Shown here piece by piece: positions 1 through 64,000 of a stretch of DNA of 64,000 bases (position 1 is the first letter of the stretch; each line of letters begins with the position of its first letter). This DNA comes from Flavobacterium commune (GTDB lineage: Bacteria; Bacteroidota; Bacteroidia; Flavobacteriales; Flavobacteriaceae). The translations under genes were made by a program, and so were the position numbers. The DNA is taken from positions 2,294,001 to 2,358,000 of the forward strand of contig NZ_CP017774.1 in the NCBI RefSeq assembly GCF_001857965.1. The letters run 5' to 3'. Under the pieces are notes generated by a model. That model did not search any database. It was not told the DNA's origin and saw only the letters and a program-made list of their open reading frames with translations.

Positions 1-779
1 ATTTTGTAGGTGATTTTGATGGTAAGATATTTAAGCTGGATGAATCTTTTTCTAAAGATATAAATGGGCAAAAAGGGCTATGGATTGATTACGGAAGAGA
101 TAATTATGCAGGTGTAACCTGGTCTAATATTTCAGAGACCGATGGCAGAAAACTGTTTATGGGTTGGATGTCCAATTGGGACTATGCCCAAAAAGTTCCA
201 ACTCAAAAATGGAGAAGCAGCATGACTGTAGCCAGAGAATTAAAATTGATTAAGGAAAATAATCATTACAGGCTTTCTTCAGTTCCGGTAAGAGAATTAC
301 AAAATTATGTAGCCAATACAATCAAGAAGGAAGCGCTTAAAATTACCGATAAAAAAACGGTTTTAATTGATAAATCATCAATTGACTTAACAAGGTTAGA
401 CATTCAATTTACCTTAAGAAATCTTAAAAAAGACATCTATACTTTTTCACTGTGTAACAGTTCTGATAACAATATCAGTTTTGGTATTAATAAAAAGGAC
501 AAATACTTTTTTATCGACCGAAAAAAATCAGGGGATTTGTCTTTCTCGGATGCTTTTGCAAAACAAATTTCGAAAGCCCCTTTTACTGAAGATTTTGATA
601 AAATAGACGTAAGAGTAATAGTCGATAAAACTTCAATCGAAGTGTTTTACGATAACGGCAAAACAGTAATGACCGAAATATTTTTTCCGGAAAAACCAAT
701 GGAAACATTTTCTGTAACGAAAGAAAAATTCGATTTCACCATCGAAAACTTAACTATTAACCAATTAAATTTTAACTAA
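1..779 (+). CDS. GH32 glycoside hydrolase (levanase/inulinase/sucrase type), 3' part only
   Basis: The reading frame is open from base 3, so the gene begins before the window. About 258 C-terminal residues remain. The visible start has the classic GH32 run FVGDFDGK, then WIDYGRDNYAGVTWSN and a GWMSNWDYAQ segment, which close the five-blade propeller. The rest (about residues 90-258 of the visible part) is the beta-sandwich typical of GH32, with IDKTSIEVFYDNG. The family hydrolyses beta-fructosides (sucrose, raffinose, levan, inulin). The catalytic motifs WMNDPNG, RDP and EC lie off-window, so activity cannot be judged. It ends 12 bases before susC and is probably co-transcribed with the rest of the locus. 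An ATG at 159 is internal, not the start. Confidence 0.93.
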   Translation, partial: FVGDFDGKIFKLDESFSKDINGQKGLWIDYGRDNYAGVTWSNISETDGRKLFMGWMSNWDYAQKVPTQKWRSSMTVARELKLIKENNHYRLSSVPVRELQNYVANTIKKEALKITDKKTVLIDKSSIDLTRLDIQFTLRNLKKDIYTFSLCNSSDNNISFGINKKDKYFFIDRKKSGDLSFSDAFAKQISKAPFTEDFDKIDVRVIVDKTSIEVFYDNGKTVMTEIFFPEKPMETFSVTKEKFDFTIENLTINQLNFN

Positions 780-791
780 ACTATCTAAACT

Positions 792-3700
792 ATGAAACGA
801 AAAATCATTTTTTATTTAATTCTAATGGGGTCATTTTTTTCACTTTCGGCCCAAAACATCGGAATAAAAGGAGTTGTAACCTCTTCTGAAGACGGTATGT
901 CGCTCCCGGGGGTATCTGTTGTAGTATCAGGGTCTAATAAGGGGACTATTACTGATATGGACGGTAAATATGAACTTAGAAATGTAGATCCAAAAGCAAC
1001 TTTGACTTTTAGTTATGTGGGATTTACAAATCAAACACTAGAAGTAAACGGTCAGGAAACAATTAATGTTATTTTAAAATCAGAATCGCAGCAATTAACA
1101 GAGGTTGTGGTAACGGGATATTCTAAAGAACGAAAAGTCGATGTGACAGGAGCTGTAGTTGTTGTTGAGATGAAACCCATCGAAGGGCAAAGTATGAGTT
1201 CTGGTAATGCCATGCAGGCGCTACAAGGTAGGGTTGCAGGTTTGTCTATTGAAAAATCAGGAGATCCAAGTGGTACGAGTAGTAAGATTTTGATTAGAGG
1301 GGTGAGCACTCTGGGTAATACCGATCCATTGTATGTAATTGATGGTGTGCCTACAGTAAGACCAGAGGTTTTTGCCAGTTTAAATCCAAGTGCAATAGAA
1401 TCGGTTCAGGTATTGAAAGATGCTTCTGCTTCGTCTATTTATGGTTCCAGAGCGGCTAATGGTGTTATTGTTGTAACAACCAAAAATGCTTTTAAAGGAG
1501 AAAGAATGAATGTCTCTTACAATACCAGTATTTCAGCAATGTCAGAGAAAAAACAAAGGTATAAAATGCTGAATTCAGTAGATAGAGGAAAGGTTTTGTG
1601 GCAGGCATCAGTTAATGATGGAGCTAATCCGACAGATGCTTACGGAGCAATCTATAATTTTGACTGGAATAATGACCTGAATAATCCGGTATTGAATAGC
1701 GTTTCCGTTCAGCCTTATGTAGGTGGGGATACTAATATGCCGGCAGGAAATACAGATTGGCAGGATGTAGTGTATAAAACAGGATTTGTTATCAATAATG
1801 ATTTGTCCGTATCAGGAGGTACTGATAAATCCAATGCCATGTTGAATTTAGGCTATTTGGATAATACAGGAATGTTGAAATATACTAATTTCGAAAGATA
1901 TACCGCAAGATTGAATGCTAATTTCAAGTTGTTTAACGACAAGGTACGATTTGGTATTAATTCACAGTTTACCCAATCTAATGAAAGATTAGCGGCTAAT
2001 GACGTTGGGAATTCTCCGGTTCCTGCCTTGGCTATTTCATTAGCACCAACAATTCCGGTTTATACTAATTCCGGTGGATACGGAGGACCTTTAGGCTCTG
2101 GTTATTCTGATAGAAATAACCCTTTGTTAATGCAATATTTAAACAGATGGGATAATACCAGAAGAATTTCGTTGTATGGAAATGTTTTTACCGAAATAGA
2201 TTTAGTAAAAAACCTTACCTACAGAAATAGTATTGGTATGGATTTTAATGATTTCAACAGAAAAGATATTGAACCTATAGTACGTAATGGATCGGTTAAC
2301 AGAGACAATAATAGCTTGACTCATAATACTAATAAATATTCGAGTTTAACCATTTCGAATACTTTGAATTATAATGTAAAGCTTTCCGATCATAAAATTG
2401 GTGTTTTGGTTGGGGTAGAATCAGTTAAAACAGATTTTCATAGTTTATTAGCTCGTGGAGAGAATTTTGCTGTAGAATCAGAAGATTATTTTGTATTATC
2501 AGCTGCTTCAGGAGCCAGAACCTCAAATGGATTAACAACAGGAAGCCGATTGCTTTCTCAGTTTGGAAAAGTTAACTATGCCTTTTCTGATAAATATTTG
2601 GCAACATTTACTATAAGGAGAGATGGTTCTTCCCGATTTGGTGAAGACAACAGATACGGAGTTTTCCCGGCAGCTACAGTAGGTTGGAAAATCAGTAATG
2701 AAGATTTTCTGAAAAATGTTAAAGCACTTTCGTCATTAAAACTTCGTGCCGGTTATGGTGAGGTAGGAAATCAATCCATTGGAGATTTTGCCAGTTTAGG
2801 TTTGTTTGAAGCCAGATATGGGGTTAATCAAAATGTTTTTATACCTGATTTTTTCAATATTTATTACAATGTAGGTACTGCCTATGATTTGGGTGGAGTG
2901 AATACAGGAAATTTACCATCTGGTTTTGTGGCTATCCAAGCGGCTAATTCAGGATTGAAATGGGAATCGACTAAAGAGATAAACTTAGGGGTGGATTTTG
3001 CTTTTTTGGATAACAAATTATCAGGTTCCTTTGATTATTTTGCCAGAAAAACTGATGGAATTTTAATTAAACCACCCGTTGCTTCGGTTTTAGGAGAAGG
3101 GCAACAGCGTTTTGTGAATGGAGCTTCTACTTCTAACAAAGGTTGGGAATTGGTTTTAGGATACTCAGATACATTAGAGAATGGATTGAATTTTAATGTT
3201 ACTACTAACTTTGGTGCTACTAAAAACAAAATAACCGCTTTGCCTGAGGAGGTAAGAACAGCTTATCCTGGAACAGCAGCTAATTCTATCGTTGGTCATT
3301 CTCAGTTTGAAATTTTTGGATACAAAACCGATGGATTATTTCAATCACAAGCTGATATAGATTCTCATGCTACACAAGTAGCATCCAGATTAGGAGGAAT
3401 TAAATTTGTGGATATTAATAATGATGGTGTTATCAATTCAAATGATAGAACTTTTATTGGTTCAACACAGCCTAAATTAGAATACGGTATCAATATTAGT
3501 TTGGCTTATAAAAATATCGATATGTCTGTTTTTGGTTCTGGAGTTAGCGGAAGAAAAGGGGTCGATCCTTATATTTATTGGAATAATTTTGTTCAGGGTA
3601 GAGAAAATGCAGGGCCTGGAACTTTGAATGCCTGGTCCCCAACAAATACAAGTAGTACGATACCTTCACTAACAACAAATAATACGGATTACGCTAATAT

Positions 3701-3944
3701 GTCCGATTATTTATTAAGAAACAATTCTTATTTCAAAGTTAGAAATATCCAAATTGGGTATTCATTGCCGGAGAGTATAACTGAAAAAACCGGTTTTATT
3801 ACTCGTTGTAGAATATATGCTCAGGGAGAGAACTTATTTTGGTTTACTCCAAAAGGATATATCGGTTCTGATCCGGAACGTACTAATATAAATTCAATAC
3901 CAGTACCTACAACATTCTCATTAGGTGTAAACTTAAACTTTTAA
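792..3944 (+). CDS. SusC-like TonB-dependent outer-membrane transporter (sugar locus 1)
   Basis: A 1050-residue SusC/RagA-type receptor. A signal peptide (about residues 1-20, ending SLSAQ) is followed by a carboxypeptidase-regulatory-like domain (about 23-95), a TonB-box-like EVVVTGYS, the plug (PLYVIDGVP, LKDASASSIYGSRAANGVI) and a C-terminal beta-barrel ending in a hydrophobic aromatic residue (LGVNLNF). Such proteins import oligosaccharides across the outer membrane with a SusD lid. It sits 12 bases after the GH32 gene and 9 bases before susD. From its neighbours the substrate is probably a fructose- and/or galactose-containing oligosaccharide; this is inference. Confidence 0.96.
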   Translation: MKRKIIFYLILMGSFFSLSAQNIGIKGVVTSSEDGMSLPGVSVVVSGSNKGTITDMDGKYELRNVDPKATLTFSYVGFTNQTLEVNGQETINVILKSESQQLTEVVVTGYSKERKVDVTGAVVVVEMKPIEGQSMSSGNAMQALQGRVAGLSIEKSGDPSGTSSKILIRGVSTLGNTDPLYVIDGVPTVRPEVFASLNPSAIESVQVLKDASASSIYGSRAANGVIVVTTKNAFKGERMNVSYNTSISAMSEKKQRYKMLNSVDRGKVLWQASVNDGANPTDAYGAIYNFDWNNDLNNPVLNSVSVQPYVGGDTNMPAGNTDWQDVVYKTGFVINNDLSVSGGTDKSNAMLNLGYLDNTGMLKYTNFERYTARLNANFKLFNDKVRFGINSQFTQSNERLAANDVGNSPVPALAISLAPTIPVYTNSGGYGGPLGSGYSDRNNPLLMQYLNRWDNTRRISLYGNVFTEIDLVKNLTYRNSIGMDFNDFNRKDIEPIVRNGSVNRDNNSLTHNTNKYSSLTISNTLNYNVKLSDHKIGVLVGVESVKTDFHSLLARGENFAVESEDYFVLSAASGARTSNGLTTGSRLLSQFGKVNYAFSDKYLATFTIRRDGSSRFGEDNRYGVFPAATVGWKISNEDFLKNVKALSSLKLRAGYGEVGNQSIGDFASLGLFEARYGVNQNVFIPDFFNIYYNVGTAYDLGGVNTGNLPSGFVAIQAANSGLKWESTKEINLGVDFAFLDNKLSGSFDYFARKTDGILIKPPVASVLGEGQQRFVNGASTSNKGWELVLGYSDTLENGLNFNVTTNFGATKNKITALPEEVRTAYPGTAANSIVGHSQFEIFGYKTDGLFQSQADIDSHATQVASRLGGIKFVDINNDGVINSNDRTFIGSTQPKLEYGINISLAYKNIDMSVFGSGVSGRKGVDPYIYWNNFVQGRENAGPGTLNAWSPTNTSSTIPSLTTNNTDYANMSDYLLRNNSYFKVRNIQIGYSLPESITEKTGFITRCRIYAQGENLFWFTPKGYIGSDPERTNINSIPVPTTFSLGVNLNF

Positions 3945-3953
3945 TTAATTCTC

Positions 3954-5699
3954 ATGAAAAAATATAATAAAATAGTTATCAGCTTCATGTCAGCTATATT
4001 GTTGGCATCATGTAGCTCCGATTTTTTAGATTATGAACCTAAAGGGGCGCTAAAACCGGATCAGGTTGCTACAATAGCCAATGCGGATGCGCTTGTTGTT
4101 GCTGCTTATGCGGCAATTGGAAATGACGAAATGATTGGACCAATTACCAGTCAGTGGGTTTATGGAAGTGTTCGATCTGATGATGCCTACAAAGGTGGTG
4201 GAGGTCGTGGTGACGTAGATGTTGTGGACAGATACGAACAATATAATTTGACCATTCCTGATTATGGCGACTGGATGTTGCCTAGAACATGGACAAATCA
4301 CTTTAAGGCAATTTCCCGAGCTAACTTTGCTTTGTCTGTAGTTAATAATATTGATGAAGCCGATTATCCGTTAAAGAAAATCAGACAGGCTGAATTGCGT
4401 TTTCTAAGAGCACACTCTTATTTTATGTTGAAGTTGTTGTTTAATAAAGTGCCTTTCATTACAGAAGACCTTACTAAAGAACAAATTTTGGCAACCTCAA
4501 ATGATTTGTCTTCAGATGCCTTATGGAATAAAATTGCAGATGATTTTATTTTTGCTCATGATAATTTACCTCCTTCACAGGAACAGGTAGGTAGAGCGGA
4601 TAAAAACGCAGCATCGGCTTATTTGGCAAAATTAAGATTGTATCAGGCATACGAACAAAATGATGATCATCAGGTAGTAAACATCAATGCAGCCCGATTA
4701 CAGGAAGTTATTGATTATGCTAATGAAGTAACCGGAAGTTTAGAAACAGATTTTGGTTATAATTTCTTAGATGGTCGTGATAATGGTCCGGAATCGATTT
4801 GGGCTGTTCAGTTTTCAATCAATGACGGAACAAATGTGGGTAGAGTAAGTTTTGTAACAGGATTAAACTCTCCTCATGGTAACCCTCTTTACGGATGTTG
4901 CGGTTTCCATATGGCCAGTCAGAACATGGTAAACGCATTCAAAACCGATGCTGTTACGGGATTACCATTGTTAGATACTTTTAACAATGCAGATATTTAT
5001 AATACAGTTGATGGTACAGGGAAATCATCGCTAACTGCAGGAGTAACACTAGATCCAAGAATTGATCATACGGTAGGGGTTCCAGGAAGACCATTCAAGT
5101 ATAAAAATACTTTGAAAACGGCTGGGGATATGGTTTATAATTTTAGCTGGGCTAGAGATCCGGGGGTTTACGGCTACTTTGGGAATATGAAAGAACAACA
5201 ATCACCAGACTGTTCTTGTTACGTTAAAAACGGACCCTTCGTAGGAACTTCTAAAAACGTGGATTTTATTAGATATGCTGATGTGTTGTTGTTTAAAGCA
5301 GAAGCTTTAATTCAGTTAAACAGAAAGGATGAAGCTTTACCTATTATTAATTTAATAAGAGCCAGAGCCGCTGCAAGTACAGCAATGCCTCTAGCCGCAG
5401 GAGCTTCAAATGTGTATAAAGTAGAACCGTATCTTTCTTTTCCTTCAAAAGATTATGCTATGAAAGCATTGATGTTTGAAAGAAGATTGGAATTTGGTAT
5501 GGAAGGCCCTAGATTCTTCGATTTGGTAAGATGGGGAATCGCCGAACCGGTTTTAAACGCTTACCTTGCTGTTGAGAAAGTAAAAAAAGGCTTCCTTTCA
5601 AGTGCACATTTTACAGCGGGTAGAGATGAATATTATCCAATACCTCAAAGAGAAATTGATTTTACAGGAGGATTATATACTCAAAATCCAGGGTATTAA
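3954..5699 (+). CDS. SusD/RagB-like outer-membrane lipoprotein (sugar locus 1)
   Basis: A 581-residue SusD homologue. The lipoprotein signal ends in LLASC, so Cys20 would be lipidated. The N-terminal TPR-like helices include RQAELRFLRAHSYFML, and the conserved C-terminal segment has ALMFERRLEFGMEGPRFFDL and YPIPQREID, hallmark RagB/SusD sequences. It binds the glycan at the cell surface and caps the SusC channel. Its start is 9 bases after susC and a strong terminator follows at 5743-5779. Confidence 0.96.
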   Translation: MKKYNKIVISFMSAILLASCSSDFLDYEPKGALKPDQVATIANADALVVAAYAAIGNDEMIGPITSQWVYGSVRSDDAYKGGGGRGDVDVVDRYEQYNLTIPDYGDWMLPRTWTNHFKAISRANFALSVVNNIDEADYPLKKIRQAELRFLRAHSYFMLKLLFNKVPFITEDLTKEQILATSNDLSSDALWNKIADDFIFAHDNLPPSQEQVGRADKNAASAYLAKLRLYQAYEQNDDHQVVNINAARLQEVIDYANEVTGSLETDFGYNFLDGRDNGPESIWAVQFSINDGTNVGRVSFVTGLNSPHGNPLYGCCGFHMASQNMVNAFKTDAVTGLPLLDTFNNADIYNTVDGTGKSSLTAGVTLDPRIDHTVGVPGRPFKYKNTLKTAGDMVYNFSWARDPGVYGYFGNMKEQQSPDCSCYVKNGPFVGTSKNVDFIRYADVLLFKAEALIQLNRKDEALPIINLIRARAAASTAMPLAAGASNVYKVEPYLSFPSKDYAMKALMFERRLEFGMEGPRFFDLVRWGIAEPVLNAYLAVEKVKKGFLSSAHFTAGRDEYYPIPQREIDFTGGLYTQNPGY

Positions 5700-5742
5700 A
5701 AATAAGGTTAATAATGGTTGTTTAAATTAGTGTTTTTTATTT

Positions 5743-5779
5743 AGCTAAAGGCAAATCTTTATTTGCCTTTAGCTTTTTT
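5743..5779 (+). terminator. Intrinsic terminator after susD
   Basis: A 14-bp perfect stem (5743-5756 with 5761-5774), a 4-base loop and a T-run to 5779. It should separate susCD from the alpha-galactosidase gene, or let only part of the transcription through. Confidence 0.9.
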
Positions 5780-5811
5780 CACATTGTCTTAAAATATTTT
5801 AAACCGGAATT

Positions 5812-8031
5812 ATGAGAGAGAAAAGACAAACTTATAAAAGGAACCAAATAGGATTTCTTTTTAGTTTGATTATTTGTGTTTGCAATTTAACAGCACAAAC
5901 AGTCATTCCTGTTGCTACCAAAAATAATTTGTTGTTGATGCAAACAGACAATAGCAATAGATTGCGAATCATTTATTTTGGAAAGCCACTTGCCAACGAA
6001 AGCGAGTACAAAGCCGTCGCGGCAAATTATAATTATGATGAATCCAATGCCGGAATTTATAATTCGGCTTATACGCCTGCGGGAACCTGGAATCTGTCTG
6101 AACCTGCTATTCAGGTCAAACATGCCGATGGAAATACGTCGTTGGAATTAAAGTATATAAGTCATAAAAAAGAACAAATAGATGCTAATGTAGCTGTTAC
6201 CAGTATTCTTCTCAAAGATCCTGTTTATCCGTTTGAAGTGACTTTGTTTTATAAAGTTTGGGAAAAAGAGAATGTAATCGAGCAATGGACCGAAATAAAA
6301 CACAAGGAGAAAAAGCCGGTTGTATTGCAAAAATATGCCTCGGCTAATTTATATTTTGCCAATAAAGATTTTTATCTCACGAGTTTTCAGGGAGAATATT
6401 TAAAAGAAATGCAGCCTGTTGAAACTAAACTTTCACAGGGAATAAGAACGGTGGATTCTAAACTGGGAACCAGAGCAATGTTGTTACAAACGCCTAATTT
6501 TATCTTGTCATTTGGTAAATCGGCTTCCGAAAATGAAGGGACGGTTATGTTGGGACAACTGGCATGGAGCAGTAATTTTAAATTGGATTTTGAAATTGAT
6601 TCGCATAAAAATCTCCGTTTCATTGCAGGAATCAATCCATTTGCTTCCGAATATTCGTTGGTTCCAAACGAAACTTTTAAAACTCCTTCGTTAATTTATG
6701 CTTTATCGAATAACGGAACCGGAGAAGCGAGTAGAAATTTACATGATTGGGCAAGGAAATATCGGGTATTGGACGGTCAGGGCGAACGTTTGACTTTGTT
6801 GAATAACTGGGAGGCGACTTATTTTGATTTTGATGAAAATAAAATCAAAGCTTTGTTTGAAGATGCCAAAGATTTGGGTGTCGATATGTTTTTATTGGAC
6901 GATGGCTGGTTTGGGAATAAATACCCACGAAATAATGATGATGCAGGATTGGGTGACTGGCAGGAAAATAAAAAGAAGTTGCCAAACGGATTGGGATATT
7001 TAGTAAGAGAAGCTAAAAAAGAAGGAGTGAAATTTGGTATTTGGATTGAACCTGAAATGGTAAATCCAAGGAGTGAATTGTATGAAAAACATTTGGATTG
7101 GGTAATACGGCAGCCCGAAAGACCTGAGATTTATTATAGAAATCAGATGGTGTTGGATTTGTCGAATCCCGAGGTCCAGGATTTTGTCTTTGGAATAGTG
7201 GATGATTTGTTTGTGAAAAATCCCGAATTGGCGTTCATTAAATGGGATTGTAATGCGGTTATTTATAATGCCTATTCGGCTTATCTCAATAAAAAAGGAG
7301 TTCCTCAATCTAATCTGTATGTCGATTATGTCAAAGGATTGTATAAAGTGCTGCAACGTATTCGTGCCAAATATCCAAAAGTACCTATGATGCTGTGTTC
7401 CGGTGGTGGTGGCCGTGCTGATTATGAGTTTTTAAAATATTTCACCGAATTTTGGCCTAGTGATGATACCGAGCCTATAGAACGTATATTTTTACAATGG
7501 GATTATTCGTATTTCTTTCCATCAATCACAACCGATAATCATGTTACCGATTGGGGAAAACAACCGCTGAAATTTAGGGTAGATGTGGCCAGTATGGGTA
7601 AGCTGGGATTTGATATTGTAGCAGGTGAATTAGATACTAATGATAAAATATTTTGCAAAGAAGCTATTAATAATTACAATTCATTCAAAGATATTGTATG
7701 GCATGGCGATATGTTTCGTTTGGTTAATCCGCATGAAAATGATATTTCAGCATTAATGTATGTGAGTAAGGATAAAAGCAAAGCAATTGTATTTAATTAT
7801 TTGGTGAACAATAGATTCAGCATTACGGCTACTAAACGGCCGGTCGTTTTTAACGGTCTGGATGCTAATAAACGTTACACGGTAAAAGAAATCAACCTTT
7901 ATCCTGGCGTAAGTTCGACATTTTCTTCCGATAAAGTATTTACAGGAGATTTTTTAATGAAAGCAGGCTTTAATCCTAATGTTACGTTGAAAAGAACAAG
8001 CGTAGTGCTGGAAGTAAATGAGGTGAAATAA
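5812..8031 (+). CDS. Secreted GH36 alpha-galactosidase
   Basis: A 739-residue GH36 enzyme that cleaves terminal alpha-1,6-galactose from raffinose-type sugars or galactosides. A charged N-terminus plus hydrophobic stretch ending NLTAQ (about residue 29) indicates export. An N-terminal beta-supersandwich precedes the barrel. Barrel landmarks are LLDDGWFG (about 361-368), FGIWIEPEMVNP, FIKWDCN with Asp479 as predicted nucleophile, CSGGGGRADYEF, and WPSDDTEP with Asp551/Asp552 at the acid/base position, all normal for GH36. With GH32 and fructokinase nearby, raffinose or stachyose is the best guess. It starts 33 bases after the preceding terminator and is followed closely by the kinase gene. Confidence 0.94.
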   Translation: MREKRQTYKRNQIGFLFSLIICVCNLTAQTVIPVATKNNLLLMQTDNSNRLRIIYFGKPLANESEYKAVAANYNYDESNAGIYNSAYTPAGTWNLSEPAIQVKHADGNTSLELKYISHKKEQIDANVAVTSILLKDPVYPFEVTLFYKVWEKENVIEQWTEIKHKEKKPVVLQKYASANLYFANKDFYLTSFQGEYLKEMQPVETKLSQGIRTVDSKLGTRAMLLQTPNFILSFGKSASENEGTVMLGQLAWSSNFKLDFEIDSHKNLRFIAGINPFASEYSLVPNETFKTPSLIYALSNNGTGEASRNLHDWARKYRVLDGQGERLTLLNNWEATYFDFDENKIKALFEDAKDLGVDMFLLDDGWFGNKYPRNNDDAGLGDWQENKKKLPNGLGYLVREAKKEGVKFGIWIEPEMVNPRSELYEKHLDWVIRQPERPEIYYRNQMVLDLSNPEVQDFVFGIVDDLFVKNPELAFIKWDCNAVIYNAYSAYLNKKGVPQSNLYVDYVKGLYKVLQRIRAKYPKVPMMLCSGGGGRADYEFLKYFTEFWPSDDTEPIERIFLQWDYSYFFPSITTDNHVTDWGKQPLKFRVDVASMGKLGFDIVAGELDTNDKIFCKEAINNYNSFKDIVWHGDMFRLVNPHENDISALMYVSKDKSKAIVFNYLVNNRFSITATKRPVVFNGLDANKRYTVKEINLYPGVSSTFSSDKVFTGDFLMKAGFNPNVTLKRTSVVLEVNEVK

Positions 8032-8053
8032 TTACAATTTAAAGATTTAAAAT

Positions 8054-8950
8054 ATGAAAAAGAAACAAGCATTAAATGTTGTTTGCTTTGGAGAAGTTTT
8101 ATGGGATGTTTTTCCAACGCATAAAAAAATTGGCGGAGCACCTTTGAATGTGGCATTGAGAATGAATTCTATAGGAGTTGCTTCGACTATAATTAGTAAA
8201 ATTGGAAATGATGAAAATGGGAAAGATATAATCAAATATATCGAAGATCACAATATGAGTTCCAGTTTGATACAAGTAGATTCTGATTATATGAGTGGAG
8301 TAGTTCACGTAATGATTAATGAAAAAGGGAATGCTTCTTATGATATTCACTATCCCTCAGCATGGGACAAAATTGTTGTCAATTCAGCAGTTGAAAAGCA
8401 AGTCAGTGAAGCCGATGCTTTTGTTTTTGGTAGTTTAATTTGTCGGGACGAAATTTCAAGGGCAAGTTTGTTTTCTCTTTTAAAAAAGGCAAAGTATAAA
8501 GTTTTGGATGCCAATTTGAGAGCACCATATTATACTACCGAAGTACTTATCGAATTGATGTTCAAGGCCGATTTTATAAAGCTTAATGATGAAGAGTTGT
8601 ATGAGATAAGTCAGAAGTTAGAATCTCCCTATAATTCTTTTGAACAGAATATTAAATTCATTGCCGAAAAAACAAATACTAAGCAAATTTGTGTGACCAA
8701 AGGTGCCTTTGGGGCCGTTTTGTATTATAATGAGAAATTTTATTATAACAGTGGTTATTTTGTAAAAGTGGTAGATACTGTTGGGGCAGGAGATTCTTTT
8801 TTAGCTACCTTGATAGTAAGATTGCTAAAAGGAAAATCGCCGCAGAAATCGTTGAACTATGCCTGTGCCATAGGAGCATTGGTTGCAGGGCAGGAAGGAG
8901 CTAATCCTAAGATTTCGGATAAGGAAATAAAGAAGTTTATGATGGTTTGA
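8054..8950 (+). CDS. PfkB-family carbohydrate kinase, probable fructokinase
   Basis: A 298-residue cytoplasmic sugar kinase. It starts with CFGEVLWDVFP and KIGGAPLNVA, the sugar-binding signature of bacterial fructokinases, and carries the PfkB signature DTVGAGDSF with Asp247 as catalytic base. It would phosphorylate fructose released by the GH32 enzyme. It lies 22 bases after the alpha-galactosidase gene and is the last gene of the unit. Ribokinase or another ketose kinase is less likely because the GGAP motif and context favour fructose. Confidence 0.9.
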   Translation: MKKKQALNVVCFGEVLWDVFPTHKKIGGAPLNVALRMNSIGVASTIISKIGNDENGKDIIKYIEDHNMSSSLIQVDSDYMSGVVHVMINEKGNASYDIHYPSAWDKIVVNSAVEKQVSEADAFVFGSLICRDEISRASLFSLLKKAKYKVLDANLRAPYYTTEVLIELMFKADFIKLNDEELYEISQKLESPYNSFEQNIKFIAEKTNTKQICVTKGAFGAVLYYNEKFYYNSGYFVKVVDTVGAGDSFLATLIVRLLKGKSPQKSLNYACAIGALVAGQEGANPKISDKEIKKFMMV

Positions 8951-8991
8951 AATTAGAACAAAGATTTTTAAAATATTGTCGTGTTATTATT

Positions 8992-9026
8992 GGGATAATC
9001 TCTTTATGAGGGATTATCCCTTTTTT
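8992..9026 (+). terminator. Intrinsic terminator after fructokinase
   Basis: Stem GGGATAATC (8992-9000) pairs with GATTATCCC (9012-9020), followed by six T. It marks the end of sugar locus 1. Confidence 0.88.
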
Positions 9027-9265
9027 ATTTCCTATTTCTTTTTTATAGATATTATGAAAGAGTAAGTTTTTTACTAAATATAATGACGGTCTGATGGTTT
9101 TTGTAATACAATTTATTTTTTTAATGTAAAGTCAGATTTGTATTTAATTTACTGTATATGAGTTATTTGATTTTTGTTTTGTTCCTTTTTTTAGATGTAA
9201 TTTGTAATTTGTTTTAAAATAATTAAGTTTTCTTTTGGTCAGTTTAATTTTTAACTTAATTTTGT

Positions 9266-9280
9266 CTATAGAATTAGTAG
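9266..9280 (+). promoter_or_regulatory. Candidate sulfur-regulon operator, copy 1
   Basis: The 15 bases CTATAGAATTAGTAG recur exactly in inverted orientation at 21042-21056 (upstream of tauE) and with 12/15 identity at 22062-22076 (upstream of metY). The ends form a weak dyad (CTA...TAG). It lies 39 bases before the Cys-tailed leader frame. Binding of a regulator is inferred; I cannot name the protein. Confidence 0.55.
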
Positions 9281-9318
9281 AGTTTAAAATAGCTATTTAT
9301 CAATAAAAAAACAACGCT

Positions 9319-9405
9319 TTGAAAACTATCAAAAACACCTCATTTTTGATCACGCAATTAAGTCAAGTATTCGCCAATCCCGGACGAATGTGTTGTTGCT
9401 GTTAG
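9319..9405 (+). CDS. Cys-tailed 28-residue leader peptide upstream of the sulfatase locus
   Basis: A TTG-started frame of 28 codons. An in-frame TAA at 9304 limits any upstream extension and no ATG precedes it. The peptide begins MKTIKNTSFLITQ and ends GRMCCCC directly before the TAG, so four Cys codons (TGT TGT TGC TGT, 9391-9402) are the last sense codons. An 8-bp hairpin (9328-9335 with 9343-9350) lies inside the frame. Its position downstream of the candidate operator and ahead of a sulfatase operon suggests a regulatory peptide whose translation senses charged Cys-tRNA. I know no named family for it. Start codon and function are inferred. Confidence 0.6.
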   Translation: MKTIKNTSFLITQLSQVFANPGRMCCCC

Positions 9406-9812
9406 AGTTTTTATGAGTTTGAGTTTAGTTGAGTTTGTATAAAGTACAGTTACTCTTTGTTGTAAAATTTAAGAATTATTTGTTTCACAAAATCAAAAAC
9501 ATACCAATTCTTAAAAGAAGAATTACACAAAAAAATTATTGGAAAAAAATAGATGAGAAATGTTCCTGAGAGAGCAAAGTACATTTCTTATAGTAAAACA
9601 GAAATTATATTTTTTTAAATCTGATAAAAAATCAAAATAGTACTAATTAAAAATAAAAGAAATGAAGTTAATGTGTTGTAAATAAAAAAAAGCCATTTCT
9701 GCGGCAACAGAAATGGCGAAGTTTAAAAAAGAAATGTTCATCTCAGAAAAGGAAAAAGAAAGTTGATAAAATCAGCTTTCAGGCTCCTTATTATTTAAAC
9801 TAAAACAAAGTA
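9406..9812 (+). other. Long untranslated leader between the Cys-tailed peptide and susC
   Basis: About 400 bases without a credible gene. It holds an 8-bp stem at 9556-9563/9581-9588. Bases 9582-9589 could instead pair with AAGAAATG further downstream (about 9728-9735), giving two mutually exclusive folds. It also holds the hairpin 9692-9717. The length and structure suggest regulation at the RNA level; folding was done by eye only. Confidence 0.45.
9684..9717 (-). terminator. Hairpin with U-tract on the minus strand inside the sulfatase leader
   Basis: A 10-bp perfect stem, GCCATTTCTG (9692-9701) with CAGAAATGGC (9708-9717), and a 6-base loop. On the plus strand it is preceded by eight A and lacks a T-run. 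Read on the minus strand it is therefore a good intrinsic terminator. No minus-strand gene is visible nearby, so it may end an antisense transcript or act as a plain RNA stem in the susC leader. Confidence 0.5.
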
Positions 9813-12800
9813 ATGAAAAAAAAATTAAATATAATTTTATGGTTCGCTGTTTTTCTAGTTTCACTAGGAATTAGCGCACAAAGCACAAAACCCACTATAA
9901 ATTCTACCCTTGATGGTGTAGTTATAGATCAAATTACAAAACAACCCATCCCAGGGGTTAATGTTCAAATTAAAGGAATTACACATAGTGTTATTACTGA
10001 TTTAGACGGGAAATTTAGTTTTCAAACAGGACAAAGTTTTCCTTACACATTGGTTATTACCTCTATAGGTTACATTAGCAAAGAACAAGTTGTTAATGAC
10101 AAGTTCATACAAATTGCATTAAAAGAGGATGTAAAGGAGCTGAATGAAGTGGTTGTTATTGGTTATGGAACTACTTCCAAAAAAGACTATACAGGAGCAG
10201 CCGAAACCGTTTCTACTCAGGCGTTGCGATCTACTCAGCGTAGTTTAGAGAGCGCACTCCAAGGCTCGGTTGCGGGGGTCAATGTGACTCAAACATCGGG
10301 TCAGCCTGGAGCAGGATTGAGTATTAGAGTTCGTGGAGGAAGTTCGATACAAGGAGGAAACGAGCCGCTTTATGTTATTGATGGTTTTCCAATTTACAAC
10401 TCAGATGTAACCTCAGGTGTTTTGAGCGGTAGTCCGACTAATCCACTTTCGGCAATTAATCCTGCAGATATTGAGTCGATTACAGTTTTAAAAGACGCTT
10501 CTTCTACAGCTATTTATGGTTCCAGAGGGGCAAACGGAGTAGTAATTGTTACTACTAAGAAAGGAAAATCGAATATCATGGCCGTAAATTACGATTACTC
10601 TTTAGGGCAACAAGAAGTTCGTAAAAAAGTATCAGTATTAGACGCTGCGGGGTTTTCAAGACTTAGAAATGCAGCTTTATATGATACTAATCCGGCGGGA
10701 GGGACTAACCAATACTTATCAGATGTTCAAATAGCTCAATTAGGAAAAGGGGTGGATTGGCAGGATGCCGCTTTTAGAACTGCCCAAACTCAAAATCATC
10801 AGTTGAGTGTTTCTGGTGGGAACAACCAAACCAAATATGCTATTTCCGGGAACTATTACAATCAGGAAGGAATTATAAAAAACACCGGTTTTGAACGTTT
10901 GAGTGGGCGAATTAATTTGAATTCAAAATTAAGTGATAAATCAAGATTTGGAGTGAATCTTTCGGTAGCTGAAACCAAGTCTAAAGTGGCGCCATCAGGG
11001 TTGATAACGGCTTTATTAAGTATGCCGCCTACGGCTACCATTTATGAAAGGGATGGTACTTACACATTAAGAAATCCTTTTGAAAACATCTTTTCAAATC
11101 CAATTGCTACTTTAAACGAACGTAAAAATAAAGCTGTAAATACAAGAGTTCTAGGAACTGTTTTTGGCGAATATGATGTATTGGAAAATTTAGTATTGAA
11201 AGTTTCTTTTGGAGCTGATCTTCTGGCTAATCAAGAAACTACTTATATTCCTTCTACTATATATGAAGGTTTGATTACTAATGGTGAGGCTAAAATAGGA
11301 AATGCTAATAACAAAACATGGTTGAACGAGAATACCTTGACTTATACTAAAGTATTTTCAGATGTACATAGTTTTAATCTTTTGGCGGGTTATACACAGC
11401 AAAGTTCAACCAGAGATTTTGTTACTACAGGATCACAACAGTTTGTAAATGATGTAACGGGCTCTAATAGTTTGCAAAGTGGAAATTTAGCATTGATTCC
11501 TACTTCCGGTGAAAGTAGATGGGCATTGAATTCGTATTTGTCAAGGTTAAATTATAATTATGATTCCAAATATTATTTGACTGCAAGTATTAGAGCCGAT
11601 GGTTCTTCCCGATTTGGAAAAAACAATAAATGGGGTTATTTTCCTTCTGTAGCGGCAGCTTGGCAAATTGATAGAGAAAACTTTTTTAGTCCGGTTTCTA
11701 ATGTAATTAATAGCTTGAAATTTAGAACAAGTTACGGATCTACAGGAAATCAGGAAATAGGAGAATACCAATCGTTATCTACATTGAGCAGTGTGAAATA
11801 TCTTTTTGGTGACCAAATTTATACTGGATTTACACCAACAAGAATTGCAAATGACGATTTAGGATGGGAATTAACCAATCAGTTTGATGCAGGAATTGAT
11901 TTAGGGATTTTTAATAATAAAGTGTTTCTTACTCTTGATGCTTATCGCAAAACGACTAAGAATTTATTGTTAGATGTTCAAATCCCATACACTAGCGGAT
12001 TTACATCTTCATTGCAAAATTTTGGTTCGGTACAAAATCAAGGAATTGAGTTAGGAATTAATACTTCTTTAAGCAATGGCAATTTATCATGGACCTCTAA
12101 TTTTAATATTGCTTTCAATAAAAATAAAGTTTTGGCTTTAGGTAATGATGCTGAATTCTACACTTTTGGAAATTACATTTTAAAAGTGGGAGACCCTTTA
12201 GGTTCATTTTACGGAGCAGTAACTGATGGGATTTTGCAAACGGCTGATATAGCAACTAAAGGCATTTTTACAGGAAATGCTACACCTAAAGCTGGGGATC
12301 GTTTGTACAAAGACATCAATGGCGATGGTGCATTTACAACTGCTGCTGATAGAACTACTATAGGGAATGCGCAACCTGATTTCACATTTGGATTCTCAAA
12401 TAACTTTATTTATAAAGGTTTTGAATTGGGTATTATAATACAAGGATCTGTTGGTAATGATATCCTGAACGGGAATTCACAAGCCTTAGAATTGTTCAAC
12501 GGACAGCAAAATGCGTCAACATCTGCTTTAGATGCCTGGACACCAGCTAATCCAAGTACAACGACTCCTCGTGCTAAGTTAGATCCGGCACCCGTATTCT
12601 CAAATCGATTTGTAGAAGATGGTTCGTTCGTTCGATTCAAAAACATCACATTGAGCTATAATTTACCTAAAACACTAATAGAGCAATTTAAATTGACTGC
12701 TGTAAAGTTAAGATTGGTAGGAGAGAACCTAATCACATTTACAAACTACAGCGGATTTGATCCGGAAGTAACTAACGGAAGTTCTATTTCTCCGGGAACA

Positions 12801-12860
12801 GATACGGGAATTTATCCTGCATCTAAAAGTATTTCGGCAGGTTTAAGTGTAACATTCTAA
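9813..12860 (+). CDS. SusC-like TonB-dependent transporter (sulfatase locus)
   Basis: A 1015-residue SusC-type receptor. It has a signal peptide (about 1-22, ending GISAQ), a carboxypeptidase-regulatory-like domain (about 33-110), a TonB-box-like VVVIGYGT, a plug (PLYVIDGFPIYN, LKDASSTAIYGSRGANGV) and a barrel ending in GLSVTF. It pairs with the SusD gene 10 bases downstream. Next to a sulfatase and its maturase it probably imports sulfated compounds, as a carbon source or, given the upstream signals, as a sulfur source. Confidence 0.96.
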   Translation: MKKKLNIILWFAVFLVSLGISAQSTKPTINSTLDGVVIDQITKQPIPGVNVQIKGITHSVITDLDGKFSFQTGQSFPYTLVITSIGYISKEQVVNDKFIQIALKEDVKELNEVVVIGYGTTSKKDYTGAAETVSTQALRSTQRSLESALQGSVAGVNVTQTSGQPGAGLSIRVRGGSSIQGGNEPLYVIDGFPIYNSDVTSGVLSGSPTNPLSAINPADIESITVLKDASSTAIYGSRGANGVVIVTTKKGKSNIMAVNYDYSLGQQEVRKKVSVLDAAGFSRLRNAALYDTNPAGGTNQYLSDVQIAQLGKGVDWQDAAFRTAQTQNHQLSVSGGNNQTKYAISGNYYNQEGIIKNTGFERLSGRINLNSKLSDKSRFGVNLSVAETKSKVAPSGLITALLSMPPTATIYERDGTYTLRNPFENIFSNPIATLNERKNKAVNTRVLGTVFGEYDVLENLVLKVSFGADLLANQETTYIPSTIYEGLITNGEAKIGNANNKTWLNENTLTYTKVFSDVHSFNLLAGYTQQSSTRDFVTTGSQQFVNDVTGSNSLQSGNLALIPTSGESRWALNSYLSRLNYNYDSKYYLTASIRADGSSRFGKNNKWGYFPSVAAAWQIDRENFFSPVSNVINSLKFRTSYGSTGNQEIGEYQSLSTLSSVKYLFGDQIYTGFTPTRIANDDLGWELTNQFDAGIDLGIFNNKVFLTLDAYRKTTKNLLLDVQIPYTSGFTSSLQNFGSVQNQGIELGINTSLSNGNLSWTSNFNIAFNKNKVLALGNDAEFYTFGNYILKVGDPLGSFYGAVTDGILQTADIATKGIFTGNATPKAGDRLYKDINGDGAFTTAADRTTIGNAQPDFTFGFSNNFIYKGFELGIIIQGSVGNDILNGNSQALELFNGQQNASTSALDAWTPANPSTTTPRAKLDPAPVFSNRFVEDGSFVRFKNITLSYNLPKTLIEQFKLTAVKLRLVGENLITFTNYSGFDPEVTNGSSISPGTDTGIYPASKSISAGLSVTF

Positions 12861-12870
12861 AAGAAACATC

Positions 12871-14322
12871 ATGAAAAAAATAAGCATATTAAGTTTACTG
12901 ATTCTTTTTACAATCAGTGCTTGTAATTCTTTGGACGAAGATCCAAAAGCATTTATTGCAGCGAATAATTTTTATAAAACAACAGAAGATGCTGAGGCAG
13001 CTGTAATTGCTATTCATAATGCGATGAATAGTGGTACCCATACTTTATACAATCGTTTAATTCAGATTTCGACAGAAATGGCTACGGATGATTATGAAGC
13101 AGGACCACGCGCCAGAAATGCGCATGTTAGAGCCTTATCAAATTTAACACATGATGCCTCAAATGACCGTATGTTAGAACTTTGGCGTCAAAGTTATGAT
13201 GGAATCAACAGAGCCAATGTCGCGATTGATAATATTTCGAATAACCCAGCTTTAAGTTCTCAAAAGGATAAGGATTTGGTGAATGAAGCGAAGTTTTTAA
13301 GAGCAGTTTTGTATTTCAATTTGGTGCGATGGTTTGGTGATGTACCATTGGTTTTACATGAAACCACAACTTTAACTTCGGAAGCTTTGAATGTTTCCAA
13401 TACAGCAGAAGCAGCTGTTTATGCCCAAATTGAAACGGATTTATTGGATGCCGAAGCATTGCCTGAAGTACAACAAATTAACGGAAGACCGACATCGGGT
13501 GCAGCAAAAAGTATTTTGTCTAAAGTGTATTTGACACAAAAGAAATGGCAACAAGCAGCCGAAAAAAGTAAAGAAGTGATTGATAGTGAAGTATATGATT
13601 TGTTCGAAGATTTTGCAGACGTGTTTAATGTTGCCACTAAAAATGGTAAAGAGCATATTTTCTCGGCACAGTTTAAAGGACTGACTAACTGGAATGGAAA
13701 CATGTTGGCTTCTACATCAGCACCTACTTCTGTACCGGGAATTGCAGGAGATCAGGCCGATGCTTTACACACAGCCGGAGGACTTTTTGAATCTTTTGCT
13801 GAAGATGACGCTCGTAAATATGTGACTTTTGCCGTTAAATATGTTAGTCCAACCGATGGAAAAACCTATGCCACAACTCCGCATTTTAATAAATATTTTG
13901 ATCCAACCACACCAGCTTCGCCGGGACAATCGTCAAAAAATACACCGATAATTCGATTTGCTGAGGTATTGTTAATCTATGCCGAAGCAGCAAATGAGTA
14001 TCAGAACGGACCATCAGCTTTAGCTTATGAAGCGATTGACAGAGTTAGAGAAAGAGCCCACATTCCGTTGCTTTCTGAAATTTTACCAGCTTTAAGTAAA
14101 GATGATTTTAGAGAGGCTGTTTTTAATGAGAGAAGAAAAGAATTGGTTTACGAATACCAACGTTGGTTTGATCTGGCACGAAGAGGACCAGATTATTTTG
14201 TAGCCCGATTGAAAGCCGCAGGAAAAAACAATGCACAGCCTAAACATGTTCATTTTCCAATTCCACAAAGAGAATTGGATTTAAACCCAAATTTGAAACA
14301 AAACTCAGATTGGAAATTATAA
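12871..14322 (+). CDS. SusD/RagB-like lipoprotein (sulfatase locus)
   Basis: A 483-residue SusD homologue. The lipobox FTISAC places the lipidated Cys at residue 18. Typical SusD segments are present: NEAKFLRAVLYFNLVRWFGD, IIRFAEVLLIYAEAANEY, FNERRKELVYEYQRWFDLAR and FPIPQRELDLNP. It starts 10 bases after susC and ends 28 bases before the sulfatase, so the three genes form one unit. Confidence 0.96.
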   Translation: MKKISILSLLILFTISACNSLDEDPKAFIAANNFYKTTEDAEAAVIAIHNAMNSGTHTLYNRLIQISTEMATDDYEAGPRARNAHVRALSNLTHDASNDRMLELWRQSYDGINRANVAIDNISNNPALSSQKDKDLVNEAKFLRAVLYFNLVRWFGDVPLVLHETTTLTSEALNVSNTAEAAVYAQIETDLLDAEALPEVQQINGRPTSGAAKSILSKVYLTQKKWQQAAEKSKEVIDSEVYDLFEDFADVFNVATKNGKEHIFSAQFKGLTNWNGNMLASTSAPTSVPGIAGDQADALHTAGGLFESFAEDDARKYVTFAVKYVSPTDGKTYATTPHFNKYFDPTTPASPGQSSKNTPIIRFAEVLLIYAEAANEYQNGPSALAYEAIDRVRERAHIPLLSEILPALSKDDFREAVFNERRKELVYEYQRWFDLARRGPDYFVARLKAAGKNNAQPKHVHFPIPQRELDLNPNLKQNSDWKL

Positions 14323-14350
14323 TTAAACAACTATTTTAAATTGAGATAAA

Positions 14351-15991
14351 ATGAAAAAAACTTTTATTACACTAAACCTTTTGCTGGCATTTGGCTTTTT
14401 TAGTCAGGCACAAAATACAACTTCAAAACCAAACATTGTTTTGATTATGGTCGATGATATGGGCTATTCTGACTTAGGAAATTATGGCTCCGAAATAAGC
14501 ACGCCTAATTTGGATAAATTAGCCAAAGAAGGAACACGCTTACGCGAATTTTATAACAACTCGATTTGTGCACCTACAAGAGCTTCGTTATTAACAGGGC
14601 AATATCAACATAAAGCGGGTGTTGGTTATTTTGATGTGAACTTAGGATTACCAGCGTATCAAGGCTATTTGAACAAAGAATCGCTAACATTAGGAGAAGT
14701 TTTCCGCTCAGGGGGTTACAGCACTTTAATGTCTGGAAAATGGCACGTTGGTTCCGAAGATAAAGCCCAGTGGCCTAATCAAAGAGGATTTGATAAGTTT
14801 TTTGGAATCTTAAAAGGCGGAGCCAATTATTTTAATACTAACGGATTGCCTTTTGGTAAAACACCCTATCCGGTGGCACTAATTAGAAATAATGAAGAAC
14901 TGCATCCTAAACCGGATTCCTATTACTTTACAGATGAAATTGGAAACAATGCCGTGCAATTTTTGGACGAACAAAACAAAGAAAACAAACCGTTCTTCTT
15001 ATATCTGGCTTTTACAGCGCCACACTGGCCATTACAGGCAAAAGCGGTTGATATTGCTAAATACAGAGGGAAATTTGATGAAGGTTGGGACGCCTTAAGA
15101 GAGAAAAGAATTCAAAAATTAAAAGAAAACGGTATTTTGTTAGCTGGTCAAACCATTGCTCCAAGAGATCCAGAAGTACCGGAATGGAATAAATTGACTT
15201 ATGACGAAAAACAATTCTGGAAGGCTAAAATGGAAGTTTACGCAGCAATGGTAGACAACATGGACCAGAACGTGGGGAAAGTGTTGGAGAAATTAAAAGC
15301 TTTGAAAAAAGATAAAAATACGCTGATTGTTTTCATCTCTGATAATGGAGCACAAGGTGGTTTCAATACTTACAATCCTTTAAGAAGAGGTTTGGTGAAA
15401 AATGACGGGCCAGTTGGAACTTCAGGTTCATTTGACTATCAGGAACAAAACTGGGCTTATTTGTCTAATACACCTTTGCAAGATTATAAAAATAATATGC
15501 ACGAAGGTGGCTTTAGTTCTCCTTTTATTGCCTGGTATCCGTCAAAAATTAAGCCGGGTCGTATTGACAAAGGAACAGGACATCTTATTGATTTAGCTCC
15601 TACTTTTTACGAATTGGCAGGAATTCAATATCCAAAAGAATTGAACGGTGTAAAATCAAATCCGTTAGTAGGAAAAAGTTTGTTACCGGTTTTATTTGAC
15701 GGTGCTTCCGAAGTGAATCGTGGTGCTCCAATATTCTGGGAAAGAGCAGGAAACAGAGCTGTTAGAGAAGGGAAATGGAAGTTGGTTTCTATTTATCCGT
15801 CTTACCAATGGGAATTATACGATTTAGAATCCGATAGAGGAGAAACAACCAATCTGGCTCAACAAAATCCAGCAATTGTGAACGATCTTTCGGCTAAATA
15901 TTTTGATTGGGCTAATAAAACAGGCGTGGTAGAATACAGCAAAATAAGGCCAGGAAATGAATTGATTCCTGGTGCAGCTACAAAGAAATAA
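14351..15991 (+). CDS. Secreted type-I sulfatase (arylsulfatase-like), Cys type
   Basis: A 546-residue S1-family sulfatase with a signal peptide ending FFSQAQ (about residue 21). Metal-binding residues appear in IVLIMVDDMGYSDLG. The formylglycine motif is CAPTRASLLTG with Cys73 as the residue to be oxidised. GKWHVG and a C-terminal domain are also present. It hydrolyses sulfate esters. The closest feel is the Pseudomonas-type arylsulfatase group, but the substrate cannot be read from the sequence. A dedicated formylglycine-generating enzyme lies downstream. Release of sulfate fits both glycan desulfation and sulfur scavenging. Confidence 0.94.
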   Translation: MKKTFITLNLLLAFGFFSQAQNTTSKPNIVLIMVDDMGYSDLGNYGSEISTPNLDKLAKEGTRLREFYNNSICAPTRASLLTGQYQHKAGVGYFDVNLGLPAYQGYLNKESLTLGEVFRSGGYSTLMSGKWHVGSEDKAQWPNQRGFDKFFGILKGGANYFNTNGLPFGKTPYPVALIRNNEELHPKPDSYYFTDEIGNNAVQFLDEQNKENKPFFLYLAFTAPHWPLQAKAVDIAKYRGKFDEGWDALREKRIQKLKENGILLAGQTIAPRDPEVPEWNKLTYDEKQFWKAKMEVYAAMVDNMDQNVGKVLEKLKALKKDKNTLIVFISDNGAQGGFNTYNPLRRGLVKNDGPVGTSGSFDYQEQNWAYLSNTPLQDYKNNMHEGGFSSPFIAWYPSKIKPGRIDKGTGHLIDLAPTFYELAGIQYPKELNGVKSNPLVGKSLLPVLFDGASEVNRGAPIFWERAGNRAVREGKWKLVSIYPSYQWELYDLESDRGETTNLAQQNPAIVNDLSAKYFDWANKTGVVEYSKIRPGNELIPGAATKK

Positions 15992-15995
15992 TAAT

Positions 15996-16090
15996 CTCTC
16001 AATAAAGAACTACAATTTTTAGCATTGAGAGGAACTCTTGGTTTGTTAGTGTTAGTTTGGTAAAAAGGGGCTGCTTCGGTTGTCCCTTTT
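15996..16090 (+). terminator. Two hairpins between sulfatase and FGE genes (weak terminator/attenuator)
   Basis: CTCTCAAT (15996-16003) pairs with ATTGAGAG (16024-16031). A second stem AAAAGGG...CCCTTTT around a TTCG loop spans about 16062-16090 and ends in only four T. Partial termination between the sulfatase and its maturase is plausible. Confidence 0.5.
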
Positions 16091-16165
16091 ACTCTGTTTT
16101 ATTGATTTTTAATGTAATGAAAGTAATAGGGTTTGTTTAAGGGATAACCCAAAAAAAAGGTAGTT

Positions 16166-17248
16166 ATGAAAATATATAGTTTAATAATAGGAGTTGTTTT
16201 TAGTGGTTTGTATTCCAGTTTTGCTCAAGAAAATAAGGCGGTTGCTGTAGTTACTACAACAAGTTGTGAAGCCATGTGCAAAGCCAATACCTCTAAGAAA
16301 GCCTTATTGTTACAATCAATTGCCAATATTTCTACTGAAAATATAACGAAATCAATTGACGGAATGGTCTGGGTTGCAGGAGGCGAATTCAAAATGGGAA
16401 CCAATGATTATCCCGATGCGCAGCCTGTTCACAGCGTAAGTGTAAAAGGATTTTGGATGGACCAACACGAAGTTACCAATGCACAATTTGAAGCATTTGT
16501 AAAAGCGACCAATTATATTACCATTGCCGAAAGACCTTTAAATCCCGATGAGTATCCCGGAGTTCCTCTTGAGAATTTAGTTCCTGGTTCTGCGGTATTT
16601 TCTCCTCCAACGGATAAAGTTTCGTTAGGAAATATTCAACAATGGTGGAAATATGTGCCAGGAGCCAATTGGAAACATCCATCTGGTCCTGAAAGTACGA
16701 TTGTGGGACTTGAAAATAATCCTGTGGTACAAATTAGTTATCCGGATGCTAAGGCTTATGCGGATTGGGCAGGGAAGCGTTTGCCAACAGAGGCCGAATG
16801 GGAGTTTGCTGCTCGTGCAGGTAGAGAGCATACTAAATATTATTGGGGTCAGGAGTTGAAGCCCAATGGCAAATGGTTGGCCAATATTTTTCAGGGAACT
16901 TTCCCGAATAACAATATTGCCGAAGACGGTTTTGTGGGTGCAGCTCCAGTGCAATCTTTTCCAAAAAATCCTTTTGGAATCTATGATTTGGAAGGAAATG
17001 TATGGGAATGGTGTAACGATTTATACCGAGATGATTATTATAAAATGAGTCCTCAGGATAATCCGCAAGGGCCTTTAGAAAGTCATGATCCCGAAGAACC
17101 GGGTGTTGAAAAACACGTGCAAAGAGGTGGTTCCTATTTGTGTAGCGACCAATATTGCATTCGCTATGTGGCAGGTAGCCGAGGAAAAGGGGAAACCACC
17201 AGTGCTTGTAATCACTTGGGTTTTCGCTGTGTGAAAGATGCTCAATAA
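16166..17248 (+). CDS. Exported formylglycine-generating enzyme (sulfatase maturase)
   Basis: A 360-residue FGE/SUMF1-fold protein. The signal peptide ends SSFAQ (about residue 21). The core begins MVWVAGGEFKMGTN, with WMDQHEVTNAQFEAFVKAT, RLPTEAEWEFAARAG and GNVWEWCNDLY. The C-terminus has RGGSYLCSDQYC and GFRC. Cys326 and Cys331 correspond to the catalytic pair of aerobic copper-dependent FGE (human Cys336/Cys341), so this looks like a true maturase and not only the fold. A short Cys pair near the mature N-terminus (SCEAMC, about residues 34-39) could bind metal; that is a guess. It lies 174 bases after the sulfatase and would act on it, before or during export. Confidence 0.92.
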   Translation: MKIYSLIIGVVFSGLYSSFAQENKAVAVVTTTSCEAMCKANTSKKALLLQSIANISTENITKSIDGMVWVAGGEFKMGTNDYPDAQPVHSVSVKGFWMDQHEVTNAQFEAFVKATNYITIAERPLNPDEYPGVPLENLVPGSAVFSPPTDKVSLGNIQQWWKYVPGANWKHPSGPESTIVGLENNPVVQISYPDAKAYADWAGKRLPTEAEWEFAARAGREHTKYYWGQELKPNGKWLANIFQGTFPNNNIAEDGFVGAAPVQSFPKNPFGIYDLEGNVWEWCNDLYRDDYYKMSPQDNPQGPLESHDPEEPGVEKHVQRGGSYLCSDQYCIRYVAGSRGKGETTSACNHLGFRCVKDAQ

Positions 17249-17278
17249 TTTTTGTGATTTAAAAATATATATAACATT

Positions 17279-17941
17279 ATGAGAAAAAAGATATTATTGT
17301 TTTTGGTGCTTGTACTTGCAATCGAAACGAGTTCAGCACAGAAGGTGAAGAAAATAAACCTACATACTGAAATTAAGAAAAACAGACTTCATATTGCAAA
17401 TAGAATTGCTAGTCCTTTGAATGATAAAAAATACCAAGGACTGGAACTAAACGAAAAGGAAGGCGAAGGAATAGTCTGGCTTCAAAACCAAAATTTCTCA
17501 AAAGGAAGTATCGAAATAGATGTGAAGGGACAGGATGTTTTTCAAAAGAGTTTTCTGGGGATTGCGTTTCACGGTCAAAATGATTCGATTTATGAAGCGG
17601 TTTATTTTAGACCCTTTAATTTTTATGCCCAGGATTCCGTGAGACGAATTCATGCGGTGCAATATATTGCGCATCCTAAATTTGGCTGGGAAAAGTTGAG
17701 GAAAGAAAGAAATGCCGAATTTGAAAAAGCAATTCCTAATGCTCCAGATCCTAACGGATGGTTTTATGCGCGAATTGAAATTAGTGCAACCGAAGTAGCT
17801 GTTTTTATCGAAAAAAATCTCAATCCAGTACTTCATGTAAAACGCTTAAGCCCTTATTCTGATGGTAAAGTTGGTCTCTTTGTAGGTGATAATTCAGGAG
17901 GGAAATTTGCAAATTTGAAGATAGTACGATTTAAGAGTTGA
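17279..17941 (+). CDS. Secreted jelly-roll protein, DUF1080/3-keto-glycoside-hydrolase-like
   Basis: A 220-residue exported protein with a signal peptide ending TSSAQ. The mature part looks like a single concanavalin/LamG-type sandwich: GIVWLQNQNFSKGSIEIDVK, FLGIAFHGQND, AVYFRPFNF, GWFYARIEI and GKVGLFVGDNSGGKFANL. This arrangement resembles DUF1080 domains, some of which hydrolyse 3-keto-disaccharides while others only bind sugars. No catalytic residues can be assigned. It closes the sulfatase locus, 30 bases after the FGE gene. Confidence 0.7.
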   Translation: MRKKILLFLVLVLAIETSSAQKVKKINLHTEIKKNRLHIANRIASPLNDKKYQGLELNEKEGEGIVWLQNQNFSKGSIEIDVKGQDVFQKSFLGIAFHGQNDSIYEAVYFRPFNFYAQDSVRRIHAVQYIAHPKFGWEKLRKERNAEFEKAIPNAPDPNGWFYARIEISATEVAVFIEKNLNPVLHVKRLSPYSDGKVGLFVGDNSGGKFANLKIVRFKS

Positions 17942-17954
17942 TAGCCTAAATTAG

Positions 17955-18044
17955 CTGAAATATTTTTTAAGTTTTTACAACAGCACTCAGGATGTGGATG
18001 CGTTTATAGAAACCCTCTGGAAATTAAAATCCGGAAAGAAATAA
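17955..18044 (+). pseudogene. C-terminal remnant of a class-V aminotransferase (cysteine-desulfurase-like)
   Basis: After an in-frame TAG at 17952 a 29-codon frame runs to TAA at 18042. Its segment SFYNSTQDVDAFIETLWKL matches the conserved end of class-V aminotransferases such as SufS/NifS-type enzymes (pattern S-x-YN-T-x-(E/D)-(D/E)-(I/V)-D). No start codon or upstream domain remains. It has its own terminator at 18051. This is probably the scar of a deletion at the island border. Confidence 0.45.
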
Positions 18045-18050
18045 AAAGCA

Positions 18051-18083
18051 AAAAGCCCAGGATTTAGTTCTTGGGCTTTTTTT
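18051..18083 (+). terminator. Intrinsic terminator after the aminotransferase remnant
   Basis: AAAAGCCCA (18051-18059) pairs with TGGGCTTTT (18072-18080), followed by more T to 18083. Confidence 0.85.
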
Positions 18084-18221
18084 GTGGTAATTCTTATAAA
18101 TTATCGGATTTATTAGTTGTTTGTAGGATTTTTGGTTTTAGGAAAAAATATTATGTTTATATTCGGAAAAATAAAGGTTATTGTAATGGCACAAAGCCAA
18201 AAAACTATATTTGGGTAGATT

Positions 18222-18240
18222 GGAGCCATTTTATGGCTCC
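18222..18240 (+). repeat. REP-like palindrome before the TIR gene
   Basis: GGAGCCAT-TTT-ATGGCTCC is a perfect 8-bp stem. The following bases CTACAAACGAG recur after the transposase-linked repeat near 20000, so this is probably another degenerate member of the island's REP family. Confidence 0.5.
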
Positions 18241-18314
18241 TACAAACGAGTCAGCGTTAATTCTTTAGAAAAGAACGTTTAAAATAAAATACTAACCTTA
18301 ATTTATTAAATTTC

Positions 18315-19013
18315 ATGGCACAATGTACAGCTCCAAGAAATGGACACCGAACAGCAAGTGGCGCAGCCAACTGTCCAGCATGTAGTAGTAGAAGTAGTTA
18401 TAGGTCGAATTATTCCTATCCATCATATAACGATTCGTATTCTTCCAGTAGAAGCATGAATTCTTCGGGTAATTATAACGTCTCAAAAGGTAGAACTCAA
18501 AAAGCAAGATGGTCAAATTCTGGTTCATCAATCTATTATACTCAAACTGAAATTAATACTCTTACACCCATTAGAAAAGTCGTTGAACAACGAGCAGAAA
18601 AACCTGACTTAAGAGATGTTTTTCTTTGTCATGCTTGGGACGACAGAAAAGAATCTGCATTAGAGTTAAATGATTTACTAGTTGCAAACGGTGTCAGTGT
18701 TTGGTTTAGTGAAAAGGACATACCATTAGGAACTTCATTTCTTCGTGAAATTGATAAAGGATTAGCAAAATCAAAAATTGGTCTTGTTTTGGTGACCCCT
18801 AGTTTTCTTAAAAGAGTGCAAAATGAAGGTGTTGCAGATAAAGAATTATCCGTTTTGCTTGCAAGAGATCAACTTATACCTATTGTTCACAATACTACAT
18901 ATGATGATTTAAGAGATGTTAGTCCATTATTGGGGTCAAGAAATGGTTTAGACACGCAAGATGATTCTATGGAGAATATAGCAAAAAAACTAGCAGAGTT
19001 AATAACTGTTTGA
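18315..19013 (+). CDS. TIR-domain protein with N-terminal Cys/His knuckle, candidate defence effector
   Basis: A 232-residue protein. Residues 4-23 hold C-TAPRNGHRTASGAAN-CPAC, a compact Cys/His pattern that could bind zinc. Residues 24-70 are Ser/Tyr/Asn-rich linker. Residues 101-232 form a TIR domain: DVFLCHAWDD, VSVWFSEKDIPLGTSF, IGLVLVTPSFL, and DKEL with Glu177 in the position of the catalytic glutamate of NAD-degrading TIR domains. Such proteins often act in anti-phage immunity by depleting or converting NAD. No partner gene (Thoeris ThsA, SMODS cyclase, Argonaute) is visible, so it may act alone or be an orphan. It lies between REP-like repeats in an accessory island. Confidence 0.85.
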   Translation: MAQCTAPRNGHRTASGAANCPACSSRSSYRSNYSYPSYNDSYSSSRSMNSSGNYNVSKGRTQKARWSNSGSSIYYTQTEINTLTPIRKVVEQRAEKPDLRDVFLCHAWDDRKESALELNDLLVANGVSVWFSEKDIPLGTSFLREIDKGLAKSKIGLVLVTPSFLKRVQNEGVADKELSVLLARDQLIPIVHNTTYDDLRDVSPLLGSRNGLDTQDDSMENIAKKLAELITV

Positions 19014-19037
19014 ATATAAGAACTACCATTAACCCCG

Positions 19038-19188
19038 ATCTCTCGAATATATAGTATATTCTGTAAACGGATAACCCCGACCTCGAATATGCAGTAAATA
19101 TCTCGTTCAACGGATAGCCCCCTTATGGCTCGGATATGCAGTAAATATCTCGTTCAACGGATAGCGCGGTTTTGTAAACCGTGCCCGC
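19038..19188 (+). repeat. Three tandem REP-like units
   Basis: Units begin near 19038, 19079 and 19127. Units two and three share 32 identical bases (19087-19118 and 19134-19165) ending in CGTTCAACGGATAGC; the first is more diverged. The third continues into GCGGTTTTGTAAACCGTGC, a stem-loop. A fourth copy of the 24-base core lies at 20822-20845. They sit just upstream of a REP-associated transposase. Confidence 0.8.
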
Positions 19189-19239
19189 AAAGGAGAGCAA
19201 GCAATAATTTCCTTAGTTGTTTTAGTCGCCTATTGGAAT

Positions 19240-19313
19240 GGGCACAGATTACAAATCTGCGCTATCCCTCGTTAGGACTGATGGAGTATACCACAAGCGA
19301 GAGCAAGCAATAC
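19240..19313 (+). repeat. REP-like unit, upstream flank of the transposase
   Basis: It contains GGGCACAGATTACAAATCTGCGCTATCC, in which AGATT/AATCT form a short stem, followed by a GAGAGCAAGCAATA tail. A related unit lies downstream of the transposase at 19941-20020. The pair brackets the gene. Confidence 0.75.
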
Positions 19314-19319
19314 CATTTC

Positions 19320-19355
19320 AAAAAGCTACAACAATAAAACGTTGTGGCTTTTTTT
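19320..19355 (+). terminator. Intrinsic terminator just before the transposase start
   Basis: AAAAAGCTACAAC pairs with GTTGTGGCTTTTT with one G-T pair, then more T. It should shield the transposase from read-through out of the TIR/REP region. Confidence 0.8.
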
Positions 19356-19372
19356 GTATATTTAAAACAAAA

Positions 19373-19927
19373 ATGTCTACAAAATACAAAGCTACCACAA
19401 CAGATCAAGCTTATTTTATAACTATAACAGCAGTAGGCTGGATAGATGTTTTTACAAGATTGAATCAGAAATACAATATAATTAATGCTTTGCAATATTG
19501 TCAAAAAAACAAAGGATTAGAAATATATGGGTATTGTATTATGTCGAGTCATATTCATTTGCTTTGTAAAGGAACAAATGGTTTTATTTTGTCGGATATT
19601 ATGCGAGATTTTAAAAAATTCACTTCAAAGAAAATTATACAAACGATTCTAGACGAGCCTGAAAGTAGAAGAGAATGGATGTTAGATTATTTTAAAAAAT
19701 CTTGTGAACATTTAAAAAAAGAACAACAGTATAAGGTTTGGCAAGATGGTTATCATGCAGAGATTGTTGAAACAAATTGGTTTATTAAACAAAAAATGAA
19801 TTATATTCATAGTAATCCTGTAAAAGATAAAATAGTGACTCTCGCTGAAGATTATTATTTTAGTTCAGCAAGAAATTATGCTGGTTTAGATAATGATTTA
19901 GAAGTGATTTTGCTAGACTTGTTTTAA
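19373..19927 (+). CDS. REP-associated tyrosine transposase (RAYT, Y1/IS200-like)
   Basis: A 184-residue single-domain HUH transposase. The ATG at 19373 is preferred over the longer frame from 19238, because the extra 45 codons translate REP repeat and terminator sequence. It has the early strand AYFITIT, the HUH-type motif SSHIHLL (His60 and His62) and the conserved NYIHSNPV segment near the C-terminus. RAYTs are domesticated, usually single-copy transposases that move short REP palindromes rather than themselves. Related repeats on both sides (19038-19313, 19941-20020, 20808-20853) support this. Confidence 0.88.
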   Translation: MSTKYKATTTDQAYFITITAVGWIDVFTRLNQKYNIINALQYCQKNKGLEIYGYCIMSSHIHLLCKGTNGFILSDIMRDFKKFTSKKIIQTILDEPESRREWMLDYFKKSCEHLKKEQQYKVWQDGYHAEIVETNWFIKQKMNYIHSNPVKDKIVTLAEDYYFSSARNYAGLDNDLEVILLDLF

Positions 19928-19940
19928 TTGCCTATTGGAA

Positions 19941-20020
19941 CGGGCACGATTGCAAATCTGCGCTATCCTTTGTTCGAACTGACGAAGTAAACCGTGCCTA
20001 CAAACGAGATTAAGTAATGA
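19941..20020 (+). repeat. REP-like unit, downstream flank of the transposase
   Basis: It contains GGGCACGATTGCAAATCTGCGCTATCC and a tail CTACAAACGAGATTAAGTAATG, related to the unit at 19240-19313. It lies between the transposase and the DUF2461 gene. Confidence 0.75.
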
Positions 20021-20067
20021 AATTTTAAGAAGCTCCAACCTGAAAAGACAATTAAGACTTGAAACAA

Positions 20068-20109
20068 ATGAGAAAAATATTCGGACTTTTGACCTTTATA
20101 GTATTATGA
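20068..20109 (+). CDS. Minimal 13-residue hydrophobic frame overlapping the DUF2461 start
   Basis: ATG at 20068 reads MRKIFGLLTFIVL and stops at TGA 20107-20109, which overlaps the ATG at 20106 (ATGA). It looks like the first half of a signal peptide. It could be the remnant of a secreted-protein gene truncated by rearrangement next to the repeats, or a translationally coupled leader. Chance is also possible. Confidence 0.25.
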   Translation: MRKIFGLLTFIVL

Positions 20110-20768
20110 AAAGAGGATTTGAATTTCTTAAACAGATAAAAGAAAATAACAATCGGGAATGGTTTACTAAGCACAAACCAGAATACGATTTGATTGTGAA
20201 AGAAAATAAAGTTTTTTTCGAACAGATTTATTCCGAACTTCAAAAACAGGATAGTTTACAAGGAATCCATATTTTTAGAATTTACAAAGATGTTCGTTTT
20301 TCTAAAGATAAATCGCCTTATAAAACTAATTTTGGAGCTGGATATTCCCGTACAAAGCCAATGTTAAGAGGTGGTTATTATATTCATTTAGAACAAAATA
20401 ACAGTTTTGTAGGTGGAGGATTTTGGGCTCCAAATAGTGCAGATTTACTTCGTATCCGTAAAGAATTCGAAAGGGATACAACAGAAATCAAAAAGATTAC
20501 TTCCGACAATACTTTCGTAAAATACTTCGGGGAGCTTAAAGGAGAAGATGGAGTAAAAACGGCTCCAAAAGGCTTCGATAAAAATCATCCTGCAATTAAT
20601 CTGATTAAGAAAAAACAATTTGTAGTGAAGAGAGAATTTACAGATCAGGAAGTTTTATCTGATGATTTTCAGAAAGAAGTGATGGCAACATTTTTAGCAA
20701 TGAGACCTTTTTTCGATTATATGAGTGAATTACTTACTACGGATTTGAATGGAGAACCTTTATTCTAA
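20106..20768 (+). CDS. DUF2461 family protein
   Basis: A 220-residue cytoplasmic protein of the DUF2461/TIGR02453 family, recognised by FLKQIKENNNREWFTKHKPEY, FRIYKDVRFSKDKSPYKTNFG and the GGYYIHLE core. The molecular function of the family is unknown. The start codon lies only about 35 bases after the hydrophobic mini-frame start and a few residues shorter than usual for the family, so the original 5' end may have been altered by the REP element. REP sequence follows the stop within 40 bases. Confidence 0.88.
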   Translation: MKRGFEFLKQIKENNNREWFTKHKPEYDLIVKENKVFFEQIYSELQKQDSLQGIHIFRIYKDVRFSKDKSPYKTNFGAGYSRTKPMLRGGYYIHLEQNNSFVGGGFWAPNSADLLRIRKEFERDTTEIKKITSDNTFVKYFGELKGEDGVKTAPKGFDKNHPAINLIKKKQFVVKREFTDQEVLSDDFQKEVMATFLAMRPFFDYMSELLTTDLNGEPLF

Positions 20769-20807
20769 AAGGAAACGATAATAAAGCAATGTAACTGTCC
20801 CCTAATC

Positions 20808-20853
20808 GCTCGGATATCTACTAAATATCTCGTTCAACGGATAGCGGTTTTGT
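20808..20853 (+). repeat. REP-like unit, fourth copy
   Basis: The core at 20822-20845 is identical over 24 bases to the units at 19095-19118 and 19142-19165, and GCGGTTTTGTAA follows. It marks the downstream edge of the island; 20890-21040 holds nothing I can identify. Confidence 0.8.
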
Positions 20854-21041
20854 AAGACAGTGCCCCGTAAAAGTTAGCAAGCAATACAGGAGTTACTAAC
20901 TTTACATAGACAAAAAAGAAAATCCTGATACCTCCTTTACCCAAAATTCAAGATGTTGAACCTTTTGAAAACGAATTGTGCTAAAAAATAGCTGTTAAGC
21001 TATTGGTTTTTAATGGTTTAATTTTTTTATTTAAAATAATT

Positions 21042-21056
21042 CTACTAATTCTATAG
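21042..21056 (-). promoter_or_regulatory. Candidate sulfur-regulon operator, copy 2 (inverted)
   Basis: CTACTAATTCTATAG is the exact reverse complement of 9266-9280. It ends 19 bases before the -7 element of tauE, placing it over the -33 region, where a regulator could block or recruit RNA polymerase. Confidence 0.55.
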
Positions 21057-21075
21057 AGTTTGTAAAATAATTTTG

Positions 21076-21083
21076 TAGGTTTG
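21076..21083 (+). promoter_or_regulatory. Bacteroidota -7 promoter element of tauE
   Basis: TAGGTTTG matches the TAnnTTTG consensus of the Bacteroidota primary sigma factor. A clear -33 TTTG at the usual distance is absent; the operator occupies that place. Downstream, TAATCAG (21099-21105) pairs with CTGATTA (21116-21122) in the 5' leader. Confidence 0.6.
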
Positions 21084-21158
21084 CATCAAAATAAGATGTA
21101 ATCAGTGCTGTAAATCTGATTAGAAACTTTTCAATAAAAAAAACGAACAGATTAAAAA

Positions 21159-22019
21159 ATGGAGAAAATCAAATTAAAACATATTTCAGTAGTAATTGTT
21201 GCATTAAAACTGTTGTTAATAGCAGTAGTCGTTATCAAGTATTTACCCAACGCTTCCGCAGAAGATTTAACATTTAATCAAACATTTTTCTGGTTCTTGC
21301 TAGCGGGATTCTTGGCTCAAATAGTTGATGGAGCTTTAGGGATGGCCTATGGTGTTACTTCAAATTCGGTATTACTAGGTTTTGGACTTTCTCCCAGATT
21401 AGCTTCTGCAGCCGTACATACGGCAGAAGTTTTTACTACTGGTGTGTCAGGACTCTCGCATATTAAGTTTGGTAACTTTAACAAAGCATTGTTTTTAAAA
21501 TTAATAGTTCCCGGAGTTTTGAGCGCTTCAGTTGGAGCTTATTTATTAGGTTCTGTTATCGATGGGGAATATATAAAACCCTATGTTAGTCTTTATTTAG
21601 TAGTTCTGGGAGGAATTATTATTTCTAAAGCGTTTAAGAAAAATGCTGGCAAAAAAACTGATTTGAAGAAAGCACCTGTTTATGCTCTTTTTGGAGGTTT
21701 TTTAGACGCCATTGGAGGCGGAGGTTGGGGGCCAATTGTAACTTCTAATTTAATAAAAGAAGGACATACACCTAGCACGGTAATAGGAACAGTAAACACT
21801 GCCGAATTTTTTGTAACGTATTTTACCGCAGGAATTTTAATTTTTTTCACAGGAATTCAAAGTTGGCAAATTATCTTAGGGCTAATACTTGGAGGTACAT
21901 TAGCAGCACCTTTTGGAGCTTACATCGCAAAAAAGTTAGCTGTAAAAACGATGATGATAACCGTGGGAGTGTTAATTATATTGACTTCATTTTATACACT
22001 TTCAAAAGTCATTTTTTGA
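21159..22019 (+). CDS. TauE/SafE (DUF81) family sulfur-compound permease
   Basis: A 286-residue integral membrane protein with about eight hydrophobic segments. The two family repeats show LAGFLAQIVDGALGMAYGV and YALFGGFLDAIGGGGWGP. Family members export sulfite or sulfoacetate, or take up sulfur compounds; direction and substrate are not predictable here. Position directly before metY and the shared candidate operator support a role in sulfur supply, perhaps sulfate or sulfite transport. It begins about 76 bases after the promoter element. Confidence 0.9.
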   Translation: MEKIKLKHISVVIVALKLLLIAVVVIKYLPNASAEDLTFNQTFFWFLLAGFLAQIVDGALGMAYGVTSNSVLLGFGLSPRLASAAVHTAEVFTTGVSGLSHIKFGNFNKALFLKLIVPGVLSASVGAYLLGSVIDGEYIKPYVSLYLVVLGGIIISKAFKKNAGKKTDLKKAPVYALFGGFLDAIGGGGWGPIVTSNLIKEGHTPSTVIGTVNTAEFFVTYFTAGILIFFTGIQSWQIILGLILGGTLAAPFGAYIAKKLAVKTMMITVGVLIILTSFYTLSKVIF

Positions 22020-22061
22020 TGAATTAGAATTTTATTAGTACTAACTAGTTGGAGAGTAATT

Positions 22062-22076
22062 TTATAGATTAAGTAG
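22062..22076 (+). promoter_or_regulatory. Candidate sulfur-regulon operator, copy 3
   Basis: TTATAGATTAAGTAG matches 12 of 15 bases of copy 1. It overlaps or immediately precedes plausible -7 elements (TAGTTTAG at 22074 or TAGCTTG at 22079). The palindrome TTAGTACTAA lies just upstream at about 22035-22044. Confidence 0.45.
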
Positions 22077-22117
22077 TTTAGCTTGAAAATATTTTAAAAA
22101 TTAAAAACAGAACAAAG

Positions 22118-22204
22118 ATGAAAATAATAACAAAAACAATGAGACTGTGTTGTATGATGCCAATGTGCAGCACGGAAAGCTATTGCCTAAAACGGAAGAT
22201 ATAA
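22118..22204 (+). CDS. Cys/Met-rich 28-residue leader peptide of metY
   Basis: An ATG-started frame of 28 codons ending in TAA. It begins MKIITKTMRLCCMMPMC and continues to a second region with a further Cys. In all it has four Cys (11, 12, 17, 23) and five Met (1, 8, 13, 14, 16), far above normal. It is followed by a 6-bp hairpin (22205-22220) and a strong terminator (22226-22264) before metY. This is the classic layout of a transcription attenuator in which ribosome stalling at scarce Cys or Met codons permits read-through. Translation and sensing are inferred. Confidence 0.72.
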   Translation: MKIITKTMRLCCMMPMCSTESYCLKRKI

Positions 22205-22264
22205 TCATAGTTTACTATGAAATGTAAAAGTCCTTTTGGTAAGCTGTCCAAAAGGACTTTTTTT
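22205..22264 (+). terminator. Attenuator of metY: small hairpin plus 14-bp intrinsic terminator
   Basis: TCATAG (22205-22210) pairs with CTATGA (22215-22220). Then AAAAGTCCTTTTGG (22226-22239) pairs perfectly with CCAAAAGGACTTTT (22248-22261), followed by T to 22264. It lies between the leader peptide and metY, so by default it should stop transcription before metY. I found no convincing antiterminator by eye. Confidence 0.85.
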
Positions 22265-22320
22265 ATAAAGCAATTTTCAACAAGAATTAAAAAACAAAAT
22301 AGTATTAAAACATATCAATC

Positions 22321-23613
22321 ATGAGCACACAAAAATTTGAAACAAACGCATTACACGCAGGACACGACGTAACAAAAAACGCAGGAACAAGAGCTGTACC
22401 AATTTACCAAACAAGTTCTTACGTATTTAATAATTCGGAACACGCTGCCAATCTTTTTGGTTTGGCCGAAGCAGGATTTATTTACACGCGATTAAATAAT
22501 CCAACAAATGATATTTTAGAACAACGCTTAGCAAAACTCGAGGGAGGAATTGGTGCAGTGGTTACTGCTTCAGGTACATCGGCCATAGCTACGGCCTTAT
22601 TGGTTTTATTGAAAGCAGGAGATCACATCGTTGCTTCGAATAGTTTATACGGAGGAACTTATAATTTGCTGAAAGTAACCTTACCTAGATTAGGTATCAC
22701 GACCACTTTTGTAGATGCCTCTGATCCATCTAACTTTATTAACGCTGCAAAAGAAAATACAAGAGTATTTTTTGCAGAGAGTTTAGGAAATCCAAAATTA
22801 GATGTGCTGGATTTAAAGGCTATTTCGGATGTAGCGAAGCAATTTAAAGTGCCTTTTATTGTAGACAATACCGTGGCATCACCTTATTTATTAAACCCAA
22901 TTGAATACGGAGCCAATATTGTGATTCATTCATTGACCAAATATATTTCGGGTAATGGAACTTCGCTTGGAGGGGTAATTATCGATGCAGGAAATTTTGA
23001 TTGGAGCAATGGTAAATTCCCTGAATTTACCGATCCTTCTCCGGGTTATCACGGTTTAGTATACCATGAAGTATTAGGAAATGCCGCTTATATTGCAAAA
23101 GTTCGTATTGAAGGTCTTAGAGATTACGGAGCAGCCTTGAGTCCATTTAACGCTTTTCAGATTATTCAGGGATTAGAAACTTTGGCAGTTCGTGTTAAAA
23201 GACATAGTGAAAACGCATTGGCTCTTGCCCAATGGCTGGAACTTCAAAAAGAAGTGGCCTGGGTAAATTATCCGGGATTGAAGGTGAGTAAGCAATATGT
23301 TCTGGCACAAAAATATTTGCCAAAAGGACAAAGTGGTGTTTTGACCTTTGGTCTAAAAGGAGGATTTGAAGCCGCTAAAAAGCTCGCCGACAGTGTGAAA
23401 TTATTTTCTCTTTTGGCCAATATAGGGGATACCAAGTCCCTGATTATTCACCCTGCCAGTACAACACACCAGCAATTATCGGAAGAAGAGCAAATTGCTA
23501 CGGGTGTTACCAATGATTTAATTCGCCTTTCGGTAGGATTAGAAGATATAGAAGATTTAAAAACCGATTTAAAAGAGGCTTTTGCAAAGCTTCCGGTTGA
23601 AAAGTTAGTTTAG
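22321..23613 (+). CDS. metY: O-acetylhomoserine sulfhydrylase
   Basis: A 430-residue PLP enzyme of the Cys/Met metabolism family. Landmarks are FETNALHAGHDVT, the YQTSSYVF and TRLNNPT segments, HSLTKYISG with Lys207 as the PLP Schiff-base lysine, and the end segment THQQLSEEEQ/RLSVGLEDIEDL. It makes homocysteine from O-acetylhomoserine and sulfide. The length of about 430 and the insertion pattern fit MetY rather than cystathionine synthases. It is governed by the leader and attenuator directly upstream and followed by homoserine dehydrogenase. Confidence 0.94.
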   Translation: MSTQKFETNALHAGHDVTKNAGTRAVPIYQTSSYVFNNSEHAANLFGLAEAGFIYTRLNNPTNDILEQRLAKLEGGIGAVVTASGTSAIATALLVLLKAGDHIVASNSLYGGTYNLLKVTLPRLGITTTFVDASDPSNFINAAKENTRVFFAESLGNPKLDVLDLKAISDVAKQFKVPFIVDNTVASPYLLNPIEYGANIVIHSLTKYISGNGTSLGGVIIDAGNFDWSNGKFPEFTDPSPGYHGLVYHEVLGNAAYIAKVRIEGLRDYGAALSPFNAFQIIQGLETLAVRVKRHSENALALAQWLELQKEVAWVNYPGLKVSKQYVLAQKYLPKGQSGVLTFGLKGGFEAAKKLADSVKLFSLLANIGDTKSLIIHPASTTHQQLSEEEQIATGVTNDLIRLSVGLEDIEDLKTDLKEAFAKLPVEKLV

Positions 23614-23637
23614 TTTGTTTTTGGTTTTTTTTTATAG

Positions 23638-23664
23638 CTGCCCTCATTGGTTGGTTGGGGGCAG
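23638..23664 (+). terminator. Weak hairpin between metY and the homoserine dehydrogenase gene
   Basis: CTGCCC pairs with GGGCAG across a 15-base loop, followed by only three T on the plus strand. On the minus strand an A/T-rich run follows. It probably allows partial read-through. Confidence 0.4.
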
Positions 23665-23699
23665 TTTAAAAAAAACAATAAATTAGTAATAGAGAAATC

Positions 23700-24803
23700 A
23701 TGTCAGCAATACGTATAAATGTAGTCCTTTTTGGAGTTGGAAACATAGGCAGTGAACTGTTAAGTCAGGTCATTGAAAGCCAGCGATTTTTTCTTGAAAA
23801 AAGAAATATCGATTTGCGTTTTCCTGTAATTACAAATTCTACATTGGCTTTCTTTGAAAAAGAAGGCGTTAAAAATAAATGGGAAGCCGATTTTACAAAA
23901 TTGGCATTTCCGTATAAATTTCAGGACATATTGGATTATGTGAAGGAAAAGAAATTAGACAACCTGATTGCGGTAGATGCTACTGCAAGTTCTGAAATTA
24001 TTAAAAATTATATTCCGCTTATCCAAAACGGTTTTAATATTGTGGCTGCCAATAAAAAAGCCAATACCTTACATATTGAATTTTATAAAGAATTGCGTCG
24101 GGTATTAAAAAAACACGACAAGAGTTTCTTGTATGAAGCTACGGTGAGCGCAGGTTTACCGGTAATTAAAACCATTCGCGATTTGCATTTTTCAGGAGAA
24201 AAAATTACCAAAATCAGAGGGGTTTTTTCAGGCTCATTGAGTTATATTTTCAATCGGTTTTCTAATGAGGAGGAATATTTCTCTTCAATATTAAAGGATG
24301 CCGAGAAATTAGGTTTGACTGAACCGGATTCCCGCGAAGATTTGGCCGGAAATGATGTGGCACGAAAATTACTCATTTTAGCCCGCGAAATCGAAAATGA
24401 ATTTGATTTTTCGGATGTAAAAATAGTGTCTTTGTTGTTGCCTAATTTGAATGAGAATGTTTCGAAAGTTGAATACAATAGAAACAAATCCTTATTAGAC
24501 AAGCCTTTCCGATTGGCTAAACTGGCTCAGGCTGAAAATAATGTGTTGCGTTATGTGGGCGAATTGGATATTGCCAAAAAGAAATTGGATGTAAAACCGG
24601 TTTCGGTATTCAGGGATTCGGTTATTGGTCAATTAAAAGGGGCAGATAATCTGGTTGAGATATATACCAAAAGCAATGCGGAGCCTATTGTGATTCAGGG
24701 GGCAGGGGCAGGAAGACAGGTAACGGCAAGAAGTGTGCTGACGGATATTTTAGAAGTCGCGGAAAAAATTAAGATTAAAGAAACTGTTTTAGAATTGATT
24801 TAA
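23700..24803 (+). CDS. Homoserine dehydrogenase, monofunctional
   Basis: A 367-residue NAD(P)-dependent enzyme. The Rossmann motif GVGNIG is at about residues 12-17 and the catalytic domain has NIVAANKKANT, YEATVSAGLPVIKTI and RGVFSGSLSYIFN. It reduces aspartate semialdehyde to homoserine, the precursor of the MetY substrate. It lacks both an aspartokinase domain and an ACT domain, so it is a short form separate from any ThrA fusion. Its place after metY suggests a methionine-dedicated copy. Confidence 0.92.
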   Translation: MSAIRINVVLFGVGNIGSELLSQVIESQRFFLEKRNIDLRFPVITNSTLAFFEKEGVKNKWEADFTKLAFPYKFQDILDYVKEKKLDNLIAVDATASSEIIKNYIPLIQNGFNIVAANKKANTLHIEFYKELRRVLKKHDKSFLYEATVSAGLPVIKTIRDLHFSGEKITKIRGVFSGSLSYIFNRFSNEEEYFSSILKDAEKLGLTEPDSREDLAGNDVARKLLILAREIENEFDFSDVKIVSLLLPNLNENVSKVEYNRNKSLLDKPFRLAKLAQAENNVLRYVGELDIAKKKLDVKPVSVFRDSVIGQLKGADNLVEIYTKSNAEPIVIQGAGAGRQVTARSVLTDILEVAEKIKIKETVLELI

Positions 24804-24955
24804 ATGTGCGAGAGAATTTAAGAGTGTGGAGTTACTGTAGCCTGAAATTATTTTAATTAAGGTGATATGTTTTTCTTGATTATCCCACTTTTGAATACAT
24901 TTTGACCAATTCTCATTTATTCTTAGAACCTACAGATGTAAAAGACAGTTTTTAT

Positions 24956-24990
24956 AAAAAATCCCATTCGCCGCGGCGAATGGGATTTGC
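24956..24990. terminator. Bidirectional terminator between homoserine dehydrogenase and rpe
   Basis: A 26-base perfect palindrome (24961-24986), with an A-run before it and a T-rich run after it, works for both convergent genes. Confidence 0.88.
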
Positions 24991-24994
24991 TTTT

Positions 24995-25657
24995 TTATAG
25001 TGTAGTAATTTTTTTCAAATCGGCTACGGTTGCAATTGGATCAGCAGCACCAAAAACATAGCTTCCGGCTACCAGAACATCAGCTCCGGCTTCGACTAAT
25101 TGAGCGGCATTTTTATTGGTTACTCCACCGTCAATTTCGATAATGGTTGTGGCTCCTTTTTTGTTGATTAAAGCTTTTAACTTTCTGATTTTATCGTAAG
25201 TGTTTTCAATGAAAGATTGTCCTCCAAAACCAGGATTCACACTCATAATACAAACCAAGTCAATGTCATTGATAACGTCTTCCAGTAAATCAACATTAGT
25301 ATGTGGATTCAAAGCAACTCCTGCTTTCATTCCTTCAGCTTTAATAGCTTGTAGGGTTCTGTGTAAATGAGTTGTTGCTTCAAGATGAACTGTAAGTACA
25401 TCAGCACCTAATTTTTTGAAAGTAGAAATATATCTGTCCGGATCAACAATCATCAGGTGTACGTCGATGGTTTTAGTAGCATGTCTTTTGATTGCTTCCA
25501 AAACTGGCATTCCAAAAGAAATATTAGGAACAAAAACACCGTCCATGATGTCAATGTGAAACCAGTCAGCCTCACTAGTATTAATCATTTTGATATCGCG
25601 TTCTAAATTAGCAAAATCAGCAGCTAATACTGATGGAGCAATAAGTGTGTTTTTCAT
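24995..25657 (-). CDS. rpe: Ribulose-phosphate 3-epimerase
   Basis: A 220-residue TIM-barrel enzyme interconverting ribulose-5-phosphate and xylulose-5-phosphate. Family signatures are SVLAADFANLERD, WFHIDIMDGVFVPNISFG, TIDVHLMIVDP, CIMSVNPGFGGQSFI and IEIDGGVTNKNA, covering the metal ligands and phosphate site. Its length is normal. Confidence 0.97.
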   Translation of the reverse strand: MKNTLIAPSVLAADFANLERDIKMINTSEADWFHIDIMDGVFVPNISFGMPVLEAIKRHATKTIDVHLMIVDPDRYISTFKKLGADVLTVHLEATTHLHRTLQAIKAEGMKAGVALNPHTNVDLLEDVINDIDLVCIMSVNPGFGGQSFIENTYDKIRKLKALINKKGATTIIEIDGGVTNKNAAQLVEAGADVLVAGSYVFGAADPIATVADLKKITTL

Positions 25658-25753
25658 TATGGTTGTGTTGTGTGTTTAATTTTTTGCAAAGGTACAAAAT
25701 CAAATGTTTTTAATGCAATCAACTTATAAGCTTTGTTTTAGAGATGATTGTAT

Positions 25754-25784
25754 AAAAAAAACTCCAGTTTTAAGCTGGAGTTTT
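25754..25784 (-). terminator. Intrinsic terminator of rpoD
   Basis: ACTCCAG (25761-25767) pairs with CTGGAGT (25775-25781). On the minus strand the stem is followed by seven T. Confidence 0.85.
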
Positions 25785-25802
25785 AAGAGATTAATGCGAG
25801 GA

Positions 25803-26666
25803 TTAACCTAAATATGTTTTTAAGATTTTACTTCTGGAAGTATGTTTTAATCTGCGGATGGCTTTTTCTTTAATCTGACGAACACGCTCACGAGTTAGGT
25901 CGAAAGTTTCTCCAATTTCTTCCAGAGTCATTGGGTGTTGATCTCCAAGACCAAAATACAAACGAACTACATCAGCCTCTCTTGGAGTTAATGTTTCTAA
26001 GGAACGCTCGATTTCAGTACGCAATGATTCGTGGATTAATTCTCTGTCCGGATTTGGAGATTCACCGGAACGTAATACGTCATAAAGGTTAGAATCTTCT
26101 CCTTCAACAAGAGGTGCATCCATTGATAAGTGACGGCCGGAGTTTTTCATAGACTCTTTTACGTCATTTACAGTCATATCCAATTCTTTTGCAATCTCCT
26201 CAGCAGATGGTGGACGCTCATTAGATTGTTCTAATAAAGCATACATTTTGTTGATTTTATTGATAGAACCAATTTTATTTAAAGGCAAACGTACAATACG
26301 GGATTGTTCAGCCAAAGCTTGTAGAATCGATTGACGAATCCACCATACCGCATACGAAATGAATTTAAATCCACGTGTTTCATCAAAACGTTGCGCTGCT
26401 TTAATCAAACCTAAGTTTCCTTCGTTGATCAAATCAGGAAGGGTTAATCCTTGATTTTGGTATTGTTTAGCTACCGAAACAACGAAACGTAAATTGGCTT
26501 TTGTTAATTTCTCAAGAGCTCTTTGATCTCCAGCTTTGATGCGTTGTGCTAATTCTACTTCTTCGTCAGCAGTAATAAGGTCAACTTTTCCAATTTCTTG
26601 TAAATATTTGTCTAATGAAGCAGTTTCACGATTGGTAACCTGCTTGGTGATTTTAAGTTGTCTCAT
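25803..26666 (-). CDS. rpoD: Primary RNA polymerase sigma factor (sigma-70/SigA)
   Basis: A 287-residue sigma factor without region 1.1, as usual for Bacteroidota. Region 1.2 (about 16-45) is [20 protein letters not shown]. Region 2 has [21 protein letters not shown] and [10 protein letters not shown]. Region 4 has [14 protein letters not shown] and [20 protein letters not shown]. It directs transcription from TTTG/TAnnTTTG promoters like those seen elsewhere in the window. It is divergent from the next gene across a 235-base promoter region. Confidence 0.97.
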
Positions 26667-26901
26667 GATTTTGTTGTCCCAATTTTTATAGTGTACAAGT
26701 AGTTATACGTTAGGAGTTGCAGAAAAGTTACAAGAATTTGTAAAAAAATTATATAATTTTAATATTGGCAAAGTCAAAATAAGGTTTGTTGTTGATAATT
26801 AGTGGTTTGTAGTTATTTTTTTATTGTATTTTTTTCTAAAAACTGTATTTTGTATCTCAAAGTTGAGTAAATTTATTACTTAATCTTAAAATTATCATAT
26901 C

Positions 26902-27399
26902 ATGAAAAAACTGATTTTATTTTGTTTACTTCTGACTTTTTCAAGTCAATTTTATGCGCAAGACGCTAGTGGTAGTGCTGTTTTGAAAGAAAAAAAGGAA
27001 AAACTTGCAGCTGATAAGAAAAAAGCGGATCAGATGGCTAAAGAAAAGACAGCTACTGCTGCGGATAAAAAAAAGAAATTAGCTGATGAGGCTAAGACTA
27101 AAAAAGAAGCTGCCGATATGAAAAAAGAGGAATTGGCGAGTAAAGCTAAAAAAGAGCTAAAAGCTAAGAAAGAAGCAGGAACAAATATGTCAGCCAATAA
27201 AGCGCAAATAGCTAAAGATAATGCTTTGGCAAAAGAGTCTAAAGTGAAAGAAAAAGCCACAGCAACAAAAGAAAAAGCAGTGGCTACTAAAGATAAGGTT
27301 ACCGGAACTTATAATGGAAATAAGGTATATACCGGTCCAAAAGGAGGGAAGTATTACATTAATAAAAATGGTAATAAAACCTATATTGATAAAGAATAA
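26902..27399 (+). CDS. Secreted Lys/Ala-rich protein with PBCV basic-adaptor-like C-terminus
   Basis: 165 residues with a signal peptide ending SQFYAQ. Residues about 25-130 are Lys/Ala/Glu-rich heptad-like helix, probably extended or coiled. The last 30 residues, with YNGNKVYTGPKGGKYYINKN, match the short basic-adaptor motif first named in PBCV-1 chlorovirus proteins and common in Bacteroidota cell-envelope proteins. Function unknown; binding to polyanions or peptidoglycan would be a guess. Confidence 0.75.
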   Translation: MKKLILFCLLLTFSSQFYAQDASGSAVLKEKKEKLAADKKKADQMAKEKTATAADKKKKLADEAKTKKEAADMKKEELASKAKKELKAKKEAGTNMSANKAQIAKDNALAKESKVKEKATATKEKAVATKDKVTGTYNGNKVYTGPKGGKYYINKNGNKTYIDKE

Positions 27400-27431
27400 G
27401 TTTTTTTGGTGAAGCTATAAAAAAAAGAAGG

Positions 27432-27463
27432 CCATCCTGATTTATTTCGTGATGGATTTTTTA
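27432..27463 (+). terminator. Weak terminator after the Lys/Ala-rich gene
   Basis: CCATC pairs with GATGG over a 14-base loop, followed by six T. Confidence 0.4.
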
Positions 27464-27561
27464 ATTGTCAAATTTCAAATTTGTAATTACTGGATTTTAA
27501 ATGATAAATTTGGTTTATAGGATTCAATTTGTAATCAAAAAAATCTAACAGTTAAAAAGTT

Positions 27562-28044
27562 ATGAGAAAAAATTTTTTCACGGTATTTGTTTTAATCAAT
27601 TTTTGTTGTGGCTTTGCGCAAAAACACAATACTATAAATAAAAATGGGTTGACCATAAATGGAATTATTTTTAAGATCAATTCAGGTAACAATGATGTGC
27701 CACTAATTCTTAAGACTTTTGGACAGCCTGATAGTATAGAAGATTATTTTTTTGAAATAGATAATGTTATGGGGAAAAAATATACCTATAATAATGGATT
27801 GATTTTATATGTTACTAATAATTCTCTGGAATCTTTTGAGATAACCGGAAAAAGTTATTTGTTTAGTCCCAAAAATATAAAAGTAGGTGATACTATTTCA
27901 AGTTTGGAAACTAAATTTCCAAATAGCTATAAGAGTAGAAGTAATCTTGTGCTTAAATTAAATTATTTAAACTGGGATGCTGGTTTTTTAATAGAGTATA
28001 ATGCTAGTGGTATAGTTAGAAAAATAAGTTTTTATAAGCCATAA
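27562..28044 (+). CDS. Secreted protein of unknown function
   Basis: 160 residues with a signal peptide ending CCGFAQ. The mature domain alternates short strands, with TFGQPDSIEDYFFEIDNVMGKKYTYNNGLILYV and GDTISSLETKFPNSY patterns. This resembles small SmpA/BamE-like or DUF folds that compare a threshold term with a slope term, but I cannot assign a family. The terminator at 28107 follows. Confidence 0.7.
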   Translation: MRKNFFTVFVLINFCCGFAQKHNTINKNGLTINGIIFKINSGNNDVPLILKTFGQPDSIEDYFFEIDNVMGKKYTYNNGLILYVTNNSLESFEITGKSYLFSPKNIKVGDTISSLETKFPNSYKSRSNLVLKLNYLNWDAGFLIEYNASGIVRKISFYKP

Positions 28045-28106
28045 ATTAGCTTGAATTTTATCCTCCGGCTAGCTTTCGTTTATATTTCAGTATGTTATTA
28101 AAAAAC

Positions 28107-28142
28107 AAAAATCCCTTTCGTCAGGACGAAAGGGATTTTTTA
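28107..28142. terminator. Bidirectional terminator between the unknown gene and pnp
   Basis: A 16-bp stem (28107-28122 with 28125-28140) with a 2-base loop and A- and T-runs on both sides serves the convergent genes. Confidence 0.9.
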
Positions 28143-28171
28143 TAATAAACCTTTAGTAAACTAAGATCTGA

Positions 28172-30316
28172 TTACTCTTGTTTAGCCTCACGTGGAGGAC
28201 GGGCGATAAGTGCTTTTTTAGACACTTTCTCTTTTTTAGTTTTTGGGTCAACTCCTAAGTATTTTACTTGGAATACATCGCCCATTTTTACTACATCGGC
28301 AACGTTTTCAGTACGTTCCCAAGCCAGTTCAGATACGTGTAATAAAACTTCGTTTCCTGGAGCAGCAGTATATTCAACTACAGCACCAAAATCCAACATT
28401 TTAACTACTTTTACCTCATAAGCTTCACCCATTTGTGGTTTGAATGTAATCGAATCAATTTTAGCTAATACCGCTTTGATTCCGTCAGGATTAGTACCTA
28501 AAATTTCAACAACTCCTTGTTCGTCTACTTCATTAATTACAATTGTAGTTCCGGTAGCTTTTTGTAGATCTTGGATAACTTTTCCTCCAGGTCCAATTAA
28601 TGCTCCAATGAAGTTTCCAGGAATAGTTCTGGTAATGATTTTTGGTGAATGTGCTTTAACATCTTCTCTAGGAGTAGCGATAGTTTCAACTAATTTTCCT
28701 AAAATATGTAAACGTCCGTCACGAGCCTGGCTTAACGCCTGCTCCATGATGTCATAACGCAATCCGTCAATTTTGATGTCCATTTGACAAGCAGTGATTC
28801 CTTCAGCAGTTCCGGTTACTTTAAAGTCCATATCTCCTAAGTGATCCTCGTCTCCTAAGATATCTGAAAGTACAGCGAATTTTTCACCGTCAGTGATTAA
28901 TCCCATAGCAATACCAGAAACTGGTTTTACCATTTGAACTCCTGCATCCATCAATGCCATAGTTCCGGCACAAACCGTTGCCATAGAAGAAGAACCATTA
29001 GATTCTAAAACCTCAGAAACTACACGAATTGTATAAGGGCAATCAGCGGGAATCATGTTTTTTAATGCTCTTTGAGCCAAGTTTCCGTGACCTACTTCTC
29101 TTCTTGAAGTTCCTCTTAACGGACGAGCTTCACCAGTTGAGAAAGGAGGGAAGTTGTAGTGCAAGTAGAATTTTTCTTCTCCTTGTTCAGATGGAGAGTC
29201 GATTTGGTTAGCTTCTCTTGAAGTTCCAAGGGTTACTGTAGCCAAAGCTTGAGTTTCTCCACGTGTAAATAATGAAGAACCGTGTACAGAAGGTAAGTAA
29301 TCAGTTTCACACCAGATTGGTCTGATTTCGGTTGTTTTTCTTCCGTCTAAACGAATTCCTTGTTCAAGGATTACATTACGAACGGCTTCTTTATTGGTTT
29401 TGTAGAAATATTTTCCAACTAATCCTGCTAAGTCAGCGTTTTCAGCATATTCTTCTTCTGTAAACAAAGCTTTTGCTTCTTCTTTTACAGCAGCAAATTT
29501 TTCACCTCTTTCGCTTTTTCCTGATGCTTCTGCAGCAATTGCATAACATTTGTCATAAGCAGCCGCTTTTACTTTTGCATAAACAGCTTCGTCTTCAACT
29601 TCGCCTTCATAAGTTCTGTATTCAGGATTTCCAACAGCCGCTCTTAAACGTTGTTGAGCCTGAATTTGAACTTTAATAGCTTCGTGAGCAAATTTGATAG
29701 CTTCAATCATTTCAGCTTCTGAAATTTCTTTCATCTCACCTTCTACCATTGCAACTGAATCCATAGAAGCTCCAATCATCATGTCAATGTCTGATTGTTC
29801 TAATTCTTCTCTGCTTGGGTTGATAACTAATTTACCGTCTACACGTGCAACACGAACTTCAGAAATTAAGTTGTAAAATGGAATGTCAGAAACAGCTAAA
29901 GCTGCTGATGCTGCTAAACCGGCTAATGCGTCCGGCATAACGTTGTCGTCATGAGACATTAACTGAATCATTACCTGAGTCTCAGCGTGGTAATCGTCCG
30001 GGAAAAGTGGACGCAATACACGGTCAACCAGTCTCATTGTCAATACCTCGCTGTCGCTTGGACGAGCTTCTCTCTTAAAGAAACCTCCAGGGAAACGACC
30101 TGCAGCGGCAAATTTTTCACGGTAATCTACCGTTAATGGTAAAAAGTCAACACCTGGGTTAGAGGTTCTTGCAGATACTGCTGTTGCTAAAAGCATACAG
30201 TTTCCTAAACGAACAACCACTGAACCGTCAGCTTGTTTGGCTAATTTACCTGTTTCGATTGAGATGCTTCTTCCATCTCCTAAATCGATAATTTCTTGTT
30301 TTACTTGTGGAATCAT
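28172..30316 (-). CDS. pnp: Polyribonucleotide nucleotidyltransferase (PNPase)
   Basis: A 714-residue exoribonuclease. It has two RNase PH domains (about 1-230 and 310-545; [21 protein letters not shown] and SFPP-type [20 protein letters not shown]), an all-helical linker, a KH domain ([20 protein letters not shown]) and an S1 domain ([29 protein letters not shown]). It degrades RNA 3' to 5' using phosphate. rpsO lies upstream on the same strand, the common bacterial rpsO-pnp order, with a terminator between them. Confidence 0.97.
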
Positions 30317-30469
30317 AAATTTTTCCTTGTTTTAGTTTATACTATGGGTGATAGTTGTGTTGTAGTTGTTGTGCGCGTAGTTAATGCGTAATACCCAATG
30401 AAAAACCAAACTTTTTTTTATTTTTTTTTCAATGCCGTCCGGCAGGAGAAAATTGAATTTGTTAAAAAC

Positions 30470-30497
30470 AAAAAGAGGTACTTGCGCACCTCTTTTT
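30470..30497 (-). terminator. Terminator between rpsO and pnp
   Basis: AAAAAGAGGT (30470-30479) pairs with ACCTCTTTTT (30488-30497). On the minus strand T-rich sequence follows the stem. Confidence 0.85.
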
Positions 30498-30505
30498 TAT
30501 ATTGA

Positions 30506-30775
30506 CTATTTTCTGATACCCAATACTTTGATAATTTCACGATATCTGTTGATTTCGGTCTTTTTCAAGTAGTCAAGTAAAGCTCTTCTTTTACCTACTA
30601 ATTTCACAAGTGAACGCTCAGTATTGTAATCGTGACGATTTTTTTTCAAGTGTTCAGTCAAGTGGTTGATTCTGAATGAGAACAAAGCGATTTGTCCTTC
30701 TGCTGATCCTGTGTTTTCTGCTTTTCCTCCGTGTTTAGCGAAGATTTCTGCTTTTACTTCTTTAGATAAGTACAT
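30506..30775 (-). CDS. rpsO: 30S ribosomal protein S15
   Basis: 89 residues, normal length. Landmarks are NTGSAEGQIALFSFRINHLTEHLKKNRHDY and LVKLVGKRRALLDYLKK. It binds 16S rRNA in the platform of the small subunit. Confidence 0.98.
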   Translation of the reverse strand: MYLSKEVKAEIFAKHGGKAENTGSAEGQIALFSFRINHLTEHLKKNRHDYNTERSLVKLVGKRRALLDYLKKTEINRYREIIKVLGIRK

Positions 30776-30881
30776 GCTAATATTATTTAATGATTATTAT
30801 GTATGTCAAACAATTATTGTAAGACGGCAGCAAAAGTAATACATTATTTTGAATTTACAATGGAAATCAATTATTTCTGTT

Positions 30882-31916
30882 TTACCATCGGGGATTTGTG
30901 TTTCTCATCATATTTGTTCCTGGTTGTGAAGGTTGCATTTGATTGCTTCTTCTAGGGGCTTGTATAGATATTGGTAAAGAATACTTAACTCTTACCTTTC
31001 TCCCTTTTTGTTCTCCTGGGGTAAAACCATCATATTTTTTTAAAATTCGAATAGCTTCTTCTCCTGTGCCATAACCAATGTCTCTAAGAATTTTAGGTTC
31101 TACTATTTTACCGTCTTTGTCGATAATAAATGATAAGAATATTTTTCCGCTTAGCCCTTCAATATTGGGAGTTCTGTAATTTGCTCCGATATATCTGTAA
31201 AAGCTTTCCATGCCACCTTTAGGTTCAGGTTTTTTTTCTAAAACATTGTAAACTGTTTCAACATTGTTTTCGTCTACGGTTTTTCCTGAAATAAATTGAC
31301 CATCTTGGTAGTTTTCAGTGTATTTTATATTTGGATTTTGTATCCATCCTTGCCAAATTCCATCTTTGAAACCATTTTTGATATTTCCAAATCCATACTG
31401 TGTCGTTTTTTCAGAGGCATCTTGTTCTTTATGAATTTCCTCATATTGACCATTGCTATCAGTAACTTTTTGTACTCCATTGACATCCCAAAATTGATTG
31501 ATTTTAAGTTTGGTTGTTTTCTTTTTTTTATCATCAATTATGTATTCTGCTTCTAGTTTTTTAGTGCCATTCTCATACCAATCTGTTTTTTTTCCGTTTA
31601 ACTTATTGTTAGTGTAGTTAGATTCTTGTTTTTTGTTTCCGTTCTCGTAATAATCAATACGGAGACCTTCTAGTTGGAGTATGTCTTTATTTTTAGTAAA
31701 AGCTTTCATGTTTATTTTTCCGGATTTATTGTATTCGGAAACTGCATATAAGTCTTTTTCTATGTTGTAATCTTCTATAGTCCTTATATAAACGTAATTT
31801 TTATCTGTAGTAACAAGACGCAGAGAATCAAGCAATAATAATTTTTTTCCATTATCCTGTGCGAATAAAGCTGTTATGGCTAATAATAAAGTGGTGGTTA
31901 ATACTTTGGTTTTCAT
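30882..31916 (-). CDS. Exported MORN-repeat protein with TonB C-terminal domain, paralogue A
   Basis: 344 residues. An N-terminal signal (about 1-19) ends LFAQ. Residues about 80-220 hold YwqK/MORN_2-type repeats with the pattern YYENGNKKQESNY...NGKKTDWYENG. Residues about 238-325 form a TonB_C-like domain (IFLSFIIDKDGKIVEPKI, GYGTGEEAIRILKK, GRKVRVKYSLPI). Apart from the signal no membrane anchor is visible, so this is not a normal energy-coupling TonB; a periplasmic or surface role is likely. It is a tandem duplicate of the gene at 31937-32890, 20 bases apart. Confidence 0.8.
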   Translation of the reverse strand: MKTKVLTTTLLLAITALFAQDNGKKLLLLDSLRLVTTDKNYVYIRTIEDYNIEKDLYAVSEYNKSGKINMKAFTKNKDILQLEGLRIDYYENGNKKQESNYTNNKLNGKKTDWYENGTKKLEAEYIIDDKKKKTTKLKINQFWDVNGVQKVTDSNGQYEEIHKEQDASEKTTQYGFGNIKNGFKDGIWQGWIQNPNIKYTENYQDGQFISGKTVDENNVETVYNVLEKKPEPKGGMESFYRYIGANYRTPNIEGLSGKIFLSFIIDKDGKIVEPKILRDIGYGTGEEAIRILKKYDGFTPGEQKGRKVRVKYSLPISIQAPRRSNQMQPSQPGTNMMRNTNPRW

Positions 31917-31936
31917 TTTTTGTCAATCGGTTATTT

Positions 31937-32890
31937 TTAGTTGTTAGGAGTGTGAATTGCAATTGGTAAAGTATAAGATGCCTTAGCGGGGATTCCTCTG
32001 TATATTCCCGGATTCCAATTAGGGGATTTTGTTAGTACTCTTATTGCTTCTTCTGCTGTGCCAAACCCAAGGTCTTTTACTATTTTAATGTCAACAAGTT
32101 TTCCTTCAGTATCAACATTGAATAAGGCATAAAGTTTTGGTTTAAGTCCATTGGTAGTAATGTTTTTTGGTAGTCTGAAATTTTTTCCAATAAATTGGTA
32201 AAAAGCTGCCATGCCGTCTTTATATTCCGGTTTTTTAAAAAGCACTTGGTAAGGATGTTCGATGTTGTTATTGTCAATGCTAATTCCTGAAATGAATTCT
32301 CCGTTTTCATAGGTCTCTGTAAAAGTCGAATTTGTTTTGCTGTTTTTTCCAGTCCATACACCTTGTTTTTTACTGTTTTTTATTTCACCTTTTTCGGTTG
32401 TGCCTCCATTTGTTTCTTCATAAAAACCATTTCCGTCAATTACTTTTTGTTCATTGTTTTCATTCCAGTATTGAAGTATTTGAGTAACTGTTTGCATAGT
32501 TTTAAGGTCTGTTTTTATAATTTTCTCGAATTTTTTATTTCCGTTTTCGTACCATTCAATTTGTTTTCCATTTATTTGGTTTTTGCTGTATTGTGTTTCT
32601 CTTTTTTTATTTCCATTTTCATAATAATCGATGCGAGGTCCTTCAAATCTAGGTTCTTCGTGTTTTGTAGAAATAGCTTTCATGCTTACTTTGCCTGAAC
32701 GATAATATTCGGTAAAAACAAATAAATCAGGTTGGTTTTTATAATTTTCAACTACTCTCATGTATTTATAATCGCTTTTTTCTGTTGGGAAATGTAAAGA
32801 GTCTAAATTGTAACGTGTAGGTTTAATAATTTGCGAATACAAGGCCATAGTGGCAAATAACAATGAAGTGGTTAGTAGGTAGGTTTTCAT
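31937..32890 (-). CDS. Exported MORN-repeat protein with TonB C-terminal domain, paralogue B
   Basis: 317 residues with the same order as paralogue A: signal peptide (about 1-20), MORN_2-like repeats (YYENGNKKRETQYSKNQING, WYENGNKKFEK) and a C-terminal TonB_C domain (LYALFNVDTEGKLVDIKIV, GFGTAEEAIRVLTK, PAKASYTLPI). It is transcribed first of the pair. Divergence between the copies is substantial, so the duplication is old or the two have separate roles. Confidence 0.8.
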   Translation of the reverse strand: MKTYLLTTSLLFATMALYSQIIKPTRYNLDSLHFPTEKSDYKYMRVVENYKNQPDLFVFTEYYRSGKVSMKAISTKHEEPRFEGPRIDYYENGNKKRETQYSKNQINGKQIEWYENGNKKFEKIIKTDLKTMQTVTQILQYWNENNEQKVIDGNGFYEETNGGTTEKGEIKNSKKQGVWTGKNSKTNSTFTETYENGEFISGISIDNNNIEHPYQVLFKKPEYKDGMAAFYQFIGKNFRLPKNITTNGLKPKLYALFNVDTEGKLVDIKIVKDLGFGTAEEAIRVLTKSPNWNPGIYRGIPAKASYTLPIAIHTPNN

Positions 32891-32988
32891 TTTTAATATA
32901 ATTTTTTTTCAAATATAATGAAATGTACTACAGTATTGTATTACATTTGTGGAATTTATTTTAACAGTGATCATTGCTGTAATTTGCA

Positions 32989-32996
32989 TAAATTTG
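32989..32996 (+). promoter_or_regulatory. Candidate -7 element before xrtF
   Basis: TAAATTTG fits TAnnTTTG. Transcription would start only a few bases before the TTG start codon at 33010, giving a very short or leaderless 5' end. No good -33 was found. Confidence 0.4.
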
Positions 32997-33009
32997 AAAA
33001 AATCAAACT

Positions 33010-33546
33010 TTGAAAAAATACCTTATTCTATATCGCCCTTTTTTGGTTTTTCTGACCAAATTTTTTCTGACTTATTTGGTTTTGAGTTTGATTTATCAGG
33101 GGTATTTGTCTTGGTTTGATGAGAATTCTGTTGATTCCCTAACTAGGATAGTGGCTAGAAATACCGAAGCTCTTTTTAGTTTTTTTAATGTCAATTTTTT
33201 AGCTAAGGAAGTTCCGGGTGTTCCTTTTATAATGTTGCTTTATAATGGTCAGTATATGGCTCGAATGATTGAAGGCTGTAATGCTGTTAGTGTTATGGTT
33301 TTGTTTGTTTCGTTTGTGGTGTCTTTTTCGGGTAAATTAAAATCTACTTTGCTGTTTATAATGGGGGGGAGTGCTTTTATTTATGTTTTAAATATAATAC
33401 GAATTGGTTTGTTGTGTATGGGGCTTTACTGGTTTCCGGAGCAGGAATCCTTATTGCACGATGTGGTTTTTCCGTTGTTTATTTATGGGGTAGTGTTTGT
33501 TTTATGGGTAATTTGGGTCAATAAATTTTCATTGTATGCTAAATAA
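33010..33546 (+). CDS. xrtF: Exosortase F
   Basis: A 178-residue multi-pass membrane protein starting with TTG. The exosortase catalytic set is present: Cys90 in MIEGCNAVSV, Arg131 in LNIIRIGLL and His150 in ESLLHDVV. Exosortases cleave and anchor C-terminal sorting signals at the inner membrane. XrtF is the small flavobacterial subtype, always paired with the gene that follows. Its natural substrate is not evident from this window; no protein here ends in a recognisable PEP-CTERM-like tripartite tail. Confidence 0.9.
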   Translation: MKKYLILYRPFLVFLTKFFLTYLVLSLIYQGYLSWFDENSVDSLTRIVARNTEALFSFFNVNFLAKEVPGVPFIMLLYNGQYMARMIEGCNAVSVMVLFVSFVVSFSGKLKSTLLFIMGGSAFIYVLNIIRIGLLCMGLYWFPEQESLLHDVVFPLFIYGVVFVLWVIWVNKFSLYAK

Positions 33547-33979
33547 AATAGTTGCTCATCCTGTTCAATTGCTATTGGCTTCAGTATTGGTTTTTTGTCT
33601 TGTGCTGGTTCGTTTTTATGAAGAGGTTTTGTTTTATGATCCTTTCCTGGCTTATTTTAAAAGTGATTTTAACAATTTGCCATTACCGGTTTTTAATACT
33701 TTCTTACTTATTTTGAATTTATTGTCTCGTTATGGCTTGAATATGCTACTTTCATTAGGCTTGCTTTATGTGATTTTTAAAGATGTTACGATGATTCGGT
33801 TTTCTTTTTTTCTTTATTTGATAGCTTTTGTATTGCTGTTGTTTTTGTTCTTTTCAGTAATTTATTTTTATGGTGCCGAAAATAATTTTTTACTGTTTAA
33901 TGTTCGACGATTTTTAATCCAGCCTATATTTGTTTTACTCTTTATTCCCGCATTTTATTTTCAAAAACAACATTCTTAG
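33536..33979 (+). CDS. Exosortase F system-associated membrane protein
   Basis: 147 residues, mostly four hydrophobic helices, with the early motif VLVRFYEEVLFYDPFLAYFK. It overlaps xrtF by 11 bases, which indicates translational coupling. Presence directly after xrtF is the defining feature of this family; its biochemical role is unknown. Confidence 0.85.
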   Translation: MLNKIVAHPVQLLLASVLVFCLVLVRFYEEVLFYDPFLAYFKSDFNNLPLPVFNTFLLILNLLSRYGLNMLLSLGLLYVIFKDVTMIRFSFFLYLIAFVLLLFLFFSVIYFYGAENNFLLFNVRRFLIQPIFVLLFIPAFYFQKQHS

Positions 33980-34032
33980 TATTTTTTTTCAGAGCGAAAG
34001 CATCAGTTTCCGGAATAAAAAAATCAGCTACG

Positions 34033-34137
34033 AACCTGTCTGCCAACAGGCAGGTTGCATGAAATAACACAAGTTGAGATGTCATTAATTACACGAATCC
34101 GGCAAAGGCAGATAAAATCAGTGTAATTCGTGGCAAA
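34033..34137 (+). repeat. Interspersed repeat with palindromes, copy 1
   Basis: It opens with the palindrome-rich CCTGTCTGCCAACAGGCAGG, then AATTACAC (34087-34094) pairs with GTGTAATT (34121-34128) and ends TTCGTGGCAAAA. Its reverse complement matches 54765-54809, including ATCTGCCTTTG and GATTCGTG. These are small non-coding mobile or REP-like repeats. Confidence 0.65.
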
Positions 34138-34219
34138 AATAAAATTTATGCGTTTGCCTTTATTTTTTTGTAACTTTAAGAAAGCATTGTAGTTGTATAT
34201 AAGTTTAATCAATTGGAGT

Positions 34220-35050
34220 ATGAAAATTGTAAAACATTCAGGTGCAGTTGTAAATTTTAATCCGGAAAAACTGGTCGAATCTTTATTGAAATCAGGTGCC
34301 GACTCATTTACCGCCGAAGCTATTGTTAAAGAAATTACTTCTGAAATATACGAGGGAATTTCGACCAAGAATATTTACAAGAAAGCATTTGCTTTGTTAA
34401 AGAAGCATACTAATTCCCATGCAGCCCGATACAACTTGAGAGCTGCCATAGAAATGTTGGGCCCCGAAGGATTTTATTTTGAAAAATACATTGCACGTCT
34501 TTTTGAGGCCGAAAAATATACTACCAAGACCAATGTTGTTTTACAGGGTAATTGTGTCATGCACGAAGTGGATATCCTGATTAAAAAGAACGATATGGTT
34601 GCTATGGTTGAATGCAAATTCCACGGCGGAAAGCAAGCGGCTTCGGATGTCAAAGTACCCATGTATGTTTTTTCCAGGTTCAATGACTTAAGACACAAGA
34701 CTTATAATCTTTTTTCAAGTAAAGAAAAAATAACCGATTGCTGGATTGTTACCAATACCCGTTTTACAGCCGATGCTATTGCTTTTGCAGAATGTTCGGG
34801 TATTAATTTACTGAGTTGGGATTATCCCGAAAAAAGAAGTTTAAAATCCCGTAACAATATTGATTGTTTGTATCCTGTAACCTGTTTGACTACTCTGTCA
34901 AGGGCTGAAAAAGAAAAAATTTTATTGTTAGATGTAATTCTGGTTAAAGAATTAGTAGATAATCGATCGATTTTAAAAGAAATCGGTGTTAGTTCTAACA
35001 GGATTAAAAATGTTTTAAAAGAAGTGTCTGAATTGTGTAAGTGTTTTTAA
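34220..35050 (+). CDS. ATP-cone plus PD-(D/E)XK nuclease-fold protein
   Basis: 276 residues from the ATG at 34220, chosen over 34193 because a GGAG lies just upstream and the domain starts there. Residues 1-90 form an ATP-cone (IVKHSGAVVNFNPEKLVESLLKSG), as in NrdR and ribonucleotide reductase. Residues about 95-200 have a restriction-endonuclease-like core: Asp118 in EVDILI and Glu131-x-Lys133 in VECKF. The C-terminal 70 residues are helical. An ATP/dNTP-sensing nuclease is a fair guess, but no family function is known to me. The beta-CASP RNase gene starts 15 bases downstream, so the two are probably co-expressed. Confidence 0.75.
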   Translation: MKIVKHSGAVVNFNPEKLVESLLKSGADSFTAEAIVKEITSEIYEGISTKNIYKKAFALLKKHTNSHAARYNLRAAIEMLGPEGFYFEKYIARLFEAEKYTTKTNVVLQGNCVMHEVDILIKKNDMVAMVECKFHGGKQAASDVKVPMYVFSRFNDLRHKTYNLFSSKEKITDCWIVTNTRFTADAIAFAECSGINLLSWDYPEKRSLKSRNNIDCLYPVTCLTTLSRAEKEKILLLDVILVKELVDNRSILKEIGVSSNRIKNVLKEVSELCKCF

Positions 35051-35065
35051 TTTAAATGAAACAAT

Positions 35066-36424
35066 ATGAAAATCAAATTTATAGGGGCAGCAGGAACAGT
35101 AACAGGATCTAAAACTTTGGTTGAAAGCAATAATGGTGTCCGTGTTTTAATCGATTGTGGATTGTTTCAGGGGATAAAATCTTTGCGGGAACTCAATTGG
35201 GAACCTTTACCGGTGTTGGCTTCGAGTATTGATTTTGTATTATTAACACATGGGCATTTAGATCATTGTGGCTGGCTGCCTATCCTGGTAAATCAGGGTT
35301 TTAGTGGCAAAATATTTTGCACCAGTCCTACAATGGAAATAGCCAAATTGATATTGATAGACAGTGCTAAAATTCAGGAAGAAGATGCTAAAAAAGCCAA
35401 CGAAGAGAATTATTCCAAGCACGAAATAGCCGAGCCTTTATATACCGTTGAACAGGCAAAAAAAGTGTTTCCACTTTTTAATGTTGTACAACCGGAAAAA
35501 ATATTCGGATTTGATTCGGAAATTAAAGCAGTATTCACTCCGGCCGGACATATTATTGGAGCCTGTAGTATCAGTTTGTTTTTGGAAGGAAAAACCTTGG
35601 TGTTTTCGGGAGATTTAGGCAGGGATAATGATGTGTTGTTGTATCCTCCGATTAAACCTAAAAAAGCCGATTTAGTGTTTTTAGAAAGTACTTATGGAGA
35701 CCGTTTGCATCCTGATACCGATCCTAAATTAGAATTGGAAGATTATATCAATACCGCATTCAGAAAAGGAGGAACGGTGATTATTCCGAGTTTTGCAGTA
35801 GAAAGGGCTCAGGGAATTATGTACTTATTATGGGAATTAAAAAAAGAAGGACGAATTCCTGATATTCCTTATATTGTTGATTCTCCAATGGGAGTGGGCG
35901 CCTTTGAAGTTTTTTTTAATAATCCCAAATGGCATAAATTAAGTATTCCTGATTGTCATACAATGAGCAATATGTTTGTAATCAATTCTGATTACGAAGA
36001 AACCTTGGCAGCAATAAATAACAAAGGTGCTAAGGTGGTAATTGCTGCAAGCGGGATGATTACGGGCGGTCGTGTTTTGAGTTATTTAGAAAATTATATC
36101 GGAAATCCTGATACAACCATCATTATAGTGGGTTATCAGGCAGAGGGAACCAGAGGGAGAAAATTAATTGAAGGGGCAAAGTCTATTAAAATATATGGTA
36201 ATTATTATAATGTACGTGCCAAAATAGTAGCTATCAACGGGCTTTCGGCTCATGGTGATCAGGCTGACTTGTTGAATTGGCTCTCTGAATTAGAAAATAA
36301 ACCAAAGAAAGTTTTTTTAGTTCACGGAGAGCTAGCCGCTGCCGATGAATTACGTCTTAAAGTTAAAGAAATCTATCGTGTTAATTGTTCAGTTCCTTTG
36401 ATGGGGCAGGAATTTGAATTTTAG
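35066..36424 (+). CDS. MBL-fold beta-CASP ribonuclease/metallo-hydrolase
   Basis: 452 residues. Zinc motif H62-x-H64-x-D66-H67 is in LLTHGHLDHCGW, with further ligands in TPAGHIIGA and FSGDLGRD. The beta-CASP domain shows SFAVERAQ, VDSPMG, VIAASGMITGGR and SAHGDQADL. It matches the bacterial relatives of CPSF-73/YSH1 (RNA-processing exo-/endonucleases). It is tightly linked to the preceding ATP-cone nuclease gene. Confidence 0.9.
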   Translation: MKIKFIGAAGTVTGSKTLVESNNGVRVLIDCGLFQGIKSLRELNWEPLPVLASSIDFVLLTHGHLDHCGWLPILVNQGFSGKIFCTSPTMEIAKLILIDSAKIQEEDAKKANEENYSKHEIAEPLYTVEQAKKVFPLFNVVQPEKIFGFDSEIKAVFTPAGHIIGACSISLFLEGKTLVFSGDLGRDNDVLLYPPIKPKKADLVFLESTYGDRLHPDTDPKLELEDYINTAFRKGGTVIIPSFAVERAQGIMYLLWELKKEGRIPDIPYIVDSPMGVGAFEVFFNNPKWHKLSIPDCHTMSNMFVINSDYEETLAAINNKGAKVVIAASGMITGGRVLSYLENYIGNPDTTIIIVGYQAEGTRGRKLIEGAKSIKIYGNYYNVRAKIVAINGLSAHGDQADLLNWLSELENKPKKVFLVHGELAAADELRLKVKEIYRVNCSVPLMGQEFEF

Positions 36425-36564
36425 CAAATACACAAAAAATAGTAGTATTCTTCAAGAAACTTTTTTATCGTTAATAAAACTTTAAAAAGGAACGAATAAA
36501 TTGTGGTTCAACTAATTTATTCTTACTTTCACGCCCAAAAATATTTTGAATAAAACCTTGAAGA

Positions 36565-37248
36565 ATGGATAGTTTTGACTGGAAAAATTTAATAGACCCT
36601 CTTTTTTATATTCATTTTGATGTAAATGGAATAAAACTGGGAATCTATATTGTATTGTTTATTGTTTTTGCTGAAACAGGTTTGTTTGCCGGCTTTTTTT
36701 TACCGGGCGATAGTTTGCTTTTTCTTGCTGGGATTTATAATCGTGAATTAATAGAAAATATACTTTTTATCGAAAGTGATTTTGTTAATGTCACTTTGTT
36801 ATCATCAATGATTGCTTTAGCAGGTATTTTAGGAAATACCGTAGGTTATTGGTTTGGGGCTAAAAGTGGTTATTATTTGTATAATAAAGAAGATAGTTTC
36901 TGGTTTAAGAAAAAGTATCTTATTCAGTCAAAAGATTTTTTTGAAAGACACGGTGGGAGAGCCATTATCTTTGCCAGATTTTTGCCTATTTTTAGGACTT
37001 TTGCACCTATTGTAGCAGGAATTGTGACAATGGATAAAAAGAAATTTATGTTTTTTAATGTTGTGAGTTCTTTATTATGGTCTTTTACATTGATTTTTGC
37101 AGGTCATTATTTGTATGGTTTTCTACTTGAAAATTACCAAATTGATTTAAAAGAGCATATTGAGATTATTGTCATCGGATTGGTTATGGTGACTTTGTTG
37201 CCTGTAATTATTAAATTAGCAAAGAAACTACCGGAATCTAAAGAGTAA
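36565..37248 (+). CDS. DedA family membrane protein
   Basis: 227 residues with four to five membrane helices. Conserved features are FAETGLFAGFFLPGDSLLFLAG, GNTVGYWFGAKSG, ERHGGRAIIFARFLPIFRTFAPIVAG and WSFTLIFAGHYLYG. DedA/SNARE-associated proteins flip or recycle lipid carriers (undecaprenyl phosphate, phosphatidylethanolamine). Ligand not determined. Confidence 0.92.
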   Translation: MDSFDWKNLIDPLFYIHFDVNGIKLGIYIVLFIVFAETGLFAGFFLPGDSLLFLAGIYNRELIENILFIESDFVNVTLLSSMIALAGILGNTVGYWFGAKSGYYLYNKEDSFWFKKKYLIQSKDFFERHGGRAIIFARFLPIFRTFAPIVAGIVTMDKKKFMFFNVVSSLLWSFTLIFAGHYLYGFLLENYQIDLKEHIEIIVIGLVMVTLLPVIIKLAKKLPESKE

Positions 37249-37272
37249 TAAAATAGCATTTTATTTGTATAA

Positions 37273-37305
37273 AAAAATCCGTCCCGATAACTGGACGGAT
37301 TTTTT
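37273..37305 (+). terminator. Terminator after dedA
   Basis: AAAAATCCGTCC (37273-37284) pairs with GGACGGATTTTT (37293-37304). It works in both directions. Confidence 0.85.
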
Positions 37306-37452
37306 GTTTTCTATTTTGTCCCGTCCTGAAATAACGATACGCAGAAAAGATCGTTATGAAAGCTAATGCCATTATGTAAAGCGTAGTCAATGTGATTACG
37401 GTATCTTTGAAGCTTCAGATATGGAATTTGTTATCTATATTGAAATTTGAAA

Positions 37453-37493
37453 AAAAAAAATCCGTCTCGAAATGAATCAAGACGGATTTTTTA
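37453..37493 (-). terminator. Terminator after groEL
   Basis: AATCCGTCT pairs with AGACGGATT across a 12-base loop, with A-/T-runs on both sides. Together with 37273-37305 it brackets a 150-base gap in which I see no gene. Confidence 0.8.
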
Positions 37494-37510
37494 TTTCCAA
37501 TTTGGAATTT

Positions 37511-37528
37511 ATCCCGAAACTTCGGGAT
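37511..37528. repeat. Dispersed palindrome, copy 1
   Basis: ATCCCGAAACTTCGGGAT lies within flanks TTGGAATTT...TGTAATTTT. A matching unit lies inverted at 41464-41481. Confidence 0.6.
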
Positions 37529-37543
37529 TGTAATTTTAAAATA

Positions 37544-39220
<1,677 letters not shown>

Positions 39221-39237
39221 TTAATTCTTAATACGGA

Positions 39238-39513
39238 TTAAATTATTGCAAGAATATCATCTTCTCTCATAATCAAATAGTCAGTACCTTCTAATTTTAG
39301 TTCGGTACCGGCGTATTTTCCGTAAAGTACAGTGTCTCCAATTTTTACGGTCATTTCATGATCTTTTGTGCCATTTCCTACGGCTACAACAGTTCCTTTT
39401 TGTGGTTTTTCTTTGGCAGTATCTGGAATAAAAATCCCTGACGCTGTCTTAGTTTCAGCTGCAACTGGTTCGATCAGTACTCTGTCTGAAAGTGGTTTAA
39501 TGTTTAATGTCAT
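39238..39513 (-). CDS. groES: 10 kDa co-chaperonin GroES
   Basis: 91 residues. It has [22 protein letters not shown], the mobile loop, and [12 protein letters not shown]. It forms the lid of the GroEL chamber and is the first gene of the groESL operon. Confidence 0.99.
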
Positions 39514-39567
39514 GATTTTTTATTTTAAATGAATTAATTAAATTTTGCATTTGGTATTCAGAAATTA

Positions 39568-39589
39568 TGCCAGCCTACTTAGACTGACA
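39568..39589 (-). promoter_or_regulatory. Dyad upstream of groES, possible heat-shock control site
   Basis: TGCCAG and CTGACA (TGnCAG-N10-CTGnCA) form an imperfect inverted repeat 55 bases before groES. No CIRCE element is present. The similar half-sites in the next terminator make chance or repeat origin possible. Confidence 0.3.
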
Positions 39590-39601
39590 TTTTTTCTTAT
39601 G

Positions 39602-39638
39602 AAAAATGCCAGCTTTTGACAGGCTGGCATTTTTTTTA
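39602..39638 (-). terminator. Terminator after secG
   Basis: AAAAATGCCAGC pairs with GCTGGCATTTTT. It separates the miaB-secG operon from groESL. Confidence 0.85.
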
Positions 39639-39657
39639 TATCTATTGGGAATAGTAA

Positions 39658-39996
39658 TTATTTTGCAGGAACAGCAGGAGCAACCGGAGTGGCAGGAGCC
39701 GTTGGTTGAGTAGCAGGTGCTGCTGCTTCAGTATTGTCAATGATTTTAGATTCGGTGTCGCTCATAGATCCGTTGAAGCTTAGGCTTGATAGTATAATCA
39801 AAGCTATTAAAACGATACCTAATGTCCAGGTGCTTTTGTCTAAAAAGTCGGTTGTTTTTTGTACACCACCTAACATTTGTGAACCACCTATTGAAGATGA
39901 TAATCCACCACCTTTAGGGTTTTGAACCATAATTACTACAATTAGTAGAAAACAAACTATAGTTATTAAAACTAAAAAAATTGAAAATGTGCTCAT
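39658..39996 (-). CDS. secG: Preprotein translocase subunit SecG
   Basis: 112 residues with two membrane helices. The conserved segment VVIMVQNPKGGGLSSSIGG lies between them, and an Ala/Pro/Thr-rich C-terminal tail is normal for flavobacterial SecG. It is the auxiliary subunit of SecYEG. Confidence 0.95.
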   Translation of the reverse strand: MSTFSIFLVLITIVCFLLIVVIMVQNPKGGGLSSSIGGSQMLGGVQKTTDFLDKSTWTLGIVLIALIILSSLSFNGSMSDTESKIIDNTEAAAPATQPTAPATPVAPAVPAK

Positions 39997-39999
39997 TAC

Positions 40000-40860
40000 T
40001 TAATTATTATTGTTTTGTTGTAAAATCTTAATATCCGATATGCGGTCTGCAAAGAAACTACTTTTTTCTGGATATTTCAAAATTAATATTTCATAAGCTT
40101 GAATTGCTTTTTGATATTTTTTTTGTTCCAAATATACCTTGGCTAAAGTCTCTGTCATCAACGAACTGGTGTCTTCTTTGTTGATGTCTATGTTAAGGTT
40201 AGCCGTAGTTCCTGCTTTTATGGGTGAAATCTTCGGATTGTTTTCAATGAATTTATTGATAATGGATTCTTTTTTCTTTTTTAAATCCTCATCCGAAGCT
40301 GTGTTTTTTGAACTATTGTTAGTTTCCGCTTCTCTAATTATAGGTTGTATTCTTGAAAGTTGAAGCCATTCCTGGAAAGAATGGGTTTCGGTTTTAGAAA
40401 ATTCTAAAGGTTTACCAATTTCCAGTTTTTCTTCAGGAGTTGGAGTTGGTTCTTTAATTTCAGCTAATTCTTCTGTGGTATTGATTGAAGTTGTATTTTT
40501 GAATGCAATACTGTTTTCGTTGATGGCTGCTTTTTTTGTTGGAATTACTTCGATACTGTCAATTACATGGATTGAAAGTAATTCGTTTGTTTTCTTTTCG
40601 AATAATTCTTTTTGAATCGCATTGAAGCTTTCTGAACTGATAAAGTCAAATAAAACAGCTCTGTCAGTAGTATGTGCTGCCGTAACTTTTAATGCCGAAT
40701 TGTACTTAAAACTATTTTCATTGTAGAGTCCTTTCAAGCGCAAGGCTCGGGCACTTTGAAAATACGGAAACTCATCCAGTACTTTCTCTAAAGCAAGGGT
40801 TTGCTTTTCGGTAATTGTATGGGGTTTGTTAATTAAATAAGTATAATCGGTTACGTTCAT
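40000..40860 (-). CDS. TPR-like protein of unknown function in the lptE-secG cluster
   Basis: 286 residues without a signal peptide. The N-terminal 90 residues are helical (LALEKVLDEFPYFQSARALRLKGLY). The middle is low-complexity. The C-terminus has a TPR-like helix pair (LAKVYLEQKKYQKAIQAYEILILKYPEKS). It ends three bases before secG and sits between lptE and secG, a gene order common in Flavobacteriia. Function unknown; a scaffold role would be typical of TPR proteins. Confidence 0.8.
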   Translation of the reverse strand: MNVTDYTYLINKPHTITEKQTLALEKVLDEFPYFQSARALRLKGLYNENSFKYNSALKVTAAHTTDRAVLFDFISSESFNAIQKELFEKKTNELLSIHVIDSIEVIPTKKAAINENSIAFKNTTSINTTEELAEIKEPTPTPEEKLEIGKPLEFSKTETHSFQEWLQLSRIQPIIREAETNNSSKNTASDEDLKKKKESIINKFIENNPKISPIKAGTTANLNIDINKEDTSSLMTETLAKVYLEQKKYQKAIQAYEILILKYPEKSSFFADRISDIKILQQNNNN

Positions 40861-40938
40861 TTTTTTTATGTTCAGATTTTAGTTTGCAGTTTTCAGTATT
40901 AGTTTGTAAACTGAACACTAAATATTACCAACTGTTTG

Positions 40939-41442
40939 TTACCATTTAGCTAATGATTCATTAAAAATATCCTGAGTGATTCTTTCAAAAATTTCTTTTA
41001 ATGCGGTGTTTAAAACAGAGCCTTGTAACTGTGTGGTTGCAGGGAAATCATAAAAGAACTCAAATGTTTTTTCAAAATCATCTGTTTCTTTGTTTTTATT
41101 TGTAAATCGTACATTGACTCTTATTTTTAATCGGTTTTGAGCCGCTTGTTGGTCGGCAGTAGCCGTCATAGGGCTAATTCTGTAATCGGTAATTTCACCT
41201 TCATAAACTAAGTCACCACCAGTACTGACCAGGTTTAAATTAGTTTGATTAATTAGGATATCTTGTAGGGCCAGAGTGAAAGTTCGGTCAATTCCGGGTT
41301 CAACTAAATCGGCATTGTTTTGAAAGAAATTAACCTGAAAGGTTTTAGCATCAATTTTTCCTGTTCCTGTAAAGTTGTAAATTCCACAACCATTCAACAT
41401 GAAAAGGCTAATTAATGCAAAAAGAGAATGTATTTTTTTCAT
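40939..41442 (-). CDS. lptE: LPS assembly lipoprotein LptE
   Basis: 167 residues from the ATG at 41442; a longer frame adds 22 residues of non-signal sequence and is less likely. The lipobox LFMLNGC puts the lipidated Cys at residue 19. It begins GCGIYNFTGTGKIDAKTFQV and contains a DYRISPMTAT strand pattern, matching the Bacteroidota LptE family. It plugs the LptD barrel during lipopolysaccharide export. Confidence 0.88.
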   Translation of the reverse strand: MKKIHSLFALISLFMLNGCGIYNFTGTGKIDAKTFQVNFFQNNADLVEPGIDRTFTLALQDILINQTNLNLVSTGGDLVYEGEITDYRISPMTATADQQAAQNRLKIRVNVRFTNKNKETDDFEKTFEFFYDFPATTQLQGSVLNTALKEIFERITQDIFNESLAKW

Positions 41443-41463
41443 AATATTTTTTGAAAAATTCCA

Positions 41464-41481
41464 ATCCCGAAATTTCGGGAT
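41464..41481. repeat. Dispersed palindrome, copy 2
   Basis: ATCCCGAAATTTCGGGAT, a perfect 18-base palindrome. Read on the minus strand its flanks (TTGGAATTT before, TTGGAATTT-like after) match the copy at 37511-37528. Confidence 0.6.
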
Positions 41482-41540
41482 AAAATTCCAAATTCCAATT
41501 GTGTCCAAATATAATAATTGGAATTTGTAGTTTAATTATT

Positions 41541-42797
41541 TTATAAATCGAATTGCTTGATTTTTCGATACAGCGTTCGTTCTGAAATTCCTAGTTCATC
41601 TGCTGCTGCTTTTCTTTTTCCTTTGTTTTTTTCCAATGATTTTTTAATCATTTCGATTTCTTTTTGCTCTAAGCGCAATACTTCCTCTTCTTCGATGGTT
41701 TCGGCAAAAAGATAATTGTCTTCGGTTTCTCTGTAATTTTCGTTATGCGTTGGTGTCATTACAGCGGTTACCGGTTGCTCTTCAAACTCGATTTCGCTGT
41801 CTTCTTCCTTAGAACCGTATATTTTCTGAATCAAATTTGGATTAATATCCTGTGCTTTTGCAGCACCGCTTTTCATTAGTTCGAGAGTCAGTTTTTTTAA
41901 ATCATTCAAATCACTTTTCATGTCAAAAAGCACTTTGTATAGAATATCTCTTTCGGTACTGAAATCACTTTCACTTTTGTTGCTTTTAATTACCGAAGGA
42001 AGGTTGCTGCCTTCTGTTGGCGGTAAATAAGATTGCAAAGTTGTTGCCGTGATGTCGCGATTGGTTTCCAAAACCGAAATTTGCTCAGCAACGTTTCTAA
42101 GCTGACGAATATTTCCGCTCCAACGGTATTTTTGCAATAATTGCACCGCATTTTCATCTAGTTTTAACGGAGGCATTTTGTATTTATGAGCAAAATCGGC
42201 GGCAAATTTTCGAAACAATAAATGAATGTCTTCTTCACGGTCTCGCAAAGGTGGCAAGGCAATATCTACGGTACTTAATCGATAGTATAAATCTTCACGA
42301 AATTTTCCTTTTTCGATAGCATTAAACAAATTCACATTGGTCGCTGCTACAATTCTCACGTCGGTTTTTTGAACCTGAGAAGAACCTACTTTCAGGAATT
42401 CGCCGTTTTCAAGAATTCTCAACAAACGAACTTGGGTAGTAAGTGGTAATTCACCTACTTCATCAAGGAAAATGGTTCCGCCATTGGCAACTTCAAAATA
42501 ACCTTCACGAGTGCTGGTTGCACCTGTAAAAGCACCTTTTTCGTGACCAAAAAGTTCACTGTCAATAGTTCCTTCGGGAATGGCACCACAGTTTACGGCT
42601 ATGTATTTTCCGTGTTTTCGGTGTGATAGCGAATGGATGATTCTTGGAATATTTTCTTTACCAACACCACTTTCTCCGGTAACTAACACTGAAATGTCAG
42701 TAGGAGCTACCTGAATGGCTTTTTCTATCGCGCGATTGAGCTTTGGGTCATTCCCAATAATCTCAAATCGTTGTTTTATGTTTTGAACTGATTCCAT
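41541..42797 (-). CDS. Sigma-54-dependent transcriptional activator without receiver domain
   Basis: 418 residues. AAA+ domain (about 11-245) with Walker A GESGVGKE (41-48), the sigma-54 contact loop GAFTGA (88-93) and GGTIFLDEVGELP. A linker follows. The C-terminal Fis-type helix-turn-helix (about 385-415) has GKRKAAADELGISERTLYRKI. No N-terminal receiver, GAF or PAS domain exists, so its control must come from elsewhere or from its level. It lies between miaB and lptE in one direction, suggesting link to envelope biogenesis. Confidence 0.93.
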   Translation of the reverse strand: MESVQNIKQRFEIIGNDPKLNRAIEKAIQVAPTDISVLVTGESGVGKENIPRIIHSLSHRKHGKYIAVNCGAIPEGTIDSELFGHEKGAFTGATSTREGYFEVANGGTIFLDEVGELPLTTQVRLLRILENGEFLKVGSSQVQKTDVRIVAATNVNLFNAIEKGKFREDLYYRLSTVDIALPPLRDREEDIHLLFRKFAADFAHKYKMPPLKLDENAVQLLQKYRWSGNIRQLRNVAEQISVLETNRDITATTLQSYLPPTEGSNLPSVIKSNKSESDFSTERDILYKVLFDMKSDLNDLKKLTLELMKSGAAKAQDINPNLIQKIYGSKEEDSEIEFEEQPVTAVMTPTHNENYRETEDNYLFAETIEEEEVLRLEQKEIEMIKKSLEKNKGKRKAAADELGISERTLYRKIKQFDL

Positions 42798-42805
42798 ATT
42801 GTGTT

Positions 42806-42846
42806 GTCATTGCGAGGAGTTGCGAGGCACGAAGCAAAGCAATCTC
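42806..42846 (+). repeat. Degenerate copy of the TTGCGAGG...GAAGCAATC repeat
   Basis: GTCATTGCGAGG, then GCACGAAGCAAAGCAATC, related to the arms of the inverted repeat at 43038-43128. Confidence 0.6.
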
Positions 42847-42873
42847 ATTTTTGTTAACCGCAAATTCGCAGAT

Positions 42874-43020
42874 TTATTCTTTACTAATTGTCAAAGTATC
42901 TTTGATTTTATTCGTTTGTTCTACTTTGTGCTTTAGAAAATAAGTTCTAATAATATAGAAAGTAGTTCCAAATCCAATGATGAAAGTTATTATAACTATT
43001 AGTATTTGTTTTCGTGTCAT
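42874..43020 (-). CDS. Small single-pass membrane protein
   Basis: 48 residues from the ATG at 43020; a longer in-frame start at 43062 lies in repeat sequence and is rejected. MTRKQ is followed by one hydrophobic helix (about 6-24: ILIVIITFIIGFGTTFYII) and a charged tail. The start is 18 bases from the arm of a repeat. No family recognised; it may be real because of the clean topology, but a chance frame is possible. Confidence 0.45.
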   Translation of the reverse strand: MTRKQILIVIITFIIGFGTTFYIIRTYFLKHKVEQTNKIKDTLTISKE

Positions 43021-43037
43021 TTTATTTTTTTTATTTG

Positions 43038-43128
43038 TCATTGCGAGGAACGAAGCAATCACATCTTGTATATCGATTCCAATTGCTTCGAACTTGTTTT
43101 ATGGTGATTGCTTCGTTCCTCGCAATGA
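43038..43128. repeat. Large perfect inverted repeat
   Basis: The left arm (43038-43062) starts TCATTGCGAGG and the right arm (43104-43128) ends CTCGCAATGA. The arms are 25-base perfect complements around a 41-base centre. It lies between miaB and the small membrane protein. The sequence family is a known type of dispersed palindrome in several bacterial groups. Confidence 0.85.
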
Positions 43129-43136
43129 TTAAAAAC

Positions 43137-44582
43137 CTAATTCATTTCAGAATATCCAACCGCTTCTCCTTTCAAAGTTCCGCTAGTGCAAGAAGTGATT
43201 TTTACATTTACAAAATCACCTATTTTGTAATTTTCTTTAGGGAAAACCACTGTAATACTTTGAGAGTTTCTTCCCGAGAATTCTTCTTTAGATTTTTTTG
43301 AAACTTTTTCAACTAATACTTCAACTGTTTTTCCAATGAATTCTTCTGAACGGAACCAAGCGTGTTTTTGTTGTAAATCGACAATTTCCTGTAATCTTCG
43401 GGCCTTGGTTTCTTCGGTAACATCATCTTCCATTTTTCTTCCTGCCAAAGTTCCCGGACGTTCGGAGTACGAATACATATAACCAAAATTATATTTTACA
43501 TATTCCATCAAACTCAATGTGTCTTGATGATCTTCTTCGGTCTCTGTTGGGAATCCGGCAATCATATCTTGTGAAATGGCTGCTTCGGGAATAATACTTC
43601 TGATTTTATCAATCAAAGTCATGTATTCTTCGCGAGAATGCAAACGATTCATTTCTTTTAAAATTCGATTACTACCTGATTGCACAGGCAGGTGAATGTG
43701 TTTACAGATATTTGGGTATTTTGCAATAATATGTAAAACGCTTTCGTGCATATCCTGAGGATTTGAGGTCGAAAAACGAATACGCATTTTAGGAAAAGTA
43801 ACCGCAACCATTTCTAATAGTTGGTCGAAATTTACTGCAGTTGCTTTTTGCATTTCGGTTGCGTTTTCAAAATCTTTTTTCAATCCGCCACCGTACCATA
43901 AATAACTATCCACGTTTTGACCTAATAATGTGATTTCTTTAAAGCCTTTATTCCATAAATCCTGAATTTCTGCCATGATACTTTGTGGTTCACGGCTGCG
44001 TTCACGACCGCGGGTAAAAGGAACCACGCAAAAAGTACACATGTTGTCGCAACCACGGGTGATTGAAACTAGGGCTGTAATTCCGTTGCTCATCAATCGC
44101 ACTGGCGAAATATCGCCGTAAGTTTCTTCTTTTGATAAAATCACATTGATGGCGTCACGACCTTCTTCAACTTCGCTTAAAAGATTTGGTAAATCTTTGT
44201 AAGCGTCAGGGCCAACAACTAAGTCGACTATTTTTTCTTCTTCTAAAAACTGACTTTTCAAACGTTCTGCCATACAGCCAAGAACGCCCACTTTCATTTT
44301 TGAATTGATGCGTTTTACCGCATTGTATTTTTCTAAACGTTTGCGAATGGTTTGCTCTGCTTTATCGCGAATAGAGCAAGTATTTACCAAAACCAAATCG
44401 GCTTCTTCTAAAATTTGAGTGGTGTTGTATCCGTTACCGGATAATATAGAAGCAACTATTTCGCTGTCCGAAAAATTCATCGCACAGCCATAGCTTTCAA
44501 TATATAATTTTTTAGTGTTCTCTGGTTTGTTTTCCAGTACAAGACTTTCGCCTTGTTTGCTCTCTTCAATAATCTTTTCCAT
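43137..44582 (-). CDS. miaB: tRNA 2-methylthio-N6-isopentenyladenosine synthase
   Basis: 481 residues from the ATG at 44582 (an ATG at 44603 is also possible). MTTase N-terminal domain with auxiliary-cluster Cys33, Cys69 and Cys103. The radical-SAM motif GCDNMCTFC has Cys178, Cys182 and Cys185. RGRERSRE, QNVDSYL and a TRAM domain (about 410-475) follow. It adds methylthio to A37 of tRNAs reading U-starting codons. First gene of the miaB to secG run. Confidence 0.96.
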   Translation of the reverse strand: MEKIIEESKQGESLVLENKPENTKKLYIESYGCAMNFSDSEIVASILSGNGYNTTQILEEADLVLVNTCSIRDKAEQTIRKRLEKYNAVKRINSKMKVGVLGCMAERLKSQFLEEEKIVDLVVGPDAYKDLPNLLSEVEEGRDAINVILSKEETYGDISPVRLMSNGITALVSITRGCDNMCTFCVVPFTRGRERSREPQSIMAEIQDLWNKGFKEITLLGQNVDSYLWYGGGLKKDFENATEMQKATAVNFDQLLEMVAVTFPKMRIRFSTSNPQDMHESVLHIIAKYPNICKHIHLPVQSGSNRILKEMNRLHSREEYMTLIDKIRSIIPEAAISQDMIAGFPTETEEDHQDTLSLMEYVKYNFGYMYSYSERPGTLAGRKMEDDVTEETKARRLQEIVDLQQKHAWFRSEEFIGKTVEVLVEKVSKKSKEEFSGRNSQSITVVFPKENYKIGDFVNVKITSCTSGTLKGEAVGYSEMN

Positions 44583-44872
44583 TCGAGTTGTTTCAAAGTA
44601 CAAAGATAAGAGAAATCAAACGGATATGACAAGATGTCAGATGAAGAATTAACAAAATTTAAAGGATTTTAGAATGAAGATTAATCCCGATAGTTATTGG
44701 GGTTAATTTGTGATGTTGAATTTGGAGAGTGATTTTAAAGAAGTAATTGCAGTTGTGTCTTTTTATGCTTTTTCTCTTTCTTCGAAAATATTACACCTAG
44801 ATATATGTAAGCTTATAAAGTGTTATTTCTTCCAAAAAATAAATCTAAAGTTCGATATTTAAAAAAATCTTC

Positions 44873-44880
44873 TACTTTTG
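44873..44880 (+). promoter_or_regulatory. -7 promoter element of topA
   Basis: TACTTTTG matches TAnnTTTG, with TTCG about 18 bases upstream as a weak -33. The start codon follows 18 bases later. The preceding 44604-44872 holds no gene I can recognise. Confidence 0.55.
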
Positions 44881-44898
44881 TCTCAGAAAAACATAGCA

Positions 44899-47418
44899 AT
44901 GGCAAAGAATTTAGTAATAGTTGAGTCACCTGCAAAGGCAAAAACAATCGAGAAATTTTTAGGAAGTGATTTCCAAGTAGAGTCAAGTTACGGGCATATT
45001 GCCGACTTGCCTTCAAAGGAAATCGGGGTAGATGTAGAAAATGGATTTAAGCCTAAATATGAAGTTTCTCCCGATAAAAAAGCCCTGGTTACTAAATTGA
45101 AATCTTTGTCTAAAAATGCCGAAACGGTTTGGTTGGCAAGTGATGAGGACCGCGAGGGAGAGGCTATTTCATGGCACTTGGCGGAAGAACTAAAATTAGA
45201 TAAAAAGAAAACCAAAAGAATTGTTTTTCACGAAATTACAAAGAATGCTATTCTTAAAGCTATCGATAATCCGCGTGAGATTGATTATAATTTAGTCAAT
45301 GCACAGCAGGCTCGTCGTGTATTAGACCGATTGGTGGGATACGAATTGTCACCTGTTCTTTGGAGAAAAATTAAAGGCGGACTTTCTGCTGGTCGTGTAC
45401 AATCAGTTTCGGTTCGTTTGATTGTAGAACGCGAGCGCGAAATTCAGGATTTTAAAGCTGTTGCAACTTATTCGGTTGTGGCTGAATTTACTAACGAAGC
45501 TGGGAAAACCTTCAAGGCGAAATTGCCTAAGAATTTCAATACTAAAAAAGAAGCCGAAGATTTTTTAAATAAAAATATCGGTTCTACTTATAAAGTTTCG
45601 GATTTAGAAACCAAACCAACTAAAAAATCACCAACAGCTCCATTTACTACTTCTACTTTGCAACAGGAAGCAGCGCGTAAATTGTATTTGCCTGTTGGAA
45701 TTACCATGCAGTTAGCGCAACGTCTGTATGAGGCGGGATTGATTACATATATGAGAACCGATAGTGTGAACTTGTCTAAAGAAGCAATGGATGCCGCCGA
45801 AGCTGAGATTATCAAATCTTATGGAAAGGAGTTTTCTAAACCAAGAACATTTGCAAATAAAAGCAAGGGTGCGCAAGAAGCTCACGAGGCAATTAGACCT
45901 ACGGATATGTCACGTCATACCGTAAATATCGATAGGGATCAAGCGCGTTTGTATGATTTGATTTGGAAACGAACTTTAGCTTCGCAAATGAGTGATGCGC
46001 AGTTAGAGCGTACCAATGTTAAAATTGCAGCTAATAATCACAGTGAGTTGTTCGCAGCTTCGGGAGAAGTATTGCTTTTTGAAGGTTTTCTAAAAGTATA
46101 TTTGGAAGGAAATGATGATGACGAGGAAGAGCAAGAAGGCATGTTGCCTGCAATGAAGGTGAACGAAAAATTACAGAATAATTATATCACAGCTACTGAG
46201 CGTTATTCACGTCCGGCAGCAAGATATACCGAGGCTTCTTTGGTTAAAAAATTAGAAGAATTAGGAATTGGTCGTCCGTCAACTTATGCGCCAACTATTT
46301 CTACCATTATCAATAGAAATTATGTTGAAAAAGGAAATCTGGAAGGTCAGGAACGCAATTATACTCAACTTATTTTGCAATCAGGAAAAGTAGGAGAGAA
46401 GTTGTTGAAAGAGAACACCGGTTCGGATAAAGGGAAATTGGTTCCTACTGATATCGGAACTATTGTTACCGATTTCTTAGTTAAGAATTTCGGGAATATT
46501 CTGGATTATAATTTTACGGCTAAAGTTGAACAGGATTTTGACGAAATTGCCGAAGGAAATATTGAATGGGCTAAGATGATGCAGGAGTTTTATGATCAGT
46601 TTCATCCAACGGTTAAAGATGTTGAAGCCAATGCTGACAGGGAAAGTGGAGAACGAATTTTAGGAATAGATCCTGCAACAGGCAAGCCGGTTTCGGTTCG
46701 TTTAGGGAAATTTGGTCCAATGGCTCAAATTGGTGATGCTGAAGATGAAGATAAAAAGTTTGCAAGCTTAATGAAAGAGCAAAATATTGGAAACATCACT
46801 CTGGAGGAAGCTTTGAATTTGTTTTTGTTGCCAAAAAATCTTGGGATTTATAAGGATGAAGAAGTCGAGGTAAGTAATGGTCGTTTTGGTCCTTATGTAC
46901 GTCATGGAAGTGTTTTTATTTCGTTGCCAAAAGGAGAAGATCCGTTGGCGGTAACTAAGGAAAGAGCGCAGGAATTAATTGATGAGAAAATTAAAGCCGA
47001 TGCACCAATTGCAACTTACAAAGGGGAAGGTGTTCAAAAAGGAACAGGACGCTTCGGTCCGTTTATTAAATGGGGCGGAATTTTTATCAATGTGAGTAAA
47101 AAATATGATTTTGATAATTTGTCACAATCAGATATTGAAGCTTTGATTGAAGATAAATTACAAAAAAACATTGACAAAGTAATTCATAATTGGGAAGAAG
47201 AAGGAATTTTGGTTGAAAAGGCAAGATGGGGACGTTCGGTGATTTTGAAAGGAAAAATCAAAATTGAATTGAGTAAAGATGTGGATGCAAGCAAAATGAC
47301 TTTGGCTGAAGTTCAGGAATTGATAGCTCAAAAAACGCCTACTAAAAAAGCTCCGGCTAAGAAAGTGACGACGGCTAAAAAACCGGCAGCAAAAAAGACT
47401 ACAACTAAAAAGAAATAA
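44899..47418 (+). CDS. topA: DNA topoisomerase I
   Basis: 839 residues from ATG 44899, which gives the conserved start MAKNLVIVESPAKAKTIEKFLG; an ATG at 44878 adds seven unconserved residues. Toprim acidic motif ASDEDREGEA, active-site Tyr284 in YMRTDS, IGRPSTYAPTI. C-terminal half has the flavobacterial repeats (FGPMAQIG, FGPYVRHG, FGPFIKWGG) instead of classical zinc fingers, then a Lys/Ala-rich tail. It relaxes negative supercoils. Confidence 0.96.
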   Translation: MAKNLVIVESPAKAKTIEKFLGSDFQVESSYGHIADLPSKEIGVDVENGFKPKYEVSPDKKALVTKLKSLSKNAETVWLASDEDREGEAISWHLAEELKLDKKKTKRIVFHEITKNAILKAIDNPREIDYNLVNAQQARRVLDRLVGYELSPVLWRKIKGGLSAGRVQSVSVRLIVEREREIQDFKAVATYSVVAEFTNEAGKTFKAKLPKNFNTKKEAEDFLNKNIGSTYKVSDLETKPTKKSPTAPFTTSTLQQEAARKLYLPVGITMQLAQRLYEAGLITYMRTDSVNLSKEAMDAAEAEIIKSYGKEFSKPRTFANKSKGAQEAHEAIRPTDMSRHTVNIDRDQARLYDLIWKRTLASQMSDAQLERTNVKIAANNHSELFAASGEVLLFEGFLKVYLEGNDDDEEEQEGMLPAMKVNEKLQNNYITATERYSRPAARYTEASLVKKLEELGIGRPSTYAPTISTIINRNYVEKGNLEGQERNYTQLILQSGKVGEKLLKENTGSDKGKLVPTDIGTIVTDFLVKNFGNILDYNFTAKVEQDFDEIAEGNIEWAKMMQEFYDQFHPTVKDVEANADRESGERILGIDPATGKPVSVRLGKFGPMAQIGDAEDEDKKFASLMKEQNIGNITLEEALNLFLLPKNLGIYKDEEVEVSNGRFGPYVRHGSVFISLPKGEDPLAVTKERAQELIDEKIKADAPIATYKGEGVQKGTGRFGPFIKWGGIFINVSKKYDFDNLSQSDIEALIEDKLQKNIDKVIHNWEEEGILVEKARWGRSVILKGKIKIELSKDVDASKMTLAEVQELIAQKTPTKKAPAKKVTTAKKPAAKKTTTKKK

Positions 47419-47470
47419 TCATAGCATTTTCCTTTGTTCTCAGGAAGTAAAAAGTGGAGAATAGCTAATT

Positions 47471-48625
47471 ATGATCGGATTTGATTTTCTCGAGCCAATA
47501 AATGATGAAGTCTTAGGGTGGTTAAAATCATTAAGCTCTCAGCAATTAGGGAGCAAGGTGGTTTTTCATACTAAAGATGATTTTCCGGATTTAGATAAGG
47601 TTAAGATTGCTTTGATAGGTGTTTTGGAAAATCGGGGAAGTGAAGTTATTGAAAATTCAGGGGATTTGTCGATTTTAAGACAGGAATTGTACAGTATGTT
47701 TCCGGGTAACTGGGCTGCTACCATTGCTGATTTAGGTGATATTTTACCTGGGAATTCAAAGGAAGATACTTATTTTGCTTTGCGCAAAGTAGTTGCCGAC
47801 TTGATTAGAAAAAAAGTAATTCCCATAATTATTGGCGGTTCCCAGGATTTAACATACAGCATGTATCGTGCTTATGATGAATTGGAACAAATGGTGAATT
47901 TGGTTGCTATCGATAGTAAATTCGACTTTGGAAAAGAAGATGAGTTGATGTCGAGCAATTCGTATTTGTCTCAAATGATTATTGATGAACCGAATAATCT
48001 GTTTAATTTTTGCAATATTGGTTACCAAACCTATTATAATTCTCAGGAAGAAATAGATTTAATCGAGAAGTTGTTTTTTGATGGGTATCGTCTTGGAGAA
48101 GTTTCGAATAATATTGCGATTGCCGAGCCGGTATTCAGAGATGCTGATATTGTGAGCTTGGATTTGAATGCTGTAAAATCTGCTGATTCTGGGAATTTTA
48201 CATCTTTTGAACCTAATGGTTTTAATGGAAAGGAAATTTGTGCTTTGGCAAGATACGCCGGAATTAGTGATAAGGTTTCCACATTTGGAGTTTTTAATCA
48301 TCATAATTCCCGTCAGGAAGCCATTTTAATAACACAGATCATTTGGTATTTTATAGAAGGGTTTCATTATCGTTCCAATGAATATCCTTTTGGGAGCAGG
48401 GAAAATTATATCAAATACAGTGTTCCTATAGACAACGAAACTCTGGTTTTTTATAAAAGTGATAAAACCGATCGCTGGTGGATTGAAATACCTTTTATTT
48501 CTAATGGGAATAATAAATTAAAGCGCAATACGTTATTACCTTGTTCGTATGAAGAGTATTTAGGAGCCTGCAATCAGGAATTGCCAGAACGATGGTGGAA
48601 AGCGCAAAGGAAAAATGTGTTATAA
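47471..48625 (+). CDS. Arginase/formimidoylglutamase-fold protein with lost metal ligands
   Basis: 384 residues of the ureohydrolase fold. The three metal motifs are degenerate. GGDHS is GGSQD (122-126), DAHxD is DSKFD (148-152), and the SxDxD motif is SLDLN (229-233). Thus a His-to-Gln, a His-to-Lys and an Asp-to-Asn change remove several manganese ligands, and enzyme activity is unlikely. It lies between topA and the gldKLMN operon, an arrangement I recall as common in Flavobacteriia. A structural or regulatory role is inferred; formimidoylglutamase annotation by homology would mislead. Confidence 0.82.
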   Translation: MIGFDFLEPINDEVLGWLKSLSSQQLGSKVVFHTKDDFPDLDKVKIALIGVLENRGSEVIENSGDLSILRQELYSMFPGNWAATIADLGDILPGNSKEDTYFALRKVVADLIRKKVIPIIIGGSQDLTYSMYRAYDELEQMVNLVAIDSKFDFGKEDELMSSNSYLSQMIIDEPNNLFNFCNIGYQTYYNSQEEIDLIEKLFFDGYRLGEVSNNIAIAEPVFRDADIVSLDLNAVKSADSGNFTSFEPNGFNGKEICALARYAGISDKVSTFGVFNHHNSRQEAILITQIIWYFIEGFHYRSNEYPFGSRENYIKYSVPIDNETLVFYKSDKTDRWWIEIPFISNGNNKLKRNTLLPCSYEEYLGACNQELPERWWKAQRKNVL

Positions 48626-48779
48626 GTAGTTTTTTTTGATGTCAAATAACATTGTAATGACTGCTTTTTAGTAATAACAATAAAAGTAAGAAAGACGTAA
48701 TTTAGCGAGAAAACATGTTTTTAATCGTGTTTTTTTGCTTTTTATCGATAAAATATTTTTTTTATAATTTATTTAACGC

Positions 48780-48787
48780 TACTTTTG
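48780..48787 (+). promoter_or_regulatory. Candidate -7 element of the gld operon
   Basis: TACTTTTG matches TAnnTTTG about 98 bases before gldK, in a 260-base gap rich in A/T. No -33 was found at normal spacing. Confidence 0.45.
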
Positions 48788-48885
48788 ATTAGTTATTTAA
48801 TTAGAGAAAAAAAATATTGTTTTATTAATAAATAATAAATAGGTTTACAAACTTAAATAATAAAGAATATCTAACCCGAATTTAT

Positions 48886-50304
48886 ATGAAGAAGTTCATT
48901 GCATTTATGGCAATTTTGTCACTTTTAATAAGCTGTGGTAAATCAAGTGATAAAGGAGAATTAGTCGGTGTTAAAGGTGCAAAATGGCATCCGGAAAAGC
49001 CTTACGGAATGACTTTAGTGCCAGGGGGAGCCTATATTATGGGTAAATCTGATGAGGACGTAGCGGGAGTTCAGGACGCTCAAACAAAAACTGTAACAGT
49101 ACGTTCATTTTATATGGACGAAACTGAAATTACCAATAGTGAATACCGTCAGTTTGTGGAGTGGGTAAAAGACTCAACAATCAGAATGAAATTAGCTATT
49201 TTGGCTGATGAAACTGGAGTGAAGGCAGGTGATTCAAAAGGTAAAGGTAAAAATGCCGGGAGTATAGGTGATTTTGCTTTCAACGATGCCGATCCTGAGA
49301 AAATGACCGCTTATGATAAATACATGTATGATAATTATTATAGTGTTGGTACTGCCGAAGATCCTTATGCCGGCAGAAAATTGAATAGAAACATTAAGCT
49401 AATTAAAGATCCTAAACAATACCCTGATGAATATTATGTAGAAGTAATGGATTCAATGTATATTCCTATTGAAGAATCTTATAATGGTTTGCGTAGTATT
49501 GATGTAGATAAGTTGAAATTCCGTTATTCATGGATGGATATTCAGGCTGCTGCAAAGGCTAAAGTGGGTAAAAGAAAAGATTTTATCAGAAATGAAGAAG
49601 TAAAAGTATATCCGGATACAACAGTTTGGATTAAAGATTTTACTTATTCGTACAATGAGCCAATGCATAATGATTATTTTTGGCATAAAGCTTATGGTGA
49701 TTATCCGGTGGTAGGTGTTAAATGGACACAGGCTAAAGCTTTTTGTGCATGGAGAACCTTAAACAAGAATACTTATATCAAATCTAAAAAGAGTGGTCGT
49801 GATTTAATCAATTCCTTCCGATTGCCTACAGAGGCTGAGTGGGAATATGCTGCCAGAGGAGGTTTAGAATCGGCTACTTATCCTTGGGGAGGACCTTATA
49901 CTAAAAACGACAGAGGTTGTTTCTTAGCCAACTTCAAACCAAACAGAGGAGATTATGCAGCTGATCAGGCCTTATATACGGTAGAAGCAAAATCGTATGA
50001 GCCAAATGGTTATAATTTATACAACATGGCCGGAAACGTATCTGAATGGACCGACTCTTCTTATGATCCGAATGCTTACGAGTATGTATCTACAATGAAC
50101 CCAAATGTTTTAGACGCATCAAATAAAAGAAAAGTAGTTCGTGGTGGATCATGGAAAGATGTTGCTTACTTCTTGCAGGTAAGTACCAGAGATTACGAAT
50201 ACGCCGACTCGGCAAGAAGTTATATTGGATTTAGAACTGTTCAGGATTATATGGGTGTGCAAAACACAGGTAATGGAACAGGAAGTGCAAGAAACAACAG
50301 ATAA
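48886..50304 (+). CDS. gldK: Gliding motility/type IX secretion lipoprotein GldK
   Basis: 472 residues. The lipobox SLLISC places the lipidated Cys at 17. The body is an FGE-sulfatase fold: MTLVPGGAYIMGKSDED, YMDETEITNSEYRQFVEW, RLPTEAEWEYAARGG, GNVSEWTDSSYDP, VVRGGSWKDVAYFLQVSTRDY. The region that carries catalytic cysteines in true FGE has none here, so it is structural. GldK and GldN form the periplasmic ring attached to the outer membrane in the type IX machine. First gene of gldKLMN. Confidence 0.97.
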   Translation: MKKFIAFMAILSLLISCGKSSDKGELVGVKGAKWHPEKPYGMTLVPGGAYIMGKSDEDVAGVQDAQTKTVTVRSFYMDETEITNSEYRQFVEWVKDSTIRMKLAILADETGVKAGDSKGKGKNAGSIGDFAFNDADPEKMTAYDKYMYDNYYSVGTAEDPYAGRKLNRNIKLIKDPKQYPDEYYVEVMDSMYIPIEESYNGLRSIDVDKLKFRYSWMDIQAAAKAKVGKRKDFIRNEEVKVYPDTTVWIKDFTYSYNEPMHNDYFWHKAYGDYPVVGVKWTQAKAFCAWRTLNKNTYIKSKKSGRDLINSFRLPTEAEWEYAARGGLESATYPWGGPYTKNDRGCFLANFKPNRGDYAADQALYTVEAKSYEPNGYNLYNMAGNVSEWTDSSYDPNAYEYVSTMNPNVLDASNKRKVVRGGSWKDVAYFLQVSTRDYEYADSARSYIGFRTVQDYMGVQNTGNGTGSARNNR

Positions 50305-50360
50305 AAAATACCCCTAAAATTAATTAAATAAAACCTACACAAACTTTAAAACTAAAAATT

Positions 50361-51011
50361 ATGGCATTACTAGGAAAAAAAGCAATGAATTTTGCATACG
50401 GTATGGGAGCAGCAGTTGTAATTGTTGGAGCTCTTTTTAAAATTACGCACTTCGAAATTGGACCATTGACAGGTACTTTGATGCTTTCAATCGGATTAAT
50501 AACAGAGGCATTTATCTTTGCTCTTTCTGCCTTTGAACCTGTAGAAAATGAGTTAGACTGGACATTAGTTTATCCTGAATTAGCTAATGGAACGCCTAAT
50601 GCAAACCGAAAACCTAAAGCTGAATCTCCTTCTGAGGCACAAGGTTTATTGTCTCAAAAATTAGACGCTATGCTTAAAGATGCTAAAATTGATGGTGAGT
50701 TGATGGCTAGCTTAGGAAACAGTATTAAAAACTTTGAATCAGCTGCAAAAGGAATTGCTCCTGCTGCTGACGGAATTGCTGCTACAAAAAAATACAGCGA
50801 CGAATTATCAATGGCTGCTGCTCAAATGGAAGCTTTGAATAGTTTGTACAAAGTACAATTAGAAAGTGCTTCCAGAAATGCTGAAGCTAACAAAGAAATT
50901 GCTGAAAACGCATCTAAGCTAAAAGAGCAAATGCAATCGATGACAGCAAACATTTCTTCATTGAATCAGGTTTATGGAGGTATGCTTACTGCTATGAGTA
51001 ATAAAGGATAA
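50361..51011 (+). CDS. gldL: Gliding motility/type IX secretion motor protein GldL
   Basis: 216 residues. Two N-terminal membrane helices (about 8-28 and 36-58; MNFAYGMGAAVVIVGALFKI, GTLMLSIGLITEAFIFALSAFEP) with Lys and acidic residues inside, followed by a helical cytoplasmic tail. GldL and GldM form the proton-driven rotary motor. It starts 56 bases after gldK. Confidence 0.97.
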   Translation: MALLGKKAMNFAYGMGAAVVIVGALFKITHFEIGPLTGTLMLSIGLITEAFIFALSAFEPVENELDWTLVYPELANGTPNANRKPKAESPSEAQGLLSQKLDAMLKDAKIDGELMASLGNSIKNFESAAKGIAPAADGIAATKKYSDELSMAAAQMEALNSLYKVQLESASRNAEANKEIAENASKLKEQMQSMTANISSLNQVYGGMLTAMSNKG

Positions 51012-51068
51012 TAATTAGTCTTTAAATAAGTATTGAGAAAAAATTACCACAACTAATTATTAGAAAAT

Positions 51069-52607
51069 ATGGCAGGAGGAAAACTAACCCCTAGACAGAA
51101 GATGATTAACCTAATGTATCTGGTTTTCATCGCTATGTTGGCAATGAATGTTTCGAAAGAAGTAATATCAGGTTTTGGATTGATGAACGAAAAATTTGAA
51201 AGTTCAAATGCAAGTTCTAAACAAACTAATGATCAAATGCTTCTAGCTTTAGATACAAAAGCCGCTGAGGCTAAAGGAGAATTTGCTGTAGCATCAGCAA
51301 CAGCTCATAAGGTTAAAACAATTACAGATAATTTTTATAACTATATCAATTCTTTAAAAGAGCAGGCTACTAAAGGTTTTGAGACCAATCCGGAAACAGG
51401 AAAATTACCATATGAAGATATGGATAAAGGAGATAATGTTGATGATTGGTTTACAGGAGAGGGTTACTCTAAAAAAGGTAAAGAAATTGTCGCTACTATA
51501 GAAAAGTACAAAGCGGATATTAAAGCTACTTTAGGTACAGAAAAAAAATATAGTGGTATTATAAAAGAGGTTGAAGAGAAATTTGATCTTTCTGATGTAA
51601 AAAACAAAGAAGGTTTAAAAGATAAATATTTGTCTTACCATTTTAAAGGTTTTCCGGCTATTGCAACAATAGCTAAGTTGTCCTCTTGGCAAAATGATAT
51701 CAACAAAGTGGAATCGGATGTTTATAGTATTGCATTAGGTAAAGCAGCAGTTGAAGCAGCTTCATACAGTAATTACCAGGCAATTGTAGTTTTAGATAAA
51801 AATGCTTATTTCCAAGGGGAACAAGTAACTGGTAAAGTAGTTTTAGGTCGTTATGATGAAAACACAAAGCCAACTTCTTTTTCAGGTCCTGGTAAAATTG
51901 TAAACGGTCAGGCAGTAATCTCTTTAACAGCAGGTGGTGTAGGAGAACAAACTATTGGAGGTCAATTTACTTTTGCTGAAGACGGAAAAACGATACCATT
52001 AAAATTTTCAGGAAAATATGTTGTAGTTCCAAGACCTAATTCGGCTACAATTTCTGCCGATAAAATGAATGTAGTGTATAGAGGTGTTTCAAATCCTATC
52101 TCAATTTCATTTGCAGGTATTGCTGATAACAATGTTAACGCTTCTGCCCCTGGTTTGTCTAAGGTTGGTAACGGAAAATATGTGATGAATCCACAAGGTG
52201 GTAATGAAGTAGTAATTAACGTGTCAGGTAAAATGGCTGATGGTAAAGTTGCTTCTGATAGAAAAGTATTTAGAATCAAAGGTATTCCGGGACCAACAGG
52301 TACAATTAGAGGAGAAATGGGTGTGGTTAAAGGGCCTAAGTCTAACCTTGAAATTGCTACTATTGGTGCTAAATTAGTTGATTTTGATTTTGATGTTAAT
52401 ATAGATGTTGTTGGGTTTAATTTAAAAGTTACCGGTCAGCCTACAGTGGTTGTTCAGGGTAATAAATTAAACGCACAATGTAAATCTGTTCTTTCTAAAG
52501 CAGTGAGAGGTGATCAGGTTACCATTTCTGAAATTAAGACAAGATTAGTTGGTGCAGGTGGTTATTTATTGCCAAGAACGGCTCCTGTTATTTTTGAAAT
52601 TCAATAA
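51069..52607 (+). CDS. gldM: Gliding motility/type IX secretion motor protein GldM
   Basis: 512 residues. Short N-terminal MAGGKLTPRQKMINLMYLV leads into one membrane helix (about 13-32), then four periplasmic domains ending in APVIFEIQ. It extends from the inner membrane to the GldKN ring and transmits motor torque. 57 bases after gldL. Confidence 0.97.
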   Translation: MAGGKLTPRQKMINLMYLVFIAMLAMNVSKEVISGFGLMNEKFESSNASSKQTNDQMLLALDTKAAEAKGEFAVASATAHKVKTITDNFYNYINSLKEQATKGFETNPETGKLPYEDMDKGDNVDDWFTGEGYSKKGKEIVATIEKYKADIKATLGTEKKYSGIIKEVEEKFDLSDVKNKEGLKDKYLSYHFKGFPAIATIAKLSSWQNDINKVESDVYSIALGKAAVEAASYSNYQAIVVLDKNAYFQGEQVTGKVVLGRYDENTKPTSFSGPGKIVNGQAVISLTAGGVGEQTIGGQFTFAEDGKTIPLKFSGKYVVVPRPNSATISADKMNVVYRGVSNPISISFAGIADNNVNASAPGLSKVGNGKYVMNPQGGNEVVINVSGKMADGKVASDRKVFRIKGIPGPTGTIRGEMGVVKGPKSNLEIATIGAKLVDFDFDVNIDVVGFNLKVTGQPTVVVQGNKLNAQCKSVLSKAVRGDQVTISEIKTRLVGAGGYLLPRTAPVIFEIQ

Positions 52608-52655
52608 TACATTTTTACCATTAAGGTAAATACATCCATTCTTATTAATGATACT

Positions 52656-53549
52656 ATGATGAATATGAGAAATTTTTTGATAATAGCAATCTCTTTAATT
52701 GGAGGAGTGGCTTCTTATGCTCAGTCTAATTTGCTGAATGCTAGGATTCCTGAAGAAATTGGTTTGAAAACTAAGGCTCAACAGATTTCAGATAATGATA
52801 AACCGTTAGCTTATGGTTATGTTCATGATAGAGATGTATTGATGGGTAGGATGGTATGGGAAATTATTGATTTGAGTGAGAAAATTAATTTTCCGCTTTA
52901 TTTTCCTATTGATACCGCTAATATTGGTTCAAACAGACGTTCTTTATATGATGTTTTAACAAGAGCAATAAAAAGTGGGGAAATATCAGAAGTGTATTCG
53001 GATAGTTATTTTAATACTAAAAAAACATACAAAGATATTCAGGCTTCTTTGAGTCGTATTGATACTACTGATGCAGGTAGAGAGCAAATCAATGCAGGAC
53101 AAAAGGTTTCTGATGAATACGTTATGAGATCTGATTTGACTGCTCAGGATGTAACCCAATACAAAATCAAAGGCTTTTGGTATTTTGACAAACGTCAGAG
53201 TGAGTTAAAATATCGTTTGTTGGCTATTTGTCCGGTTACACCAGATGTTTATACGATGAATAATGAGGAGAAAGATTATATCGAGTTGTTTTGGATCTTT
53301 TTCCCCGATGCCAGAGAGGTGTTACACGAAGCAAAATCATTCAATAATAAAAATTCGGCAATGCCGGTTTCTTTTGACCAAATCTTAAATTCAAGACGTT
53401 TTAACAGTACAATTTACAAAGAAGAAAACGTGTATGGAGACAGAGAAATCAAAGAGTACATGAAGGATAATGCACAGAGCCAATTGCTGGAAGCCGAACG
53501 TGTGAAAGAGAAGATTCGTGATTTTGAATCCGATATGTGGAATTATTAA
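52656..53549 (+). CDS. gldN: Gliding motility/type IX secretion ring protein GldN
   Basis: 297 residues with a signal peptide ending ASYAQ. Conserved DRDVLMGRMVWEIIDLSEKINFPLYFP-type segments (for example DVLMGRMVWEIIDLSEK) identify GldN. It forms the ring with GldK. There is a single copy here; the gldO duplicate found in some flavobacteria is absent. A terminator closes the operon. Confidence 0.96.
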   Translation: MMNMRNFLIIAISLIGGVASYAQSNLLNARIPEEIGLKTKAQQISDNDKPLAYGYVHDRDVLMGRMVWEIIDLSEKINFPLYFPIDTANIGSNRRSLYDVLTRAIKSGEISEVYSDSYFNTKKTYKDIQASLSRIDTTDAGREQINAGQKVSDEYVMRSDLTAQDVTQYKIKGFWYFDKRQSELKYRLLAICPVTPDVYTMNNEEKDYIELFWIFFPDAREVLHEAKSFNNKNSAMPVSFDQILNSRRFNSTIYKEENVYGDREIKEYMKDNAQSQLLEAERVKEKIRDFESDMWNY

Positions 53550-53568
53550 TTTTGAATATAAGTTTTAT

Positions 53569-53599
53569 AAAACTCTTACCTGATGGTAAGAGTTTTTTG
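53569..53599 (+). terminator. Terminator of the gld operon
   Basis: AAAACTCTTACC (53569-53580) pairs with GGTAAGAGTTTT (53585-53596) over a 4-base loop, then T. Confidence 0.88.
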
Positions 53600-53606
53600 T
53601 TTTCTG

Positions 53607-53614
53607 TATTTTTG
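53607..53614 (+). promoter_or_regulatory. -7 element of the FAD oxidoreductase gene
   Basis: TATTTTTG matches TAnnTTTG, placing a transcript start close to the ATG at 53632 and right after the gld terminator. Confidence 0.45.
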
Positions 53615-53631
53615 TGTTTTATTTGAATGGT

Positions 53632-54684
53632 ATGATTGATTATTTAATTGTGGGTTGTGGACTGGCTGGGATTTCGTTTTCTGAAATCGCTTTGGCAAAT
53701 AATAAAAGCATTTTAGTTGTAGATAATGAATCGCAGAATTCTTCTAAGATTGCAGGTGGTTTATATAATCCGGTTATTTTAAAACGTTTCAGTGAAGTTT
53801 GGCAGGCTAAGGAGCAATTGATTTTGATGAATCAGTTTTATGTTAATTTAGAGCAGAAACTGAAGATTAAAGTAGATTTTAAAACGCCTATTTTGCGAAA
53901 GTTTTTTTCTATCGAAGAACAGAATAACTGGTTTGCAGCTTCTGATAAACCAGCTTTAGCACCATTTTTATCCACTTCGATAATTACAAAAAAATACTCC
54001 GGAATCGATTCACCATTTAATTATGGAGAGGTTTTGCATACCGGTTATGTAGATACCGCTTCTTTATTGGAACATTATAAAAAGTATCTTTTGCAAGAAC
54101 AACTTTTGCTTCAGGAATCTTTTGATTATGAAAAGTTAGAAGTTTTGTCGAAAGGTATTCGTTATAAAAATATTGAAGCTAAACATATCGTTTTTGCAGA
54201 AGGTTTTGGTTTACATGCAAATCCTTATTTTAATAATTTACCTTTGGATGGAACCAAGGGCGAACTTTTTATTATTAAAGCACCTGGATTGAATTTGGAC
54301 GTTATTGTTAATACTTCGGTGTTTATTCTTCCGCTTGGTGATGGATTGTTCAAAGTAGGGGCAACTTATAATTGGAAAGACAAAACCGATTTGCCTACCG
54401 AAGAGGGAAGACAGGAATTGACAGATAGAATTAAAGAAATTATAAACTGCGAATTTGAAATAGTAGCTCATTTTGCCGGTGTTCGGCCTACAGTAAAAGA
54501 TCGCAGACCCTTGGTAGGAACACACAAAGACTATCAATCCATTCATATTTTAAATGGTTTAGGAACGAGAGGAGTGATGCTGGGACCGGCAATGGCTCAA
54601 TCTTTATTTGATAGTATAGAAAAAGGGATTCCGCTTGATACAGAAATTAATATTGATCGCTTTAAGCCTAAAAATAAAAGTTAG
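53632..54684 (+). CDS. FAD-dependent oxidoreductase (DAO/DadA-like)
   Basis: 350 residues from ATG 53632, which puts the dinucleotide motif DYLIVGCGLAGISFSE at the very start; the ATG at 53614 lies in the promoter. C-terminal features are HFAGVRPTVKDRRPLVG and LNGLGTRGVMLGP, as in D-amino-acid/glycine-oxidase-like flavoproteins. Substrate unknown. Confidence 0.88.
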   Translation: MIDYLIVGCGLAGISFSEIALANNKSILVVDNESQNSSKIAGGLYNPVILKRFSEVWQAKEQLILMNQFYVNLEQKLKIKVDFKTPILRKFFSIEEQNNWFAASDKPALAPFLSTSIITKKYSGIDSPFNYGEVLHTGYVDTASLLEHYKKYLLQEQLLLQESFDYEKLEVLSKGIRYKNIEAKHIVFAEGFGLHANPYFNNLPLDGTKGELFIIKAPGLNLDVIVNTSVFILPLGDGLFKVGATYNWKDKTDLPTEEGRQELTDRIKEIINCEFEIVAHFAGVRPTVKDRRPLVGTHKDYQSIHILNGLGTRGVMLGPAMAQSLFDSIEKGIPLDTEINIDRFKPKNKS

Positions 54685-54718
54685 TTTATGCCTTGGTAAA
54701 CGAAGAGATTTTATTTTT

Positions 54719-54860
54719 GCCACAAATTACACTAATTAGCACAAATAGTATTGATTTTTTAAATGAATTACACAAATTTTTATCTGCCTTTGACAGATTC
54801 GTGGAATTATGGCATCTAAATTTGTCTTATTTCGTGGAATTCGTGGCTTTTTTATTTTTG
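54719..54860 (-). repeat. Interspersed repeat, copy 2
   Basis: Bases 54765-54809 (GAATTACAC, ATCTGCCTTTG, GATTCGTG) match the reverse complement of the repeat at about 34088-34137. Further TTCGTGG motifs continue to 54847. Non-coding; it fills the gap between the oxidoreductase and DUF983 genes. Confidence 0.65.
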
Positions 54861-54884
54861 GAATTAATGTATTTGCTCTTAGTT

Positions 54885-55271
54885 TCAGACTTTAAAATCA
54901 GGGTCGTAACTCACAAACATATTGATATAAATGTTGCGCGACCATCTAAGTACAAATGGAAATAAGATAATTAAAGTGGCTATTATGGCTATGAAGGCAG
55001 TTTTTAGCGAAGTGTGAAATAACAGGTAAGAAACAATAAAAGAGGCTATTCCAATACCTACATTAAGTCCGTAGCTTACATACATAGCACCATAAAAAAA
55101 GGATGGTTCTATCTGATAAGTCAAACCACAATGCGAGCATTTTTCGTTCATTTTTAAAACATTAGCCAGATTAAGCGGATTTTTATCCACATACATGCTT
55201 TCATTTTGACATTTCGGACAAGTTCCTGTTAAAATGCTATTTAGTTTGGATCCTTTTTTTAACATTTGCAA
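54885..55271 (-). CDS. DUF983 family membrane protein
   Basis: 128 residues. An N-terminal CPKC and a CSHCG pair form a likely zinc ribbon (CPKCQNESMY, MNEKCSHCGLTYQIEP). FFYGAMYVSYGLNVGIG leads into two membrane helices. Family function unknown. Confidence 0.9.
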   Translation of the reverse strand: MQMLKKGSKLNSILTGTCPKCQNESMYVDKNPLNLANVLKMNEKCSHCGLTYQIEPSFFYGAMYVSYGLNVGIGIASFIVSYLLFHTSLKTAFIAIIATLIILFPFVLRWSRNIYINMFVSYDPDFKV

Positions 55272-55330
55272 AAATTTTTATCAAAGGTACATTTTTTGAA
55301 AAAGTACCGATGTAACATTAGTCACAAAAT

Positions 55331-57238
55331 ATGCTTAATATACACAATTTATCGGTTTCGTTTGGGGGTACTTATTTGTTTGAAGAAGTAACTTTTCGAT
55401 TAGGAGCCGGAGATAGAGTTGGTCTTGTAGGGAAAAATGGTGCCGGTAAATCTACCATGCTTAAAATGCTTGCTGGCGATTTCAAGCCTGATTCTGGAGT
55501 GATTTCTCAGGAGAAAGACATTCGAATGGGATTCTTGCGTCAGGATATTGATTTTGAAAGAGGAAGAACGGTTCTTGAAGAAGCTTATGAAGCTTTTACC
55601 GAGATTAAAATTGTTGAGAAAAAACTGGAAGAAATCAATCATCAATTGGTTACCAGAACCGATTATGAGAGTGATGAATACACTAAAATTATTGAAGATT
55701 TATCTGATTATACCCATCGTTTTGAATTGTTGGGTGGTTATAATTATGTAGGTGATACCGAGAAAATTCTTTTAGGTTTAGGATTCAAAAGAGAAGTTTT
55801 CGATAATCAGACGGAAACTTTTTCAGGTGGATGGAGAATGCGTATCGAGTTAGCTAAATTATTATTGCAGAACAATGATGTTTTGTTGTTGGATGAGCCT
55901 ACCAACCACCTGGATATTGAGAGTATTATTTGGTTAGAGAATTTCTTGCGTAATTATCCGGGAGTTGTGGTAATTGTTTCGCACGATAAAATGTTTTTAG
56001 ATAATGTAACCAATAGAACTATCGAAATTTCTCTTGGAAAAGCATACGATTTCAATAAACCTTATTCGCAATATTTAGAATTGCGTGAGGAACTTCGCGA
56101 AAAACAATTGGCAACTCAAAAAAACCAAGCCAAGAAAATTGAAGAAACACAGAAACTAATTGATCGATTCCGATATAGTGCTACCAAATCTTCGATGGCA
56201 CAATCTTTAATTAAAAAACTGGATAAAGTAGAGCGAATCGAGGTTGATGAAGACGATAATTCGGTGATGAATATTTCGTTCCCGGTTTCTAAAGAGCCTG
56301 GAAAAGTGGTAATAGAAGCCGAAAATGTGACCAAAGCTTATGGTGACAAAACCATTTTAAAAGATATTTCGTTGTTAGTGGAACGTGGAAGCAAGATTGC
56401 TTTTGTGGGACAAAATGGACAGGGAAAATCGACTTTTATCAAAGCCTTGGTTAACGAATTTGAATACGAAGGAACTATCAAATTAGGACACAATGTACAA
56501 TTAGGTTATTTTGCTCAAAATCAAGCTGAATATTTGGATGGTGAAATTACGTTGTTGCAAACCATGGAAGATGCTGCATTAGATAGCAATCGTTCAAAAG
56601 TGCGTGATATGTTAGGTTCGTTTTTGTTCCGTGGTGATGATGTGGAGAAAAAGGTAAAAGTTCTTTCGGGAGGCGAGAGAAACCGTCTGGCCTTGTGTAA
56701 ATTGCTTTTACAGCCTATCAATGTTTTGTTGATGGATGAGCCTACAAACCACCTTGATATTAAGTCTAAGAACGTTTTAAAGGCGGCTTTGCAAAAATTT
56801 GGCGGAACCTTACTGTTGGTTTCTCACGATAGGGATTTCCTTCAAGGGATGTCAAATATTGTTTATGAATTCAAAGATCAAAAAATCAGAGAATATTTAG
56901 GTGATATTAACTTTTTCTTAGAGCAACGCAATATGGAGAATATGCGTGAAGTAGAGAAAAAAGATGTGATTAAAACTGCAACACCTAAAGAAAGTAAGAA
57001 AACCTCTTACGAAGATCAGAAAAAAGGGAAGACTTTGCAAAACCGTTTAAGTAAGATAGAAAGCCAAATCAGTCAGTTAGAAAAAGACATTCAGCACGAT
57101 GATAAAATGCTGGCATCTAATTATGACAAACACATCGAAGACGCAGCCTTTTTTAAAGCGTATAATAAAAAGAAAGCTGACTTAGATCAGTTGTTATTAG
57201 ATTGGGAAGTTGTTCAGGAAGAAATAGATAATTTGTAG
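55331..57238 (+). CDS. ABC-F family ATP-binding protein
   Basis: 635 residues with two ABC domains and no membrane part. Walker A GLVGKNGAGKST (about 32-43) and AFVGQNGQGKST, signatures FSGGWRMR and LSGGERNRLALC, Walker B LLLDEPTNHLD and LLMDEPTNHLD. The C-terminal 80 residues are a coiled coil (SKIESQISQLEKDIQHDD). ABC-F proteins act on the ribosome exit site to rescue or tune translation. Confidence 0.94.
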   Translation: MLNIHNLSVSFGGTYLFEEVTFRLGAGDRVGLVGKNGAGKSTMLKMLAGDFKPDSGVISQEKDIRMGFLRQDIDFERGRTVLEEAYEAFTEIKIVEKKLEEINHQLVTRTDYESDEYTKIIEDLSDYTHRFELLGGYNYVGDTEKILLGLGFKREVFDNQTETFSGGWRMRIELAKLLLQNNDVLLLDEPTNHLDIESIIWLENFLRNYPGVVVIVSHDKMFLDNVTNRTIEISLGKAYDFNKPYSQYLELREELREKQLATQKNQAKKIEETQKLIDRFRYSATKSSMAQSLIKKLDKVERIEVDEDDNSVMNISFPVSKEPGKVVIEAENVTKAYGDKTILKDISLLVERGSKIAFVGQNGQGKSTFIKALVNEFEYEGTIKLGHNVQLGYFAQNQAEYLDGEITLLQTMEDAALDSNRSKVRDMLGSFLFRGDDVEKKVKVLSGGERNRLALCKLLLQPINVLLMDEPTNHLDIKSKNVLKAALQKFGGTLLLVSHDRDFLQGMSNIVYEFKDQKIREYLGDINFFLEQRNMENMREVEKKDVIKTATPKESKKTSYEDQKKGKTLQNRLSKIESQISQLEKDIQHDDKMLASNYDKHIEDAAFFKAYNKKKADLDQLLLDWEVVQEEIDNL

Positions 57239-57250
57239 TAGAATATTAAA

Positions 57251-57283
57251 TAGGCTTGATTAATTAATCAAGCCTATTTTTTT
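57251..57283. terminator. Bidirectional terminator overlapping the end of the App1-like gene
   Basis: A 26-base perfect palindrome (57251-57276) followed by T. The stop codon and last codons of the App1-like gene (from 57260) lie inside it. Confidence 0.88.
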
Positions 57284-58225
57284 AGAATGAGCAATAGCTT
57301 CTTTACTTTTTTTGAAATAACAAACTTCTACAGAAAGACTTTCGAGATTTTGAAGTGTTTTAAGCACTTTTGTTTTTTTGTGTTTGGCAGTTTGTCTGAT
57401 ATAAATAGCCTGAATAGTTAAGGGAAAAATTTTGCTGATAGCTTCGTATAAATAAGGGTCTTCCTGTGAATCATCGCCTATGAGAACATATTTCAAGTTG
57501 GGATAAAATTCTAATATGTGTTTGATTTTTTCAAATTTATGATTGTGTCCGCCTCTGCCAGTCCAGAAAAAATTTCGCAAACTGGTTTTAATGTCTTTCA
57601 ATAGTAAAACTGCTTTGGGTAGCTGGTGAATTTCGGTAAACTTGACAATAAAACGGTAGAGATTCCACTCACTGCTGGAAACGTAAAAAAAGATATTAAG
57701 CTCTTCTTTGTTTTCTCTGCCTGATTGACTCAGTGCCTGATAATGCGCTGTAACATCTTCAAAAATTTTGCGTCTATTTACATTTCTAAATAATAGATGA
57801 TACAATTTTCTTAAAGGATTTAAAGTATAAGAAACTAAAAAAGTATCGTCAATATCCGATATGATGCCCAGATGGTCTATTTTAGGGCGGATATAACTTT
57901 CTTTTGCGGCTATGGTCTCACCATTGTAATTCAAACTTACCTCATAGTCTATCCATCCGTAATGCTCTTGTCCCAGCGGAATGCAAAATTTAAAATAACC
58001 GTCTTTTAATGTTCGGGTATGAATTGTTTTTTGGTTGTGACTTAAGTAAATGTCAGCGTTAGACCAGGTTTTCATTCGATACATTCCAATAATCGAACTG
58101 GCATTTTTAAAATTTTTATCCTGAAAATCGTATTCTACTTTTCTTGTGGGTAAAAAAACGTGTCCCATTACAATTAGCTCCTGTTCATTAGCATAACCAC
58201 GATATAGTTTTATGATGGGCTTCAT
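57260..58225 (-). CDS. App1-like phosphatidate phosphatase (DUF2183)
   Basis: 321 residues. The HAD motif I is D124-x-D126-D127-T128 in GIISDIDDTFL. Further family features are FFYVSSSEWNLYRF, KIKHILEFYPNLKYVLIGDDSQEDPYLY and an N-terminal beta-rich domain. Relatives of yeast App1 dephosphorylate phosphatidic acid to diacylglycerol. It is transcribed away from a diacylglycerol-kinase-like gene 62 bases upstream. Confidence 0.88.
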   Translation of the reverse strand: MKPIIKLYRGYANEQELIVMGHVFLPTRKVEYDFQDKNFKNASSIIGMYRMKTWSNADIYLSHNQKTIHTRTLKDGYFKFCIPLGQEHYGWIDYEVSLNYNGETIAAKESYIRPKIDHLGIISDIDDTFLVSYTLNPLRKLYHLLFRNVNRRKIFEDVTAHYQALSQSGRENKEELNIFFYVSSSEWNLYRFIVKFTEIHQLPKAVLLLKDIKTSLRNFFWTGRGGHNHKFEKIKHILEFYPNLKYVLIGDDSQEDPYLYEAISKIFPLTIQAIYIRQTAKHKKTKVLKTLQNLESLSVEVCYFKKSKEAIAHSKKIGLIN

Positions 58226-58287
58226 TTATAAGGTTTCTTTTGTAGTGTATTCTAAATTAATTAATTTTAATGTAAAAATGAAATCAA

Positions 58288-59166
58288 ATGTTGAAAAATA
58301 ATGTAATGATGGTGGTAAATCCTGTTTCGGGTGGACTTGATAAAGGCTATTTGGTCGATCAGGTGTCTCATTATGCTCAACAGTTAAATCTAAATTTAAT
58401 GTGTTTTGAAACCACTGGTGTTAATGATTTAGATAATATAAGAACTTATTACAAAAAGTTTAATCCCGCGCGGGTGTTGATAGCCGGAGGAGATGGAACC
58501 ATCAAAATTGTTGCTGAAGCTTTGAAACTTGAGGATGTGATTTTTGGAATTTTACCGGTTGGTTCGTCAAATGGTTTAGCCACCGATTTGGGTTTAGTGA
58601 AATCATCAGAAGAAAATATTGCCATTGCTTTTCAAAACCATTTTGTAGCCATTGATTGTATTATTATTAATGGTAAAATGTGTTTGCATTTGAGTGATTT
58701 AGGATTGAATGCCGAGTTGATTAAAAATTATCATAAAAGTGCCATTCGGGGAAAATTAGGTTATGCTTTGCAAATTTTCAATACTTTGTTACATGCTGAA
58801 AAATCGTTTCAGGTAATTGTGAAAACCAATCAACAATTGGTTGAAACTAAAGCTCGTATGATTGTTATTGCCAATTCTCAAAAGTACGGAACTGGAGTAG
58901 TGATTAACCCTATCGGAATTATGAGTGACGGTAAATTTGAATTGATTATTTTGAAAAAATTAGATTTCAGTGTTTTTTTTAAGATTATAATGGGAAAAAT
59001 AACCGTTTCTTCTGGCGATATTACCGTGATTTCTACTGACAATGCTATGATTAGTATTGATAAACCTATAAGTTTTCAAATAGATGGAGAATACTGTGGT
59101 ACCGAAACCAATCTGGATATTGCTATGTCCAAAAGAAAATTAAAAGTGGCGATGCTTAAAGTTTAA
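58288..59166 (+). CDS. YegS/DAG-kinase-like lipid kinase
   Basis: 292 residues. Nucleotide-binding motifs NPVSGG (11-16) and GGDGT (67-71), then GILPVGSSNGLATDLG and a C-terminal beta-sandwich (IQIDGEYCG pattern). Members phosphorylate diacylglycerol, phosphatidylglycerol or sphingoid bases. Divergent from the App1-like phosphatase, so the two may form a phosphatidate on/off pair. Confidence 0.9.
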   Translation: MLKNNVMMVVNPVSGGLDKGYLVDQVSHYAQQLNLNLMCFETTGVNDLDNIRTYYKKFNPARVLIAGGDGTIKIVAEALKLEDVIFGILPVGSSNGLATDLGLVKSSEENIAIAFQNHFVAIDCIIINGKMCLHLSDLGLNAELIKNYHKSAIRGKLGYALQIFNTLLHAEKSFQVIVKTNQQLVETKARMIVIANSQKYGTGVVINPIGIMSDGKFELIILKKLDFSVFFKIIMGKITVSSGDITVISTDNAMISIDKPISFQIDGEYCGTETNLDIAMSKRKLKVAMLKV

Positions 59167-59171
59167 ATTCT

Positions 59172-60320
59172 TTACTTGAATGGGTTTCGCTCCTGCCATT
59201 CCATTTTAGGTTCAAAATAACCAAAGGTTCTGGATACAAATAAATTCAAAAAAGGATTGTTATGTTTGATAAGCCCAAACATATTTACCGCCTTTGCGCC
59301 TACTGAACTTTTGATTTCTAATGCAGTTCTGGCAAAAATAATACGGCTGTATTTTTTATTAATCGAATAGCCTATCATATCATACAGCATATTCAAATAC
59401 AGCATTTTTTCTTTTTGGCAATGCTCATCATAGCCCAGAAAATAAGTGTCAATGTCGGAGCCATTTTTGATTAGGGTGTTGAACCCAATTAATTGATTGT
59501 TGTCAAAATAACCATAAAATAAAAATTGCTCTTTTAAGTTTTTCTTGAATATTTCAAAGTGATCTTCATTGAGGTAAAAGGTGTTAAAAGCGGCTTTTTG
59601 GGCAACATTCAAATACAATTCATAAATTCGTTTTCGATGTTTTTGGATGTCTTCGAGATTCATTTTTTGTTTTATCAAGGCTTCCGATTTTTTTCGGGCT
59701 CTTTTGTATTGATCTCGGTATTTTTTGTTTTTATTAGCGATGTAATCGTCAAAAATATGCCAGGAATTCTTAATGTCAAAAATCATATTGGGTTGGGTAG
59801 AAAATCGATAAAAAGGATCGTATTCCGGAATGTTGAAAATGTCAATCTCCGTTGCCGAAAAATCTTTAAAAATGCTAAGATGTGGTTTGTTTCCCTGTTT
59901 TTCCAATGTGTTTTCTAAGTTGTCAGTAGCTTTTTTAAGTAGTTTGACAAGTTCTTTGATTGGGAATTTTGGGTGGAGAGAAAAAGCATTTTGTCCTGTT
60001 AGCATATTATTGCCAATGATTAGCACTTTTGAACCAAATCTTTTAAAAACAAAATTCCTGATTTTGGTTCTCAAACAACTGTCTCTTTCTCCAAAAGAAG
60101 GGATTTGGCTTAAATCTAAAAATTGAGAAACGGCAATACCAACAATTTCTTCGTTGTAAAATAATGCAATAAAATGACAGTTCATATTGCCCGGGGCAGA
60201 AGTTTCCAGAATTCTTAAATACTTTCGATTAAGAAAAATAGTATTGGTTGCCAAATCATCCCAATGCACAGGCAGGTCTTGGACTGAATTGTATATTTTA
60301 AAAGAATAGGATGGGTTCAA
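59172..60320 (-). CDS. GNAT/FemAB-like acyltransferase-fold protein
   Basis: 382 residues. The C-terminal half (about 190-350) shows the FemAB/Acetyltransf_6 type features: YRDQYKRARKKSEAL, helix, LFYGYFDNNQLIGFNTLI and YDEHCQKEKMLYLNMLYDMI. The N-terminal half looks like a second, degenerate copy. Such proteins transfer acyl or aminoacyl groups to envelope precursors or lipids. Exact substrate unknown; it ends 5 bases from the convergent lipid kinase. Confidence 0.75.
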   Translation of the reverse strand: MNPSYSFKIYNSVQDLPVHWDDLATNTIFLNRKYLRILETSAPGNMNCHFIALFYNEEIVGIAVSQFLDLSQIPSFGERDSCLRTKIRNFVFKRFGSKVLIIGNNMLTGQNAFSLHPKFPIKELVKLLKKATDNLENTLEKQGNKPHLSIFKDFSATEIDIFNIPEYDPFYRFSTQPNMIFDIKNSWHIFDDYIANKNKKYRDQYKRARKKSEALIKQKMNLEDIQKHRKRIYELYLNVAQKAAFNTFYLNEDHFEIFKKNLKEQFLFYGYFDNNQLIGFNTLIKNGSDIDTYFLGYDEHCQKEKMLYLNMLYDMIGYSINKKYSRIIFARTALEIKSSVGAKAVNMFGLIKHNNPFLNLFVSRTFGYFEPKMEWQERNPFK

Positions 60321-60418
60321 TAGTTGAAAAATTAATTATTTAGCGAAGTTACTATTTTAAGTTTATTACAATGTTTACAAGCAGAAATTAACTAATTTTA
60401 TAGAAAAAGAAGAAGATT

Positions 60419-60697
60419 ATGGAAGTTTATAATGAAAATACAGCTCAGTCTATGTTGTCAGAATTGACTAACTGGACTTTTGTAAATAATGGTATAGAAA
60501 AGAAATTTCAGTTTAAAAATTTCAATCAGGCACTTGCTTTTATCGTTCAGGTAGGATTATTGGCAGAAACTAAAAATCATCATCCTGAATTGTATAATGT
60601 TTACAACAAAGTTAACATTCGATTATCAACTCATGATGCTAATGGAGTAACCGATAAGGATTTTGATTTAGCTAAAGCAATTGAAAAATTGTTTTAG
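60419..60697 (+). CDS. 4a-hydroxytetrahydrobiopterin dehydratase
   Basis: 92 residues. The signature ETKNHHPELYNVYNKVNI...THDANGVTDKD contains the conserved HHP, Tyr and His residues of pterin carbinolamine dehydratase. It regenerates tetrahydropterin, usually for phenylalanine hydroxylase or molybdopterin metabolism. Stop codon abuts a terminator. Confidence 0.95.
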   Translation: MEVYNENTAQSMLSELTNWTFVNNGIEKKFQFKNFNQALAFIVQVGLLAETKNHHPELYNVYNKVNIRLSTHDANGVTDKDFDLAKAIEKLF

Positions 60698-60742
60698 AAA
60701 AAGCTCCTCATAACAATTAGTGAAAATGAGGAGCTTTTTTTT
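60698..60742. terminator. Bidirectional terminator
   Basis: AAAAAGCTCCTCAT (60698-60711) pairs with ATGAGGAGCTTTTT (60726-60739); it serves both the dehydratase gene and the convergent DUF1761 gene. Confidence 0.88.
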
Positions 60743-61226
60743 ATTGCCAGACGCAGATAATTCCGCCCATAATCATAAAACATAGCATCCAATAGCCGCT
60801 ATTGATAAAGGTGTATTTCCAGCTTTTTCGTTCAAATAATGCGTTGGTTGCAATCATTGGGAAAGCCAGGAAAAGTCCCGCCAGAAATCCATGTAAAGCG
60901 CCGTGTTTGAAAGTTCTGTAAGCTGTTCCATAATCGTTCATAAAGGCGGCATATGAAGGTTTGATGTCTGCTGCGCCTCCGCCACCAATCATTCCGAAGG
61001 CTCCCCACTGATGAATGGTTAAAAACTGTAGAATCATAGCAATCAATAAAGCAAAAAATACTGCCATAATAAAGATAACGGGCATATTAGCACCTTTCAT
61101 CTTTTCTTCGGTCAATCCGGATTCTTTCATCCAGATTGTTCCAAATACTTTTGGACTGTACCAAATGAATCCAATTACTAAAGTTGATAATGCAGCGACA
61201 AATAATGCCAAGAAATTAATTTCCAT
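60741..61226 (-). CDS. DUF1761 family membrane protein
   Basis: 161 residues with four membrane helices. Conserved LVIGFIWYSPKVFGTIWMKE at the start and HGALHGFLAGLFLAFPMIATNALFERKSWK-type features (HGALHGFLAGLFLAFP). Function unknown. Confidence 0.9.
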   Translation of the reverse strand: MEINFLALFVAALSTLVIGFIWYSPKVFGTIWMKESGLTEEKMKGANMPVIFIMAVFFALLIAMILQFLTIHQWGAFGMIGGGGAADIKPSYAAFMNDYGTAYRTFKHGALHGFLAGLFLAFPMIATNALFERKSWKYTFINSGYWMLCFMIMGGIICVWQ

Positions 61227-61407
61227 AGGTTTGGTTTTTTAGGTTGTTGGTTCAAATATAAATAAAATATTTGCAAAGTGGTTTTTGATTTTTTTTGTAG
61301 GATTAAATACTGTGAATTAAAAATAATGATGTATTTCGTCGATTTTTTTGGTATTTTAACTATGTTTTGTTGTACATTTAATCATCGAAATTTAATAAGC
61401 GGGGATT

Positions 61408-62265
61408 ATGAAAAAAATATTTACTCTATTTTTAATGCTTTTAGCTTCATTTTCAATGATGGCTAATGTGACGCTTTCTGATAAAGAAATACTTGTAAAA
61501 TTGTATGAAGCTACTAGCGGTAGCCAATGGAAAGTAAAATGGGATTTGTCTCAACCTATGACTAGCTGGTCAGGTGTTAAGGTTCAGAATGATAAAGTAA
61601 TTGCTTTAGATTTGCAAAATAATAATTTGGTAGGTTTAATTCCGGCTGAATTGGGTAATTTGAAGAGTTTACAAGAATTAAATTTACACAAAAATCAATT
61701 ATCCGGAAGTATTCCTGCGAGTTTAGGAAATTTAAAAGAATTAAAAGTTTTAGACTTGTCTTTTAATGCTTTAACGTCTGCTATTCCAGAATCCATTTGT
61801 AATTTAACTAATCTGAAAACTTTAGAATTATACATGAATAGACTTTCAGGCCAGTTACCGGCTAGTATTGGGAATTTGCAAAATTTAGAGACTTTAGCAG
61901 TTTTTAATAACGAAATTGAAGGAGCTATTCCTGCTTCGTTCTACCAAATGAAATCTTTAAAAACAGTATTGTTGAACAGTAACAAAATGAGTGGTAGTTT
62001 GAGTGCTGATATTGCTAATTTGACTCAATTGACCAATTTAAGTTTGTTTGAAAATAATTTTCAAGGACAGGTGCCTTTAGCTCTTGAGAAATTAAACGGA
62101 TTGAAAGAGATGAATATTTCTTATAATAAATTTAATGGTCTGGTAACTAAAAAATTGGCTATGTTAGATACACTAAATATGACTATGGTTAATGAAAGTG
62201 GTGTGGCTTATTTAATGAATGTTGCTGTAGAAATGGAAAAAAGACCTATTGTAGCTGAGGATTAA
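61408..62265 (+). CDS. Secreted leucine-rich-repeat protein (plant-type repeats)
   Basis: 285 residues. Signal peptide ends FSMMAN. An N-terminal cap resembles that of plant LRR proteins (LVKLYEATSGSQWKVKWD). About eight 24-residue repeats of the pattern LxxLxLxxNxLxGxIPxxLGNL run from about 65 to 260. No T9SS C-terminal domain or anchor is visible. A binding or adhesion role is likely for such secreted LRRs; ligand unknown. Confidence 0.85.
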   Translation: MKKIFTLFLMLLASFSMMANVTLSDKEILVKLYEATSGSQWKVKWDLSQPMTSWSGVKVQNDKVIALDLQNNNLVGLIPAELGNLKSLQELNLHKNQLSGSIPASLGNLKELKVLDLSFNALTSAIPESICNLTNLKTLELYMNRLSGQLPASIGNLQNLETLAVFNNEIEGAIPASFYQMKSLKTVLLNSNKMSGSLSADIANLTQLTNLSLFENNFQGQVPLALEKLNGLKEMNISYNKFNGLVTKKLAMLDTLNMTMVNESGVAYLMNVAVEMEKRPIVAED

Positions 62266-62342
62266 TAATTATTTGGTTTGGTTGTTTTTATAGAATATTG
62301 GTTTTTTTATTAAGTTAGTTTTATAATAAGTTTAGTGTTTGT

Positions 62343-62374
62343 AAAAACCTGTGATAATCTCACAGGTTTTTTTG
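62343..62374. terminator. Bidirectional terminator after the LRR gene
   Basis: AAAAACCTGTGA (62343-62354) pairs with TCACAGGTTTTT (62360-62371), with A- and T-runs for both convergent genes. Confidence 0.88.
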
Positions 62375-62385
62375 TTTCGGACTTT

Positions 62386-63198
62386 TTAAACTCCGCTAAA
62401 AGCACTAAATCCACCATCTACAGGAAGTACTATTCCGGTGATGAATTGAGATGCCTCGCTGCATAAAAAGTGAATTGCTCCTGCTAGTTCATTGGCTTCT
62501 CCAAATCTCTTCATTGGTGTGTTGTTAATAATGCTGTTTCCTCTTGGAGAATAGCTTCCGTCTTCATTGGTTAGCAGTTTTCGGTTTTGGTTTCCAATAA
62601 AAAATCCCGGAGCAATTGCATTTACCCGAATTTTATCACTGAACTTTGTAGCCATTTCTACTGCCATCCATCGGGTAAAGTTTTCCATCGCAGCCTTAGA
62701 TGCCGAATAACCTACCACACGGGTTACGGCTCTTTCAACAGTCATTGATGAGAAATTAATGATAACTCCTTCTTTTTGTTTCGCCATCAGTTCACCAAAA
62801 ATTATCGAAGGAAGTACAGTACCATTTAAGTTTAAATCGGTCACAGTTTGAAAAGCATCCATCGATAAATCAAAAATTGTTTGGTCTTCACTGATGGTTG
62901 CTCCCGGCATATTTCCTCCGGCGGCATTCAATAAAACATCCACTTTCCCGTAATAGTTTACGATTTTTTCTCTGGCTTCCTCTAATGATTTTTTGTTGAG
63001 AATATCGGCAGCAATTCCTAAGGCATCATAGCCATTTTTTGTAAGTGTGCTGATGCTATTGTCTATTGTTTCCTGATTTCTGCCTATGATGACAATTTTT
63101 GCGCCTGAAGCGGCTAAATGCCCGGCAATAGAGCTGCCTAAAACACCGGTTCCTCCGGTAATTACGGCAACTTTGTTTTTAATGTTAAATAAATTCAT
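62386..63198 (-). CDS. SDR-family oxidoreductase, probable D-mannonate oxidoreductase (UxuB-like)
   Basis: 270 residues. NAD motif TGGTGVLG (about 14-21), NAAGG, Ser150/Ser151 and Y164-x-x-x-K168 (VVGYSASKAA). The end TGIVLPVDGGFSAFSGV is the tail typical of SDR-type mannonate oxidoreductases in Firmicutes and Bacteroidota. It would interconvert fructuronate and mannonate in hexuronate use. The uxuA partner is not visible; a different sugar-acid substrate is possible. Confidence 0.75.
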   Translation of the reverse strand: MNLFNIKNKVAVITGGTGVLGSSIAGHLAASGAKIVIIGRNQETIDNSISTLTKNGYDALGIAADILNKKSLEEAREKIVNYYGKVDVLLNAAGGNMPGATISEDQTIFDLSMDAFQTVTDLNLNGTVLPSIIFGELMAKQKEGVIINFSSMTVERAVTRVVGYSASKAAMENFTRWMAVEMATKFSDKIRVNAIAPGFFIGNQNRKLLTNEDGSYSPRGNSIINNTPMKRFGEANELAGAIHFLCSEASQFITGIVLPVDGGFSAFSGV

Positions 63199-63236
63199 TT
63201 TTTAATTTTAAGGTTTTTGTTTTGTTCTTTTAGTAC

Positions 63237-63276
63237 AAAAGCTGCATGAATTGCTTAGAATTCACACAGCTTTTTT
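63237..63276 (-). terminator. Weak hairpin between nagB and the SDR gene
   Basis: AAAAGCTG (63237-63244) pairs with CAGCTTTT (63267-63274), with an inner TGAATT/AATTCA. The minus-strand T-run is short, so read-through is likely. Confidence 0.45.
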
Positions 63277-63299
63277 CAAAAAAAATAATAGGGTTTGTT

Positions 63300-64000
63300 T
63301 TAATATTTCCACCTAACAAAGGCTTCCATTGCAGCATAATTGGATAAGCCCAATTGGTCATACAATTCAGCGGTTTCTTTGTTACGGTCTTCGGCTCTTT
63401 GCCAAAATTCTCTGGCATCTGTGCCTTGGAATACCACACCGTCTTTTTGAGATTGATGTTTGAATATTCCGTGTCTTTTAGCTAAAACCTGATCCGGACT
63501 CATAGGTACTGCCATTTCTATTTCGTCAATGCCCCATTCCTGCCAGGCACCGCGATACAGCCACAACCAGCAGTCGTTTATAAAATCTTTTGATTTTAGG
63601 TTTTTTACTGCATCGAGAATGGCATCCAAACATACTTTGTGCGTTCCGTGCGGATCGGCAAGGTCTCCTGCTGCAAATATTTGGTGTGGTTTTATTTTTT
63701 CAATAAGATCCATTGTCAATTGAATGTCAGCCTTACCTAAAGGTTTCTTTTCGATAGTTCCGGTTTCATAAAAAGGAAGATCCATAAAGTGAATTTGATC
63801 GTCAGTCAGTCCCACAAAATGGCTGGTTGCACGGGCTTCTCCTTTTCTAATAAGCCCTTTTATGTGCCTTACTTCGGGCGTGTCTATTTGGCTTGTTTTT
63901 TTGTTGTTTAAAAATTCCTGAGCTTTCTCGTAAATTGCGTTGGCTTCAGGACTTTTAATATCAAATTTTTCGTTGTAATCACATACAAATCGCGCAAACC
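63300..64000 (-). CDS. nagB: Glucosamine-6-phosphate deaminase, long two-domain form, C-terminal part
   Basis: The frame is open to the window edge, so the 5' end is missing; about 233 residues are seen. RFVCDYNEKFD begins the visible part, followed by VRHIKGLIRKGEARATSHFVGL and a PIG-L/LmbE-like domain (HQIFAAGDLADPHGTHKVC, CWLWLYRGAWQEW, SPDQVLAKRHGIFKHQSQKD, EFWQRAEDRNKETAELYDQLG). This layout is that of the Bacteroidota NagB of about 640 residues, which fuses the deaminase to a deacetylase-like domain. The catalytic deaminase half lies off-window. Confidence 0.9.
   Translation of the reverse strand, partial: FARFVCDYNEKFDIKSPEANAIYEKAQEFLNNKKTSQIDTPEVRHIKGLIRKGEARATSHFVGLTDDQIHFMDLPFYETGTIEKKPLGKADIQLTMDLIEKIKPHQIFAAGDLADPHGTHKVCLDAILDAVKNLKSKDFINDCWLWLYRGAWQEWGIDEIEMAVPMSPDQVLAKRHGIFKHQSQKDGVVFQGTDAREFWQRAEDRNKETAELYDQLGLSNYAAMEAFVRWKY

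Follow-up and report, generated by a model that had tools for sequence, protein, structure and literature searches.

A predicted leader-peptide attenuator with Cys and Met codons upstream of metY in Flavobacterium commune and related bacteria

The region upstream of metY in Flavobacterium commune is best explained as a ribosome-mediated transcription attenuator, a reading that we hold with high confidence. It lies in a 64,000-nucleotide stretch of contig NZ_CP017774.1, here called the window. In the proposed mechanism, RNA polymerase would transcribe the leader while a ribosome trails it through a 28-codon frame rich in Cys and Met codons. If charged Cys- and Met-tRNA are plentiful, this ribosome would arrive at the stop codon and cover an RNA segment (segment 2), and a terminator would form before metY. 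When Cys or Met is scarce, the ribosome would stall within codons 8–17, leaving segment 2 free to pair with a downstream segment (segment 3); this pairing would block the terminator, and metY, perhaps together with the homoserine dehydrogenase gene, would be transcribed. In relatives with two such units in series (A, then B), polymerase would need to get through both gates. Computation shows the frame together with its conservation in translated form, the terminator, and an alternative pairing that depends on ribosome position; from these results we infer translation in vivo, stalling at the Cys/Met codons, read-through and a single transcript with both units.

The frame (MKIITKTMRLCCMMPMCSTESYCLKRKI) is located on the plus strand at 22118–22204 and consists of 28 codons and a stop, with four Cys and, counting the start, five Met codons, exactly as claimed in a preliminary description of the region. 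It is the sole ORF of 12–60 codons with at least four Cys and at least five Met on either strand of the 64 kb, and no ORF of this kind appeared in 2000 dinucleotide shuffles of 22020–22320. Sequence and alignment A2 (see below) place it in the B type of unit, and we predict that it is a sensor read by the ribosome. Sequence and ribosome-position folding point to Met at codon 8 and Cys-Cys-Met-Met-Pro-Met-Cys at codons 11–17 (22139–22168) as the regulatory codons. In the fold, a hairpin covers the Cys/Met codons (22145–22175; –13.2 kcal/mol for 22140–22180); it is unlike the 1:2 stem of most relatives, which is degenerate in the window. The last leader codons carry segment 2 (22178–22196), the predicted 5′ strand of an antiterminator according to folding and shuffles. 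Next come a small 6-bp hairpin (22205–22220, –4.0 kcal/mol), nested in the predicted antiterminator, and an intrinsic terminator (22226–22264, –18.5 kcal/mol) with a 14-bp stem (22226–22239/22248–22261) and a T-run at 22258–22264; both hairpins had been reported ahead of metY in the preliminary description and are found there. Segment 3 (22231–22245), the antiterminator 3′ strand predicted by folding, shares bases with the 5′ arm and the loop of the terminator (UCCUUUUGGUAAGCU). A simple terminator scan of the window did not list the hairpin at 22226–22261, probably because its stem uses most of the T-run; direct folding reveals it. Region 22085–22270 as a whole folds with z = –4.24, and none of 200 shuffles was equally stable. 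NCBIfam had no model for the eight leaders tried, and the attenuator, if real, would give small frames without family models a function.

All genes around the leader are on the plus strand. metY (22321–23613; TIGR01326 above cut-off, PF01053) encodes O-acetylhomoserine sulfhydrylase and is followed by a gene for homoserine dehydrogenase (23700–24803; PF00742), which, judging by gene order, is perhaps co-read with metY. By eye, 23614–23699 contains a GC-rich hairpin (CTGCCCTC...GGGGGCAG), and the two genes may therefore be partly uncoupled. A weak promoter candidate (22049–22081, plus strand), with TTG at 22049–22051 and TAGTTTAG at 22074–22081, was picked by eye in comparison with TTG/TAnnTTTG, which we take to be the Bacteroidota consensus. 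Upstream, a gene identified by domain match as a TauE/SafE family exporter (21159–22019) stops 98 nt short of the frame. The hairpin might simply be the terminator of this gene, a role that any terminator between genes could fill, and the small frame a chance ORF. We regard this as very improbable. The leader and terminator are kept at loci where the neighbour is divergent (a frame of 416 residues, by eye presumably metK, that runs on the other strand), the antiterminator overlaps the terminator, and the frame, besides being beyond the reach of the shuffles, acquires alignment gaps in multiples of three.

To form the antiterminator, 22178–22196 is predicted to pair with the terminator 5′ arm and loop at 22231–22245 (–17.0 kcal/mol for 22178–22247 versus –18.5 kcal/mol for the terminator). 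Ribosome positions were modelled on the RNA preceding the terminator 3′ arm, and only bases at least 12 nt downstream of the first A-site base were treated as free. For A-site positions at codons 2–20 of the window frame, 9.1 to 12.1 antiterminator pairs are expected (11.4 to 12.1 at codons 11–17); the expectation is 1.0 at codon 21 and none from codon 23 on. Pairing is kept at codons 8–17 and gone near the stop, and read-through is therefore predicted to be favoured at the former and termination at the latter. Folding with a stalled ribosome, a check suggested in the preliminary description, thus predicts the antiterminator for a ribosome on codons 8–17 and its loss beyond about codon 20. Codon 23, which is the fourth Cys, therefore falls beyond the predicted switch point. 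Base shuffles of the segment 2 region (22178–22204) matched the observed pairing in 3 of 500 cases and codon shuffles in none of 500.

The same calculation was extended to aligned units of relatives. In each of the 36 B units and each of the 39 A units, mean antiterminator pairing was higher over the Cys/Met codons than at the stop. Part of this fall is a product of the model itself, since a ribosome at the stop codon covers segment 2. With no ribosome in the fold, every one of the 36 B units still formed the antiterminator (6.4 to 15.0 pairs), with a mean of 10.7 pairs versus 11.2 with the ribosome on Cys/Met codons; the corresponding means for A units were 3.8 and 7.6. Absent translation would therefore not repress in B units, in contrast to the full classical scheme. 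The attenuator reading of the preliminary description is supported and in large part correct; it needs amending for the antiterminator, which it lacked, for the tandem units of relatives and for the fourth Cys past the switch.

Conservation was assessed in the best 80 of 495 metY relatives from named genomes, nearly all of them Flavobacterium; among these 80, the closest metY comes from Flavobacterium sufflavum (98% identity). One or more Cys/Met-rich leaders, with a terminator behind, are present at 77 of these 80 loci, so the frame and its Cys/Met codons proved to be conserved in related genomes, which was one of the two points on which the preliminary description had made its reading depend. 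Two kinds of unit occur: A units read like MNFTMCNMCMMMWNNPQRKPIA, and B units, to which the window belongs, like MKTIVNKMMMCCMMRMCIPICYCQKQRI. After five script rows were reassigned by eye from B to A, unit A is found at 48 of the 80 loci and unit B at 61; these counts include 32 loci with both units, where A comes first. The window keeps one of two attenuators that are often tandem in its relatives. Of the three loci without a unit, L114 has a SAM-I riboswitch in place of leader and terminator. The other two (L059, L062) have a Cys-rich frame ~270 nt before metY inside an inverted repeat (TTGAAGACT/AGTCTTCAA), with no terminator.

Several loci of this set depart from the common arrangement. 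In ten (L045, L046, L047, L050, L052, L054, L057, L060, L061, L110) a fairly constant frame like MKIAIYNPRRCCRMCS replaces unit B ~100–120 nt before metY, and no terminator was found behind these frames; this may be a different gate, perhaps Rho-dependent or translational. L064 and L087 carry a ~60-codon frame (starting MKTLDINTIAFQYLL in L064) between terminator B and metY. In L043 (F. psychrophilum) an A-type frame ~340 nt before metY, as seen by eye, apparently lacks the usual stop and enters the terminator.

Tandem leaders are present too among 30 loci taken from 60 genomes. Family searches with R1 and R2 gave matches in 31 and 35 of 149 genomes at an E-value of 1e-3, many of the near-threshold ones probably being due to chance, and only matches located before metY were relied on. 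Seven genomes matched by both models have A and B units before metY: G186, of the same genus, and G155, G170, G106, G062, G090 and G075, of other genera. The two matches are only 18–33 nt apart in five of the seven, and a separate promoter for B is therefore unlikely in those five genomes.

How the two parts of a unit are conserved was studied in alignments of 39 of the 48 A units (A1) and of the window with 35 of the 61 B units (A2), near-duplicates being left out; the start codons of A in L042 and L056 and of B in L071 were shifted by eye to an in-frame ATG further on. Every one of the 122 gap runs within the A2 frame has a length divisible by three, compared with 17 of 115 after the stop, a count obtained with an aligner blind to codons and from related sequences that share gaps. 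Cys is encoded by TGT as well as TGC, with counts of 56/32 in A1 and 92/62 in A2. Near the end of the A frame, the word CCGCAGAG or close variants of it copies the terminator 3′ arm; it is read as Ser-Ala-Glu-like (SAE type) in 21 of the 39 A units and as Pro-Gln-Arg-like (PQR type) in 18, while the Cys/Met codons of A1 remain in phase in spite of the two readings. The phased gaps and the one RNA word in two frames thus indicate that the peptide part is conserved as codons and the antiterminator part as RNA.

These patterns bear on the idea of a trans-acting product, such as a small metal-binding or redox peptide, which the high Cys/Met content would suit. We consider such a role highly improbable, since composition is conserved more than residue order, the end of the A peptide switches frame while the RNA word persists, some A leaders (L185, L186, L188, L190, L191) contain no Cys, and the frames precede terminators and sulfur genes.

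Returning to the attenuator, its helices were examined by pair counts against shuffles, which leave the relatedness of the sequences in place. The twelve pairs of the B terminator in A2 are formed throughout (100% of cells) and include 23 double-change cells, a number that 0 of 500 shuffles reached, and the A terminator is likewise 100% paired with one double-change cell (10 of 500). The B 1:2 stem, which joins codons 3–6 with the frame end, has 71.8% of cells paired and 39 double-change cells (0 of 500), though 57 of 500 shuffles contain as many doubly changed pairs. For the A 1:2 stem the values are 83.9% and 12 double-change cells (0 of 500); its doubly changed pairs (3) and further pair types (8) were matched by 340 and 362 of 500 shuffles, respectively. 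The ten-pair antiterminator helix of B is paired in 88.7% of A2 cells without any double-change cell, and that of A in 98.7% with one (23 of 500). Covariation sought in the antiterminators of A1 and A2 is thus almost absent, the helices being nearly invariant.

Which of the two amino acids is sensed can be approached through leader composition. Each A1 leader has 1–4 Cys and 2–6 Met after the start, and each A2 leader 2–6 Cys and 3–9 Met. It is possible, though we lean against it, that attenuation is real and responds to one signal only, Met alone or Cys alone, with the remaining codons incidental. Met-only or one-Cys leaders speak for such a single signal: the A leaders of L185, L186, L188, L190 and L191 have five Met after the start and no Cys (no metY was seen behind that of L191), and the tandem leaders of L019 and L020 have Met runs with a single Cys in B. 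Cys-dominated leaders located behind SAM-I in other Bacteroidia point the same way. Yet every one of the 36 aligned B units has at least two Cys and at least three Met after the start, and the interchange of the two among lineages suggests that either one can be the signal. Leaders ahead of other sulfur genes add to this picture. In L260 a Cys-dominated B leader stands ahead of sulfate-activation genes, by eye presumably cysD/cysN, and in L255 and L256 an A leader stands ahead of what look by eye like genes of cysteine synthase and sulfite reduction. We read the leaders as responding to both amino acids, whose weight would shift among lineages and operons. Because some leaders of Flavobacteriaceae are Met-only or one-Cys, Met appears at least as central as Cys in this family. 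Sensing of Met is complicated, however, since Met shortage should slow initiation too.

We further compared leaders with the SAM-I riboswitch across Bacteroidia. A search of 395 Bacteroidia genomes detected MetY in 97 of them with an E-value no higher than 1e-100. The matches occupy 104 places, of which ten belong to Flavobacteriaceae; 95 upstream regions were compared, comprising the 94 places outside Flavobacteriaceae and L324, a distant Flavobacteriaceae metY. SAM-I precedes metY in 48 of these 95 loci according to Rfam. A script covering 600 nt before metY found one Cys-rich leader in 37 of the 48 SAM-I loci (three doubtful) and two leaders in none. Among the 47 loci without SAM-I it found a leader in 14 (three doubtful), and eight of these, from four families, are tandem. 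Within the same 600 nt, 44 of the 95 loci gave no such leader. If relatedness of the loci is ignored, tandem leaders differ between the two groups (8 of 47 without SAM-I versus 0 of 48 with it; Fisher test, P = 0.0026). So does the Met share of Cys plus Met, with a median of 0.25 with SAM-I versus 0.50 without (P = 0.0005, again ignoring relatedness, and including doubtful ORFs in L284, L329 and L344 without SAM-I and in L232, L235 and L324 with it). A clean terminator stands behind each leader in the tandem loci L273, L303, L305 and L312 by script, and likewise in L229 by eye; L227 has one behind the second leader only, and none is convincing in L228 and L237.

Flavobacteriaceae offer a similar contrast. 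In six metY loci of this family with SAM-I (L114, L268–L272) the script found no Cys/Met leader, and L324, the seventh, has SAM-I plus a possible Met/Cys frame before metY. Conversely, a SAM-I motif search covering up to 900 nt before metY (less in four shorter loci) found none in the other 79 named loci; a motif lies further downstream in 59 of them. The regular expression used misses 16 of the 48 Rfam positives, was applied to Flavobacterium loci only, and matches somewhere in 60 of the 80; five of the 79 loci (L035, L038, L059, L062, L112) were searched with Rfam itself and the rest by motif. As far as sequence comparison can tell, tandem Cys/Met leaders thus seem to be an alternative to SAM-I at metY.

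Control of metY by SAM-I in many Bacteroidia also invites the thought that the window carries a metabolite riboswitch (for SAM or another ligand) or a protein-bound RNA, translation of the frame being irrelevant. There is very little chance of this in our judgement. Rfam gave no family at gathering score over 22118–22264 and no SAM family upstream of metY in the window (the only gathering-score match in the window, at 30773–30838, is the known S15-Flavobacteria ribosomal protein leader). By eye, A1 and A2 show no conserved core besides the frame, segments 2 and 3 and the terminator, and the codon phasing of gaps speaks for translation of the frame.

Taking attenuation at metY as the preferred reading, we put forward a broader one to which we give an even chance: a Bacteroidota-wide interchangeable module in which one or two leader gates for Met- and Cys-tRNA would replace SAM-I at metY and would also precede sulfite-reduction, sulfate-activation and uptake genes, with the leader behind SAM-I being mostly a Cys gate and a Met-richer gate often placed in front at loci lacking SAM-I. 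On this reading Met would serve as a regulatory codon in classical attenuation, a use that we did not find described in a literature search. If attenuation by such leaders is real, methionine and cysteine synthesis would be under control of ribosome speed throughout Bacteroidia, and riboswitch and leader peptides swapping at one gene would make a natural experiment. Two like gates in series should yield a steep, multiplicative response.

Frame-plus-terminator sites are concentrated before metY. The 80 named loci (851 kb) contain 398 terminator-like sites, 148 of them behind a Cys/Met-rich frame, and 107 of these stand before metY. Of the 41 located elsewhere, 40 are on the metY strand, and the lone opposite-strand site looks like chance. 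Twenty-two of the 40 have A-type leaders 3.5–3.8 kb upstream, where a 948-residue frame, by eye presumably a TonB-dependent receptor, separates A from B. A third kind of leader, ending in CVC-like runs, accounts for another 12, which lie ~3.1 kb downstream; the remaining six belong to neither kind.

Elsewhere in the window's genome, locus L175 holds a second, weaker tandem (R2 score 48.5 bits) before what by eye is a metX/aspartokinase operon adjoining metK. Between metK and this operon (L175:11572–12987, G000:C1:964000–980000) lie SAM-II, the weaker tandem leaders, a 68-residue frame and SAM-I, that is, several RNA sulfur sensors within 1.5 kb. In other genomes, models A and B match side by side in L183 (G081:C2:27536–27835) before genes unlike metY, and the minus strand of L253 (6735–6974) has a pair of frames rich in Cys and Met ahead of a gene that by eye encodes a transporter. 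Other candidates were rejected. Besides metY, the exact word TGYTGYATGATG has three matches in the window's genome, two inside or antisense to ordinary-looking genes and one near a gene end, none of them a leader by eye. The R2 match at G000:C1:234206–234319 in this genome is a terminator behind a gene, and among A-model matches in other families L261 and L263 have no leader by ORF scan and L264 is doubtful.

The classical trp, his, leu and ilv attenuators of Proteobacteria have a short frame with codons for the pathway amino acid before a biosynthetic gene and a choice, set by the ribosome, between antiterminator and intrinsic terminator. The window resembles them in both respects, with an enriched frame, a terminator before the gene and, as predicted by folding, a position-dependent antiterminator. 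The window and its relatives differ from them in the Cys/Met codons, the many tandems, the placement of an antiterminator strand within the last codons and the occurrence in Bacteroidota. Comparative work is reportedly due to the Lyubetsky group in 2010. A literature search brought up no description that we recognised of Met/Cys leader-peptide attenuation in Bacteroidota. The mechanism class is classical, while the Met/Cys signal, the tandem form and the exchange with SAM-I appear new. Background on leader attenuation in the classical systems is found in the available parts of PMC1262725 and PMC2965389.

Among other known systems, the Cys-run leader ORFs of Actinobacteria, including mycobacteria, share with the window a Cys-rich short frame before sulfur amino-acid genes, and the Cys-run leaders behind SAM-I in other Bacteroidia look most like them. 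The Mycobacterium cys leaders have no conserved terminators according to PMC1262725, and an excerpt of PMC13236596, citing Canestrari 2020, ascribes translation attenuation to mycobacterial polycysteine ORFs. The window unit is unlike these polycysteine attenuators in having a terminator, an antiterminator and Met codons; where they have a Cys run near the stop and no terminator, its cluster is at codons 11–17, so the sole likeness to the mycobacterial polycysteine attenuator is the use of Cys codons. The Salmonella mgtCBR leader, called a singular example in the available section of PMC3641672, contains two short ORFs for unlike signals (ATP and proline). It is similar to the tandem units in having two short ORFs per leader, one of which senses a charged tRNA (proline), whereas, as far as that section describes it, tandem A and B differ in carrying Cys and Met codons in both units and an intrinsic terminator each. 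SAM-I (RF00162) in Bacteroidia serves the same gene, metY, and the same physiological purpose, and differs by sensing SAM directly.

For the genus itself, a 2021 transcriptome study of F. psychrophilum reports, in its accessible portion, clues for leader-peptide attenuation before amino-acid operons (PMC9723704). The elements named in that portion are at pheA, hisG and others, not metY, and the word 'methionine' is absent from the main text; priority for the bare idea of leader attenuation in Flavobacterium may lie in the supplementary list of that study.

The proteins encoded downstream of the leader are themselves poor in the two amino acids. Neither MetY (430 residues) nor homoserine dehydrogenase (367 residues) contains any Cys, or any Met after the start, compared with a mean Cys/Met content of 2.4% over the 46 window frames that are 150 codons or longer. 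Among the MetY proteins of the 80 named loci, 79 are without Cys (L114 has one) and 76 without internal Met. Such Cys/Met-free composition fits genes that would be translated under Met/Cys scarcity. Elsewhere in the window, 9813–17941 encodes a SusC-like receptor of 1015 residues with only two Met after the start and no Cys, together with SusD, a protein with a formylglycine-generating-enzyme domain and a 220-residue protein without Cys or internal Met; from its composition, this is perhaps a sulfur-scavenging locus that could be made without sulfur.
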